Assembly: GCA_015039365.1 (NCBI GenBank)
Contig: WION01000100.1
Span: forward strand, 62,001-126,000
Length of the DNA: 64,000 nt
Direction: 5' to 3'
Source of the DNA: Amanita rubescens
Taxonomy: Eukaryota; Basidiomycota; Agaricomycetes; Agaricales; Amanitaceae
A program made the position numbers and the translations under genes. The notes beneath the pieces are model-generated. The model made no database searches and was not told where the DNA came from. It worked only from the letters and a program-made list of their open reading frames with translations. This document shows positions 1 through 64,000 of this stretch, piece after piece; the first letter of the stretch is position 1; every line of letters begins with the position of its first letter.

Positions 1-3000
1 AGGATTTATTAGCTTGTTTATTCCAGGCATATGAGGCTTGTTTAAGTCCATATATTGCCTTTTTAAGTTGGTAAACTTTTTGTTCTTGGCCTTTGACTAC
101 ATAACCTTCTGGTTGTTGCATATAGATATCCGCTTCGAGATCTCCGTACAAAAAGGCTGTTTTAACATCTAGTGCTTCAATATCCCATTTTTCTAGCACA
201 GATATTGCTAACAAAAGGCGAATCGTTTCATATCTTGCCACTGGCGAAAACGTTTCATCATAGTCAAGTCCAGGTCTTTGAGAAAATCCTTTAGCGACAA
301 GTCGAGCCTTCTTTCGACCGTCAGATTTAATATCATATACCCATCTACATTTAATAGGTGTACGATTATGAGGTAATTCTGCAAGCTCCCAGATTTTTCT
401 ATCATTCAATGATTTCATTTCATCATTCATTGCTGTCTCCCATTGTTCATAAGATTTGGGATCAGCAATTTTGACTTTTTGAATATCTTTGTATTGATAT
501 TCTCTGATATTATCTCTTGAAATATCAATGGCAGGAATTGCTTGTGCGAGTAAGTAATTCAGAAAACCATTACCTTGCTCTTTAATGAGACATGACATTT
601 CATTAATTTGAGCATTGTGTAATGTTGAATAAAGTATTTTAACTTTATCAATATGTTGTCGTATTCTAGATCTGAGAGAATATCTGATTGTAACATCAAG
701 TCTTGGATCAGATTTATCTTTTTCTTTAAGATCTTGAATCAATTCTCGAACAACATCTTGTTCTTCTGTAATTTCTTTTTCAATTTCTAATGGTGTTTTA
801 TTACCATAAGCATTGTCTTTCTGTATAACCAGTTTTCTAGATCTTTCAGATCTTCGAGTAGGTTCTACAGGTTTTTTAGCAGTTCCTTTGCCTTTTCCTT
901 TAGTAGGTTTATCTTTAAGACTTTGTACAGGTAGATCTAATTCAACGCCTGTAGGTTGATCTAATTCAGCACCTTTGTCTTTTGAAGATGTATCTTTCTT
1001 TTCAAAGAAAGATTCTAATTTATCATCCCATTTAGTGTCATCATCATCATCATCTGATGAATCAGAACTAGGATGATTTTCAAAGTTGAAATCAAAGAAA
1101 TCATCATCTGAATGCTGCTGTTCAGATGAAATATCTCCTTCATTATCTGGTTTACCATCAGAGATATTTTTATCTGAGTTTTCAGAATTATCCTGCTCAA
1201 TAGGCCTGATAGGGTCCAAGTTTTTTGTATAATTTTCATCTTGAGGTTTGGCTCTTGGAAATTTGGTTTCATCAAATTCAGCTTGGGTGGATACTCGAAG
1301 TTGATTTGTATTTGTCATGAAGCGGTATGCTTTTGCATTCGGTTCGTATCCAATAAAGGTCATTATTTCAGACCTTGGTGTTAATTTATTTTCGCGCGAT
1401 TCATGTGGGATAAATACCCAGGCTTTAGATCCGAATATCTTAAAGTAAGAAACATCAGGTTTCTTTCCAGTAAGATTTTCAACAGGGGTCTTCCATTTGG
1501 TTCATCTAAGTGGAGTACGATTATAAACATGTACGGCAGTTTCGATCGCAAAGTTCCACCAAGATTGAGGGCATGAAGCATGTAATCTCAATGCTTCACT
1601 TTTTTCCCAAAGTGTTCTATTCATGCGTTCAACCTTTCCATTTTGTTGATGTATATATGGAGTAGATTTTTCATGAATAATTCCTACATCAGTTAAGTAA
1701 TCTTGTATATTGGTGGACATAAATTCGCCCCCTCGATCGGAACGAACTATTTTTATGTTGTATCCATATTGGTTGTATATTTGTTTGTGCCAGCCTTCAA
1801 ATACTACAGCGACGTTAGACTTTTTCTGTAATGGTTTTACCCATACATGAGATGTACAATCATCAAATATTACAAGTAAATATTTTTGTTTATGATAAGA
1901 TTGTATTGGAAAAGTCATCAAGTCACAGTGTATACGTTCAAAGGGTTGGGTAGCACGTTTTTCTGAAAGAGGAAAACTTTGTGAAACAGCTTTTCCTTTT
2001 AGACAACCGTTACAAGGTTCTAAGTTTTTAGGAATTGTTAAGGGAGGGAAACCCTCTAAGTTTTTAGAGCCTAATTTTAATATTTGTTGGCTAGGATGAC
2101 CCATCCGTTGATGCCAAATTTCATATCCAACAACATTAATTGTGGTCATCATTAATTTATAATTTGAAGGTTTAATAATTTGACCTTCTGTCCACATTAA
2201 TGTTTCGTTACCATCTCCTGGAAATCCTTCCAGTGATGCGTTTTCAGAGCCTTCTCTGTAGAAAGAAATCCTATCATTATCTTGTTTTGCAATAAAACCT
2301 TGTTTACACAATGTTCCATTGCTTATTAGTCGTAGTGTGGCACTTGGCATATGGAGGACCGGATAAAGTTTCAATCTTGAAACCGAACCATTTTTAAGGG
2401 TGTGATCCAAAATCACAGTCCCTATACCTAATATATCTGCTTGATTATCAGCTGTAAATACTGAAGTAGGAACTTCGTATTTTTTATAGCTAACAAAATC
2501 TTCTAAGTGTGCGGTAAAATGATGTGATGCACCTGAGTCACACATCCATATTGTAAGTCCTTTATTATTTTTATAACATTCAGGACATTTGCAAGAAGGT
2601 GATTTATCACAAAGTTGATTATATGGATCTTGAAGATGTCCAATGTTTATAACATTAGCACGTCTACGATTGTTTTCTTCTATTATGAATTCATCCAAGT
2701 TATATTCATTATATAATTCAGAGAATGTTCCATGATTTGGAAGATTTTGAAGATAAGACATATTTTGTCTGTATCTTTCATTTTCACGCATATTGGCATC
2801 AAAATTATATAAATTATGAAGATCAGTAGATCTTCTTGGTGTAGGGTTTACTATCGGTACATTTGATGGTATTACCGGTACAGTGTCAATAGTACGATTA
2901 GTTGGATAATCGTATAAATTGAAAAAATCTTCATAAGGCGTAATAGGCCTTGTTGGGATTTGAGATGATGCCATAGATTCTGGAGCCGTATGGTAAACAG

Positions 3001-4723
3001 AATCTTGATCAGATTGGTAAAAATAATTTAAATCTGATGAACTTACAGATTCTGGTCGGAGGGATACAGTGTCATGGTCAATTACCATCCCTCTCAACAT
3101 ATTTTGTAAGTGTTCTAAAGTGCGTGCATTAGTATTCATTCTTCGAGCTTCCAAATTAGCTCGTCGAACTTGATCCACATAATATTGTCCGGTATGTACA
3201 TACCACCAACTTATTTGTTCATCATCAAAGGAACCAGGCATTGGTCCTTCAGGCTCCTCATCGGTATAAAGTCCTTCATACCCTGAAGAATTGGCCTCAG
3301 ATTGATGTGATTCATTATCTGTTTGATATCCTTCATTATCGGTTTGATGATGGGATATACTAGAGGAAGCAAAGATAGGACTAGCAAGATCGTCCACACT
3401 TTGAGTATCCTTAGTATCTGCAAATATTGCAGAATCAAAGATATCAGAGTAGTTCGTTGATTCAGTTCGTACTTTTTGTACATCTCTGGATACAGAATCT
3501 CCCGAATCTTCGGATATCTCATCAATTCTCCCCATGAAGTCGTCCGTGGGAACCGCACGAGTACCTTTGTACTTGTAAATCTTGGGGACAAATTCTTCAT
3601 CAAAATCTGTCATTACCTGATCTCCAATTCTGGCAATCAGAGGTAAAGATGCTGATGTCGAAGATGCCATAGCATGCCCAGAACCAAGTGTTGATTGAGC
3701 TGCTGTGCGAGCAGCAAGTTTATTCGCACGATTCTTTGCTTTAGCTGCCTTATTGCGTTCCCAATTTGGTCCTTTAGACTGATTAGGGACTTGACCAGCC
3801 CATTGGGGTCTAAAAGGAGTCTGAGATTGGCCAGGTGTATGTTTTGGTCCATTAGATGGTCCACCTGTCGAAGTATGTTGTGTTGGGTTTCTTCGATTTC
3901 CCATTGGTTTTCTTCCACCTCTGCCTCGAAAGGATTTCCCACGATAGGAATTCCAAGGGGTGCGAGGTTGTCCTTGTTGCAATTGTTGGCGTGCCATATT
4001 TGCAACTACTTGAGAGTTAGAATGTTTATTCCCTCTCGTGACAACAGAAGTATTGGCATTGTTCCTGTTACCTTTCCTTCGGGACCATTCCTCAGATATG
4101 AGATTAAGGAATTCATCTACAGTGTCATCATCTGCGGAATGTGCCAACAGATTTGCGACAAAGCTGTCCCAAGAAGGAGGTAAGGCATGTAGGATCGTCA
4201 TAATTTGCATTTTGACGGTTAAGGTTACACCTTGGTTTGACACTCTATTAATCAAGTCCATAAGATGTGGAACTTGAGTGTTTGGATTGGAATTCTCTTT
4301 GAGTTTCCAGTCGACAATTTGTCTATAGAGTCCAAACGTAGCAGCCAAACCTTGTTTACCAAATTTATCCTTTAGAGATTTCCAAAGGACTTCGGCTTTA
4401 TCATTTTTATCATCAACAAGGTGTACAAGATTAGGTGCTAGTTTTAAGGTAATGTAACCTTTGGCTTTCATATTGTCCTCTTTAAATTCGACGTATTCTT
4501 TGCGAATTTCTTTAAGGGTTTTTAATTGATCTGGCTTTATGTCAGATGTCTTGATTGCCGCTTTTTCAGACGGTTCAAGATCTCTGGGCCAATCAAGTTT
4601 AGGATCAATATGTGCACCAAGACCTTGACTGTTCAAGTACGCAGTCATAAGTCTTTCGAATGCAAGCCAATTTGATCCGGTAAGGACAGGAACAATGGAG
4701 TTTATTGAATTGGAAGAAGACAT
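1..4723 (-). pseudogene. Copia-A copy 1 gag-pol with a premature stop, truncated by window edge
   Basis: The reading frame starts at ATG 4723 (MSSSNS) and covers the copia-type Gag (UBN2-like), the aspartic protease motif (CDSGASHH), the GAG-pre-integrase segment (WHQRMGHP) and the integrase core, then stops after 1073 residues at TGA 1504-1502. In copy 2 the same codon is CGA (Arg) and the frame continues. The change is C to T in a CpG, as expected from 5-methylcytosine deamination or RIP-like mutation. Beyond the stop the sequence still aligns base for base with the copy 2 linker and reverse transcriptase down to position 1. A protein from this copy would lack reverse transcriptase and RNase H unless the stop is read through. 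Confidence 0.93.
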
Positions 4724-4917
4724 TTTCTTACTTTGGTTAAGTTTGTTTAAAATCTAAGAAGATTTTACGTAAGAAAAGGTTCAAATAATAATAAGGCATA
4801 AGAATTTATGTGATGATGTAATCTCCGTCCTGATTTCTTAAGCTTAATGTCGTTCATGTCAGAAATGACAAGAATATAGTATTTTTTACTATTCTAGTGT
4901 TAATACTAGAAAGTAAA

Positions 4918-6168
4918 CTAGGGAATATCTTTTTTACACGTCCTTTCAGGTATGTAATATCGAATTTCCGTCACAGGGTTAGATGCAAATCTAGCCCTCC
5001 TATTGTCTCTATCATCGACAGGTTTGTCGAAAATAGATTCTTTAGGTAATTTTATGTGAGGAAAGTCTTTATACCGTCCGGGAAGCCTTCCAGTTTCCTG
5101 CCATATTCCCATGTCATTACTATATTCGTCAACAACCCTTTTCACTTCGGTTCCCTCTTGATTTGAAGGAAACACTCCAGCCGCTCTGCTTTCGGCTCGA
5201 GTTTTAGATACGATATATCCCCAACTTGCAATGTTGGGGGCGCATCTACTCCAGGTAGGTGTTGTTGACTTTCGCCATCCTTTTTGTTCTGTATTACATT
5301 TTAGTTGGGTCTTATATACGTTAAAAGGTGTATTTACCTTTCCTTTTTTGTATATTTGAGTGATCTCCTCCGGAAGAGGAATTCTGCCCCTTTCGTCAGA
5401 TGCGATGCCAAGGAAATGTTGGCGGTACGCATCCGAATCCAAAGCATTAGGGATATTCGTCTTATTTTTCCATTGACGATTACCCTTATGCCAGTCGTTT
5501 TTGGTGACTGGCCTGAATTGGATATGGGCATTGTTTGGTGGTCCATAGGACCACTCTTCCGGTTTAGCGTTGTGGATCCAAGGCGATCCACGATCTTTGT
5601 TATATCGCCAACCTTCGTTGACGATAACAGGTCGTCCTTGTGGACGTGAGATTGGCCCAACAGCCTCCGCGGCCTTGGCGTATGAGACTAGATTATCTTT
5701 ATCAGATAAAGATGCATACCTAGTATTAGAAGACTGACCTGTTGGGCTCCGCATTGATTTAGGAGCCGTCGGGACTCCTTTATAGTCGAAGACGACTTTT
5801 TGTACACAGCGGTGTACATGATGTATCGCATCGGGATGCGAACAATGGCAGCCCTTTGCTGCATGAGGCATATATGGGCGCGAGCCCATGGGAACAGGAT
5901 ACTTTTTATAGTTCCTATTTAGCCTCACAGCTTGAGGCGCAGAAGTCGGGATAGGAATACGTAATGAAGGTACCATTTCTGGTACCTGTGCCTTTGCAGG
6001 CGGCGGCGAATTCTTTGGTAAGGCCCTAACGGGGGCCTGGAGATGCCGGGCGCCAGAGCCGGGCAAATTGTTCGGGGTAGTCCGAGAGGGGACTGTCCTC
6101 GAAGAAATCGGAGTGCCAAGGGCACCGCCAGCAGAAGACAACGGCGAGAAAGAGTTTACAAACGACAT
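4918..6168 (-). CDS. Copia-A ORF1, accessory protein of unknown function (copy 1)
   Basis: A 416-residue frame lies upstream of gag-pol and is conserved with the 417-residue frame of copy 2 (one Arg codon fewer here). I chose the ATG giving MSFVNSFS because an upstream in-frame extension in this copy depends on a one-base loss in an A-run and is frameshifted in copy 2. The N-terminal 95 residues are rich in Pro and Ser. A Cys/His cluster follows (GCHCSHPDAIHHVHRC, about residues 106-121), then a basic, aromatic-rich region. I recognise no known domain. Canonical Ty1/copia elements have no separate ORF before gag-pol. The frame is open in both copies, which suggests it is or was under selection. 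Confidence 0.8.
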   Translation of the reverse strand: MSFVNSFSPLSSAGGALGTPISSRTVPSRTTPNNLPGSGARHLQAPVRALPKNSPPPAKAQVPEMVPSLRIPIPTSAPQAVRLNRNYKKYPVPMGSRPYMPHAAKGCHCSHPDAIHHVHRCVQKVVFDYKGVPTAPKSMRSPTGQSSNTRYASLSDKDNLVSYAKAAEAVGPISRPQGRPVIVNEGWRYNKDRGSPWIHNAKPEEWSYGPPNNAHIQFRPVTKNDWHKGNRQWKNKTNIPNALDSDAYRQHFLGIASDERGRIPLPEEITQIYKKGKVNTPFNVYKTQLKCNTEQKGWRKSTTPTWSRCAPNIASWGYIVSKTRAESRAAGVFPSNQEGTEVKRVVDEYSNDMGIWQETGRLPGRYKDFPHIKLPKESIFDKPVDDRDNRRARFASNPVTEIRYYIPERTCKKDIP

Positions 6169-7380
6169 TTTTATATAAAATGAAAAAATTGATTTTAAAA
6201 TTTTGCTGAAATCAGGAGGTTTAATCATCACATAGTTCTTTGGATAAGATCAAGAAGAAAGTAATGGGCGTTCAGAGCCTTCAGCCCTTACTAATCCCAG
6301 AAAACAGATTATTTGTACGCAAATTGGATGTTTCGGCACAAGTTTCGCACATCATTGTTTCTTCTTGTCATGCATGTTGAATTTGGTACTAATCGTTATG
6401 AAAGGTGTTATATTAACCAAGATCTATGTCACATTGGTATCCACTTCGATGTTTTTAGCATCTAATAACGCAGTAATAATATTTGCGTGGGATATGATCT
6501 AATGTGGGTAAGAATAGCCAACCCAAGCGTCTGACAATAGATTAAAGACTCGGGGATCGGCCCTTGTCCCTTCTTAAACGATCAAATGATAATCGTTTAA
6601 TCTCTGGAATAACCATAACGATAACGACTGTATTCCCAAACGCATGAGATAAGTCCATCACTTAGATGGTCTATGGGGTCTCAATCCCCCACTAGACGTG
6701 TGTGTACAAGTATTTAAGAATTTAATCTAGACACCGCTGGGTTACAGCTGAGTGTATTCCTAATCTAGAGAAGTCCCTAAGGGTGCATTCTCGATAGGCA
6801 GAGTGTACGGTCCACAATGTGACCTCATCTCACCCCTTATACTAGAATCTATTATTACTTGTACATATTAGGTATTTTACAGGATCGAAAATCCTGATGA
6901 TGGTATAGCGTGGTTCAATACGTCCAATCACATCACACTGCCCAAGCAGAATACAGTGTGGGACGTTACCCTTTTATACGGTAGGTAATAACCGGTGAAG
7001 TTCACACTTCACAAGTGAGCCAATTTCTATTGACGCAGTAATGGTCCACTGCGAGATTTTTAAGGCGATCTAGGCCGGTTTTTAACGTCATCCAAGACTG
7101 TCCCTTGTACAGGGATACTCGTAATTTAGACCGCTGAGTAATTAACGGGGTCCCCTTAGCCCTGGGTCCGGGCGTATACAATCCAGGTAAGCGGATGACT
7201 CTGAGTCTATCCCTCACTTCCCAGAAGGGTTAGCCAAGTGCGATGACTAATTTAACAAGAAAATGAAAACCACACTGGGCGCCTCGCCCAGTTACCTTTG
7301 TTTTACCTTTTCTCTCCGTCAATGACTTGAGAGTGTGCGTCGCTTGGCTTCACAACCAATAGCGCCAAAGGCGTCTGGTT
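6169..7380 (-). other. Copia-A copy 1 long 5' leader
   Basis: About 1.2 kb between the primer-binding site and ORF1, without a long reading frame. It matches the copy 2 leader and has blocks that also occur in the Copia-B leader (around the words CGCCCGGACCC and TTGTGGACC), so it probably carries shared RNA packaging or translation signals. Confidence 0.7.
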
Positions 7381-7395
7381 TCGGGGCCCATAACC
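7381..7395 (-). other. Copia-A copy 1 primer-binding site
   Basis: Directly next to the 5' LTR the minus strand reads GGTTATGGGCCCCGA. The first 12 bases match, from memory, the primer-binding site of Drosophila copia, which is primed by an internal fragment of initiator tRNA-Met. The same 15 bases occur in copy 2 and in Copia-B. Confidence 0.85.
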
Positions 7396-8100
7396 TGTTG
7401 AAACTAGGGGTAACAAGTCCCTAGCGAGCAGCGCAGTCTAGTACATGGAATGTACTACTTACCGAGTGTGGTGTGGAGTTGTTAAGAGCTTACTGGAGCT
7501 GGGGCTCAACAGTAGACAGTAGAGAGGATAATAGGATAAGGATTGACGCTACTAGAGTACAGTTTATATACTACTAAACTACAAATAAGTACAAAGAGTC
7601 TTATCAGTATGAGTCAAAGGTATTTGACTCATAAGGCGTCATTCCACAGCAATGCACAGCTATTGTACAGCAATGCATAGCTTTGCGCAGCACTTGACTC
7701 ATCAATTATATTGACTGACTCATCACATTATCAATCTTCAATGTGATAGGTCGATAACCATAACGTATATATGTCTTCTATTCTCATGTCAACATATATT
7801 CACATCATCAATAGTTCCACTATTATGATTGGATGATCTTATGAGAATATCGCTAGGATATTCTCATGTCAGAATATGTTCTCATCATCAATCATCCACT
7901 ATTATGATTGGTAGATGAGTATGAGAATATGTCGAATATATTCTCATGTCAATATATTATCTCACACTCAATCATCCACTATTATGATTGGTTGAGAGAC
8001 GAGTAAGTAACTGAGCGTTATTACATTAGTTAGTGTAAACTAATGATATTACTTATATTTACTATATACTGTATGTATATTGTATATTATAAGTTTAACA
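7396..8100 (-). repeat. Copia-A copy 1 5' LTR (705 bp)
   Basis: Begins TGTTAAAC and ends CAACA on the minus strand, the same length as the 5' LTR of copy 2. A TATATAAA box (plus positions 7564-7571) is the likely promoter. Three 80-bp tandem units, each able to fold back on itself, begin at 7781, 7861 and 7941. Confidence 0.95.
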
Positions 8101-8116
8101 GCTCCTATATCTGTGA

Positions 8117-9000
8117 TTAGGCGCTGCCAGGCGACCTAGAGAATCTCACCTCCTGCCCTCCACCATACGATATGCCATGGGCTATGGATGGGAAGGCGCC
8201 TCTTCGATGCTTAGGGCGGCGCCTGGCGTTAAAGTACACAGACTCTTTTTTGAGCAACCCGAATGCTGCATCATGGGTCCTGTCCCAGCCCTCCCTTGGC
8301 CACCCTAGCAGCAGGCCCAAAACGTAGCCCTCGGTATCAAGCAACGGGTACGTCTGCCTGCTGGGCCATGGTCAGCCCTTTTTCGGAGGGCGGCGTTAAG
8401 GGGGACCCACCTTCCATCCCATGTAAAATGCGTTGCCCCGCTCTCTATCAGTTTCCCCAACGTGATCTCTTCCTTCGGCATATCGCCCATTCTTATCCCA
8501 ACGTAGCCTGGTGCGGAGACAGGGGCGTCGTTGAGAAGGCTGAATTCAACCTGGATCACCTGCCTGGCTGCCCCCCTTCGGCGCTTCACGGCCACCTCTT
8601 TAAGATCGAGGCCCTTTTCTGCCTGTTTCCTGGCACGGTTGGCGGCCTGCTTGCGATGCGAGTACTCCCGTTTTTTTCGCGACGATGGGCGGACATCGGC
8701 CTCCCTTTTTTCCATTGTGACGAGGATGCGTTGGGGACAGGGCCGCCCGCCGCAGCCTGATGGCCCCCTTGGGATGCGCTGCTGGCTGTTGAAGCTGGGC
8801 AGTCCATTGCTGCGCCTTGCTGCAAAGGGGGGGGGTGCGCCATGGGCCGGTCTTCGGTTGACGCTGCATCGCTGCTGACCCCATCACCTGCCTCTGAGCC
8901 CTCGTAATCTGTAAGCGCTCCGTCAAAGAGCTCCTCTAAAAGCAGGCGTTCCTTCAAAGATTCGCGGATGGAGATGCCGGTTTCAATATAGCAGGATCCC
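8117..9000 (-). pseudogene. Agaricomycete expanded-family gene, frameshifted and cut by the Copia-A LTR
   Basis: Minus-strand reading: ETGISIRESLKERL, ELFDGALTDYEGSE, a Lys/Arg-rich stretch, RQVIQVEFSLLNDAPV, HFTWDGR, then LDTEGYVLGLLLGWP and a C-terminal HRRGAFPSIAHGISYGGGQE. This order resembles an uncharacterised protein family that I remember as multicopy in agaricomycete genomes; function unknown. The frame changes at the A6 run near 8711-8716, so this is either a one-base frameshift or a sequencing error. After SYGGGQE a GTGAGA donor-like site appears, and the Copia-A LTR begins 17 bp further on, so the 3' part of the gene was probably separated by the insertion. Confidence 0.55.
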
Positions 9001-10000
9001 TCCGGGTTTGTATGTATGACGGGCCCTGTTGTACAAAGGCATCAGCGATTTCCTATCATGGGGTTGGGTTTACGGCCGCATAGCCATAGGGGATGGTCAA
9101 CGGGCCATCCCATTGATTTGGCCCAGATACCGACTGAATGGAGGGCAGCACCTCGTAGGGGGGAGGGAGAGGGCGACAGTCGCAGGTTCGTGCCCATCGC
9201 ACCCCACCCCACCCGCCCAACGGAATGCGCAGGGCCCCAAACGATCCGCAAAAGGGGACGGAGGATAAACCAGCTTGCACTGTGAAGAACCGGGGCCAGT
9301 TATGCTCACCTTTTGATCCCTGAAGCAGCAAAATAAGCCTATCCATCTGCTCTGCTGGGCAGCCTAGGGTTCGGAATGCAACGACGTGGCAAAGGGTTGT
9401 GACGTGGCCGAAGGGTGTGACGTGATTTTGTCACAAACTGCCCGTCCAAGAAAACTGGCAAACGCTGCGCTCGGTACGAGCGTGCCCGTTAAAGCCTCCG
9501 TTGGTACGACTGCTGGGGCCTAAGGCTGTGTTCTTCGATGGGTGTGATGAACGACCGCGGTTTTGCCCACACCAATTAAAAATAGAATATAAAGCGTTCA
9601 TTTTTTGCAATAACACGACCCATGACCCATACCAATCCAAATAGAAATGTGGAATAGCTACCGGGAAATACAGCGATGGTAAGGGATGTAAGAACGTTGC
9701 TGTTGATGGTGATGCAGGGGGCTTTGCAAATGAAGCGACAAACGAGGGGAAGTGAATGAGGGTGTGGGTGAGGGCATGATTGGCTTGATGGGTAACGGGT
9801 TAACGGGTAGACAGTGAGGCAAGGGCGAACCGACAAGCGTGGGTACCGACGACGACGGTGAGCTCGAGCGTAATTCGTACCTTTTCATCATCATCCGACA
9901 GCCTGAGAGCACCTCCAGTGTGCCGGTACGCGAGGATGGCCTGCTTGTAGGTAAGAATACTTTCAGAAGAGGGTATATGCAGATACATATCCGTCGCCAG
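9001..10000. other. No supported gene
   Basis: GC-rich at first, then mixed. Overlapping short frames on both strands show no recognisable domain. Around 9370-9435 there is a short imperfect repeat of GTGACGTG words. The 9000-9350 part may be upstream sequence of the broken gene at 8117-9000. Confidence 0.5.
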
Positions 10001-10148
10001 AGCTTGAGGTGTCGAGTTTAGGTGCTGTGCGAACGCAGATGTTGCGGATATCTCATAATGAACGTCATCATGCTACTTGTCAAGTGGAATATGCAACCTA
10101 CCGGTGGGCGCTAAATGCCCGCGTTCATATCGGTGATGTAGGCTCATA

Positions 10149-11290
10149 TCAGCAGCTGGGCAAGGGCTCGCAGTTTCCGGGCAAAGCAGGATCACTATCT
10201 TGCTGGATCATGAAGGCTGCCACCCGTACATTTTCCGTTCCATGGTCCCCACGTACACGGCTTGGAAGACCGTGCTTAGCCACAGCATCAAGGAAGACGT
10301 CCAACACCGTAGCCGCCTTATTGTTTGTGCTGCATTTCATCCCTGTGATGAAGCGGGACTTTCCATCAACAAAACCGTGAATGACAAACTTCCATCTAAT
10401 GAGTTCTGAAAGGCCAATTAGCAACGAACTCTGTACCGCATGAAAGCAAGCTTACTGTGGTTGCCATCGTGGTGCCAGAGGGAATTAACCTCAGGAACGG
10501 AATACACTCGTCTTTCAATAGGTCGGTTGACGAAGCGCGGCTGTATCCCTCTCACCCTTATGAGAGACTGCTGGATGATGTCCCGAGCTACATGATGATG
10601 ACCTTGAGTTCGGAGTGCGCCTTTGACAAATCCAAGACTGTAGTTCCTGTAGCGGCTTAAGATGGGCCTCACGAGCTCATCAAGTCGAGCCGGATCACTT
10701 CGGAAGGCGAACCCTGTTGGTCCCATAGGATGCCATTCCCTCGCAAATGTCCCATCTGGCTGAACGACGGTTTGGATAACCGGAGGGGCAGGTTCCGCCA
10801 GGTTATATTCCAACATGCGTCGACGTACTGTCCTGGTGGAACAGTCTAGTTCCTTGGCAATGTCTTTGAGCGTCCAACCCTGGCTCACATGTGCCAACCA
10901 GTTTATGTCTATCTCCATCCGTGGGCGACCGCCTAACCCATGATCCTGTGGTGTTCTCTGGATCAAGGGAATCAGGTCCCTTGTCAAGTCGTCATTCGCT
11001 ATAGTCACAGCATCTTCCAAAGCTTTCTGCATGCTTAAGATCGAGTCCTGCAATATGCTATAGTTTTCTTCACTTAATAAGTTCTGAGCCTGTTCCCAGA
11101 GAGCTGTGAGTAGATATATCATGGCTATGATAAACACCGCACCCTGTTCGCGTTCGCAGCAAAGGCGCGAACCTCATCTTGCTGGGTATGAAGGCGAACC
11201 ACAGAGCCATTTTGGATACGCAAGGTCTCATTTACACGACGTCCAACGCTTAAGTACGCGTTAACAAGAGCTTGTTGTTGGTTATCCATG
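10149..11290 (-). pseudogene. DDE integrase-like transposase, truncated
   Basis: Minus strand. A short N-terminal exon (MDNQQQALVNAYLSVGRR, ATG near 11290) is followed by a helix-turn-helix-like segment (GWTLKDIAKELDCSTRTVRRRMLEY). The catalytic core is then entered through a phase-compatible intron (about 10453-10404), giving [19 protein letters not shown] and [11 protein letters not shown], then [14 protein letters not shown]. The two Asp-containing strands ([14 protein letters not shown]) fit a retroviral-type integrase fold and a family seen in agaricomycete genomes. After [13 protein letters not shown] the family-like sequence breaks down and stops at 10149; the expected catalytic Glu region is absent. 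A clean N-terminal splice could not be found. No flanking terminal repeats were seen. Confidence 0.65.
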
Positions 11291-11429
11291 AAGATGAGCT
11301 TGGACAATTCAAACCCAGGGGCGGTGCCTTGAATTTAAACGCATTTAAATGCTGAAGCGGAACTTCAATCCTGAAATTTTCACCGCAAACAGTATTCTCA
11401 GTGAAACAAAGCCAAGCTCCCTCCCACGC

Positions 11430-13074
11430 ATGTCTCTGCGCCGCTCTGCTCGACTACATATACCTGCCATCAGTCCTGAGGAGAGGATGGTGCCTCTTGT
11501 AGAACGAGGAAGAAATAGCAGGTCTGGCAACTCTGGACCTCAGGAATCGCACCCAGGCTCTCCAGTTGATGGACCAGGCGACGCGGCTATGTCCGGTAGG
11601 TTGTATGGATTATACCCCAGTTCTTCCATTCACAGTGGAGTCAGACGTCAATGAACCCAACCACGGTTCTTCAGGCCTGCCAGAACCATTATTGGTACCA
11701 ACCCAACCAGTAACTGAAATAGAGCCTGAAGAACGAGAGGTCCTGCTCGAAGCATTTAACGACTTTCATTATCAACAAATGTTGCAGGAGGCCAGCACCC
11801 TTTATCCTTTCGGTCCCAATACCATCATAGGAACGGTATCTATTCCAGAGGAGGCCCTCCCTGCGTCGGAGCCCAGACACACAGAGACGGCCACAGAAAG
11901 CTCCCACATGGGTAATGGTGTGGGAGGTGCAGCTGGTGTTAACGATGTCAATGTGAATGCCGTTCAACAGCAAAGTGCCGTCGCCCTCGCGCTTCAAGGG
12001 GAACCAAATAGTTCCTTCCTGACTGTTACACTGATGAACTTGAGCCAACCCACTACCAACGAGATACTCAATCACCTGACGAACAGCACCGAGGCCAACA
12101 CCCGTGCATTGTGTCAGCAGTTGGATGCGCTCCCCAGTGGGGAGGTTAACGTTGGGACTGCCAGGAAACCTGTTTTTATCGGTAATCTGCACACACATCG
12201 TGGAGATCCGAACGTCCGCTACAGGGTCCTAGGCACCATGGAAGAGGTTCGGAATGATGCCGACAAGTATCTGATGCCATGCATAGATTGCCCAGAGGCA
12301 GACAGCTATCGTCAATTTCCAGAACCACCTATCTCATCATCCATTCCTTTGTTGATTCTCTATTTTGAGCGTCAGGTCAGTCCTTTATCACAGACAACGA
12401 AGAGATTACTGACTTTGCTTGGATATACACAGGATGCCTCTGCTACAACATCCAACATGGCTTCTACAGTGGCGATGTCACCCAACATGGCTTCTACAGC
12501 GGCGACGTCAACCAAAAAGACCAGACCGATGCTGGAAGACGGGGTTGGCAGGTACCTCAAGGCGACTATAGATTCGATGTTGATTGGGGTATACCATGAA
12601 CACGTCGTTCGGTACCGCCTCACCCACAAAGCATATTCAACCATAATCATGGCGCGGCTCATAGAAACGGCTTGTATCGACGTAAACGTCAACTACGATA
12701 CCGGCAATGCCAGATCGCATAAAAACCAGACATATAATGGACCCGATGTAGCCCTGGATGATGTTGTGTTATTTTTTATGGATCAAATGCCTCCCAACTT
12801 GAAAACAACGAAGGGAATGACCACGGCACCGTCGACTTTCAGTAACTATCGAACGTGGCACTTGCGAGCCAAAGATTGCCTTGCGGCTTTGGAAGGGAAA
12901 TGCGTCCCCGAAGGAAACAATTCTGAGTTCGTTGAATTAGTCAAGAAATTGCTGGACACCAAGCTGACGAACCTTGGCGTGCTTGATCCAAAGAAATATG
13001 GTTCTTGGGAGCGTTTTACGGAAAGGATCTGCTTGTTGAAAGACGTCGCAGAGGGCAAAACCGGTACAGCTTGA
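11430..13074 (+). CDS. Hypothetical protein, two exons
   Basis: A 502-codon frame in the second exon joins in phase to a short first exon (MSLRRSARLHIPAISPEE, ATG 11430) through a 40-nt intron at 11596-11635 (GTAGGT...CACAG), which would give about 533 residues. The start could instead be at 11566 without splicing. The protein is rich in Thr, Asn and Ser and has a short internal repeat (SNMASTVAMS / PNMASTAATS, about 12450-12510). The last 150 residues are more ordered (FSNYRTWHLRAKDCL ... DPKKYGSWERFTERICLLKD). I recognise no family. It lies head to head with the integrase remnant and could be its partner gene, but nothing proves that. Confidence 0.55.
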
Positions 13075-13780
13075 TTAGAAATTGAATTGTCGTAGCAAAC
13101 TCCTTGTCAATTGGATTGGTTGAGATTGTTTCTGTTTGCCGGTCAGAAAGGTGTCCATAGAGCTAGCTAAATCGTCGAGTCCCTTACGGTTATTCATGAT
13201 GCATGAACATTGATCGGCCGCCAGCGGTCGCCAGAAATGGATAAGGAGGGCACGCCGTAAACCGTTGTCAGACAAGATCATTAGTACATGTAAATATATT
13301 TATTATATCAGACTCTCTAACGCACTGTCATAGTCTCCCCATCGCCCGTAGTGGGGGGACAAGAAAAGTTGTTGAACTTTGAGAGGAGCTTATGTATTAC
13401 CTTTGTTGATATATGGGATTGTTGTGGCATATTATAACTGTTAATGACGAGGAGACGATGCTGGTTTGGCCCATCAAATTGCATCTAATCCCACGACTTC
13501 ACAAAATAGGCCCCCCGAAAAGAGGAAAGAGATAGCCAGAAAGCGGCACACTACGAGGCAGCGCGCCCTATGAATTTTGACTCGAGCAAGACTCAGCGAG
13601 CGATGGCTGTTACAAATACATGTACACACAAAGAAGGTAAGAGATTGGTACATAAAAGGAGAAAATGGGAAAGGGTGGGAGGGTAGCGCGAAAAATGTGT
13701 GAAAAGCCTGAGCTCTGCAGTGGGAGGAAAAGAGGTTAGTGAGGCGACTGGGGAAAAAGAGAACGGCAAACCTGATGGAG
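13075..13780. other. No supported gene
   Basis: Downstream flank of the hypothetical gene. Only short frames without recognisable domains were seen. Confidence 0.5.
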
Positions 13781-13784
13781 CTAG

Positions 13785-13975
13785 GTGGGGAGCAAACGCA
13801 AAAGCTGACGAGCAAGTGTGAGGGCCTGAACCTGAAAGACCTCAGTCCTCTGTCCCTGTCAAAGCGTGAACGCAGGTCCAATTGTTCTGTCGACAGCTAT
13901 GTCAAAGATACCCTTCGAGTTGGACCTGCCAAGCCTGAAGCTGCGAAGCAGATCGCAATGTACAGTAACCCCCTT
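13785..13975 (+). pseudogene. ISWI HAND-region fragment, inverted relative to the rest
   Basis: The plus strand encodes LTSKCEGLNLKDLS and then SKRERRSNCSVDSYVKDTLR and VGPAKPE, which correspond to the linker and start of the HAND domain of ISWI chromatin remodelers (family form close to NYSVDSYFKDTLRVGPAKPE). The rest of the same gene lies next to it on the minus strand, so this piece has been inverted. No complete gene is present. Confidence 0.75.
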
Positions 13976-14039
13976 CGGACCCCTTTTCTCGCCATCCACA
14001 GCTGAGAGTGAAGGCTACGTCGTCATCATGTCACAGCTT

Positions 14040-15890
14040 TCAAGCGGGAGGAGATCCAGCAGCCGTGGATGCCCTAGCGCTCTCTTCCTGTCCCCGGGTC
14101 AGCGAAATACAAACGATGCCATACGTGATAACGTACGCTTCGCTTGAGCCAATGATCTTCTCCGCCCCATGAGTGATCATCTCCAATAGCTCCTCCTTGT
14201 TTGCTGTGACGGCTGGATGGCATATTAATAGCATGAAACGAATGATATGACGCTGATAATACTCACTTCTCGTCTGCTGTTGATGGCCTTGTTGAATGAC
14301 CAGCTAGTCAAGCCGCAGTTTCTGGGCTGCTCGCTCCAGCATCCGTTCTTCTACACTGTCTTCTGCGACAAGACGAAACACATAGACTTGTTTCGTCTGC
14401 CCAATACGATGGGCGTGGTCCATAGCTTGAAGATCCGCTTGCATTGTCAAACAACGACAAGATATTCGCAACATCCAACCCACCAGTCACTGTCATAGAG
14501 TACGACGATATCGGCCGTCGTTAGGTTGATTCCAAGACCACCAGCTTGCTGAAGGACCTCTACAATCCTCTTTCTCCTTTCTTCCTCTGCCTCGGTCCCA
14601 CTGTCATCTTTGTGCAAGAAGCTGTCAAGATCTTCGTAATTAAATGAAGATCCTCGGACAAATGAAATTGAGAAGGGCGAAAGGCTCCTTGAGGGTGTTT
14701 TGAAGGGCGTGCCGGTGATCAACGTCTGACCTTGGGAATTGAAGGAGCGGACGATCTGTGACAGGATCGAGTCTACATTCTTGATGCGGTGAGCCTCGTC
14801 TATGACAGTGTATTTGAACGAAAATTTCTTTACATAGCAAGGATTTCTCTATTAGGCAAATTTCGTATGACGCGATGAAGACTTCGAAATATTGGAATAA
14901 TAGGCAGTTGGCGATGAGGTCTGCATGTTCCTCTTTGGTTCCGGTCAATGTGACAATGTTGAAATCTGGAGTCCATCGTTCAAATTCTCGCTTCCAGTTT
15001 TGAAGCGTAGATTTGGGAATGACGATAAGGTGAAGGCTGGATATGCCGCAGTAATGCCTGAGATAGGCGAGGAATGGTATCTTTGAAGAGTTTTGTCACC
15101 AATGATTCGACGCAACGTCATGGGCCACGTACCATCTCGTCTGCCAAGATTCCATTCAAACCGTTGTGGTGCAATGAAACCATCCAATTCTGGCTTTCCA
15201 ACTGGTAAGGCCTCATCGTCCCGTAGATGACTAAACCGGCCTTAGCGGGAATGAGGAACAGGTTTTTCAAATGAGCTTACAGTTGGGCGATTCCTCCAAC
15301 ACCATTGGTTGATCATCCCCAGCAGCAGCAAGCCCTCCGTCCTTCAAAAGTTCTTCGTCTTCCTCTTTCGGTGACGAGTGCTAGTGTCTCTAGACAGCGA
15401 TGAGTACGCGATCAATGAAGCATCAATAAGATTTGCATACGCTGCCTTTGTTCTGCTACGTCCCTTGGGCTTCGGTTGCGAGTCTAAAAGGGCCGCATAT
15501 TCGGGGTCTCGGTGCGCTCTAATAACGGTGTTAAACAGGTAATGTTGCAGATGCGAACGTCGAAGCTTTATATCCATGAAGTGTTTGAATAGCTCGGTTT
15601 GTCCCAAAAGATAAGAATATCACTTCACGGTATCCGCCACCTGCAACTTTGTATCGACGTTCTGCTTGAACTTGCATTTTCACGGCTGCCAGCGGACAGT
15701 TTCTCCTCCTGAGTACACTTATGAATATTTCTGTTCTGATAGCGAGAGTAGACGCGACGTACTTTTTCCACCTCATCCTCACTCATAAGCTCGTCCTCTT
15801 CTGCCCCTTCTACGTATTCGCTCTCGCCATCAGCGCTTTGGACTTGGCTAGACAGACAACTCAATTGATAAATGCACATCGGACTTGTCT
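14040..15890 (-). pseudogene. ISWI-type SNF2 ATPase pseudogene
   Basis: Read on the minus strand from 15890 downward: an acidic N-terminus (ESEYVEGAEEDELMSEDE), GQTELFKHFMDIK, DPEYAALLDSQPKPKGRSRTK, the start of the ATPase domain (around 15200-15100), FNIVTLTGTKEEHADL, a DEAHRIKN-like box in another frame, [74 protein letters not shown], and ANKEELLEMITHGAEKII. These are in the order of ISWI remodelers. Frameshifts and stops break it (for example TAG after [11 protein letters not shown]), and about 250 residues between the second SNF2 block and GGLGINL are missing. It is non-functional as read. The C-terminal end is at 13785-13975 on the opposite strand. Confidence 0.88.
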
Positions 15891-16193
15891 AGAGACGAGG
15901 TTGCTTGGTACAACATCACTCAGGATGTCTTCCTCCATTGGCTCGACAGGTGTAAATGTCTGGATCCCGGTGAGAACAAGTGGCAGCGAAACGAGACACA
16001 GCTTACACTTTCATTGTGGAAGTTGCGATGGACGCGTGACCGTGACCATGACTACATGTGATAATATGTTCGTTTTCATTAGTTTTCACAACTTGAAGCT
16101 CACTCACTAGCTTACTAGATGAGGGCGTCCGAGCACAGAACTGCAGGATTAGCACAACTACGGTGAAAATTTGCCCTATCCGCCCGACGAGGC

Positions 16194-16300
16194 TCAGGGC
16201 CATCGCGTGTAACGATCGGTAGGAACGACGATAAGGTGAAGGCCGGATATGTCACAGTAATGCTTGAGATGGGCGAGGAATGGCATTGTAACGAATTGAC
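16194..16300 (-). pseudogene. Second ISWI ATPase fragment
   Basis: The minus strand encodes FLAHLKHYCDISGLHLIVVPT, matching the ATPase segment that also occurs at about 15010-15075 in the larger pseudogene. About 50 bp are nearly the same between the two sites, so a piece of the gene was duplicated or a second degraded copy existed. Confidence 0.7.
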
Positions 16301-16587
16301 TTGGTAACAGGCCTGGGTGCAGCCCACTCTGCATCCGACGTCGCTGGTGTCTCTGGCTGGCCATGAGGCCTGACTGACACCGATTTTGCATACCGTTGTG
16401 GGTTCACAACGCATTCTTTGTGAGCCGTACACTTGGGATGGCCCTTATAGTCGAAACGGGGTTGACTATTCCCATCCTCCTTGCTCTTGAGGAAGTACCG
16501 TTTTCCGCATGCATAGGCGGGGTTTGCAGGAGGGGGAGCGAGGGCGATGATGGGCGCCTCTCCTCTCTGTAACTCTAGATATTCCAT
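16300..16587 (-). CDS. Unrecognised open frame, possibly partial
   Basis: An open frame of roughly 95 residues (MEYLELQRGEAPIIALAPPP ... CGKRYFLKSKEDGNSQPRFD ... CTAHKECVV) runs into the ISWI fragment at its 3' end. It has four Cys in a spacing that could bind metal, but no family is recognised. It may be an exon of a broken gene. Confidence 0.3.
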
Positions 16588-16829
16588 GAGCCGCAGTGTA
16601 TCGTTGTACCCTTGTCTTCAAGCCCCTCTAGTTGGTTCGAGATGCGTAGTATTTCCTCCCATGTATCACGGGTACATGCTTTTCGAAGCAAAGTGCATGG
16701 GGAGAGCTGATAAGAAACCTGGCGGTGTCTATCCCCGCCCCTGTCCCTATCCCTCATGCGGAGATCGCCAGCCCAGTTGTCCGACCCCGTTTTCGATCAT
16801 CACACGCATGCTCACGGGGTACACGTCAA

Positions 16830-17440
16830 TCTGGCCAACCCAGCTGCTCCCTTTTGCTCGGCCACTGTCAACACGCCCCTCCGAGCCCGCCCCACCATCA
16901 CTGGCAAGATGTAGCCTGCAACACCCCAGGGCCCTCCCAGACTCTGGACGATGATCTACGCTACCTCAGCACTTCTCGTCATCAAACCCGTCTTTCATCG
17001 TAGAATTGTGATCGATACGACCTATATCTGCACCTATCTTGCCTTATCGATCTCGATATCTCCATCGACGCGAGAGGTGACGAACGGCCGGGATGGATCC
17101 CTCTACCCTTCCTCACGATCCTCTTCTACCCAGATTGTCAATCGATACTCTCCCCATGTCATCGCCAACGTATTCTTTGGCCACACTCATGACTGGATCG
17201 GACCGAGGATCACCCCTCAACCAACCTCAACAGCGGATACCGTCTCTATGAAGTCGACCCTGATGGTTTCAACATTTACGATGCAAATATCTTTTATAGC
17301 GGCATCTCTAGCTTCCTGCCAGCCCTTAATGAAACTGGGCCCATATTCAACTTTGAATAGTTGACGCGAGATATGTACAACCCCACTGTGTCCTGGCCTG
17401 CAGACATGTCTCTGAATGTGATGTAACCGGCGTTTCTCAG
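16830..17440 (+). pseudogene. Acid sphingomyelinase-like phosphodiesterase fragment
   Basis: The plus strand encodes VIANVFFGHTHD (the metal-binding GH.H strand of calcineurin-like phosphoesterases), WIGPRITP and, after a frame change, NLNSGYRLYEVDPDGFNIYD, ISSFLPALNETGPIFNFE, then a TAG stop and LTRDMYNPTVSWPADMS. This order fits the C-terminal half of secreted fungal sphingomyelin phosphodiesterases. A Cys/His-rich segment near 16830-16930 may be a remnant of the upstream saposin-like part. The frame change, missing residues after GHTHD and the in-frame stop indicate a pseudogene. Confidence 0.65.
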
Positions 17441-18667
17441 GTGAAAGAAGGCGGGACTTGTGGCCACACAGGGTTTACAACGATCAAAGATGACCACTAC
17501 GACCTCACGAGGCTCACTGTTGTCCTCGCCACAACCGACTTCTCCCGTTGTCTCTTGACTTTAACAGCCTCCCTGCCTGCTGCCACCTCGCCACTTCCGC
17601 ATCCGCCCTGTTACATGTATACCTGCCCCCCTGCATCCGACAACTCCAATCCCAATATCGGAACTAGTACGCGTGGAAACGTGATCATCCACAGCCCTCA
17701 CCCCACATATCATCAAATAAGGTCTCTCCACACTACAACCTCTCACTGCTGTCCGACATCTGGATCCCCAATATCAGAACTATGTATTCTCGTGAAGAGT
17801 GTTGCTCAAGGGAATATCTTTTCGACATCATTGATACCATATCATTGTCAGACTGGGCATCATGTTTATGGTAACTACCGATACCAATACATGTAATAGA
17901 TTAATTAGATGAGGCTATGCATATTAAAGATGGCCTTGGACATGCCACGCGAAGCGATGAAGTTTCCTGATGCTATGGGATCGTTAATGATCATGAACAA
18001 CACGCAATTTGCTTGTTACGACAATGGTACAGTAATCATGCACATGAGTGAGCACTAGTAATCATTGGTGATTGGCGATGCTCCAGGGTATGGCAAATTT
18101 TAATCTATTGGTACTATCATCATGCCCAATGATCAGGTCACGATGGCCTCCTTGAAGAGGCAATAAGTGATCATGATGAACCACTGATGAACCGCCTTCA
18201 TTCACGATCTTTCCTGATGTTTAACGAAAGATCTTGATGATGTATCGTGATCACGGGAAAATCACGAGTGATCATTACCTTTTTGGCAGTGCTTGGACGT
18301 TTTGTCCAATTCCGCGGCACATAGTTCCCATGACTATTGATGTTCGTTTTGTGTAGTAACAGTGTAAGGCACTGGGACACGCCAATTCCTGCGGGTTCAA
18401 GCTCTTATTCCTTCCGTCTTCCACATATCCCCAGGTACGCATATAACTGCTAATCCGTGAGGTAGTATGTTGAATTCATATTGTTTCGTACCATGAAATC
18501 GATCATGAAATCGATCATCAACCGCCGGCATTACGTCGCCCTTGCAGCTGTGTCCAGATCCCTGGACTCTGTTACAGTATGTCAAAACTAGGGTAGCGAC
18601 GAATATAAAACAATCACCAGCTGTCGACACTGCCAAGGCTCCCTCTCCAAGCTGCCATCCCCAGGGT
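17441..18667. other. No supported gene; upstream flank of the P450
   Basis: Short frames only. From about 17930 to 18290 the sequence is rich in ATGATC/GATCATG words. The last 150 bp before 18668 are presumably the P450 promoter; no clear TATA box was recognised. Confidence 0.5.
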
Positions 18668-21600
18668 ATGCTAACTCTAGTGCTATGTCTTCTTTTCAGC
18701 CTTGCTGCTGTTCTTGCACTCATCCCGCACAAGAAATCACGTCTTCCTTACCCTCCTGGACCGCGGCCAAAACCATTCATCCGTAATGCGCTTGATATTC
18801 CCATTGACCTGCCATGGGTCAAGTACTTGGAATGGTCGAAGCGTCTTAATAGTATGTTTTACTCTTGGTATCAGAGACTATCGAATATCTGGACGATACC
18901 ATATTTTAGGCGACATCGTTCACATGTCAGCGTTGGGCAAGCACATCGTCGTCCTACACAAGATGGAAGATATAAACGAGCTCTTAGAGAAGCGCTCGGC
19001 TATATACAGCAACCGTCCCTATATCCCAATTACTGAACTGTGAGGAGGCCTTTGACAATGACGTCCAATTCTGACACGCATTTTCAAGGCTCGGCGTTGA
19101 CAATATCACCGGTTTAATTCCTTACGGCAATGAATGGCGAAGGCACAGGAATTTCTTTCACGAAGGTCTCAGAAAGGAACAAATGCCACTTTACGAGGGA
19201 ACACATACAGAAAAAGTCCATCTCATGATCGATCAGCTGCTTGACAATCCAAACGATTTCAGAGAACAATGCAAATGGTGCGTTTTCTAGATATACTTCG
19301 ATTGACAGCTGCTTATTTCACCTTACAGGCTAAGCGTTGCCATTACCATGTCAACGACATTTGGGTACGATATTCCCGCCGGAGATGTACATCATAAATA
19401 TATTACTTCGGCGGAACGGATTTTGGCCGCAGTGACTGTCCTTTGTTCCCCGTCAGGGACAATTATCAATGCGATTCCAATCCTCAGGCATATACCCCCT
19501 TGGTTTCCTGGAGCGTTTACACAGAGATACGCAGCAAACGCAAGGAAAGCCACGATGGCATACAAGACTGAGCCATTTGAATGGGTCAAATCGAGATTTG
19601 TACTTACTCACCTCGCTTCCCGTGTTTGGAGTAAGCTGAAAGTTGTTCTCAGCTCGCAGGGACCGCTAAAGATTGCGTATTGACGAGGTTGATGAGCCAT
19701 CGTCTCAAGGATGATGGTGTGACATTCGAAGATGAAGAAAGCCTTAGGGATACGATGGCACAGGCTTATCTCGGTACGCTTTTCCTCAAATTTCATTTCT
19801 TGCAAAGTTGCTGAACGCGAAGATCAGCTAGCATAGAAATGGTATGCAGCAATGGGTATTATTGACGAAGATACGCCCAGCAGCGCAGCGTCTAAGTATT
19901 AAAGTGAATACTTACTTAGAGTGGAGTGTAGAGTGGCGGTGACGACCTCGAACGATAACTCACTATCCTATGGATATAGGATGTGGTGGTAAGAGGAGAA
20001 GGAAGGTTCTTATTTGTACCTACGTACAGGTAGTCTTATATACTACTAGTATCCTAATAAGTACAATGTATAGTAAATAGAGGAAGAGCTGTGCATGACG
20101 TATGATATGACGTCTAGCGCAGCTATGACGCGTCTACCGCAGTAATGGGATGACGCAAGCGACTATAGGATATTCCAGTATCCTATGTATGTATATGTAC
20201 ATGTATATATGAATATACATGTATGTACATCTAATCTGTATATCCTAATCTATAGGATAAGATATGATGTGTTATCTTATATGAGATAAGATAAGATATA
20301 CGTTATCTTATATGATTAGATAAGATAACTTTAACACACCCCCTCGCTAAGTTATCCAGGAATATATGAAATATCTTTATACGAGTCACCGGAATTGTAA
20401 GACTTGAAAGTCTTCACGGAAGATCTCTCGTTTCGTGTACAAGTACGGGGATCCAGACTATATGCTGCTTTCACCTTAATCCCTTGTATTTATATATTTC
20501 TTTTAATATTCCTATAATGCTTGTTGTATACGTTATACAATATTTATCATTGTTTGATCCTAAAGGTATAGGATATGACTTTGTCGAAAAGCCAATACAA
20601 TGATGTATATTGTTTGAATCGATTTATCAAAAATCGAGTTTCCTGTCATATTGATAATATCCATTATAAAAGCACCCCCAGGCTTCAAGCCTTACAAAGT
20701 GTGTGAAATCATATTTATCGAGAAGGGGCTTGTTCTACTGCCTTCGCTGTCTCTGATATGATTTATTACTTTGTTTGATAAAGGATAAAAATATATCCTT
20801 AAGTGCTAAATGAATATTCTTGGCAGGTAAACGATAACGTTTAACAACTTGCATAAATATCAAGCTATGTAAATAGCAGGATATATGACGATGATTCTTT
20901 GTTTGAAAAGAATCCTCTGATGGATATGCGAGTGTGTATATGTCGCATTATCAAGTAAAAACTTGATATGTCTTCCTAAATAAACTATTTAGACGAGTAT
21001 AGTATCTCTACAAGGGGAGCTTCCTCCCTTGCAAATACTCTTTGCTCGTATGTGTAACGAGTGCAATAATCATTCCTTGTTTCTTTACAAGTTCTGATTA
21101 TGTACGCTGACTCGTGTGTTCTCCTATTATATTTAAAGGCGTCCAACGCCTTATGTGGTGTAAAGGTGACTAGCACCTTAAATCGTAAAGGAGTATATAT
21201 TCTCTTAGCACAGCAATACGAGAATATGATGTGGCGTGTTCACTTGATCGACAAGTCGCACGCTTGACGATTTTACTTGTGATGACAAGTGTAATCGTAT
21301 TGTGGTCTAATATAATTGCTTGTCCTTGTAAAAACAAGTATGACGACAAGCAAATTATGTTTATAGACGGTTGCCCAGATAATTCTTATACATCATGGTT
21401 TACATCTCTGTTATATCGATAAAAACTCCTTTTTAAATTTCGATAAAGAGTTCAACCATGTGTCTTGAAGAATATCTTCGTTATCCAGCAGATCGAAGTC
21501 CTTGGGTCTTTAAAGGACTTATGCTTGTATAAGCATATTGACCCGTCTGCTATTGAATAACAACTGTTCCCTTCTATAGATATGTGTGTATATCTTGTCT

Positions 21601-24600
21601 TTTGTAAATGATGATAATCCGTCTGGTATGATGATTTGCATATCATTAAATCCTTTATAATCACTTTTGTAAAGGATGGTATTTGGTTGTGATTCCATAT
21701 ATCCCTATTTTGATAGGAACGCACAACACCAGCGGGGAGACGAATCTCCTGATCTCATAATAATGAGATGAACTTCATCATTATCCAATTCCTGAGCATG
21801 TGTGACGATTATTAAACTTGAGCTTATATTTGATAAGCTTTCTTGTTTTAATCGTGTAAGTGAATCCAGATACATTTTACTGGATGCTCATACAGATATG
21901 ATTTCCTACTTGACTTATACGTGGTGGTCATCCACATTTGTAATATATCTTGGTAATCATTATAAAAGGGTTTTACCATATATGATCAGCAGTAAGAACT
22001 GCTATAAGTGCCCGGCGCATTTTATCTTAATATAAAGATAATTTGCTGGCAGTATTGTGTCTGCCGTACCCGACGATCATTAATGATGTAATCCTTTATT
22101 AGACACTGTGTACAAGAAGTTTATTCTTGTATTATATATATGCTATATTTATTGTACCTTGTGTATGGATACAAGATACGAATATGACTTTAAAGGTCTA
22201 CACCCACAGGGATACGACCGTTGTCATGACAAGTTTTAATTGAGGATCCAAGAACGATCGACGTTCTGCATTCACTCATACTTGTATATTTGGGGATTTG
22301 CGCAAGGCAGGCGCCACCCCATTATAGCATATTGAATCTATTTTTGATATAGATTCTTACGACGAAGAGGATTTACTTGTATTGACGACAAGTATAATTA
22401 TAAGTGTTTGTATAGAAGAACAAACACTTATATAATATCTCGTATGAACGAGATTTTGACCTCTAAGTCATTTAAGTGTCAATGACTATCTTTTTTGGAC
22501 GATATATTCAACATGAACACGTCTACTGGGAAGGTATAACTGCGACGTTATCCGATATAGGTTTCCTTTTCAGTACAGCCTATATTAATCCTTAAACAAG
22601 GATTATTCCTCTGTTACGTGTAGTCCGTTGGCAAGCAATGTCCTCTTAACTCTGTTAATTCTTGTTCTACCTTAGTTCTATTTTATCTTTATGCATTATC
22701 CAGATGCAATAAGAGTATAGAACATAATCAGGGAGGTCTCGTTGAATGATTTTGAATATCCTTTTTGATGTTCAATGTATAATGACAACATTAAACCGAA
22801 ATTCGTTATTTATAAAGATCCTCCTTATGAGTTGGCCGAAGCTCATTCATATACGGTATATTTTGGCAATGACAATATGTCCTTGCTAATACCGCCAGGA
22901 AGATCATAACGATATTTCGAAGTCATAGCAGTATTGTGTCTGCTGTGTCCCTGAATAACCCACAATATATAAATATTGCTACCTATCCAAAGATTGACCT
23001 GTACAAGTTTATTTTCGTAGCAGTATTGGGTCTGCTGTATCCCCAAGCGATCCACAATATATAAATATTGCTAACCAACCTGAAAACCGTCAAAACTTGT
23101 GTAAGGAAATTCTCCATTGTTCGGATGAGACCAAGAACTAGAGTTAATTAAAGAGGGTGTTGAATTGTATGCAAGGTGTTCCTATCTTTAGCTTTTGAGG
23201 GCCAAGATCTGTACAAGGAACTAAATGTATTCCAATAATCCAACCGTAATATCGTATAAACGATATTTGGGAATCTGTATTTTGAAAGGAACTGGCGCAA
23301 GATTAACATAACTATTTCTTTGTTGTTTTTAAGCACCATTGATTCTTATAAAGAAAATACTGTTATATGTATGGAGAGGATATGTGAGGTTATTTGCGAT
23401 AAGCCATAAGACAGGCTTATTTGAGATATGCATTAACCTGGCATTCCATATAATACACGTTCCTGACTAGGATATTTGTCAGGAGTGTAATGTCATATTG
23501 TAAAGACGAGACGCTTTCAAGACCGTATAAGTTTCAACGGCAAGGAGCCTTCTCTATACAATAGACGGGGATAAAACTCCAATACATATGTTTGTTCGTG
23601 TTCAGGCATCTGTATATTATCGAGGGAGCTTCCTCCTCTAATACAGTTGATGACCATGATTATGGGCCTATGTTTAATACGCAACCATAATATATACAAT
23701 ATGGGCCTATATCTAATACGCATCCATGATTGTATCTGTATACAAGTTATATCGAATACTTGTTTTGATTGGTCATATTTACAAGTCATATTGTACTTGT
23801 TTTTTTGCAATGATTCCCCCTCAATCAAGACAGGGATTGTAATTGCTTGTTTTAGCCTGATAGAATCATGTATATTTTTGACATGATCTATTATCACATA
23901 TAGATTGATGTGATATGAACAGTATTCTTATTTTAACATGTGATGATTTATAAAAATCATCTTCATGTATTTAAAGAAATCAATGATTTCGTCAATTTAT
24001 CATCTTTATAAAAAGATGTAACCGTTCTTGTGTTTCACACAATACATTATCCAACATAACAACGTTGGTCAACGTATATGGTCATGGTACATGTATTTCA
24101 CTCAAGGATGATCTGGTTCCTATAGATAATCATTTAGAATTATAATCCACAATTCTTAAAGCTATAAGAATTATTTCGAGGTATTTTAGTTACGTCTGTC
24201 CTGTTATTGGAAAACCTATTTTAAATATGAAAAGGGGATGAGCGCATGGCGCCGCCGTACAATTCAATTTATAGGTTGAGTACAGAAATACTCTGGACGT
24301 TTATATATGCTTATATAGATAAGCATGAAAGTCTATTCTTATACAAGTGATCGAAATTCCCTTGTATGCGACAGTATTCTGGCAATGATGATAAATCCTT
24401 GCTAACGTCGTTAAAGAATGACGGTGTTTATACCAAGAAATTTGTTATCTCCAACAGATAATGTTCAGCAGTTTGAAACTGCTATTGCGACTACAGTGTT
24501 ATGAGACACTTTCAAGACCGTGCTATTTCAACGGCAAGGAGCCTTCTCAAGTGTAGGAAACCATATTATGAGACGTTTTCAAAACCGTGTGAGTTTCAAC

Positions 24601-27600
24601 GGCAAGGAACCTTTCTCAAAGGTAACACATTACTGTTATCTGCAAATAGATTATAGCCGTTTATAGGCTATAAATATCGGTTTGCATTTGTGGAGAGCTT
24701 TTTAAAGATATTGTTTTTATAGTGTAGACATTATAGATATTTCTGAATGACGAAGATAATATGTGTTGATGCTTGTATATGACAAGCGTGATAATCTTTC
24801 TTCAAGTGATCGAAATTCCCTTGAACGCGGTATATTCTGGCAATGATAATGATCCTTGCTTAATACCACCAGAAAGATTTGTATATAAGTAATCGGGATT
24901 GCAAGGCATATGCCTACACGATTTCCTTATTTTGAATATAAATTGTGTGACAAGTAATCGGATTTATAAGGAGTGATCCTTCACGATACTCTTGTGTTGA
25001 TGACAATTTATATATTACATATATATCTTCCAGAAATTATCTAAGTCTATGCTATATTGTTCTTCTACCCATTGATCATAGCTATTCATAGCCATGAAAT
25101 TTCCATAATGACGCTCAAAATCTTCATGAGCATCATAAAATTCCTCCTGGGAATTTGTTATTCTTGTATCCAACGAGTCTGTCAAAGGCTCGTGTGATAA
25201 AGGTGAAGGCGTGGAAACATTTGATTTACATGATTTAAATGAATCATGTGTGGAGTCTGATTCCGGATCAGATTCGGGCTGTTGGACTAATAGTGGAGAT
25301 CCTCCCCTGATGTAATCAGGCTTGCTACTATTTTTAAAGTCTTCCCAGCGCAAATGTGTAGGCTGTGGATGCGGCGAGCATCTGCAGCGGCCTTTGCCTT
25401 TGTTTGTTAAGGAGGCATTAGCTAAACAATTTTCCGTATGCAAGTTAGGGTCTTGCGTTGACGGAGATAATTGGTTTATAGCTTTATGCCGTGACGACCA
25501 TGCCGAACGAATTTCACTAGCAAGTTGCTGGACTCTGATCGGTCCAACTTGTGTGGCAGTGTTTCCTGAACGAACTGCCTTAGGGCTAGAGTAATTCGTA
25601 TTGATAGCGGTAACGGATGATGTAGCCGCTGTTTGGTTGATCCATTTTAATGGAACAGCCCTAATGGTCGTAAGTGCTTTATTTAGATGAGCAGCCGGGA
25701 ATTGATGTCCCTGTGCTGCTATGTGTCTATAACGAGTGATGATTTTATTTATAGATCGATCATGATCTATTTTGTCCAGTGATCCGTCAAGGATTGCTGG
25801 CGAATCATCTTTGTAACGTTCTTGCAAGAACATCCATAGGAGTCTTGCGTTGTAAACGTGTTGATAAAGCTCAAAGATTGTAAAGGACAATCTGAGCTTA
25901 ATGGCGTGTAACGCCTTCTCGTTTTGTACAAGCTCATCAGCTTGTATGATGATTGCTGCCTTATTGGTGGCAGTGATCGGCGCAATTACTGCTTTGAGGT
26001 GAGCAGGGATTGCATTTGGAATAACGGGACACATGAATACCATCAGATTTGAGATCTGAAAGTATGCCGTTATTTGTCGTGCCCAGGCACGATAATTGTC
26101 TCCTTGTAATTCGGTGACAAGGGAACATAAAGCGCTGTCTTCTTCTTTGGTAAAAGAAGACATGACAAGAATGTCGATAAAGGTTTCTATTTATATAAAA
26201 CCTTATGGAAATGTCGGTGAACAAGATGCGTAGATCTTGTATTGGAGTGGGTGAGCGAGAAATGTTATTTCTTGCTTCTTGATGATGGAACGATTGATTG
26301 AGATGAAATCAATTGATCGTTTGATGGATTATTTATAAATTCAATGATTTATATCTATTTTAAGGATTTTATTAATGAAGGTGTCATTACATAAACGACA
26401 ACGACTTCATAGGCGAGGGTGTCATAACGAATACGACAACGACCTTGCGTGCAGCGTTATGAGCTACAGCCAAGCATAATAATGCCTAGCACCAGGATCG
26501 ATCCGAGGAACATGTACCAGACTTGTGTGCCTGACCTGTAAACGAGTATGACATGCATAAGGTCCGCGGACTGCAGTGCGCCTGCGGCAACTGCCTGGTC
26601 CCAAAAGGTACCAGTTGTCTTTGGAAAAGGAAAGGTGTCCGGTCCATAAACCGTCCGTGACCACCTTTATAAGCACTCCCAGTAACAATATGAAAGTATA
26701 CGTGGATGCCTTTTGAGCAGAGCCAACGGCTAATCTAAGGCGCTCTCTAGGAGTGGACGCCTAATAGTCTGCGTGTATGGTCCACAATGGGACCCCAGCA
26801 CGACCTTTATACTTTGTGAAAGTTACTACGGGCCATATGATCTACATACGGTAACTAAAGGCACTAAGGGCCTTATAATGGAATATCGTGCATGAATACC
26901 CCAGTCACATCACGGAGGGCAAGTATAACTCCGTGGGGGTCAAGGTTGCCATGCCAGCCTTGAGAAACATAGGTGGTACCCTTATCCCTGGGTGCAAGGA
27001 GATCCCCCTAAAGCCCTAGGGTCCGGGCGCATGTCATAAGCTCGTATGTCAGGTACAAGAACTCAGTTAAATTAACGGATGCCACTCAGGTCTCCGACCC
27101 GCACAATACTATACCTGTTCACACATCTTGCATGGTAACATGCCTGGAGGCGATGGTGATGCAAGCAATACCATGTCGGGGCCCATAACCTGACGAAGAT
27201 ACGCCCAGCAGCGCAGCGTCTAAGTATTAAAGTGAATACTTACTTAGAGTGGAGTGTAGAGTGGCGGTGACGACCTCGAACGATAACTCACTATCCTATG
27301 GATATAGGATGTGGTGGTAAGAGGAGAAGGAAGGTTCTTATTTGTACCTACGTACAGGTAGTCTTATATACTACTAGTATCCTAATAAGTACAATGTATA
27401 GTAAATAGAGGAAGAGCTGTGCATGACGTATGATATGACGTCTAGCGCAGCTATGACGCGTCTACCGCAGTAATGGGATGACGCAAGCGACTATAGGATA
27501 TTCCAGTATCCTATGTATGTATATGTACATGTATATATGAATATACATGTATGTACATCTAATCTGTATATCCTAATCTATAGGATAAGATATGATGTGT

Positions 27601-28628
27601 TATCTTATATGAGATAAGATAAGATATACGTTATCTTATATGATTAGATAAGATAACTTTAACAATTATATGTTATTACTCTCGCCAACTAACCTTGAAC
27701 AGATTCAAGCCACACAACTGGTGTTCTTTATGGCCATGGCGCTTTACCCTTCGGTACAAAAACGAGTTCAGGATGAGATTGACAGAGTTGTGGGAACGGA
27801 TCGACTACCCTCGTACGAGGATAAGCCCTCGTTGCCTATTGTCGAGGCCGTAGTGAGGGAGACCTTACGCTGGAGGCCCGTTGTACCTCTTGGTGTTCCC
27901 CATGCCACAGTTAAGGATGATGTATACAAAGGCTATTACATTCCAAATGGTAAGCTGATTTCGTCACGTCCAAGTTACCATTACTACTCGTATTCTTTAT
28001 TCTTCAGGCACGCTGGTTATGGCGAACGCGTGGTAGGTTTCCAAGCTTTTTGTGGATCATCTGGTTCATTTCCAACACGTTCTCAGGGCAATCAGCCAGG
28101 ATGAAACAGTATATGAGGAAGCCAACTCGTTCTATCCTGAACGCTTTCTTAATCCGGACGGCGATCTGGTCGACGACACGGTTGAATATACTTTTGGCTA
28201 TGGACGCAGGTGTGCACCTTTCCTGGACATGTTCTACTATCCGTCATTCGCTACTTAACAGGTTCTGTCCCGGAAAGTTCATGGCTAGACATGTCGTAAG
28301 TCTCGCACATTCAAAGATATACTAGTAGTCTCTCTGATATTGTTCAATAGATGTGGTTCATGATTGCTTCAGTGCTATCGGTCTTCAACATTTCGAAAGC
28401 AAAGGATGAAAACGGAAGGGAGATTGATATTGATCTGGATGCATTTAGCAACGGACTCTCAAGGTATGTCACGGTCATACATTTTCGGATAGCTATGCTG
28501 AAGTTAACCGGGATCTTAAAAGCTCCCCAAAGCCATTCAAATGCACTATTGCCCCTCGATCTCCTCAAGCTGCCAAAGTCGTTCGTGCGGCTTCTATGGC
28601 TGTGAGGAAAAACACAAGCACAACATAA
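18668..28628 (+). CDS. Cytochrome P450 monooxygenase, 12 exons, retrotransposon inside intron 6
   Basis: Exons: 18668-18851, 18910-19039, 19089-19277, 19329-19599, 19653-19773, 19828-19841, 27703-27949, 28008-28032, 28087-28209, 28262-28295, 28351-28463, 28523-28628. All junctions are GT-AG, all phases agree, and the sum is 1557 nt (518 residues), normal for a P450. Features in order: N-terminal membrane anchor (MLTLVLCLLFSLAAVLAL), PYPPGP hinge, I-helix region (IQATQLVFFMAMALYP), K-helix ETLR in RETLRWRP, PERF, and heme-binding FGYGRRFCPG with the axial Cys. It is probably an ER-anchored, secondary-metabolism type monooxygenase of the CYP64-like fungal group; substrate unknown. Exon 6 has only 14 nt. 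Intron 6, originally 54 bp, contains the 7.8-kb Copia-B element. The protein is intact if that 7861-nt intron is spliced; otherwise the gene is silenced. Confidence 0.9.
19863..20336 (-). repeat. Copia-B 3' LTR
   Basis: 474 bp, TGTTAAAG...CTTCGTCA on the minus strand. It contains several palindromic stretches (for example ATAGGATA/TATCCTAT around 20172) and a TATATAAG box (plus 20035-20042). Confidence 0.95.
20337..20353 (-). other. Copia-B polypurine tract
   Basis: On the minus strand AACTTAGCGAGGGGGTG directly precedes the 3' LTR. Copia-A has AACTTAGCGAAGGGGAG at the same place, so the plus-strand priming site is shared. Confidence 0.85.
20354..25014. other. Copia-B non-coding interior packed with short hairpins
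   Basis: About 4.6 kb, AT-rich, without long frames on either strand. It holds at least 20 perfect inverted repeats with 7-12 bp stems and mostly 3-9 nt loops. Examples: 22400-22431 (12-bp stem), 21752-21769, 21821-21839, 22437-22454, 22587-22604. A few motifs recur: TTTCAACGGCAAGGA near 23530, 24530 and 24595; TTCTGGCAATGAT near 24375 and 24835 with a variant near 22865; AGCAGTATTGKGTCTGCT near 22927 and 23020 with a variant near 22045. This suggests structured RNA rather than decayed pol. Confidence 0.75.
25015..26163 (-). CDS. Copia-B Gag-like protein (382 aa)
   Basis: Starts MSSFTKEEDSALCSLVTEL; the N-terminal part (LQGDNYRAWARQITAYFQIS ... LLWMFLQERYKDDS) has the W-x-x-W/Y-x-x-x-x-x-Y-F layout of copia-type Gag (UBN2/DUF4219-like), as does Copia-A Gag, but sequence identity to it is low. 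The C-terminal half is Ser/Pro/acidic-rich (PESDPESDSTHDSFKSCKS), and no CCHC zinc knuckle is seen. No protease or polymerase follows. It presumably forms or joins virus-like particles; the rest of the machinery must come from another element. The start is the first ATG after a leader of about 1 kb. Confidence 0.8.
   Translation of the reverse strand: MSSFTKEEDSALCSLVTELQGDNYRAWARQITAYFQISNLMVFMCPVIPNAIPAHLKAVIAPITATNKAAIIIQADELVQNEKALHAIKLRLSFTIFELYQHVYNARLLWMFLQERYKDDSPAILDGSLDKIDHDRSINKIITRYRHIAAQGHQFPAAHLNKALTTIRAVPLKWINQTAATSSVTAINTNYSSPKAVRSGNTATQVGPIRVQQLASEIRSAWSSRHKAINQLSPSTQDPNLHTENCLANASLTNKGKGRCRCSPHPQPTHLRWEDFKNSSKPDYIRGGSPLLVQQPESDPESDSTHDSFKSCKSNVSTPSPLSHEPLTDSLDTRITNSQEEFYDAHEDFERHYGNFMAMNSYDQWVEEQYSIDLDNFWKIYM
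26164..27175 (-). other. Copia-B 5' leader
   Basis: About 1.0 kb with no long frame. Blocks similar to the Copia-A leader are present (CGCCCGGACCC near 27030; CATTGTGGACCATACAC near 26775-26795), supporting common ancestry of the RNA signals. Confidence 0.65.
27176..27190 (-). other. Copia-B primer-binding site
   Basis: The minus strand reads GGTTATGGGCCCCGA directly after the 5' LTR, identical over 15 bases to Copia-A, and compatible with priming by an internal initiator tRNA-Met fragment. Confidence 0.85.
27191..27664 (-). repeat. Copia-B 5' LTR
   Basis: 474 bp, no difference seen from the LTR at 19863-20336. The TATATAAG promoter box lies at plus positions 27363-27370. Confidence 0.95.
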
Positions 28629-29727
28629 ACAGTTGACGATAGTTATGGCAATCGCTATCAGTACGGAGAATTCTTGTATACAGACATCGTTCTCCCTTCA
28701 TTTCCACTCATGCAAACTATTAATTGGTACTGGTCAGAACATATATATTGAATGCACATGCAAAGGTAGCGAACAGCATCGGTGCTCGCGTCTCAGTTGA
28801 AAGCGGCTCCTCCCCTCCGAGATGGTGCCCGGTAACGGATTGCGGCAGAGGCTGAGTTTAGTCAACCACTTCTCGCCGACTCGGACCCGTCAATATCATC
28901 GAGGTGGGCCTACAAGTCGGTCTTTTCTGGCGATTCGGATCCAACCTGGTGTATCGTTGGTAAGACACGAAAGTATGATCAACTTGAAAGAGAGAGGAAT
29001 CGGAGGAAGATGAGGGGAAAGTAAAGGAGGTGTTGAACCCTCGTCCGCTTTTTTTAGCACCCTAGCGTCCCAGTCTGGAAGAGATGGTGAGAAACATTCC
29101 CCTTTTCATCTCGAATCACTGACGGGCGATATCCGCCAGAAGCCCTCGTTCCATCGGAAAGTTCTAATTAGTTCAGAGTGCGATTCCCCACATATCCAGG
29201 ACCATCAGTTGAATCGTTAGGATAAATCTGCCTTTCACCCTTTTGACCTTACTGGACAACATCACCCCGTTGACACCGAGCAGCATGTCAGACAAGGCGC
29301 TCTCAGTCTCCACAAACATCAGCGACGAGAATGAAGCTTAATGTTTCCGCGTCACCTGTCGTACGGGCGGTGGAATGTCCGCGCCCATATTGTTTGCTGT
29401 GGGCAACGGCCCACCTTTGGCCCAACATCGAGTAGGAGAGAATACCAAATTCAATTTGAATTTGCGGGAACAGTCAGAACTAATCTGCCTTTCTACAGAA
29501 GGAACAATAGATGGTCAGAAACGGGATGGAACGTATGTACGCGTCTCGCACGAGTTGGTGTGTCGAAGCACATAAATATATGATATGAGTTCTTATCCTT
29601 TTACGTTTTCGGAGCAGTCATTTACGGCCCATGAGATATGTTGTATATAATACAAATTTTATTGTAAGGGTAAGGTTTCACCTTGAAGCGTGCTGAGAAT
29701 GGTGTAGGTGAAATTTTACTTGAACAC
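28629..29727. other. Intergenic, with a copy of the reductase upstream region
   Basis: Positions about 28860-29170 resemble 31370-31515, the region upstream of the reductase gene (shared words such as CGCCAGAAGCCC and TATCATCGA), so a partial tandem duplication probably occurred. A 66-codon frame at 29375-29575 (+, MSAPILFAVGNGPPLAQHRV) is open but matches nothing I know. Confidence 0.45.
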
Positions 29728-31218
29728 TCACCAGCCTCGGTTATTGAAGTCAACTAGCATATCCCTGGCAATTTCATGCATTGTCTTATATTTCAATCCT
29801 AAGATTCTCTTCTCCTTACTTGTGTCATAGGTATACATATGAGTTGCCGTCCTCCCAGCACCTGGATTACCCACTGGGAGAGTCTTACCAGGAGCCGCAG
29901 GAGGAGAAAGCGAGTTTGCTACGTCGACTTGTAAACAGAACCCATCAGTCCACTTCGGTAAGCAAGCATCATATTACTTACTCCAATCTTGCCAGTGGAA
30001 CTCGCCTACATACAGGCGCTTGAGCAAGGGTGTACGAAAAACATGGCTTATGATGCTTACCAGCATTGACAATAATTCGCTCTCCGGAAGCTTCTGGCAC
30101 AGACTGCGTTTTGATTAATGCAGTTACCAAATCCCTGACATCGACATAAGAGCCTCCGGTAGTGGCCAATTGTTCATTGGATTGACCGGCACTGTTGGGA
30201 GTAGCAACAGTGTTGTACCAGGCCTTAATTGAGAAGTTGAGCACCGCAGGAGATGAACACGGGTACAGGATAGGCTATTTTACGCTCGCATCAGAAAACG
30301 CTTTAAGCACGAATGGATAGTAACTTGCCCCAAAGACCTGTGTACACGTTTTCAGTAAGCAATTCACGGTCTGAAACAGCGGCACGCGGAAACATACATA
30401 AGGCGGGACGATTACAACGAGATCCCAGTTCACGTTTTTCTTGTTCTCGTGGTAGAAAGCCCAGGCAGCTACACGACCTCCATCAACTTGTCACGCCCCG
30501 AAGACTGAGATCTCACCCTTTTCAGCGAGTGCCTTGGAAGCTAGATATTTTTGTCCGGGCATAGCATTCCGTCCCAGCTTCTCACACGCCTCGATCGCTG
30601 AAGTGTTCCAATCATTCTCGTTCAAAACGAGGGGTTCATTTCCGACATCCCGCATGACGCAAGAGATTGAGGATAGGATAACGATGCGCTTGACTTCTGG
30701 CCTGAAAAGCATGTTCATACGCATCAGGGATCGCGACTACAAATCATTAAGAACAGGGAGCGTACGCGTTATTCGTTGCACTCTTGAGTAATCCAACGGT
30801 TCCGCGCACAGCAGGTTCAATCAATTCTTGACCAACTGCGTAAATCAACGAAAAGGCAACGGCTGGCTTTGCTCACCCTTCGGATCGTCAATGTTCCAGA
30901 AGTGGACGGGGGAAGCGGTATGCTGAATAGCATCGACGCCCTTTACAGCTTCATCAAATGCTCCTTCCTACGACCAAATCATTTCCACGAAGCGAGCGCA
31001 AACTTTAACCGAACCTTGGTTATGTCTTCAACAACAACAAGCTCAAACTTATCACCATATGACTTGAATTTGTCTTCGAGGAAGGCACCCTTTTCTTTCG
31101 AGCGAACGGTACCACGAACAGAATACCCTTGTTCTAGGAGAATACGGACCAACCAGGCGGCGATGAAACCATTCGCGCCGGAGACAAGTATCTTGGATCC
31201 TGGGGCTACGACAGTCAT
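29728..31218 (-). CDS. NAD(P)-dependent epimerase/dihydroflavonol-reductase-like protein, 9 exons
   Basis: Exons (minus): 31218-31015, 30967-30877, 30835-30766, 30701-30517, 30468-30398, 30337-30284, 30223-30061, 30005-29982, 29918-29728; 1053 nt, 350 residues, the usual length for extended short-chain reductases. The Rossmann motif GANGFIAAWL near residue 18, VRGTVRS, GVDAIQHTASPVHF, RIVILSSIS, and the catalytic-type tyrosine region (PGQKYLASKALAEK) are visible, as is NAGEFHWQDW near the C-terminus. It likely reduces a ketone or aldehyde in the cytosol; substrate unknown. One uncertainty: TAG at 30277-30275 is in frame unless the 60-nt intron 30283-30224 is removed; without that splice the gene would be broken. 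It could act in the same small-molecule pathway as the neighbouring P450, which is only inference. Confidence 0.85.
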
Positions 31219-31587
31219 GATAAAGGTTGATATCAAGCCACAGCTGCCTACACGTTGTCGACCTAAAGTGGTAGAGCACCGTTATTCAAGTTGGCTGGCA
31301 ACTTGATTCTACCGATCGCGTCGGAGACAATTTAACAAGCTATGCTCCGCTTAGTCAACTTCCTGGCATCTCGCACCGAACTGGTCGCCAACTGGGACTC
31401 GTCTATATCATCGACTCGAGTGGGCTACAAGACGCAAATCATGTATTCCTCTTCATCTCATTACAAACGGGCGATTTCCGCCAGAAGCCCCCGTCCCTCA
31501 GAAAGCTCAAATTACAATCTTTTTGAGAATTTCCTGTCCAAACCTGCTCAGGGACGATGCGACTTGGGACGATCCACTGGACCTGGC

Positions 31588-32440
31588 TCAATGGGTGGCG
31601 GAGGATCTGCACTTCCCTCTACGAACCATATCTGGAATCCGTCTGCAGCAGGGAGTTTTTCTTTGCTTTGGCGTCGTTTGATTCCAGATCACGATGGCGC
31701 CGGTGACGACGAGGAGAGGAAGAAGGACGACAGTGGTGGGCTTTCCGTGGGAAGAAGAAGATTGGGAGACAGGCGCGGAAGATGCGGCCGTGTTGAGAGA
31801 CACGTTCGCGGCGGCAGGGACCGAGCCTGATGAAGCGGAGTGGTTGGCAGTAATGATGTGACTGGCAGGGGAGACATGAAATTGAGTTGGAGTAATTGAG
31901 AGGCAGAATCGTTCCACAACCGGGGCAAAAGTTCGACGAGATGGGCAGTAATCCGCGGGTGGGGGATGGAACCTGGTGGATGGGCGCAGGGTGTGGATAA
32001 AGGATGTTGTAAGCCTGAATGAAGGACCTGAGGCCTACGGGAGGCTCAACACGTGGCCCGGGTGAGCGCACACGGGCACGTTCAGCTGAGGTACCTGGCA
32101 GTGGCGTTGAGGACGGTGGTGTCGATCGCTTCGGCAGGGAGTGGCGTTACGGTTTGCGGGGCGCGATCGGGAGATGCGGTGATAGCTGGAGTGGAGTGGC
32201 TGCCCATAAACTCGTCCTAGGAGTTGTGAGTTGAATTGCAAACAATGAAAAAGTAGTGCATACGGAAATTGGTCCTTCAATCGTGATCGCCTGCATGTTC
32301 CGGAGGTTGGGTGTTGTTGGGGAGACCGTGGGGAGTGGTGTGTGGCGTGATGTTGGGGGAATTGCGGGAAGCCTGAGGGTCGGGTTGGTTCTGCCTCGAG
32401 AACACAAGTAGCAGGTGTTCGTAGCGGGTGACATGGAGCT
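31588..32440 (-). CDS. Possible Ser/Thr/Pro-rich single-pass membrane protein, structure uncertain
   Basis: A minus-strand frame at about 31910-31600 reads ITANHSASSGSVPAAANVSL, SSAPVSQSSSSHGKPT, then a hydrophobic segment (TTVVLLPLLVVTGAIVIW). A further upstream frame (AITASPDRAPQTVTPLPAEA, near 32180) is of similar composition and may be an earlier exon. This layout suits a fungal surface or sensor-like protein. Exon boundaries could not be settled. A diverged copy lies at about 51560-51760. Confidence 0.35.
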
Positions 32441-33210
32441 GGAGCTAGATAATGAAACAAATAAGCAGGGGATTTACGAACTTTTTTGGGTGGCAGAGGA
32501 ACCAGTGCACGCGTTGACGAGATCACAGGTGACTGATAGGCCCCGGAAAGCAACTGCAAGTAGAGTTTCTGGGACTCTCCGGGATGGCAGGAACGTTGGT
32601 TTGAAGAGCGCACGAGCGAGAGGCGACGACCGCTCTAAAGATAGAGCGCATTTCAAGCCTTAGCCAAAAATAGGCTTCGGCTCTCCCGATTGGCTGAGCT
32701 AAGCTGGCTCGTGGCATTGAGCTGCCGGCGGCAACACTACAGGCTGAGAAGAAGGGGCCGACGTAAGGCACCCCGTCGGCGATGACTCGACATACGCTAC
32801 GCATCCCGACGCGTGACACACAGGATTTTCTCGACGATACCCGTGCACTGTGACCGGTGACCGATCACTGTTCGCTCTTAGCTAACACACGGGCTTGGAG
32901 TCATCCGCCGACATTGGACAAGAGGAGTAGCCCCACTATTAGATTCAGGCGTTGAGACAATGGAAGAAGTTGATGTCGCATCAAGCAATCTCGTCTCTAG
33001 ACAAGTTCGTATTTCCGCAATTTTTGAAAATTTTGATTGAATATGATGTCTAGCCAAGTCAAAATGCTGACGGAGGGAGCGAGTGTGTAGACGAAGGCTT
33101 CGAAAGGGGCGAGTCTATGAATGAGGATGAGGTGCGGTCGCGTATGCCCTTGACTGGAAACCAAATGTTCAGGAATAGTACCGCAGGGGGAGAGCCCCCC
33201 AACCGTGAAG
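32441..33210. other. No supported gene
   Basis: Only short frames. Nothing recognisable on either strand. Confidence 0.5.
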
Positions 33211-34644
33211 ATGCGGATTCAGGCAGAACGTCAACATAAGGCTGAAGGACAAATGGCGAGTAAAATAAAACGCGCCGGGGACATTAAACAGCTCCTACAA
33301 CCCAGCAATAACCTTCGACAGCGGCTCTCATCAGCTATTACAACTCACCAGTCAGCCGAAATTGCAGTGCTTCACATCATGAAGCAGTTTAATTTCCATC
33401 CTGGCCAATTGGAACAAATCTTGTCCGGTTAGTCCCTCGTTCAATATTCTCGGGTCGAGGTTGAATTTTAATATCTATTTCAGAGGAAGGCTTGCAAGTC
33501 AGCTTTTCTAAAGTCAAATACAAACATATCGCTCCGTTCGTTGGACTTGACTATTGGAAACGGTTTTCTGACGCCAAAACTTTCACACTCCATCGCTCTC
33601 GCATCCCGACACCACTTCTCAAGTCCATAGTGCAAGATTTGGACGTTATGCTCGTTCAGTATGGCCCATTCCATGATCATCAAACTGAAGAAACTAGATC
33701 TCGCTTCCTCTCTCCTGTAAGTACTTTATGATTTCATTTACGACACAAATCTCAAGATGTGCGCAGATATTCAATAACCTCGTAGCGCAATTCGGTTTCA
33801 TTCTCAGAAATGAACCTGAGCCAGTAATCGAAAGCCGCATCACTACAAGAGGAAGGATTGAATATTACTTCAAAGCATTTGGCGCCGTCGCAATTCTCTG
33901 CATCGAAATCAAGCCTGAAATTGGAGACAAAGATGGGCGTTTAAATGCGATCGCTCAAGTCATAGCCGAATGCGAAGGTTAGTTTTCATTTTGACGCACA
34001 ACTCTAATCTGATCCAAGCAATCCTGTAGCATGTGACTGGGATAACACGCAAGCAAACTTTTGCGGCATCCCTATCTACGGCATTCTCTGTGACGGTATA
34101 ACGTTCGAATTCTTCTTGTTTGATGGAAGTACCCGACCGTCCGACTTTTACCGGGGATGCTTCCCAGGAGATCCTAAACATCTTCGACGAGGTCTGCGGC
34201 TCAGCGATTTCACATTGATGGAGAAGACTACACAATTCATCTGTGACTTGCGGCCGATATGCGAGTCCATCTTTGATATAATGGTGGTTGGATATATATC
34301 AAGCTTGACAGCTTATCGTGACCGGTCGTTCAGGCAAGGTATCAAACAGGGAGAACCAATAAAGAGCTTGGACAAATGGAATTTGGCAGTCCAACGTGCG
34401 GAGGAGGCGCTAAGTAAGTCCCGTGGAGCAGAACTAATGCGTCAAGCGGCGTATTTCGATGATGCCGACACAATAGCTCAAAACGCGATAAATACCCTCA
34501 AACTAAGGTATGGAATTCCTGCATGTTGTCATGTTGTAATTAATCTATGTGGGTTTTAGCATAGAGCTGATACCGGAACCAATCTTTTACGAGACACCAC
34601 TCATCATGAGTGGTTGGGATGACGAAGTGATTCAACGGACGTAA
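33211..34644 (+). CDS. Putative PD-(D/E)XK nuclease-like protein, 5 exons
   Basis: Exons: 33211-33427, 33484-33716, 33767-33977, 34030-34507, 34560-34644; 1224 nt, 407 residues, all GT-AG and in phase. The start is the first ATG; a later Met (MASKIKR, 33253) is also possible. The middle reads RIEYYFKAFGAVAILCIEIK, then AIAQVIAECEACDWDN, then PIYGILCDGITFEFF. An acidic residue, a hydrophobic strand ending in E-x-K, and a helix with Q is the layout of restriction-endonuclease-like folds, and similar uncharacterised proteins are common in agaricomycetes. Function is unknown; it could be a nuclease or effector-like protein. The fold call is inference from this motif alone. Confidence 0.75.
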
Positions 34645-34782
34645 GGAACACCCGCAATGTAATTCTTTCTCTCGAAAGCTATAATTCATGATGCAATGAC
34701 GATGATGCGATAGAAGCGAGTGATTAAGTTAGACGTGAGAGCAATGCGCCTTTCGCCCTCAATACTATATAACGCGTGTGGA
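34645..34782. other. Short intergenic segment
   Basis: Downstream flank of the nuclease-like gene; no feature seen. Confidence 0.5.
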
Positions 34783-34796
34783 CACTTGTTTGGATC
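34783..34796. repeat. LINE target-site duplication, 3' side
   Basis: CACTTGTTTGGATC, repeated exactly at 36289-36302 and directly next to the poly(A) tail of the LINE. Confidence 0.9.
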
Positions 34797-36288
34797 TTTT
34801 TTTTTTTTTTTTTTAATTATGAAGGTGATTTCATTTGAGCAAGAAGTAGACTACTACAAGTGGGCATTGTGACACAAGTCACATAGTGGGGTAATGCGCG
34901 TTTACGCGCATGTTAATGTGTTTAGTGGTATTTTTCTAGATAGAAAAGAGGGAAACGAATAGAGAAAAGAGAGCTATGGTACATCGAGAGGAAGATCAGT
35001 AAACGAAAATATAGTAGGATTTTCTTTGATGATTTTAGTAAGTGATACGTCATTTTTCGGATCGTTAGTCCATTCGCGTAAAGAAGGAAAAGAAAAGTGA
35101 TACCTGCATCGTGTTAGGATGTGCTCGCGTGATTGGTAAGTCCCAGGTTGGCACGTTGGGCAGTCTGTCGATTTGTCCGGGAACATTCGTTGGTTGTGTT
35201 CTCCTGTTGGTGCGTGGTTGGTCATCGCATACGTGATTCTCGTCATCCTCTCTCTATCGTCATCTGCCATTTCAAAGAAGAATCTCTTTCTCTTTGTCGA
35301 AGAGCCTAGCATGGGTAGGAAGCGCTTTCGATTATACTTGACAGCGAGCCATTGTCGGCCTCTGTAAGCTTGGGAACTGGCTCTGATTCTCCAAAGGTTG
35401 TTCATGCGGCGCCTTTGCTCGTCGGTGAAGTGTTGTTTCAATATTAGGGGTCCCTTCGTGGCTGGGGGTGCGCGGGAAGCGAGTGAGTCCGCCTTCTCAT
35501 TGCCTTCAATGCCTGAATGCGATGGGCAGTGTGCGAAGTGAAGGGACTGAATGGTGTTGTCCACAAAGAGGTCCAAGAGCAGGAGATTTATTCTGACGGA
35601 CTCCATCTGATTGGTGTGTGCGTCCATGTTCAGGGCACCTTGAATGACGCTTTTGTTGTCAATAATGAACCAAAGGTTGGGTCTGATTCGCTCTTTGTTT
35701 GCAGCCGCCCACGCAACCGCCATCCCTAGAGCCACTATTTCTGCATCGTAAGAGGAACCTGCCGGGCAATCGGCTGTGTCCGCAATGTCAAATAATCCAT
35801 GGTCAGACAGGACGAAGGCAGCTCGTCCTCGCCTTTTGTCTTTCCAGTAACCGCCATCAGTGTAGATGACAGTGGCATCCTCATCGCTCTCCACCTCTCT
35901 GAGCCACGTTCGATACTCTCTCATCCACCCGCCAAACTCATCGCTGTTTTTCTTTGGAGCGTCCATCTTTGTGTGTTCGATGTTTTCTCCATACACATCT
36001 TCGACCCTGTGTCCCGGTCTGTTGGCGGGGTGATAGGTGTCGAATTGTTCTTTAATTTGTCCTCTAAAGGCTCTGAGCCTAGTGTTAGGGTTGTCGCTCG
36101 GGAGATGACGTGGGCGTCTTTTGGGCCTTATCCTCCTGGACGAGGGTTTAACCAGATCCGATGACCAGGCGATTTTAAGCAGGTGGTTGTTCGGGAGCGT
36201 GTGAATCCTGGCGGCGTAACCATAAATGCATAGATTGCACCATACATCCAGGGGGGGGATGTGGGCGATCATTTCTAGCGCGCCTGAT
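34797..36288 (-). mobile_element. 5'-truncated LINE (non-LTR retrotransposon) insertion
   Basis: A run of 18 T at 34797-34814 is the poly(A) tail on the minus strand. The body encodes the C-terminal end of the element ORF2, and the insertion ends at 36288, where the 14-bp duplication follows. Truncation at the 5' end with a target duplication is the expected product of target-primed reverse transcription. Confidence 0.9.
34974..36288 (-). pseudogene. LINE ORF2 C-terminus: RNase H plus C-terminal Cys/His motif
   Basis: Open from the truncation point (SGALEMIAHIPPLDVW) for about 437 residues. The RNase H domain has ATVIYTDGGYW, SSYDAEIVALGMAVA, LWFIIDNKSVIQGAL and HCPSHSGIEGNEKADSLA, giving the D-E-D-(H/D) catalytic set. 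Near the end CPTCQPGTYQSREHILTRC is a CCHC-type motif usual for Tad/I-type LINEs. Endonuclease and reverse transcriptase are absent, so the piece cannot move by itself. Confidence 0.9.
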
Positions 36289-36302
36289 CACTTGTTTGGA
36301 TC
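36289..36302. repeat. LINE target-site duplication, 5' side
   Basis: Exact copy of the 14 bp at 34783-34796. Confidence 0.9.
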
Positions 36303-37095
36303 GCTTCTCCCATTTCACGTATCTTACATCCAGAAACTCGGCCATCATGGGACATCCTGACGCGCTGGATAGGGAAGAGATGATCGATTTCGTGCAGCCT
36401 TGGTCGCTGACGTTGACGTGGCCAAGATGGTGATCAACCATTAGTTGTCTGAGCTATGGTTCAAGCTTTCAAGAGTGTGTTGCCTTGGAAAGGCATGGAT
36501 TAGGTCGTCTGCTTCCGCTTGCGCTGTAGCTATGAGGCACCGCAGGTCCGCAATCTCGAGGAGCACAATTGATATGTATTCCCAGATGAGATTGCTGGAC
36601 TCCCATCCGATGATCCTGCTATTGTTCTATCAATGTGTATGAATGATAAGTGCCCCATCACAATCTGTATGCTATCATATTGAAAATGTTAAGTAAGGTG
36701 TACTTAACACTTCAGTTTTCTCCATATGCCTTTGAGTTCCTTAACAAACTTATTCTTAGGTTGTGTTGCAATGTGTTCAAGTTGTTGTTCACTGTGACCA
36801 GGATTGGAAGGCTACATCAAAGAACTGGTCAGTAACTTGGCAGTTGGTGTGCTATGATAGAATACCATGGGCACCAAATCTTGACCCTGCCCATGTACCT
36901 GACGGGCAACCTCTTTGAAATGGTCAAAGGTACTGGGGATCTATACAGAATACAAATCTAGTATGACAATTAAAATGAATGTGCATGCGACCTACTTTGG
37001 GCTCTTGTTCTTCAGGTTGTTGGATCTCAGATAGTTGGTCAAGGGGCTTTGACTAAGCAAAAGAAGTTATTAGATATAAGTGAAGGTCAGCTTGC
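36303..37095. other. Flank and possible 3' exons of the NLR gene
   Basis: From about 36640 the base composition turns AT-rich like the NLR gene. On the minus strand a GT-AG pair (37104-37054) follows the last TPR exon in phase and would replace the VN-stop end by SKPLDQLSEIQTT-stop. Another open stretch (PSTFDHFKEVARQ, about 36945-36900) looks protein-like but could not be joined cleanly. Confidence 0.4.
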
Positions 37096-40000
37096 TTAGT
37101 TTACCATGTTCTCATGTTGGTTATGATCTTGCTGAACTGTCAGAAGAACTTGATTGGAAGGGGCTTGGTTGGTGATACTGGTGACAGTTGCATCCAGATG
37201 GCCTGATTCAGGCTTCACTGTTTTGGCATTTATCACATCCAACTCCAGTTCCTCTGCATCATTCAACCCTTCTTCATTCAACATCTCCATTGGCAGCTTC
37301 TGTGCTTCATCCCACCTTTCTTGCTTCACATATATTAATGCCAAATTGGACATACTAGCAAGAGTAGATGGGTGGTCTGGTCCAAGCTTTGCTTTGAATG
37401 CATTCATCACATCTGTCTCAAGCTTCTCTGCCTCATCCCATCTTCCCTGATCCCTGTAGGTTGATGCCAAATTAGACATGCCAGTGAGAGTGTCTGGGTG
37501 GTCTGATCCAAACTCTGTTTTGAATGCATTCATCACATCCATCTGAAGCTTCTCTGCCTCATCCAACCTTCCCTGGTTCCTGTATGTTGATGCCAGATTG
37601 GCCATGGTGGTGAGAGTGTATGGGTGGTCTGATCCAAACTTTGTTTTAAGTCCATCCATCACATCTATCTCAAGCTTCTCTGCCTCATCCCACCTTCCCT
37701 GAATCTTGTATGTTGATGCCAAATTGGTCATGCTGCTAAGAGTGTCTGAATGGTTTGATCCAAGCTTTGTTTTTCTCACATTCATCACCTCTAGCTGCAG
37801 CTTCTGTGCTTCATCCCACCTTTCCTGGTTGAAGTAAGTTAATGCCAAATCAGACATGCTGAGAAGAGTGTCTGGGTGGTCTGATCCAAGCTTTGTTTTT
37901 CTTGTATTCATCACATTTGTCTCAAGCATCTCTGCCTCACTCAACCTTCCCTGATTCCAGTAAGTTGATGCCAGATTGGCCATAGTGGTGAGAGTGTCTG
38001 GGTGGTCTGATCCAAACTCTGTTTTGAATACATTCATCACATCTGTCTCAAGCTTCTCTGCCTCATCCCACTTTTCCTGATTCCTATATGTTGATGCCAA
38101 AGTGGCCATACTACTGACTGTGTCTGGGTGGTCTGATCCAAACTTTGTTTTGAATTCATTCATCACATCTATCTCAAGCTTTTCTGCCTCATCCCACCTT
38201 CCCTGATTCTTGTATGTTGATGCCAGATTGGACATGGTGGTAAGAGTGTCTAGGTGGTCTGATCCAAGCTTTGTTGTTTTTGCATTCATCACCTCTATCT
38301 GCAGCTTTTGTGCTTCATCCCACCTTTCCTGGTTGAAGTATGTTAATGCCAAGTTGGACATGCTGACAAGAGTATCTGGATGGTCTGATCCAAGCTTTAC
38401 TTTTCTTGCATTCATCACATCCACCTCAAGCTTCTCTGCCTTATCACAGCTTCCCTGATTCCAGTATGTTGATGCCAGATTGGACATGGTGGTGAGAGTG
38501 TCTGGGTGGTCTGACCCAAACTTTGTTATGAACTCATTCAATGCATCTATCTGAAGCTTCTCTGCTTCATCCAACCTTCCCTGATTCCAGTATGTTGATG
38601 CCAAATTGACCATGCTGCTGAGAGTGGAAGGGTGGTCTGATCCAAGCTTTGTTTTGAATGCACTCATCACATCTATCTCAAGCTTTTCTGCCTCATCCCA
38701 CCTTCCCTGACCCCTGTATGTTGATGCCAGACTTGACATGGCAGCAAGAGTGTCTTGGTGGTCTGATCCAAATTTTATTTTTCTTGCATCCATCACATCT
38801 GTCTGAAGCTTCTCTGCCTCATCCCACATTCCCTGATTCCAGTATATTAATGCCAAATTAGCCATGCTGCTGAGACTGGAAGGGTGGTCTGAGCCCAGCT
38901 TTATTTTTCTTGCATTCATCACATCCATCTGAAGTTTTTCTGCCTCATCCCACCTTCCCTGGTTCCTATATGTTGATGCCAAATTGGCTATGCTGGTGAG
39001 TGTATCTGGGTGGTCTAATCCAAGTTCTGTTTTGGATGTGTTCATCACATCTATCTCAAGCTTCTCTGCTTCATCCCACCTTCCCTGATTCTGGTATGTT
39101 GATGCCAAATTGGCCATGCTGCCAAGAGTGGATGGATGATCTGGTCCAAGCTTTGTTTTAAATGCATTTGTCACTTCTATCTGAAGCTTCTCTGCCTCAT
39201 TCCACCTACCCTGATCCCTGTATGTTGATGCCAAATTGACCATGCTGCTGAGAGTGGAAGGGTGGTCTGATCCAAACTTTGTTTTGAACACATCCATCAC
39301 ATCTGTCTGAAGCTTCTCTGCCTCATCCCACTTTCCCTGGTTCTTGTATGTTAATGCCAAATTGGACATGCTGGTGAGAATGGAAGGATGGACTGATTGA
39401 AACTTTGTTTTTCTTGCATTCATCACATCCACCTCAAGCTTCTCTGCCTCATCCCACCTTCCCTTATTCCTGTATGTTGATGCCAAATTGTCCATGCTAC
39501 TGAGAGTGTTTGGGTGGTCAGATCCAAACTTTGTTTTGAATGCATTCATCACATCCATCTCAAGCTTCTCTGCCTCATCCCACCTTCCCTGACTCCTATA
39601 TGTTGATGCCAAATTGGCCATGCTTGTGAGTGTGGAAGGGTGGTTTGATCCAAGCTTTGTGTTGAATGCATTCATCACATCCATCTCAAGCTTCTCTGCC
39701 TTGTCCCACTTTCCCTGATTCCTGTATGTTGATGCCAGATTGGCAATGCTGATGAGAGTGGATGGGTGGTCTGATCCAAGGTTTATTTTGAATCCATCTA
39801 TTACATCCATCTGAAGCTTCTCTGCCTCATCCCACTTCCCTTGATTCCTATATATTGATGCCAAATTGGCCATGCTGGTGAATGTGTCCGTGTGATCTGA
39901 TCCAAGCTTTGTTTTGAATGCATCAATCACACCTATTTGATGCTTCTCTGCCTCATCCCACCTTCCCTGATTTATGTATGTTGATGTCAGATTGGACATG

Positions 40001-41799
40001 CTGGTGAGAGTACCTGGGTGGTCTGATCCAAAGTTTACTTTGAATGCATTCATTACATCAATCTGAAGCTTCTCTGCCTCATCCCACCTTCCCTGATTCC
40101 TGTATGCTGTTGCCAAATTTCCCATGCTAATAAGAGTGTCTGGGTGGTCCAATCCAAGTTTCATTTTTCTTTGATGCACTGCAACATGTAACAATTTTTC
40201 TTGTTCATCCCAGCTCCCAGCACGATCAAATGCAAGTGCAAATCTTGCATATTCATCATCATAGTACTTGTCATTCAACTTTAATTCCAATCCATGCAAA
40301 AAGTTTGACCTGATGTGTGGTGTGAGTGATTGACAGAATTCATAATTATCAGTATTCCAGTCAAGGGCTATTGAACAGGATAAAAGTGCTCTTGCTCTGT
40401 AATATTGATCAGTTACTTGTGTTTTTGGTATGCAGTTCCTACTCCAGGTATTTACTAGTAGGTGCATAGAATACAACTGATTATGACTCCTGATTAAAGA
40501 GAAGGAGAGTAAAACCTGGATGCCATGCAGAAAATGTAATTTGTCCCAATCCCCGTCTTCCCCCAAGAACACAGTTTCATCATCCAGTAAACTCAATGAT
40601 GATGAAACATACACATGATCCTCAATATTTCTTTCCTTGTAATTCTCAGCAGCATTTTTGAATAATTCTTGTGGTATATTAGCATGATCCAGGAAAGCAA
40701 AAATCCTCAAGAGCTTGATGGCACTTTGTGCTCCAACAGATTCCTGTGAACTATTTTTTGCAGCCATATCCTCCATCTTTTTTATGGAAATGTCCCATGT
40801 CCCATATGTAGATGTTCCATAATCTGAGGCACCCTCAAATCCAGGAGTGTCCCTCATTAATTTGTGCTTGTATCTTGTGTACAATGCCAAATAGTCATTA
40901 ATGCTGCAACCACAGGAATGCATATATGCTCCTGCTTGGTCAATGGCAAGGGGTATTCCATCCAATTGTGACACAAACTTCTGTGCCAGATTATAGATAT
41001 CATCATCTGTGTCATCAAGCATGGCTGACTTCAGAAGCAAAGAAATAGCATCCTCATCTTCCATCCCATGAATCTCCATTGAGTTCTTGCTCAATGCAAA
41101 CTTCTTCAACCCAATATTCCTACTTGTTATCATAACATTTCCTCCATTTCCTGGTGGAAGGAAATTCTCAACTACTGAGTAATGTTCATCTGCTCCATCA
41201 TACACCATCAAAAAATTGTGCCTTTGAGAGATCCAATGAAGAGCAGATCTGGCTGAGGGTCTACCATCTGGTGAAGTACAGTAGGTTGAGGATATTTGTG
41301 TGAGCATGAATTCAACACTTTTCTCTGAAGAAGCATTGATCCAGAATATGTCAGAGAACCTTGAAGAGGTTCATTATAATGACAGTTACTTAAATTGCCA
41401 TATTAATATTATAAGATACTCACAAATCAGTATTTTCTTCAATGAATTTAAGGCAAATCTGTGTCTTTCCAATCCCACCTAAACCATGCAATAGGAAAAA
41501 ATTCCTTTGTCCTTGATCTTGGGAGGTAAAATGGTCCTTAAGCTTCTGCAAGTACTTATCTTGACCTGTAAAGAAAGTACTAGAATGTTTAATAGCAGGT
41601 AAAGGAGGTAGATCAATGTCAGAAGGGTCTGAAAGATAGTAGTTCATCTATGTATGAGTCTTCATTATTGACAAAATCCTGGTGTAATAATGCTGAAATG
41701 CAATACCTCTATGAATTGGCCATCCATAACAATGACATTCTGGAATCCAGAAAAGATACCAGTATTCACTGCTACCTGAGGTGGGTCTGCTGACATCAT
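37096..41799 (-). CDS. STAND/NLR-type protein: N-terminal motif, NB-ARC, 23 tetratricopeptide repeats
   Basis: Exons (minus): 41799-41707, 41647-41424, 41359-37096; introns of 59 and 64 nt, phases agree; 4581 nt, 1526 residues. An in-frame stop precedes the ATG. Residues 11-30 (VNTGIFSGFQNVIVMDGQFI) form a short motif like those at the N-termini of agaricomycete NTPases. The NB-ARC domain shows the P-loop HGLGGIGKTQ (about 85-94), FSDIFWINASSEKS, kinase-2 NFLMVYDGADE, kinase-3 GNVMITSRN and GIPLAIDQAGAY. The C-terminus has 23 consecutive 42-residue kinesin-light-chain-type TPRs (consensus TLTSMANLASTYRNQGRWDE, AEKLEMDVMNAFKTKLGSDHP). Such proteins are intracellular sensors that oligomerise upon ligand binding, often in heterokaryon incompatibility or innate immunity. 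No effector domain is seen beyond the short N-terminus. The 3' end may include one more exon. Confidence 0.93.
37290..40155 (-). repeat. 126-bp tandem repeats encoding the TPR array
   Basis: About 23 direct repeats of 126 bp, one TPR each, with high DNA similarity between units. Every fourth unit (about 37345, 37850 and 38355) is of a special type (Y-F-N-Q-E-R-W-D-E-A-Q-K-L-Q or close), revealing a 504-bp higher-order repeat. Confidence 0.93.
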
Positions 41800-42865
41800 G
41801 ATGGTGACCACAGTCTATGAAAAAATCATATATGGAATTGAGAGTTATGCTTGGAATAAGCAAAAATGAGGCTACCTGGGTGTTGTGCAATGAATGATGT
41901 GCTATATGGTGGTCAAGAAGAAAGGAAGTGATGTCACATGTCACATGAAACTTCGTGGTAAAGGGCTCTCGAGTCTCGGCGCAGTCCGGCACATGGTGGA
42001 ACTGATGAACAAACAATCGCATATATCTGACCATTTAGTGCAGGCTACGGCAGCTCCTCCCACCACGGACAATTTGATCACCTGCACAAGCTTATCACCT
42101 CAATGCGTGGTTCACACCTCGCCCCGTCATTGATGTGATTTTGCTTTCCCCATTACTGAGTCACCTGCTGACAGATGAATTTGACGTGGTGAGTTGTTTG
42201 GCCCGCCAACTTTATCTGACTGAACTAAACAGTCACCCCTTCAGTTCCTGCTCTACATGTGCCGACCTTTTTAGAATGCTATGCGCAAGTGGCGGGGCCG
42301 TATCTGTTGACACATCGTCATGATGTCCGTGATATCTGTCAATTCATCATCTGATAGATGATGGATGATCGACAAGATTAACATGAAAACAAGATCTATC
42401 AAATACATCGTCATCAGCTGCATTGGGTTCATTTGACTTTACGAGTAGAATAGAACTGATACAATCTGTACTTGACCAAGGAGCACATGATTTTTAACAC
42501 CTGCACTTTGACAAACAAGGTCGAATACTACGAAAGCTGCGCATCTTGCAACGGCAACTATCGATACCGGCATCTTTTAGCCATCACCATAAGTACCCAA
42601 GCGCCCACTCACCTTGCCCCAAACTCCCCAACGAAACACGATAAACCGCCAAGGGATCCTCATCATCCCTTCTCGTATTCCTGCCTAACGACAAACCTCA
42701 CAAACGTACTCCGAAGCTGCTCCTCCCGAACCAGGGTTGAACCCGTTATTGTTTACCGCATTTCGTCGACATGTCACCGGTCGAGTGTGCTCCCGCAGCT
42801 CCTTGTATCCTGGAGCGAAGAGAAGCGCAGCATATCTGGGAACGACCCATTCGCATATCTGATGA
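41800..42865. other. No supported gene; upstream flank of the NLR
   Basis: The promoter of the NLR gene should lie in the first few hundred bases. No domain was recognised in the short frames. Confidence 0.5.
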
Positions 42866-43165
42866 GGTTACTTTGTTAAACGGTAACACGCTAAGAGTAA
42901 CCTCAGTTACGGATATTCGTACTAGTATTGGGTTCATACCTAAGAGTAACCTACGTGATGTATGTTAGAAAGGGTTTTGTAAGAATTGTAAGGAACGTCT
43001 CACCTCAGTTACGGATATTCGTACTGAGGTGAGAGGGTAGAGAAGTATGCTATTTATATGTTTACCAAGAGGTCCGTAAAGCGTAGAGAGACATGTAACA
43101 AAGGGTAAGCGAATGAATGTATGAAAGAGGTGAAAGAGGTGGAGACGCGCTTTATACCTATAAAG
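42866..43165. repeat. Unclassified repeat-like segment with hairpin
   Basis: A 27-bp stretch containing CCTCAGTTACGGATATTCGT occurs twice (about 42900 and 43003). The second copy lies inside a perfect 12-bp inverted repeat, TCTCACCTCAGT / ACTGAGGTGAGA, with a 13-nt loop (about 42997-43034). It may be the relic of another element into which the gypsy element inserted. Confidence 0.5.
43161..43165. repeat. Gypsy target-site duplication, left
   Basis: TAAAG, identical to 49713-49717. Confidence 0.93.
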
Positions 43166-43471
43166 TGTCACGAGCCTTAGACAGGCTACACAACACAAGA
43201 CTCAATCACTCTATAGCTACTGCCGACCGTGTCAAGCAGCGAGGGCGAATACAAGAACCGTCAAGGTTCAGGGCAAAGATTAAGAGGGTAGGCTCTGAGC
43301 TGTCCAAGGAAAGACTAGCTTGTTGCTTAGGGTATGTACTACAATATACGTTACTTATATACTACTTGGGGCATAGGGTATGAGTCATACTATGTCATAG
43401 GGCGTAGGGTACATGAGTCAGTACATGCACGAAGCATGCGGCGTATCAGGGAGTAAAACAGGGGCTTGACA
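43166..43471 (-). repeat. Gypsy 3' LTR (306 bp)
   Basis: TGTCA...TGACA ends; two substitutions compared with the other LTR. Confidence 0.95.
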
Positions 43472-43825
43472 TAGCCTCTGTTTCAAGGTTCGGATTCCAG
43501 ACGAACTGGAAGGGGATCCAAAAATTCGATGGTATGACAATTGGCACTCACGTTTTTCCTGATGCTCCTTCGTCTTTACCCGTTACCAGACCTGCGTCCA
43601 ATGCCGACGGGAGGTTACTATCGAGTGCTAAGGTTAGGCCTTTCGACTTTCCACATAGGGGTCCGTCTCCAGGGTTCACCGAATACCCTATTGACATCTC
43701 GCGATTCCTCGTTCGAGGCGTCACCCATGATCTTGCCTAGGCGTGTCCTCTCCCGATTCCTCGTTGTTTCTTTCTTTTTCTCTCCCTGTTCGTATTGGAT
43801 CTTGTTGCTACAGGCATCAGTTACT

Positions 43826-46800
43826 TTAAACTGGTGTGGGTCCTTGCGACGAATTCGCTTCTTCGCGTGCGCTCTTCCAGCGTTGCCAGTTCCCTTCGAG
43901 TTTTCGTCGATACTCTTCGTCGAAGGCCTTGTCATCCCACCCATAAAGGCGCGGATGTGGAACATAGAGGGGGAGGAGATGCGGAGGTGTCGGCGTCGGC
44001 GGTCCAGAGGGGGTTGGAGACAGGGACGATGGGGGGAGGAGAGGGAGGGGTTTGTTTTGTCGTAACGCTGAAGGGTTTTTCTTATAGTATTCCTTTATTG
44101 CCTTCTTCGCGTTTTCCATGTGTTCCTCGGGTTCCCAGGTATTCTCTTCTTCGGGTAATCCTTTCCATTTCACTAGGAAACGTTTCCCCTGCCTCGTTTT
44201 CCTTACCCCTTTCACGGCTTCTACTTCGTATTCTTCACGTCCATTAATAATTTCCGGTGGCGGCCGTGGTTCGTTTTCTTGCTGCGCCGGGAATTGCGGT
44301 TCATAGACTGGTTTAAGTTTCGACTCGTGGAAGACGTCGTGTATCCCCCATGTCGGTGGTAATTCCAGTTTATACGCTGATTTCCCTACCTCGGAAATTA
44401 CCTTGAAGGGTCCGTGGAACTTTGCGTCGAGTTTTTTCGATGTCCTTGTTGTTTTAATTTTGGACGCATCTAGATATACTCGGTCTCCTGGTTGATATCG
44501 TCGGGATGGTTTGACGTGTTTATCGTGTTGTCTTTTCATCCTTTCCGCGGCTTGTTCCAAGTTTGCTTTCACCGTTTTCCATGTCTCTTTGAACCTTTCG
44601 ATATATTCTGCAGCCGAGTGGTTTGTCGTTTCCGTTTTACCTTCCGTTCCTTTGAACGGATTTCTTCCCATTGTAATCATGAAAGGGGAGAACCCTGTCG
44701 CCGAATGTCGTCGATCGTTATGGCAGAATTGAGCTATGGGGAGCCAATCTGTCCAATCGTCTTGTTTTTCGTTTACATACATCCGTAGGTATTCTTCCAG
44801 TTCCTGATTTACTCGTTCCGTTTGTCCGTCCGTTTGTGGGTGGTACGCCGTCGAAGGGTTTGCTTCTATTCCTAGTGTTTGGTATAATCCTTTCATAAAT
44901 CCGGATATGAATTGCGTCCCTCGGTCCGATATGACTTTTTTTGGTAGTCCTTGTTCCTTGAATATGTGTTCCCGATAAAGGTTTGCTACTCCTTGCGATG
45001 TTATCGTTGTATTGCATGGAATGAAGTAAGCCTTTTTCGAGAATCGATCGACGATTACCAGGATCATATCTTTTCCTTTTGACGGTACTAACGGTCCGAT
45101 GAGGTCCACGCTGATTACTGCCCATGGTTCCGACGGGATTTCGTTTGGTTGTAATGGCGCCGCCCGTGGTTGTCTATCGGGTTTATTGATCTGGCATTGA
45201 TGACATGCTTTGATGTACGTTTCAATGTCTCGTTTCATGTTTGGCCACCAGAATCCTCTTGTCGTTAATTCCAGTGTTTTTGCGACTCCTGGATGTCCTG
45301 CCGTTTTTACGTCATGGTTTGAGCTGATTACCCTTTCTCGGATTTCTGGTTTTGCTGGTACGTATATTCGTCCTTTCCATTCCCAGCATTGATCGAGGGT
45401 ATCGTATTTGAAATTCGGGTCTTTTTCTTTTATTCCTCTGGTTACTTGTTTATCGAAATATCGACGATGTGTGTTACGAATTTCTTGTCGGATACTTAGC
45501 CATTCGTAACTTTCGTCATCTATTCTGATTTCGATTTTTCCGAATATATCTTCTTTTAGGAGAATGATTCCTTCGTTATCGTTTTCTCCTTTCGGATGTC
45601 CGGCTCTTCTAGATAATATATCGGCTTTAGTATTCGTTTTCCCGGATCGATGTTTTATGACGAAGTTATACTCTTGTAGATCCATGATCCATCGGGCTTG
45701 TCTCCTGTTCAGGTTTTGTGGTTTTCGGAAATATGTAAGATTTTGATGATCTGTCAATACTTCCGTTACCGTTTCTGTTCCTTTTAGGTAGTGAGCCCAA
45801 TCGTAGAATCCTTGCATTACCGCTAGCATTTCTTTGTCATACACTTCGTAATTTCTTTCTGCGTCGTTTAATGCTTTCGATATGAATGCTACGGGTTTCC
45901 AGATTCCGTCGTCGTCGAGTTGAGAAAGTATCGCCGCGATTGCAAAGTCCGATGCGTCTGTTTCCATTCGGAAGGGTCTTCCTGGTTTAGGGATGATGAG
46001 GACCCTTTCGGAGGCGATTTCCCTTTTTAGTCCTTCGAACGCTTCTTGTTGTAATTCCGTCCATAACCATTCAATTTTTCCCGTAAGTTTCGTTAATGCT
46101 TTCGCTATTTTCGCAAAGCCTTTAATGAACCTTCGATAGAAGTTGACAAATCCGAGGAATTGTTGAAGTTCCCTTTTCGTCGTTGGCGTTGGCCATTCGG
46201 CTATCGCTTTCACTTTATTAGGGTCCATTCGTATTCCTTTATTTGAAATGATTAATCCTAGGAATTCGATCTCTTCTTGTTCGAAGTAACATTTCTCCGC
46301 TTTTAAGGAAAGTTGGTGCTGTCGTAATTTTTCGAGGATTCTCTTGACTTGTCCTTGATGTTCTTTCTTGTCTTTTGAGAATACTAGGATATCATCCATA
46401 TAGATTACGACCCATCCTTCGGCGATTTCTTCTCTAAAGATATCATTCATCATCGTTTGGAATGTTGCCGGTGAGTTGGTTAATCCGAAGAACATTACCA
46501 ACGGTTCGAATAGTCCACGATTCGTTCGGAACGCGGCTTTCCATTCGTCTCCTTCTTTGATCCTGATGTTATTGTATCCCCATCTCACGTCCATTTTCGA
46601 GAAGTATTTCGCTTCGGATAACTTGTCGATTAATTCCGAGATTAACGGTAATGGATATCTGTTTTTGATAGTCATTTCATTTAATTTTCGATAATCTTGG
46701 ACTGGTCGTAGTTTTCCGTCTTTCTTTTTTACGAAGAAGAATGGTGATGCCATGGGTGATTTACTTGGTTTGATCCTTCCCGTTTCTAATTGTTCTTTTA

Positions 46801-47914
46801 GGAATTCGTCCAATTGTTTTTGTTCTTCTGGGTTTAATGGGTATATTTTGCAATCCACCATTTTTGCTCCTGGTGTTAATTCAATCGCGTGGTCCCATGC
46901 CCTTCTCGGTGGTAATTGGTCGAATGTCTGTTTTTCGAATACTTCTTTGTAGTCGCGATAGACTTCCGGTACTATTTCCTTCCAGGTTCTCTCGATTTGG
47001 TTGGCTCCTGCAATATCAGTTGCAAAGTTTGATTTTGCTCGTACTTTTATCCAAGGGAGATCAACGTGTCGTATGAATTCGGGTCGATCAATATCAATAG
47101 CCAATATTTTATCTTCTTCCGGATTATATTGATCGATTTCATCTTCTGGTTCTCTGACCCATGATTCGTCGTAACATTCTCCTGGACATTTTGAGAACTT
47201 TATTTGGGCCTTTCTCCATTCGAGTTCTGGGTTATGATGTTCTAACCAATCATGTCCGAGGAATACGTCTTTCTTTCCAATATTTACCACCGCCAGTTCT
47301 AGTGTTTCTTCATGGTCGTAAATTCTCATCTTGATTGTAACCATGTCCGTTATCTTTCCTCCGACGTTTAACGTTCCGTCGGCATTGGTAGCGGTTATTG
47401 CTCGTGGTAGTTTGGTTGTGTTGATTTTATGTTCCTCGACGAATTGTTTAGATATCGCAGACATCATGCATCCGCTATCGATTAATGCTATGGTGTCGAA
47501 GCTTTCTTCTGTATCCAGGGTGGTGAGGATGATTCGTATGTCCATTTCCCGGTGTCCTGATGCTCCGATCCATTGCGGTTCTCTGAGTTTTCGCAGGTAC
47601 CAGATTGCTTCTTCTTCTTCGAGATCATTGATTTTATTGATTAATTCTTCATCAATTTGTTCTCTAAAGGTTTGGTGGGCAAATGTTCGTAATTGCGTAA
47701 CTCCTTGTTCCGGGTATTTCCATAATTGTCTTATCATCCATGCGGACGATGAATTTCTAAGTTTGCTTGTTTTGTCCCTTATCGACGTATTCCGAATCTT
47801 TCCTTCCTTTTGTTTCACCTCGTATATTATTGATTCAAGGGATACATATTCGGAAGGTACTAGAGATTCATAAATACATCGATCGGAGATCAACGAAGAG
47901 GGACTATCCTTCAT
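43826..47914 (-). CDS. Gypsy Pol polyprotein with chromodomain (1362 aa)
   Basis: Domains in order: aspartic protease (IALIDSGC, about residue 147), reverse transcriptase ([19 protein letters not shown] near 395; YMDD near 507), RNase H ([16 protein letters not shown] near 651), integrase zinc finger (H-H-C-C, ending CHQCQINK), integrase core ([29 protein letters not shown] as D-D-E) and a C-terminal chromodomain ([32 protein letters not shown]), then a Pro-rich tail. The chromodomain directs integration to modified histones in chromoviruses. The ATG overlaps the gag stop codon as ATGA (47914-47911), so translation could start by termination-reinitiation or frameshifting. Confidence 0.96.
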   Translation of the reverse strand: [1362 protein letters not shown]

Positions 47915-49248
47915 TGATCTTTCACAAAACCCAACTTCTCTTTCATTTCCGTCTTTTCTTCTTCGGTCATTGATCCGAAGTAATCTCCTACAGCTTGCCT
48001 TCTAATCACGGTTTTTCCTTTGCAGTATTTTGCGATGTGACCGATTTTTCCACAGTTATAACATTTAGGTGGAGGACGGGTTGTTGGGGTCTGGTCAACA
48101 TCCATTGCGTTTTCGTCTTTGACTTTAACCGTAATCGTTTCTTTTTTTGTTTGACTTGGCCCGGCTTGCGCATTTGTCCTTGTGACTTTGAATTCTCTTT
48201 TACCATAGTACCTTTCGGCTTCTCGGAACTGTTTTTCTATTTCCGTGGCCCTGGTGTACCATGCTTGGAGTTGTCCTGGTGCGCTACCGTCTCCCGGGTT
48301 TCCTAATTCGATTACCCTTCTGCCTACTCCGGTTTTAACACCTTTCTTGAACTGATCGATTAGTGCGATCTCGTCGAATCCCGAGAGTTGAGCCCATCCT
48401 TTAAACTCGATAATGTATTCTTCGATGGTTTTGTCTCCTTGTTTTAATTCTCGCAATTTCTTTATTGCTTCGTCTCTGGTTTCCGTTGTGAGGAAGTATT
48501 GTCTTGCTTCCTCTGCGAATGTGTTCCAGTTTACAAAGGGTGGTTTGTGAATGAAGACATATTCTTCCCATGCCGGATGTTCTGGAGTCGCTTCTTCTGC
48601 TGGTACCGTTGTGCATGCTTGGTAATGGGTACAGGTTCGTCCCGGGTAGGTATTTGCGAACCTGATCCTTTCTTCGTCGTTCTGGGCAATTTCTCCTATT
48701 TTTCCATTTGCCCAGTTTGATGCCCGGTTTCCTTTTCCTTTCCTGATCCGTTGGATTGCATACGTGACCCGTGCGATGTCATCCGTTAACCTTACTTGGA
48801 CGAAGTAATAATTCATCCTTCTGAGCCATGAGTCGATTTCCGCTGGTTCGCCTTCGTAATGTTCCGGTGGTTCTATCTTTAATTCCGGTGGTCGTGTCCT
48901 AAGTCTATCGGCGTCTCTATCGGCTCTTTCTGCGGCTCTTCTTTCTCGTCCGAGTTGTCTTTCAAACTCCTGTTGTTGTTCCTGTAACTGTCGTTGGAAA
49001 TTTTCGTTTTGTTGCCGTAGTTGTCCTATTACGTTTGCAATATTCGCTCCCATTGCTGCGGCAGCGATGGTTGCATCTTCAGTTTCCGTTGCGATAGTTT
49101 CCATTGTAGGTACGGCCGTTGCTGACATTGCTCCAGTGATATTTCCGTGTTCGTCGAAGGTTGGTTGGACAATCTGTATCCTATTTCGTCTCATGATATA
49201 AGTGAATCCTGCCAGCGCGATGGCGGTGAGCGCAGCTGGTAGGGCCAT
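47911..49248 (-). CDS. Gypsy Gag (445 aa)
   Basis: Starts with a hydrophobic segment (MALPAALTAIALAGFTYIM) followed by RRNR, unusual for Gag and possibly a membrane anchor. A coiled-coil-like Gln/Glu/Arg stretch (about residues 70-115) precedes the retrotransposon Gag core (PEHYEGEPAEIDSWLRRMNY ... RQYFLTTETRDEAIKKLREL). A zinc knuckle CYNCGKIGHIAKYC (C-X2-C-X4-H-X4-C) lies near residue 405-418. It forms the particle and binds RNA. Confidence 0.95.
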   Translation of the reverse strand: MALPAALTAIALAGFTYIMRRNRIQIVQPTFDEHGNITGAMSATAVPTMETIATETEDATIAAAAMGANIANVIGQLRQQNENFQRQLQEQQQEFERQLGRERRAAERADRDADRLRTRPPELKIEPPEHYEGEPAEIDSWLRRMNYYFVQVRLTDDIARVTYAIQRIRKGKGNRASNWANGKIGEIAQNDEERIRFANTYPGRTCTHYQACTTVPAEEATPEHPAWEEYVFIHKPPFVNWNTFAEEARQYFLTTETRDEAIKKLRELKQGDKTIEEYIIEFKGWAQLSGFDEIALIDQFKKGVKTGVGRRVIELGNPGDGSAPGQLQAWYTRATEIEKQFREAERYYGKREFKVTRTNAQAGPSQTKKETITVKVKDENAMDVDQTPTTRPPPKCYNCGKIGHIAKYCKGKTVIRRQAVGDYFGSMTEEEKTEMKEKLGFVKDQ

Positions 49249-49392
49249 GGTTTAGCGGGTGTTTGGGGTTGTGTATAGTTGTTGATGTACTTGTGCAATA
49301 TAAACTGCTACAAGGTAAAGGTATGTGAGGTGTGCTATCAGGGCGATAGCAAGGAAGATTCGTAGGAAATTCGTGGTGAGTGGTGTGAAGAA

Positions 49393-49405
49393 AAGCAACA
49401 AGCTT
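49393..49405 (-). other. Predicted self-priming site of the gypsy element
   Basis: Just inside the 5' LTR the RNA strand has AGCTTGTTGCTT, the exact complement of AAGCAACAAGCT within the LTR (RNA strand 49569-49558). This is the arrangement of the Tf1/sushi group, where the RNA 5' end primes reverse transcription. Confidence 0.75.
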
Positions 49406-49406
49406 A

Positions 49407-49712
49407 TGTCACGAGCCTTAGACAGGCTACACAACACAAGACTCAATCACTCTATAGCTACTGCCGACCGTGTCAAGCAGCGAGGGCGAATACAAGAACC
49501 GTCGAGGTTCAGGGCAAAGATTAAGAGGGTAGGCTCTGAGCTGTCCAAGGAAAGACTAGCTTGTTGCTTAGGGTATGTACTACAATATACGTTACTTATA
49601 TACTACTTGGGGCATAGGGTATGAGTCATACTATGTCATAGGGCGTAGGGTACATGAGTCAGTACATGCACGAAGCATGCGGCGTATCAAGGAGTAAAAC
49701 AGGGGCTTGACA
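49407..49712 (-). repeat. Gypsy 5' LTR (306 bp)
   Basis: Carries the predicted promoter and self-primer; ends TGTCA/TGACA. Confidence 0.95.
49595..49602 (-). promoter_or_regulatory. TATA box of the gypsy 5' LTR
   Basis: TATATAAG on the minus strand, 33 nt upstream of the predicted self-primer start (49569), the normal distance from a TATA box to the transcription start. Confidence 0.7.
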
Positions 49713-49717
49713 TAAAG
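49713..49717. repeat. Gypsy target-site duplication, right
   Basis: TAAAG, as at 43161-43165. Confidence 0.93.
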
Positions 49718-50689
49718 TGCGTCAATGCGAACAATGTTCGGCACTTAGCACGCCGAGATAGCGTTGTGATGTTCAACATACTTTGGGCGAGGTCCGAGCT
49801 CCTATGCTCGTTCAACCTGAACTTCAACTTCTGCCCCTTTTCAACCCGATTACCGTGTTCGCCCGAGGATAACATGTATGCGCCAACAAATTTTGTTCGA
49901 TAGGAGAATTGCGTAGAAATCAGGTTGGGTGATAGTATGGGTTTGAACGGGAGAGACTGGTAGAGTAGATGAGGTTTGAAAGCGAACCGTCGGACGTCCG
50001 GAAGATGGTTGAGACGAAGGTTTTGAAGGTATATTAGGTGTGAAAGGCTTGAGTATGTCGCGCGAGTTGCTTCCAAAAACGCTGAGATTGACTGAGGCAT
50101 CCGGTGAGCGTAGGGCTGCGGCCAAACTTTTGGGACAAAATCCACTTTTCTTAGCCCTAGGTCGGAAATGCGGAACGACAACTCACCAGACTCCCAACGA
50201 AGTGCAATAAACCTCCGACGGATCATCATCACAATTCATCCCGTCCTTCGGTTGCATATCACAGATTGAATGGCTCACAAGCCCCAACTTGAATCCTATC
50301 GTCAACTCAGCAATCCTAATCTCCCTCTCCAGGCAACGTCGCGCTGATCCAAGGCACCTCCTTCAGCGCCCTGGGAACATGATCAACCAATCTACGGATG
50401 CACCATCTCCTCCCTCAAATCCTTCGGCCTAAACAACTGCTGAGCCGAAATGACGCCCGGCCGCATCCCGGAGCAGACAAACTTGGGAACGTGTCCAAGA
50501 TCGCCCGTTCGCGTTGAAATCCACTTTGTGCCCAGGCGAATGTATGCATTAGCAACTTGGTATGAGTGTAGATGAGGAGAAACTGGGCTAAGTGAAAGTT
50601 CAGGTTTAAATGGGAGACATGAGAGCGGGGGTGAAAGGGAGAATGAGAGTCGAGACGGAAGTTTGAGGAGTTCCGAGTAGTAAGCGAGC
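49718..50689. other. No supported gene
   Basis: A Ser/Pro/Thr-rich minus-strand frame at 49850-50125 (MAAALRSPDASVNLSVFGSN) looks like low-complexity coding or chance. The rest has no recognisable content. Confidence 0.4.
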
Positions 50690-51123
50690 TACGCGTTCTT
50701 CATGGCGCTTTTGAGCATTCCAACGGCTCCATTCACGTCAGGCTCGATTAGTTCTTGATTATATGCATAAGTTATAGAAAAGGAGTGATGAGATTTGCGC
50801 ACCCTTTGGATCGTCGACGTTGTAATGGAACGGAGAAGCCGCATGTTGGATGGCATCTATACCCTTTACAGCATCATCAAACGCTCCTTCCTATGATAAC
50901 GTCAGGATATCGCGCCATAAATCATCTGCCAAACTCACTTTTGTGGTATCCTCAACGACAAGCTCAAAATTGTCCCACGTACGACTTGAACACATCTACT
51001 AGAAAAGCACTCTTTTCCCTTGACCGAACGGTACCATGAACAGAGCACCCTTGTTCAAGGAGGGTGCGATGAAGTCGTTCGCACCTGATACGAGTATTTT
51101 TGATCCTGGAGCTACGACGGGCA
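50690..51123 (-). pseudogene. Truncated copy of the reductase gene
   Basis: The minus strand starts PVVAPGSKILVSGAND, then after a deletion continues with KGALFMVPFGQGK and GAFDDAVKGI-like and DAIQHAASPFHY-like pieces in changing frames, matching exons 1-3 of the gene at 29728-31218. The Rossmann glycine motif is GANDF instead of GANGF, the segment after it is shortened, and the later exons are missing. It is a dead duplicate. Confidence 0.85.
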
Positions 51124-51379
51124 TGATGAGCTTATGCTGAGAAGACGGGGACGGAAAGCTTGGCGAGCCGCTGGCCCGAATCCGTCCGATCATCACGTTG
51201 GTTGATACTATAGGGGACAGGAGGCGACGCATACAGAATGGAAATGCGCGAGCGGCACAGGAAGTGAAGGCTGTATGACGAGGGTCTGGAAAGGCGAGGT
51301 CGGTAGCAGAGGAGATGTGGGTAGCGGAGGAGATGTGGGTAGCAGTATCTGCAAATGAAAGGCGAGATATGCGTTCATC

Positions 51380-51780
51380 GCCTCAGCTAGAGCGGCGTTC
51401 CGCAGACCTGTACCTTGACAGTGAATCTGAGCCATGTTGTGTGAGGGGGAAGTAAGGGGACGAATAGGGTTGAACAAAAAATTCCGAGTTGCGAGCGCTG
51501 GCGGCTATGTAGTGTCGGATGGAAGCTGCGAACATGATATGGTAAGTCGACCATCTCGGACCAGCCTTGGCGTCGTTTGATCTTGTCCCAGATAGATGAC
51601 GACGAGGAGAGGAAAAAGGAAGGGAGCGGCGGTTTTTACATGGGAAGAAGACGGTGTCCGCGGAGGTGGCAATAATGACGGGACTGGCAGGGACGGGAGA
51701 CATGAACAAGGGAGTTCTGGACTGGTAGAGATTGAGTTGGATTATTGAGAGGCAGAATCATTCCACAGCCGGCCGAGGTG
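51380..51780 (-). pseudogene. Diverged copy of the region upstream of the reductase
   Basis: About 51560-51760 matches 31665-31915, including the shared words TTGGCGTCGTTTGAT, GACGACGAGGAGAGGAA and ATTGAGAGGCAGAATC. Together with 50690-51123 it shows that a block with the reductase and its membrane-protein-like neighbour was copied and then decayed. Confidence 0.7.
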
Positions 51781-52318
51781 AGTTGATCGTCTCCGGGCCT
51801 AGAGTGGGCGTACTACTGTGTTCGAGCAGGCGGCGGCCTGAGCGTGTCTTGCATGCGTATGGTGGACTAGTGCATGGCTGAGAAGTTGAGACTGACGGCA
51901 CCATGGTCACGGTAGTATGTGCTCAGCTCAAGATCCGAAATGCGTTCCAGGTCTTTTTCCCAATGTAACAAAAACGATGAGTGGGTGGGGTACCCGAGTT
52001 GCCGAATGGAGAAGTTCGTTCTCACGCGCAGCCCCACGGTCACCCGACACACCGTTATCTCTTCGATCTTGAGCACACACACTCTGAACCTCACCTACAT
52101 CTAGTAAACTACATCATCTAACTCACCACTGTTCTCTGATTTCTTAATCCAGAAGCCAGACACATCATCCATTGCTCCTATCAAGTCCAGGACACTTCAA
52201 CTTGATAATTGATTCACACACTGGCTATCATTGCTTTTTTCCATCATCTCTGGTGTGCATTTCCTTTCCATCATACCCTCATCAGACAATGATCATAGGC
52301 TATAGCAGAACATCAGTC
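51781..52318. other. Upstream flank of the GTPase gene
   Basis: Composition turns AT-rich from about 52090. No frame with recognisable content; it should hold the GTPase promoter. Confidence 0.45.
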
Positions 52319-53478
52319 ATGGCAGCTACAACTAGTGCACCTTCTTTGAGTAGGCTAATTTATATGTCTCAGCATTGTTAATCCCTGATTGACACATATC
52401 AGATGCAGATGATCATGAGACACATGTTCAAGTACTCAGGGAACGCTATCTATGCCCACACTTTCGCATCCTTGTCATTGGAAGGGCTAATGCAGGCAAG
52501 ACAACCATCCTTGAGAAGGTTTGTGGTGTAGCAAAGGGGACAAAGACCAGCATATATGACAAGGATGGTATGTCAGTTGGACTTTGTGCTTCCTTTGACT
52601 GTCAAGTTTCTTGCAGGTAATCAGCTTGAACAGTCTGTGATTCATTTGGTGCCATCAATTGAGGTGAGCCAGATAATGATGTATAGATGTATCCATTCAC
52701 AATCAAGGATAACAGAGAGGCATGCATGATATTGAGCATCAAATTACATACCCTGGAAGTGACTTTATCTTCCATGACTCTATGGGTTTTGAATCTGGTT
52801 CAACTGATGAATTGGAGCTTGCTTGGAAGTTCATTGAAAAGAGGTCTGCAGAAACTGAGCTGAAGAATCAGTTGCATGCAATTTGGTATTTTGCATTTTC
52901 CCTTTACAGTACTGTCTGACCTGACTTCCTGTAGGTACTGTATACCCATGGACAGCCCTCGTCCCATTCTGCCCACAGAACTTGAATTCTTCAATAAAGG
53001 GACAGGCAGTGGTAAGTCCTTATCTTGTTGTTATCTGCTTTCCATTGGCCAAATTTCCACAAAATTCACCACAGTGCACTGACTAGTCCTTTACAGTTCC
53101 TTTGGTGGTTATATTCACTAAGTTTGATGGTCAAATAGCAAGTGAATTTGTCAACTTGACTGATTCAAAGGATGAAGATAAGTGGGAGAGAGCCAGGGAA
53201 ATTGCTGAAATCACTTTTCAGAAAGTTTATCTTCCTAAAGTTTTGGATGTCAAGTATCCTCCCAAGGCATATGTGCGATTGGAAGGTGAGAATGATGAGG
53301 ATTTCTTCCTGAAAAATGGCAGTAATGTCATTTCATAGACATGGATTTACCTGAGAAGAATTGTGCTGAATTAACTCAGCAAACTGCTGATGCAATAGAC
53401 AATGAAAGCATACATCAGCTGTTTGTTTCAACACAGATGAATAATCTTGGTCTTTGTATTAAATCTGCACTTTGGTGA
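52319..53478 (+). CDS. P-loop GTPase (fungal G-domain protein), at least 7 exons
   Basis: Exons: 52319-52349, 52403-52567, 52617-52663, 52716-52885, 52935-53011, 53097-53285, 53339-53478; 819 nt, 272 residues, all GT-AG and in phase. G1 is GRANAGKT, G3 is DSMG, G4 is TKFD in VIFTKFDGQ; the order matches the expanded small G-domain proteins of agaricomycetes, whose role is unknown. As read it ends TTTGG-TGA. If instead a GTGAAT donor at 53475 is used, the next exon (53523-53598, HALGCKDWTWDHGFLMVFSK, FPHFW) continues the typical C-terminus, but the junction codon is TGA. That could be a mutated CGA. Downstream lies the micro-exon chain. Confidence 0.82.
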
Positions 53479-54450
53479 ATGTCATATTCAAAATGTCACT
53501 CACTAACATTGACATTGCTCAGACATGCTCTGGGATGTAAAGATTGGACATGGGATCATGGCTTTCTCATGGTTTTTTCAAAATTTCCACATTTCTGGGT
53601 ATGTATTTTGTCAAACTACATATCACCATAGAAAGAATGCACAGAAATAGGTGGACAGGAAGGTAGGTGACCTTGGTCTGGAATGATAAATCTTTGCAAC
53701 AAGTGCATCAGGAGGTAAGTAACACTCTGATACCTTCACATGAAAACAAGATTAGTCATTGTTCAGATGGCCAATGAAGCACAGGTTAGTTGTTGCCATA
53801 TTCTTGGTGGCAGGATCTGATGATATTGATATCAGTGGGTAAGTGACATTGAACTAAGATAGATCTGATATATTGTCTCATGACAACAGTTTGTGAGTAA
53901 TGCTTTTTTTTGTGATCAGCAGGGTTGTCCCATAATCTACAGGAAGTGAGTGACATGACTCAATTTTGATTTGGGTAAATGATCCCATGGTGCATCATAT
54001 GACCAATAGGAAGTGAGTTAATCTATAATCATTGTAAGCAGACTTGTCAACCCAGTCTCTCATGGGCAGGGAGTGAGTGATACAGTGTGACTGCCTCACA
54101 CAACATTTGACCTGCTTAAAGAAAGTAAGCAACTTCATTGTGCAGCAGTTTATCAAACACAACCCAATGAACAATAGAAGGTTAGTGACATAATGTTATC
54201 TGAAAGATGGTCTCAACAAGCCTCATTGGATTAATAACAGAAAGTCAGTGAGATTTCCTTTCTGTCTGCTCATAAACATTACATGAGTCCCAAAATAACA
54301 GACAGTAAATATGTCTCCTTTTCAAACATTCATCACAAGCAATTACAAAACAAACAGGATGTATGTAATATTTTTGTGAGATATGAGCTCATCATATGCA
54401 ATACTTTAAAAGAGAGTCAGTGGGATTGTTTTCTTTCATTCAATTTTATT
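53479..54450 (+). other. Chain of one-codon micro-exons between short introns
   Basis: After FPHFW the sequence becomes a regular series acceptor-AG, 3 nt, GT-donor. Three-base exons: 53712 GAG, 53836 TGG, 53890 TTT, 53943 GAA, 54010 GAA, 54070 GGA, 54122 AAA, 54178 AAG, 54241 AAA, 54302 ACA, 54358 GAT, 54413 AGA, plus one of 18 nt at 53767-53784. Intervening introns have 49-64 nt and donors GTAAGT, GTGAGT, GTTAGT, GTCAGT, GTAAAT or GTATGT; several have TRAY-type branch sites. Joined they read EMANEAQWFEEGKKKTDR without a stop. The chain is cut by Copia-A at 54451. The junction just before 53712 (about 53599-53662) is unresolved. Confidence 0.6.
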
Positions 54451-55155
54451 TGTTGAACTTATAATATACGATATACATACGGTATATAGTAAATATAAGT
54501 GATATCATTAGTTTACACTAACTAATGTAATAACGCTCAGTTACTTACTCGTCTCTCAACCAATCATAATAGTGGATGATTGAGTGTGAGATAATATATT
54601 GACATGAGAATATATTCGACATATTCTCATACTCATCTACCAATCATAATTGTGGATGATTGATGATGAGAACATATTCTGACATGAGAATATCCTAGCG
54701 ATATTCTCATAAGATCATCCAATCATAATAGTGGAACTATTGATGATGTGAATATATGTTGACATAAGAATAGAAGACATATATACGTTATGGTTATCGA
54801 CCTATCACATTGAAGATTGATAATGTGATGAGTCAGTCAATATAATTGATGAGTCAAGTGCTGCGCAAAGCTATACATTGCTGTACAATAGCTGTGCATT
54901 GCTGTGGAATGACGCCTTATGAGTCAAATACCTTTGACTCACACTGATAAGACTCTTTGTACTTATTTGTAGTTTAGTAGTATATAAACTGTACTCTAGT
55001 AGCGTCAATCCCTATCCTATTATCCTCTCTACTGTCTACTGTTGAGCCCCAGCTCCAGTAAGCTCTTAACAACTCCACACCACACTCAGTAAGTAGTACA
55101 TTCTATGTACTAGACTGCGCTGCTCGCTAGGGACTTGTTACCCCTAGTTTCAACA
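54451..55155 (+). repeat. Copia-A copy 2 5' LTR (705 bp)
   Basis: TGTTGAAC...TTCAACA. Contains the three 80-bp repeats (about 54551-54771) and a hairpin near 54805-54832 (ATCACATT/AATGTGAT). Confidence 0.95.
54981..54988 (+). promoter_or_regulatory. TATA box of the Copia-A LTR
   Basis: TATATAAA, conserved in copy 1; transcription would start near 55010. Confidence 0.6.
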
Positions 55156-55170
55156 GGTTATGGGCCCCGA
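55156..55170 (+). other. Copia-A copy 2 primer-binding site
   Basis: GGTTATGGGCCCCGA directly after the LTR, as in copy 1 and Copia-B. Confidence 0.85.
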
Positions 55171-56381
55171 AACCAGACGCCTTTGGCGCTATTGGTTGTG
55201 AAGCCAAGCGACGCACACTCTCAAGTCATTGACGGAGAGAAAAGGTAAAACAAAGGTAACTGGGCGAGGCGCCCAGTGTGGTTTTCATTTTCTTGTTAGA
55301 TTAGTCACCGCACTTGGCTAACCCTTCTGGGAAGTGAGGGATAGACTCTGAGTCATCCGCTTACCTAGATTGTATACGCCCGGACCCAGGGCTAAGGGGA
55401 CCCCGTTATTACTCAGCGGTCTAAATTACGAGTATCCCTGTACAAGGGACCGTCTTGGATGACGTTAAAAACCGGCTTAGATCGCCTTAAAAATCTCGCA
55501 GTGGACCATTACTGTGTCAATAGAAATTGGCTCACTTGTGAAGTGTTAACTTCACCGGTTATTACCTACCGTATAAAAAGGTAACGTCCCACACTGTATT
55601 CCGCTTGGGCAGTGTGATGTGATTGGACGTATTGAACCACGCTATACCATCATCAGGATTTTCGATCCTGTAAAATACCTAATATATGTACAAGTAATAA
55701 TAAATTCTAGTATAAGGGGTGAGATGAGGTCACATTGTGGACCGTACACTCTGCCTATCGAGAATGCGCCCTTAGGGACTTCTCTAGATTAGGAATACAC
55801 TCAGCTGTAACCCAGCGGTGTCTAGATTAATTCTTAAAAACTTGTACATACACGTCTAGTGGGGGATTGAGACCCCATAGACCATCTAAGTGATGGACTT
55901 ATCTCATGCGTTTGGGAATGCAGTCGTTATCGTCATGGTTATTCCAGAGATTAAACGGTTATCATTTGATCGTTTAAGAAGGGACAAGGGCCGATCCCCG
56001 AGTCTTTAATCTATTGTCAGACGCTTAGGTTGGCTATTCTTACCTACATTGGATCATATCCCACGCAAATATTATGCTGCGTTATTAGATGCTAAAAACA
56101 TCGAAGTGGATACCAATGTGACATAGATCTTGGTTAATATAACACCTTTCATAACGATTAGTACCAAATTCAACATGCATGACAAGAAGAAACAATGATG
56201 TGCGAAACTTGTGCCGAAACATCCAATTTGCGTACAAATTATCTGTTTTCTGGGATTAGTAAGGGCTGAAGGCTCTGAACGCCCATTCCTTTCTTTTGAT
56301 CTTATCCAAAGAACTATGTGATGATTAAACCTCCTGATTTCAGCAAAAATTTTAAAATCAATTTTTTCAATTTATATAAAA
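55171..56381 (+). other. Copia-A copy 2 long 5' leader
   Basis: About 1.2 kb, no long frame, strongly conserved with copy 1. Confidence 0.7.
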
Positions 56382-57635
56382 ATGTCGTTTGTAAACTCTT
56401 TCTCGCCGTTGTCTTCTGCTGGCGGTGCCCTTGGCACTCCGATTTCTTCGAGGACAGTCCCCTCTCGGACTACCCCGAACAATTTGCCCGGCTCTGGCGC
56501 CCGGCATCTCCAGGCCCCCGTTAGGGCCTTACCAAAGAATTCGCCGCCGCCTGCAAAGGCACAGGTACCAGAAATGGTACCTTCATTACGTATTCCTGTT
56601 CCGACTTCTGCGCCTCAAGCTGTGAGGCTTAATAGGAACTATAAAAAGTATCCTGTTCCCATGGGCTCGCGCCCATATATGCCTCATGCAGCAAAAGGCT
56701 GCCACTGTTCGCATCCCGATGCGATACATCATGTACACCGCTGTGTACAAAAAGTCGTCTTCGACTATAAAGGAGTCCCGACGGCTCCTAAATCAATGCG
56801 GAGCCCAACAGGTCAGTCTTCTAGAAATACTAGGTGTGCATCTTTATCTCATAAAGATAATCTAGTCTCTTACGCCAAGGCCGCGAAGGCTGTTGGGCCA
56901 GTCTCTCGTCCACAAGGACGACCTACTATCGTCAACGAAGGTTGGCGATATAACAAAGATCGTGGATCACCTTGGATCCACAACACTAAACCGGAAGAGT
57001 GGTCCTATGGACCACCAAACAATGCCCATGTCCAATTCAGGCCAGTCACCAAAAACGACTGGCATAAGGGTAATCGTCAATGGAAAAATAAGACGAATAT
57101 CCCTAATGCTTTGGATTCGGATGCGTACCGCCAACATTTCCTTGGCATCGCATCTGACGAAAGGGGCAGAATTCCTCTTCCGGAGGAGATTACTCAAATA
57201 TACAAAAAAGGAAAGGTAAATACACCTTTTAACGTATATAAGACCCAACTAAAACATAATACAGAACAAAAAGGATGGCGAAAGTCAACAACACCTACCT
57301 GGAGTAGATGCGCCCCCAACATTGCAAGTTGGGGATATATCGTATCTAAAACTCGAGCCCAAAGCAGAGCGGCTGGAGTGTTTCCTTCAAATCAAGAGGG
57401 AACCGAAGTGAAAAGGGTTGTTGACGAATATAGTAATGACATGGGAATATGGCAGGAAACTGGAAGGCTTCCCGGACGGTATAAAGACTTTCCTCACATA
57501 AAATTACCTAAAGAATCTATTTTCGACAAACTTGTCGATGATAGAGACAATAGGAGGGCTAGATTCGCATCTAACCCTGTGACGGAAATTCGATATTACA
57601 TACCTGAAAGGACGTGTAAAAAAGATATTCCCTAG
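56382..57635 (+). CDS. Copia-A ORF1, accessory protein of unknown function (copy 2, 417 aa)
   Basis: The counterpart of the frame at 4918-6168. ATG 56382 follows TTTATATAAAA; the in-frame length is 417 residues. It has a Pro/Ser-rich N-terminus, a Cys/His cluster at residues 107-121 (C107, C109, H111, H116, H117, H119, C121) that might bind a metal or nucleic acid, and a C-terminal half rich in Lys, Arg, Trp and Tyr. It ends 192 nt before gag-pol in a different frame, so gag-pol must be reached by a separate mechanism such as a spliced or internal start. No homolog known to me. Confidence 0.85.
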   Translation: MSFVNSFSPLSSAGGALGTPISSRTVPSRTTPNNLPGSGARHLQAPVRALPKNSPPPAKAQVPEMVPSLRIPVPTSAPQAVRLNRNYKKYPVPMGSRPYMPHAAKGCHCSHPDAIHHVHRCVQKVVFDYKGVPTAPKSMRSPTGQSSRNTRCASLSHKDNLVSYAKAAKAVGPVSRPQGRPTIVNEGWRYNKDRGSPWIHNTKPEEWSYGPPNNAHVQFRPVTKNDWHKGNRQWKNKTNIPNALDSDAYRQHFLGIASDERGRIPLPEEITQIYKKGKVNTPFNVYKTQLKHNTEQKGWRKSTTPTWSRCAPNIASWGYIVSKTRAQSRAAGVFPSNQEGTEVKRVVDEYSNDMGIWQETGRLPGRYKDFPHIKLPKESIFDKLVDDRDNRRARFASNPVTEIRYYIPERTCKKDIP

Positions 57636-57827
57636 TTTACTTTCTAGTATTAACACTAGATAGTAAAAATACTATATTCTTGTCATTTTTGACATGAACG
57701 ACATTAAGCTTAAGAAATCAGGACGGAAATTACATCATCACATATATTCTTATGCCTTATTATTATTTGAACCTTTTCTTACGTAAAATCTTCTTAGATT
57801 TTAAACAAACTTAACCAAAGTAAGAAA

Positions 57828-60800
57828 ATGTCTTCTTCCAATTCGATAAACTCCATTGTTCCTGTTCTTACCGGATCAAATTGGCTTGCATTCGAAAGAC
57901 TTATGACTGCGTACTTAAACAGTCAAGGTCTTGGTGCACATATTGATCCTAAACTTGATTGGCCCAGAGATCTTGAACCATCTGAAAAAGAGGCGATCAA
58001 GACATCTGATATAAAGCCAGATCAGTTAAAAACCCTTAAAGAAATTCGCAAAGAATACGTCGAATTTAAAGAGGACAATATGAAAGCCAAAGGTTACATT
58101 ACCTTAAAACTAGCACCTAATCTAGTACACCTTGTTGACGATAAAAATGATAAAGCCGAAGTCCTTTGGAAATCTCTAAAGGATAAATTTGGTAAACAAG
58201 GTCTGGCTGCTACGTTTGGACTCTATAGACAAATTGTCGACTGGAAACTCAAAGAGAATTCCAATCCCAACACTCAAGTTCCGCATCTTATGGACTTGAT
58301 TAATAGAGTGTCAAACCAAGGTGTAACCTTAACTGTCAAAATGCAAATTATGACGATCCTACATGCCTTACCTCCTTCATGGGACAGCTTTGTCGCAAAT
58401 CTGTTGGCACATTCCGCAGATGATGACACTGTAGATCAATTCCTTAATCTCATATCTGAGGAATGGTCCCGAAGGAAAGGTAACAGGAACAATGCCAATA
58501 CTTCTGTTGTCACGAGAGGGAATAAACATTCTAACTCTCAAGTAGTTGCAAATATGGCACGCCAACAATTGCAACAAGGACAACCTCGCACCCCTTGGAA
58601 TTCCTATCGTGGGAAATCCTTTCGAGGCAGAGGTGGAAGAAAACCAATGGGAAATCGAAGAAACCCAACACAACATACTTCGACAGGTGGACCATCTAAT
58701 GGACCAAAACATACACCTGGCCAATCTCAGACTCCTTTTAGACCCCAATGGGCTGGTCAAGTCCCTAATCAGTCTAAAGGACCAAATTGGGAACGCAATA
58801 AGGCAGCTAAAGCAAAGAATCGTGCGAATAAACTTGCTGCTCGCACAGCAGCTCAATCAACACTTGGTTCTGGGCATGCTATGGCATCTTCGACATCAGC
58901 ATCTTTACCTCTGATTGCCAGAATTGGAGATCAGGTAATGACAGATTTTGATGAAGAATTTGTCCCCAAGATTTACAAGTACAAAGGTACTCGTGCGGTT
59001 CCCACGGACGACTTCATGGGGAGAATTGATGAGATATCCGAAGATTCGGGAGATTCTGTATCCAGAGATGTACAAAAAGTACGAACTGAATCAACGGACT
59101 ACTCTGATATCTTTGATTCTGCAATATTTGCAGATACTAAGGATACTCAAAGTTTGGACGATCTTGCTAGTCCTATCTTTGCTTCCTCTAGTATATCCCA
59201 TCATCAAACCGATAATGAAGGATATCAAACAGATAATGAATCACATCAATCTGAGGCCAATTCTTCAGGGTATGAAGGACTTTATACCGATGAGGAGCCT
59301 GAAGGACCAATGCCTGGTTCCTTTGATGATGAACAAATAAGTTGGTGGTATGTACATACCAGACAATATTATGTGGATCAAGTTCGACGAGCTAATTTGG
59401 AAGCTCGAAGAATGAATACTAATGCACGCACTTTAGAACACTTACAAAATATGTTGAGAGGGATGGTAAATGACCATGACACTGTATCCCTCCGACCAGA
59501 ATCTGTAAGTTCATCAGATTTAAATTACTTTTACCAATCTGATCAAGATTCTGTTTACCATACGGCTCCAGAATCTATGGCATCATCTCAAATCCCAACA
59601 AGGCCTATTACGCCTTATGAAGATTTTTTTAATTTATACGATTATCCAACTAATCGTACTATTGATACTGTACCGGTAATACCATCAAATGTACCGATAG
59701 TAAACCCTACACCAAGAAGATCTATTGATCTTCAGAATTTATATTATTTTGATGCCAATATGCGTGAGAATGAAAGATATAGACAAAACATGTCTAATCT
59801 TCAAAATCTTCCAAATCATGGAACATTCTCTGAATTATATAATCAATATAACTTAGATGAATTCATAATAGAAGAAAACAATCGAAGACGTGCTAATGTT
59901 ATTAACATTGGACATCTTCAAGATCCATATAATCTACCTTGTAGTAAATCACCTTCTTGCAAATGTCCTGAATGTTATAAAAATAATAAAGGACTTACAA
60001 TATGGATGTGTGACTCAGGTGCATCACATCATTTTACCGCACACTTAGAAGATTTTGTCAGCTATAAAAAATATGAAGTTCCTACTTCAGTATTTACAGC
60101 TGATAATCAAGCAGATATATTAGGTATAGGGACTGTGATTTTGGATCACACTCTTAAAAATGGTTCGGTTTCAAGATTGAAACTTTATCCGGTCCTACAT
60201 ATGCCAAGTGCCACACTACGACTAATAAGCAATGGAACATTGTGTAAACAAGGTTTTATTGCAAAACAAGATAATGATAGGATTTCTTTCTACAGAGAAG
60301 GCTCTGAAAACGCATCACTGGAAGGATTTCCAGGAGATGGTAACGAAACATTAATGTGGACAGAAGGTCAAATTATTAAACCTTCAAATTATAAATTAAT
60401 GATGACCACTATTAATGTTGTTGGATATGAAATTTGGCATCAACGGATGGGTCATCCTAGCCAACAAATATTGAAATTAGGCTCTAAAAACTTAGAGGGT
60501 TTCCCTCCCTTAACAATTCCTAAAGACTTAGAACCTTGTAACGGTTGTCTAAAAGGAAAAGCTGTTTCACAAAGCTTTCCTCTTTCAGAAAAACGTGCTA
60601 CCCAACCCTTTGAACGTATACACTGTGACTTGATGACTTTTCCAATACAATCTTATCATAAACAAAAATATTTACTTGTAATATTTGATGATTGTACATC
60701 TCATGTATGGGTAAAACCATTACAGAAAAAGTCTAACGTCGCTGTAGTATTTGAAGGCTGGCACAAACAAATATACAACCAATATGGATATAACATAAAA

Positions 60801-63800
60801 ATAGTTCGTTCCGATCGAGGGGGCGAATTTATGTCCACCAATATACAAGATTACTTAACTGATGTAGGAATTATTCATGAAAAATCTACTCCATATATAC
60901 ATCAACAAAATGGAAAGGTTGAACGCATGAATAGAACACTTTGGGAGAAAAGTGAAGCATTGAGATTACATGCTTCATGCCCTCAATCTTGGTGGAACTT
61001 TGCGATCGAAACTGCCGTACATGTTTATAATCGTACTCCACTTAGACGAACCAAATGGAAGACCCCTGTTGAAAATCTTACTGGAAAGAAACCTGATGTT
61101 TCTTACTTTAAGATATTCGGATCTAAAGCTTGGGTATTTATCCCACATGAATCGCGCGAAAATAAATTAACACCAAGGTCTGAAATAATGACCTTTATTG
61201 GATACGAACCGAATGCAAAAGCATACCGCTTCATGACAAATACAAATCAACTTCGAGTATCCACCCAAGCTGAATTTGATGAAACCAAATTTCCAAGAGC
61301 CAAACCTCAAGATGAAAATTATACAAAAAACTTGGACCCTATCAGGCCTATTGAGCAGGATAATTCTGAAAACTCAGATAAAAATATCTCTGATGGTAAA
61401 CCAAATAATGAAGGAGATATTTCATCTGAACAGCAGCATTCAGATGATGATTTCTTTGATTTCAACTTTGAAAATCATTCAAGTTCTGATTCATCAGACA
61501 ATGATGATGATGATACTAAATGGGATGATAAATTAGAATCTTTCTTTGAAAAGAAAGATACATCTTCAAAAGACAAAGGTGCTGAATTAGATCAACCTAC
61601 AGGCGTTGAATTAGATCTACCTGTACAAAGTCTTAAAGATAAACCTACTAAAGGAAAAGGCAAAGGAACTGCTAAAAAACCTGTAGAACCTACTCGAAGA
61701 TCTGAAAGATCTAGAAAACCGGTTATACAGAAAGACAATGCTTATGGTAATAAAACACCATTAGAAATTGAAAAAGAAATTACAGAAGAACAAGATGTTG
61801 TTCGAGAATTAATTCAAGATCTTAAAGAAAAAGATAAATCTGATCCAAGACTTGATGTTACAATCAGATATTCTCTTAGATCTAAAATACGACAACATAT
61901 TGATAAAGTTAAAGTACTTTATTCAACATTACACAATGCTCAAATTAATGAAATGTCATGTCTCATTAAAGAGCAAGGTAATGGTTTTCTGAATTACTTA
62001 CTCGCACAAGCAATTCCTGCCATTGATATTTCAAGAGACAATATCAGAGAATATCAATACAAAGATATTCAAAAAGTCAAAATTGCTGATCCCAAATCTT
62101 ATGAACAATGGGAGACAGCAATGAATGATGAAATGAAATCATTGAATGATAGAAAAATCTGGGAGCTTGCAGAATTACCTCATAATCGTACACCTATTAA
62201 ATGTAGATGGGTATATGATATTAAATCTGACGGTCGAAAGAAGGCTCAACTTGTCGCTAAAGGATTTTCTCAAAGACCTGGACTTGACTATGATGAAACG
62301 TTTTCGCCTGTGGCAAGATATGAAACGATTCGCCTTTTGTTAGCAATATCTGTGCTAGAAAAATGGGATATTGAAGCACTAGATGTTAAAACAGCCTTTT
62401 TGTACGGAGATCTCGAAGCGGATATCTATATGCAACAACCAGAAGGTTATGTAGTCAAAGGCCAAGAACAAAAAGTTTACCAACTTAAAAAGGCAATATA
62501 TGGACTTAAACAAGCCTCATATGCCTGGAATAAACAAGCTAATAAATCCTTAGAGGATTTAGGATTTATACGCTGTTTATCTGATTCTGGCGTATACGTC
62601 AGAAGAGAAGACGACACTATAATAGTGTGTATAGTATATGTCGATGACATGCTTTTCATGGGTGACAGTACACCAGAAATTCATAAAGTTAAAAATGCTT
62701 TTATGAAGAAATGGGAATGTCATGATCTTGGAAAAGTTAAAGAATACTTAGGTATGCAAATCAATTACAATAAGAACATGGGTACTCTTATTATTGATCA
62801 ACATGCATACGCTAAGAAGGTTGTAACAAGATTTGGTTTAGAAAATTGTAAACCAACTCGTACACCTTTACCAACAGGATATATTCCAACTGCTGCTACA
62901 AAAGAATGTACAGCAGAAATGCGATCTTATTTTCAACAAATAATAGGATCGTTGTTATATCTTGCATTAGGAACAAGACCTGATATTACTTATCAAGTAA
63001 TATTAATGTCTCAGTTTTGTGCAAACCCAAATGAAGAACACATACAGAAAGCATTATACATAGTACGCTATGTTAATACCACTGTACAAACTAAAATAGT
63101 TTATAATGGTTTAAACAAAGAAGGCTTTGTAGCCTTTACTGATGCTGACTGGGGTGCTGACAAGATTACAAGAAAATCTGTCACTGGATATATAGTAAAA
63201 CTCGCAGGAGGTGCTATATCATGGGTTTCACGAAAACAAAAAGTAGTGGCACTGTCTTCAACTGAAGCAGAATACATGTCAATGTCTGATACATCAAGAC
63301 AAATAGTTTGGATTGAGTCACTTATGAGTGAACTCGATTTTCCAATTAAAACTATTTTCTTATGTTGTGACAATCAAGGAGCAATGTTCTTGGCCAGTAA
63401 CCCTGCACAAGAACATCGTTCAAAACATATTGACATAAGATTCCACTACATTAGACAATGTGTCGAAAGTGAGAAAATTAAACTCACATACATTCCTACC
63501 AATGAACAAGTTGCGGATATAATGACCAAAAATCTACCATATTCAAAATTTGTAATATTCCGAATGAAGATGGGATTAATCCTAGATGATAGTCAAATAT
63601 CATTAACTAATCATATTAGGGCATCACAAACTTTTGCTAATTATATTAAAAGTAAAACCCTTAATAAGTCCCCAGGACAACATAGTAAAATATTTGAAAG
63701 AATTCAAGATCTTGAAGTGCGAGGATATCTTGAAGAAATCTTTAAATACTATGAAAGAGAAAATGATAAATTGACTACCCTTTTGAAAGCTAATAAATAA
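57828..63800 (+). CDS. Copia-A Gag-Pol polyprotein (1990 aa)
   Basis: One frame. Gag: UBN2-like core (about residues 15-220, LTGSNWLAFERLMTAYLNSQ), Arg/Gly/Gln-rich part near 245-330, then a long acidic and Tyr-rich spacer (about 380-700) and a Cys cluster (CSKSPSCKCPEC), but no CCHC knuckle. Protease CDSGASHH near 728. GAG-pre-integrase WHQRMGHP near 870. Integrase core: IHCDLMTF near 932, VRSDRGGEF near 995, KVERMNRTLWEK near 1031. Reverse transcriptase from WELAELPHNR near 1445 with YVDD near 1604. RNase H with FTDADWG near 1768 and SSTEAEYM near 1811. About 1990 residues is long for a copia polyprotein, mostly because of the spacer and of the acidic linker before reverse transcriptase. 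Confidence 0.97.
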   Translation: MSSSNSINSIVPVLTGSNWLAFERLMTAYLNSQGLGAHIDPKLDWPRDLEPSEKEAIKTSDIKPDQLKTLKEIRKEYVEFKEDNMKAKGYITLKLAPNLVHLVDDKNDKAEVLWKSLKDKFGKQGLAATFGLYRQIVDWKLKENSNPNTQVPHLMDLINRVSNQGVTLTVKMQIMTILHALPPSWDSFVANLLAHSADDDTVDQFLNLISEEWSRRKGNRNNANTSVVTRGNKHSNSQVVANMARQQLQQGQPRTPWNSYRGKSFRGRGGRKPMGNRRNPTQHTSTGGPSNGPKHTPGQSQTPFRPQWAGQVPNQSKGPNWERNKAAKAKNRANKLAARTAAQSTLGSGHAMASSTSASLPLIARIGDQVMTDFDEEFVPKIYKYKGTRAVPTDDFMGRIDEISEDSGDSVSRDVQKVRTESTDYSDIFDSAIFADTKDTQSLDDLASPIFASSSISHHQTDNEGYQTDNESHQSEANSSGYEGLYTDEEPEGPMPGSFDDEQISWWYVHTRQYYVDQVRRANLEARRMNTNARTLEHLQNMLRGMVNDHDTVSLRPESVSSSDLNYFYQSDQDSVYHTAPESMASSQIPTRPITPYEDFFNLYDYPTNRTIDTVPVIPSNVPIVNPTPRRSIDLQNLYYFDANMRENERYRQNMSNLQNLPNHGTFSELYNQYNLDEFIIEENNRRRANVINIGHLQDPYNLPCSKSPSCKCPECYKNNKGLTIWMCDSGASHHFTAHLEDFVSYKKYEVPTSVFTADNQADILGIGTVILDHTLKNGSVSRLKLYPVLHMPSATLRLISNGTLCKQGFIAKQDNDRISFYREGSENASLEGFPGDGNETLMWTEGQIIKPSNYKLMMTTINVVGYEIWHQRMGHPSQQILKLGSKNLEGFPPLTIPKDLEPCNGCLKGKAVSQSFPLSEKRATQPFERIHCDLMTFPIQSYHKQKYLLVIFDDCTSHVWVKPLQKKSNVAVVFEGWHKQIYNQYGYNIKIVRSDRGGEFMSTNIQDYLTDVGIIHEKSTPYIHQQNGKVERMNRTLWEKSEALRLHASCPQSWWNFAIETAVHVYNRTPLRRTKWKTPVENLTGKKPDVSYFKIFGSKAWVFIPHESRENKLTPRSEIMTFIGYEPNAKAYRFMTNTNQLRVSTQAEFDETKFPRAKPQDENYTKNLDPIRPIEQDNSENSDKNISDGKPNNEGDISSEQQHSDDDFFDFNFENHSSSDSSDNDDDDTKWDDKLESFFEKKDTSSKDKGAELDQPTGVELDLPVQSLKDKPTKGKGKGTAKKPVEPTRRSERSRKPVIQKDNAYGNKTPLEIEKEITEEQDVVRELIQDLKEKDKSDPRLDVTIRYSLRSKIRQHIDKVKVLYSTLHNAQINEMSCLIKEQGNGFLNYLLAQAIPAIDISRDNIREYQYKDIQKVKIADPKSYEQWETAMNDEMKSLNDRKIWELAELPHNRTPIKCRWVYDIKSDGRKKAQLVAKGFSQRPGLDYDETFSPVARYETIRLLLAISVLEKWDIEALDVKTAFLYGDLEADIYMQQPEGYVVKGQEQKVYQLKKAIYGLKQASYAWNKQANKSLEDLGFIRCLSDSGVYVRREDDTIIVCIVYVDDMLFMGDSTPEIHKVKNAFMKKWECHDLGKVKEYLGMQINYNKNMGTLIIDQHAYAKKVVTRFGLENCKPTRTPLPTGYIPTAATKECTAEMRSYFQQIIGSLLYLALGTRPDITYQVILMSQFCANPNEEHIQKALYIVRYVNTTVQTKIVYNGLNKEGFVAFTDADWGADKITRKSVTGYIVKLAGGAISWVSRKQKVVALSSTEAEYMSMSDTSRQIVWIESLMSELDFPIKTIFLCCDNQGAMFLASNPAQEHRSKHIDIRFHYIRQCVESEKIKLTYIPTNEQVADIMTKNLPYSKFVIFRMKMGLILDDSQISLTNHIRASQTFANYIKSKTLNKSPGQHSKIFERIQDLEVRGYLEEIFKYYERENDKLTTLLKANK

Positions 63801-63815
63801 CTTAGCGAAGGGGAG
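63799..63815 (+). other. Copia-A polypurine tract
   Basis: AACTTAGCGAAGGGGAG directly before the 3' LTR; primes plus-strand DNA synthesis. Near-identical in Copia-B. Confidence 0.85.
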
Positions 63816-64000
63816 TGTTGAACTTATAATATACGATATACATACGGTATATAGTAAATATAAGTGATATCATTAGTTTACACTAACTAATGTAATAACG
63901 CTCAGTTACTTACTCGTCTCTCAACCAATCATAATAGTGGATGATTGAGTGTGAGATAATATATTGACATGAGAATATATTCGACATATTCTCATACTCA
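63816..64000 (+). repeat. Copia-A copy 2 3' LTR, first 185 bp
   Basis: Matches 54451-54635 with no difference seen by eye; runs off the window. Confidence 0.95.

Follow-up and report, generated by a model that had tools for sequence, protein, structure and literature searches.

The Amanita rubescens genome contains a large family of GTPase genes, and the window analysed here (the whole 64,000-nt stretch of DNA) includes one damaged copy of it, followed by an array of one-codon exons that is real, more than chance would yield, and larger than first described. An intact gene of this family probably comprises a P-loop GTPase, approximately 15 fairly conserved one-codon exons, a hypervariable segment of further codon exons (from about 12 to more than 70 residues, each encoded by its own exon) and a conserved C-terminus, with the hypervariable segment varied by exchange and selection. 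If this is true, a single gene has the spliceosome remove some 50 or more short introns with just one codon between neighbours, a demand that probes how far intron definition can go, and the usual rule that exons are conserved while introns drift is inverted.

A sequence-only reading of the window had proposed 13 exons on the plus strand between 53712 and 54415, all of them 3 nt long except for one of 18 nt, and every one of them was located again (Table 1). The intervening introns, given by that reading as 49-64 nt, measure 52, 51, 51, 50, 64, 57, 49, 53, 60, 58, 53 and 52 nt, and the joined codons yield the stop-free peptide that it had derived, E-MANEAQ-W-F-E-E-G-K-K-K-T-D-R. It had also proposed a genome-wide shuffle test of how often such arrays arise by chance. 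When splice chains were searched without a set exon length, the interval 53601-54440 scored 119 with 13 introns, above the maximum of 65 reached in 300 dinucleotide shuffles of the same interval, in which 3-nt exons averaged 0.04 per shuffle and never exceeded 2. Eight of the 12 codon exons were scored as 3 nt in this search; at three weak sites exons of 17, 27 and 18 nt were taken instead, and comparison with sister copies favours 3-nt exons there as well. Within 53700-54440 the pattern AG-N(g)-GTNAG has 11 matches with g = 3 and at most two with each other g from 0 to 15, and a search of both strands of the window for runs of at least three AG-NNN-GTNAG sites spaced 130 bp or less apart returned one, consisting of ten sites from 53709 to 54242.

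Table 1. Features of the GTPase gene copy in the window and of the element that interrupts it (window positions).
Feature	Position	Strand	Evidence or remark
GTPase coding exons	~52403-52567, 52617-52663, 52716-52885, 52935-53011, 53097-53285, 53339-53474	+	Exons lifted between copies, homologues, weak MMR_HSR1 matches; list begins at 52403, a putative short first exon upstream being left out
Linker exon, phase 2 to 0 (..HALGCKDWTWDHGFLMVFSKFPHFW)	53523..53598	+	Open through this exon in 17/21 copies
12-nt exon VDRK	53651..53662	+	Counterpart VDRA in P0009, VGRD in P0043
Codon exon GAG (E)	53712..53714	+	GTG (V) in several sister copies
18-nt exon MANEAQ	53767..53784	+	30 nt in 18/21 copies
Codon exon TGG (W)	53836..53838	+	Conserved in sister copies and P0009/P0043
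Codon exon TTT (F)	53890..53892	+	Sister-copy models, P0009/P0043
Codon exon GAA (E)	53943..53945	+	Sister-copy models, P0009/P0043
Codon exon GAA (E; Q in most copies)	54010..54012	+	Sister-copy models
Codon exon GGA (G)	54070..54072	+	Sister-copy models, P0009/P0043
Codon exon AAA (K)	54122..54124	+	Sister-copy models, P0009/P0043
Codon exon AAG (K)	54178..54180	+	Sister-copy models, P0009/P0043
Codon exon AAA (K; GAA in most copies)	54241..54243	+	Weak donor GTCAGT; alternative exon TCA 54245-54247
Codon exon ACA (T)	54302..54304	+	Sister-copy models
Codon exon GAT (D)	54358..54360	+	Sister-copy models, P0009/P0043
Codon exon AGA (R), last before LTR element	54413..54415	+	Splice-site chain
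Target site duplication TTATT	54446..54450	+	Repeated after the LTR 3' end (~C3:126528); present once in L009, where the site is empty
LTR element (ends TGTTGAA..TTTCAACA)	54451..64000, extends past the window	+	Interrupts the array

The window copy is damaged in two ways. The array does not end at 54415, as had been supposed, but is interrupted by an LTR element beginning at 54451 and resumes at approximately C3:126528, beyond the window; the element carries an ORF of 2000 aa (57798-63800), from the motif order of which we take it to be of the Copia type. The GTPase had been read as ending at 53478, and the translation of the window copy does stop there; in most copies, by contrast, the frame runs on via the donor at 53475. 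A stop codon TG|A spans the junction 53473-53474/53523 in the window copy and in L009, so that the translation of the window copy ends at the linker junction either way; the corresponding codon is CG|A in L010, L012 and L024 and CA|A in most others, and TG|A is possibly a copy-specific nonsense change, C to T at a CpG. An open frame spans all the GTPase and linker exons in 17 of 21 copies; the exceptions are the two with this stop and the frameshifted L013 and L011.

A search of the 75.7-Mb assembly (786 contigs) located the GTPase family at no fewer than 52 places, 40 scored at 78-100% identity and 12 from a second search; some of these are identical or nearly so (C667, C239, C79), and the 52 therefore include haplotype or assembly duplicates. 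Chain models of 20 fetched copies contain from 18 to 86 exons of 3 nt per copy, values that are lower bounds for L009, L016, L017 and L018, where the model reaches the end of the fetched stretch, and that are cut short by frame breaks in L021, L024 and L025; L010, L015 and L026 include odd long exons. The open frames of these 20 models are partly built in, because only stop-free exons of length 3n were admitted. The earlier statement that the introns share no sequence and form no tandem repeat is correct for the old part of the array, which lies in the window; it fails for sister copies farther on, where the introns are tandem, near-identical 62-mers (GTGAGTGACATTG...CCAACAG), each followed by a triplet, making a tandem repeat unit of 65 bp over most of the array. 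As for the suspicion that gene predictors miss the array, four A. rubescens gene models (P0001-P0004) end at or before it; since gene finders can miss such arrays, other genomes may hide the same. Elsewhere in the assembly, a pattern listing includes a related array at G000:C8:77458-80444 with a mostly 56-bp period and a similarly small codon set. Arrays of the same introns at L037-L040 (G000:C1) have no recognisable window-type GTPase within 3 kb, and could represent either remoter members of the family or free-standing arrays.

On the evidence of length, stop avoidance and frame in these sequences, the triplets are read as codons. Strictly flanked intron-intron junctions (CCAACAG, then GTGAGTGACATTGC) across the whole genome measure 3 nt in 987 cases, 2 nt in 13, 4 nt in 6 and 6 nt in 9, in a count covering gaps of 2, 3, 4 and 6 nt (total 1015), with zero matches to reversed control patterns; the 2-nt and 4-nt junctions are confined to four contigs (C13, C749, C254 and C599). 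A shorter pattern, ACAG-NNN-GTGAGTGACATT, has 1630 genomic matches, and 3 nt is also the length of 536 of the 560 flanked junctions inside the 20 loci. Only one stop triplet was seen among 901 in the 20 loci, versus 59 expected from position-wise base composition, and one among 435 versus 31 expected in nine loci picked to reduce redundancy, although triplets are not independent draws because units are duplicated; the array of L025 includes one TGA triplet. Six copies picked for locatable 3' exons (L012, L015, L020, L022, L023 and L028), which represent two lineages (L028, and the group of the other five), could be joined to the end and have 45-54 codon exons, then an exon ending in ..HIDG, the borders of this last exon being set by eye to fit the frame. 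With no rule for frame or stops, all junctions found in L012, L020, L022, L023 and L028 measure 3 nt, save for a single 6-nt junction in L028, and zero stops occur; L015 has one 4-nt junction, which its model skipped, so that five of the six joined copies are clean. Off-length junctions break the frame in L024 and L021. The C-terminal piece of L022 is homologous to the end of P0054, a relative (44% identity over 63 residues, E 8e-13). Because the frame runs into this conserved C-terminal exon, the array is an internal segment, and not the protein tail for which it had been taken.

Two proteins appear to carry the spliced product. P0009 (WFEKGKKESDREIEY; 386 aa, 1446-nt contig) and P0043 (WFEHGKKDTDKQIVY; 311 aa, 1903-nt contig), both from JGI data, are uninterrupted across what A. 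rubescens has as some two dozen exons, and contain the codon-exon peptide in the same order as the WFEEGKKKTDR of the window: P0009 reads VDRA-V-TNEQLSETK-W-F-E-K-G-K-K-E-S-D-R-E-I-E-Y and P0043 reads VGRD-E-MANKQLSEAQ-W-F-E-H-G-K-K-D-T-D-K-Q-I-V-Y, each continuing into variable residues. We take both to derive from spliced transcripts, apparently of related species, although a processed gene copy would look alike, and on this comparison they support the codon exons being really joined. Together with the triplet length and the avoidance of stops far past the window, they bear out the proposal that the peptide is built codon by codon from spliced one-codon exons. A search with the P0009 tail matched P0009 and P0043 only, and among 20 proteins matched by tail alignment, 13 (P0121-P0128 and P0136-P0140) gave no further spliced tail; several homologous ORFs, P0126 and P0128 among them, appear by eye to run into introns, and P0035 may be a more distant spliced case.

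In domain searches of 63 homologues, several of whose models stop before the array, MMR_HSR1 matched 59, NACHT one (E 0.009) and ANK none at E 0.01. The joined predicted proteins of L022 and L028 gave weak matches to P-loop GTPases/NTPases, and to DUF7619 at up to E 1, and none to NACHT, ANK or WD40. Pfam gave no confident GTPase subfamily; in fold likeness the IRG proteins (Irga6, Irgb10, GM4951) rank top, nearly tied with EngB and septins.

The codon exons fall into a conserved and a hypervariable part. About 15 adjoining the linker are alike between copies (W F E Q G K K E T D R E I K Y), and among seven representatives their bases differ by 5.7%, those of their introns by 9.6% (introns more than 45% apart excluded); 34 of 40 codon changes among the seven alter the residue, so that this count gives no sign of protein-level constraint in the conserved part, a point against our explanation. 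Farther on the relation is reversed: between neighbouring units found by pattern, exon bases differ at 1019 of 1827 positions (56%; 0.558) and intron bases at 1490 of 37391 (4.0%; 0.040), with values of 28% and 0.3% in L021. The units are thus near-identical apart from one codon, yet the near-identical part is the intron and not the protein. In L014, 23 of 26 introns, and in L019, 21 of 22, are letter-identical to the master, with codons that differ. Between gene copies the pattern recurs: L012 and L020, with GTPase genes 98.8% identical, differ in their arrays at 55 of 144 exon positions and at 24 of 2794 in the introns; the pair L011/L019 (GTPase 99.0%) at 13 of 138 and 3 of 1794, plus large length differences; and L022 and L023, whose GTPase parts are identical, at 4 of 213 and 4 of 3390, the exon changes lying in two adjacent codons, one of them altered at all three bases. 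Other close pairs, L015/L022 and L009/L010 (GTPases 98.5-99.6% identical), hold most of the array in common, which counts against our explanation. The array of the window copy is set apart from that of L009 by just 1 of 141 exon bases and 3 of 2724 intron bases.

Codon use is narrow. Among 374 triplets from 13 arrays, CGA accounts for 70 of 70 Arg codons, CAA for 63 of 63 Gln, GGA for 43 of 43 Gly and GAA for 34 of 34 Glu, and Leu in the hypervariable part is mostly CTT (34 of 54) or CTA (15 of 54); over the 901 hypervariable codons of the 20 loci, the third base is A or T in 88% and the middle base is C in 2.6%, perhaps reflecting avoidance of new AG or GT sites. L009, whose introns have diverged (the 72 introns of its older array average 11.8% from the master), has the same A- or T-ended codons, and a splicing constraint may therefore impose them. 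Consistent with use as introns, the terminal AG and all donor bases other than number three change little in this older array of L009 (0-7%), against 7-38% for most inner bases, a difference partly required by the model.

Such an array could be spliced by intron definition, the introns of approximately 50-64 nt being taken out one after another; neighbouring introns could hardly be bound together because acceptor and next donor lie 3 nt apart, and sequential removal is therefore likely. The near-identical 62-nt introns would at the same time serve as homologous spacers for unequal exchange or conversion among units and gene copies, by which codons would be gained, lost and swapped with the frame kept, and selection would maintain the variety of the peptide, in the manner of fungal receptors that combine conserved repeats with hypervariable codons. 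The repeated intron markers and repeated unit block of L012, and a marker displaced between L015 and L022, favour unit exchange in this comparison of sequences, and the near use of a single codon per amino acid looks as if a small set of units had been reshuffled, which would likewise favour exchange. Exchange and selection do not account for the almost invariable A or T in third position, which is counted against them. Block exchange as evidenced by common codon strings was dropped, since no string of six or more codons is common to any two of the 13 array groups and strings of four or five are within the shuffle range. A whole-array donor for L012 and L020 was likewise rejected, the best other matches being 95% and 97% identical among the best 40 of 226 and of 227 candidates, respectively; both results weigh against our explanation. 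A hairpin serving as break point at the junction was discarded too, since the unit folds no better than its shuffles, whether as RNA or as DNA. From the pattern of variability we would guess at a role in self/non-self or symbiosis recognition.

The main competitor of exchange is a mutational process targeted to the junctions, which would rewrite the 3 nt between introns while selection keeps the length at 3 and the triplets free of stops. L024 (G000:C749), in which the GTPase is intact, has 17 of 44 junctions off-length (0, 1, 2 or 4 nt) versus 11 of 42 introns, giving P of about 3e-16 if changes were spread evenly along the unit; these 17 of 28 length changes are beyond what exchange accounts for, and the junction itself may therefore be a mutation hotspot. 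The codon wholly changed between L022 and L023 with adjoining introns unchanged, and the master-identical introns of L014 and L019, also fit such a process. Against it, random rewriting would have to be under a strong extra constraint to leave almost a single codon for each amino acid across 374 triplets, the window copy and L009 are only a single exon base apart, and we know of no enzyme or template for rewriting junctions. We consider it unlikely as the principal cause and rank it second, behind exchange with selection for variety. A burst of introners, in which a mobile intron entered between all the codons of what had been an ordinary exon in the ancestor, would account for near-identical introns common to different gene copies, and P0054 does have a segment at the same place with similar flanks; it is nonetheless most improbable, as insertion would be required every 3 nt in phase 0 and codon strings differ between copies with GTPase genes 98.8-99.0% identical. 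The related suggestion of an intron-gain hotspot, if taken to mean that introns entered a single ancestral exon, is disfavoured on the same ground, because near-identical copies would then have equal codons, and those of L012 and L020 are not in common. Still less credence is due to a non-coding minisatellite in an intron or 3' UTR whose likeness to splice sites is merely apparent: the 65-bp tandem unit and the A. rubescens models ending at or before the array would suit it, but stop avoidance, the fixed 3-nt junction, the frame into a conserved C-terminus and the intron-free proteins with the spliced peptide contradict it.

Two further readings are compatible with exchange and selection, or extend them. 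Splicing might leave out now one set of codon exons and now another, a single gene thus giving many peptides; every skip would be in frame, since the codon exons are of phase 0, and the nank genes of Tuber melanosporum offer a precedent, according to papers that cite the case (PMC9815663, PMC4986451, PMC3689799, PMC10197012). Codon differences between copies at the DNA level already give variety and make skipping unneeded, and we regard this possibility as somewhat doubtful. With rather more conviction, though still tentatively, the family could be viewed as a germline generator of random peptides, in which introns act as recombination spacers (or mark the junctions to be rewritten), single codons are shuffled, gained and lost in frame, and dozens of genes come to hold codon strings of their own, together forming a repertoire of variable segments for recognition; 13 distinct groups of codon strings occur among the 20 copies read. 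The logic would resemble that of repeat-shuffled immune receptors, but at single-codon resolution. A stretch that differs almost completely between near-identical gene copies does look like a way to make variable protein parts.

It had been thought that nothing like this array was described, which does not hold. Codon-sized microexons occur in the NACHT-ANK (nank) genes of T. melanosporum (Iotti et al. 2012, Fungal Biol 116:261), according to the statements of citing papers (PMC4986451, PMC3689799, PMC9815663, PMC10197012). As described there, the two systems are alike in being expanded families of an ectomycorrhizal fungus with tens of 3-bp coding exons; those of Tuber encode ascomycete NACHT-ANK proteins with alternative splicing, whereas the Amanita genes are basidiomycete GTPases. 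Relative to these descriptions, what is new here is the other protein family and phylum, the near-identical introns, and the hypervariability of single codons between them in the DNA of different gene copies. No literature report of codon-exon arrays in Amanita or another basidiomycete is among the matches listed; if our reading is true, this is the second fungal case of an array of codon-sized exons, and its dozens of natural copies make diversification measurable. One paper states that functional microexons had previously been undescribed in filamentous fungi (PMC11121469), in conflict with those citing the Tuber case. In plants, microexons of 1-15 nt are known and exons down to 1 nt are spliced; those described in the accessible part of PMC8831610 are single or two adjacent and conserved across species, and long hypervariable arrays are not among them.

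The NLR hallmark NOD (NACHT or NB-ARC) was not found as a feature of the Amanita proteins (the 63 homologues and joined L022 and L028). Fungal introner-like elements spread through many genes, whereas the Amanita introns, which share their near-identity, follow one another in tandem with 3 nt in between and, to the extent of this analysis, belong to a single gene family. Introner-like elements are described as families of near-identical spliceosomal introns within one genome (PMC4457414). The WD40 repeats of the Podospora anserina NLRs het-d and het-e are kept alike by concerted evolution but include hypervariable sites on which diversifying selection acts, as summarised in PMC12222747; in those proteins the repeat itself is translated and forms beta-propellers, whereas in Amanita the repeated part is intron, the hypervariable codon alone being exonic.

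Two other features of the window were noted. An 80-bp tandem repeat of 2.7 copies lies at 54556-54772, near the start of the LTR element. On the minus strand, an ORF of 446 aa (47911-49251) contains a CX2CX4HX4C motif, presumably a zinc knuckle of a gag-like protein.
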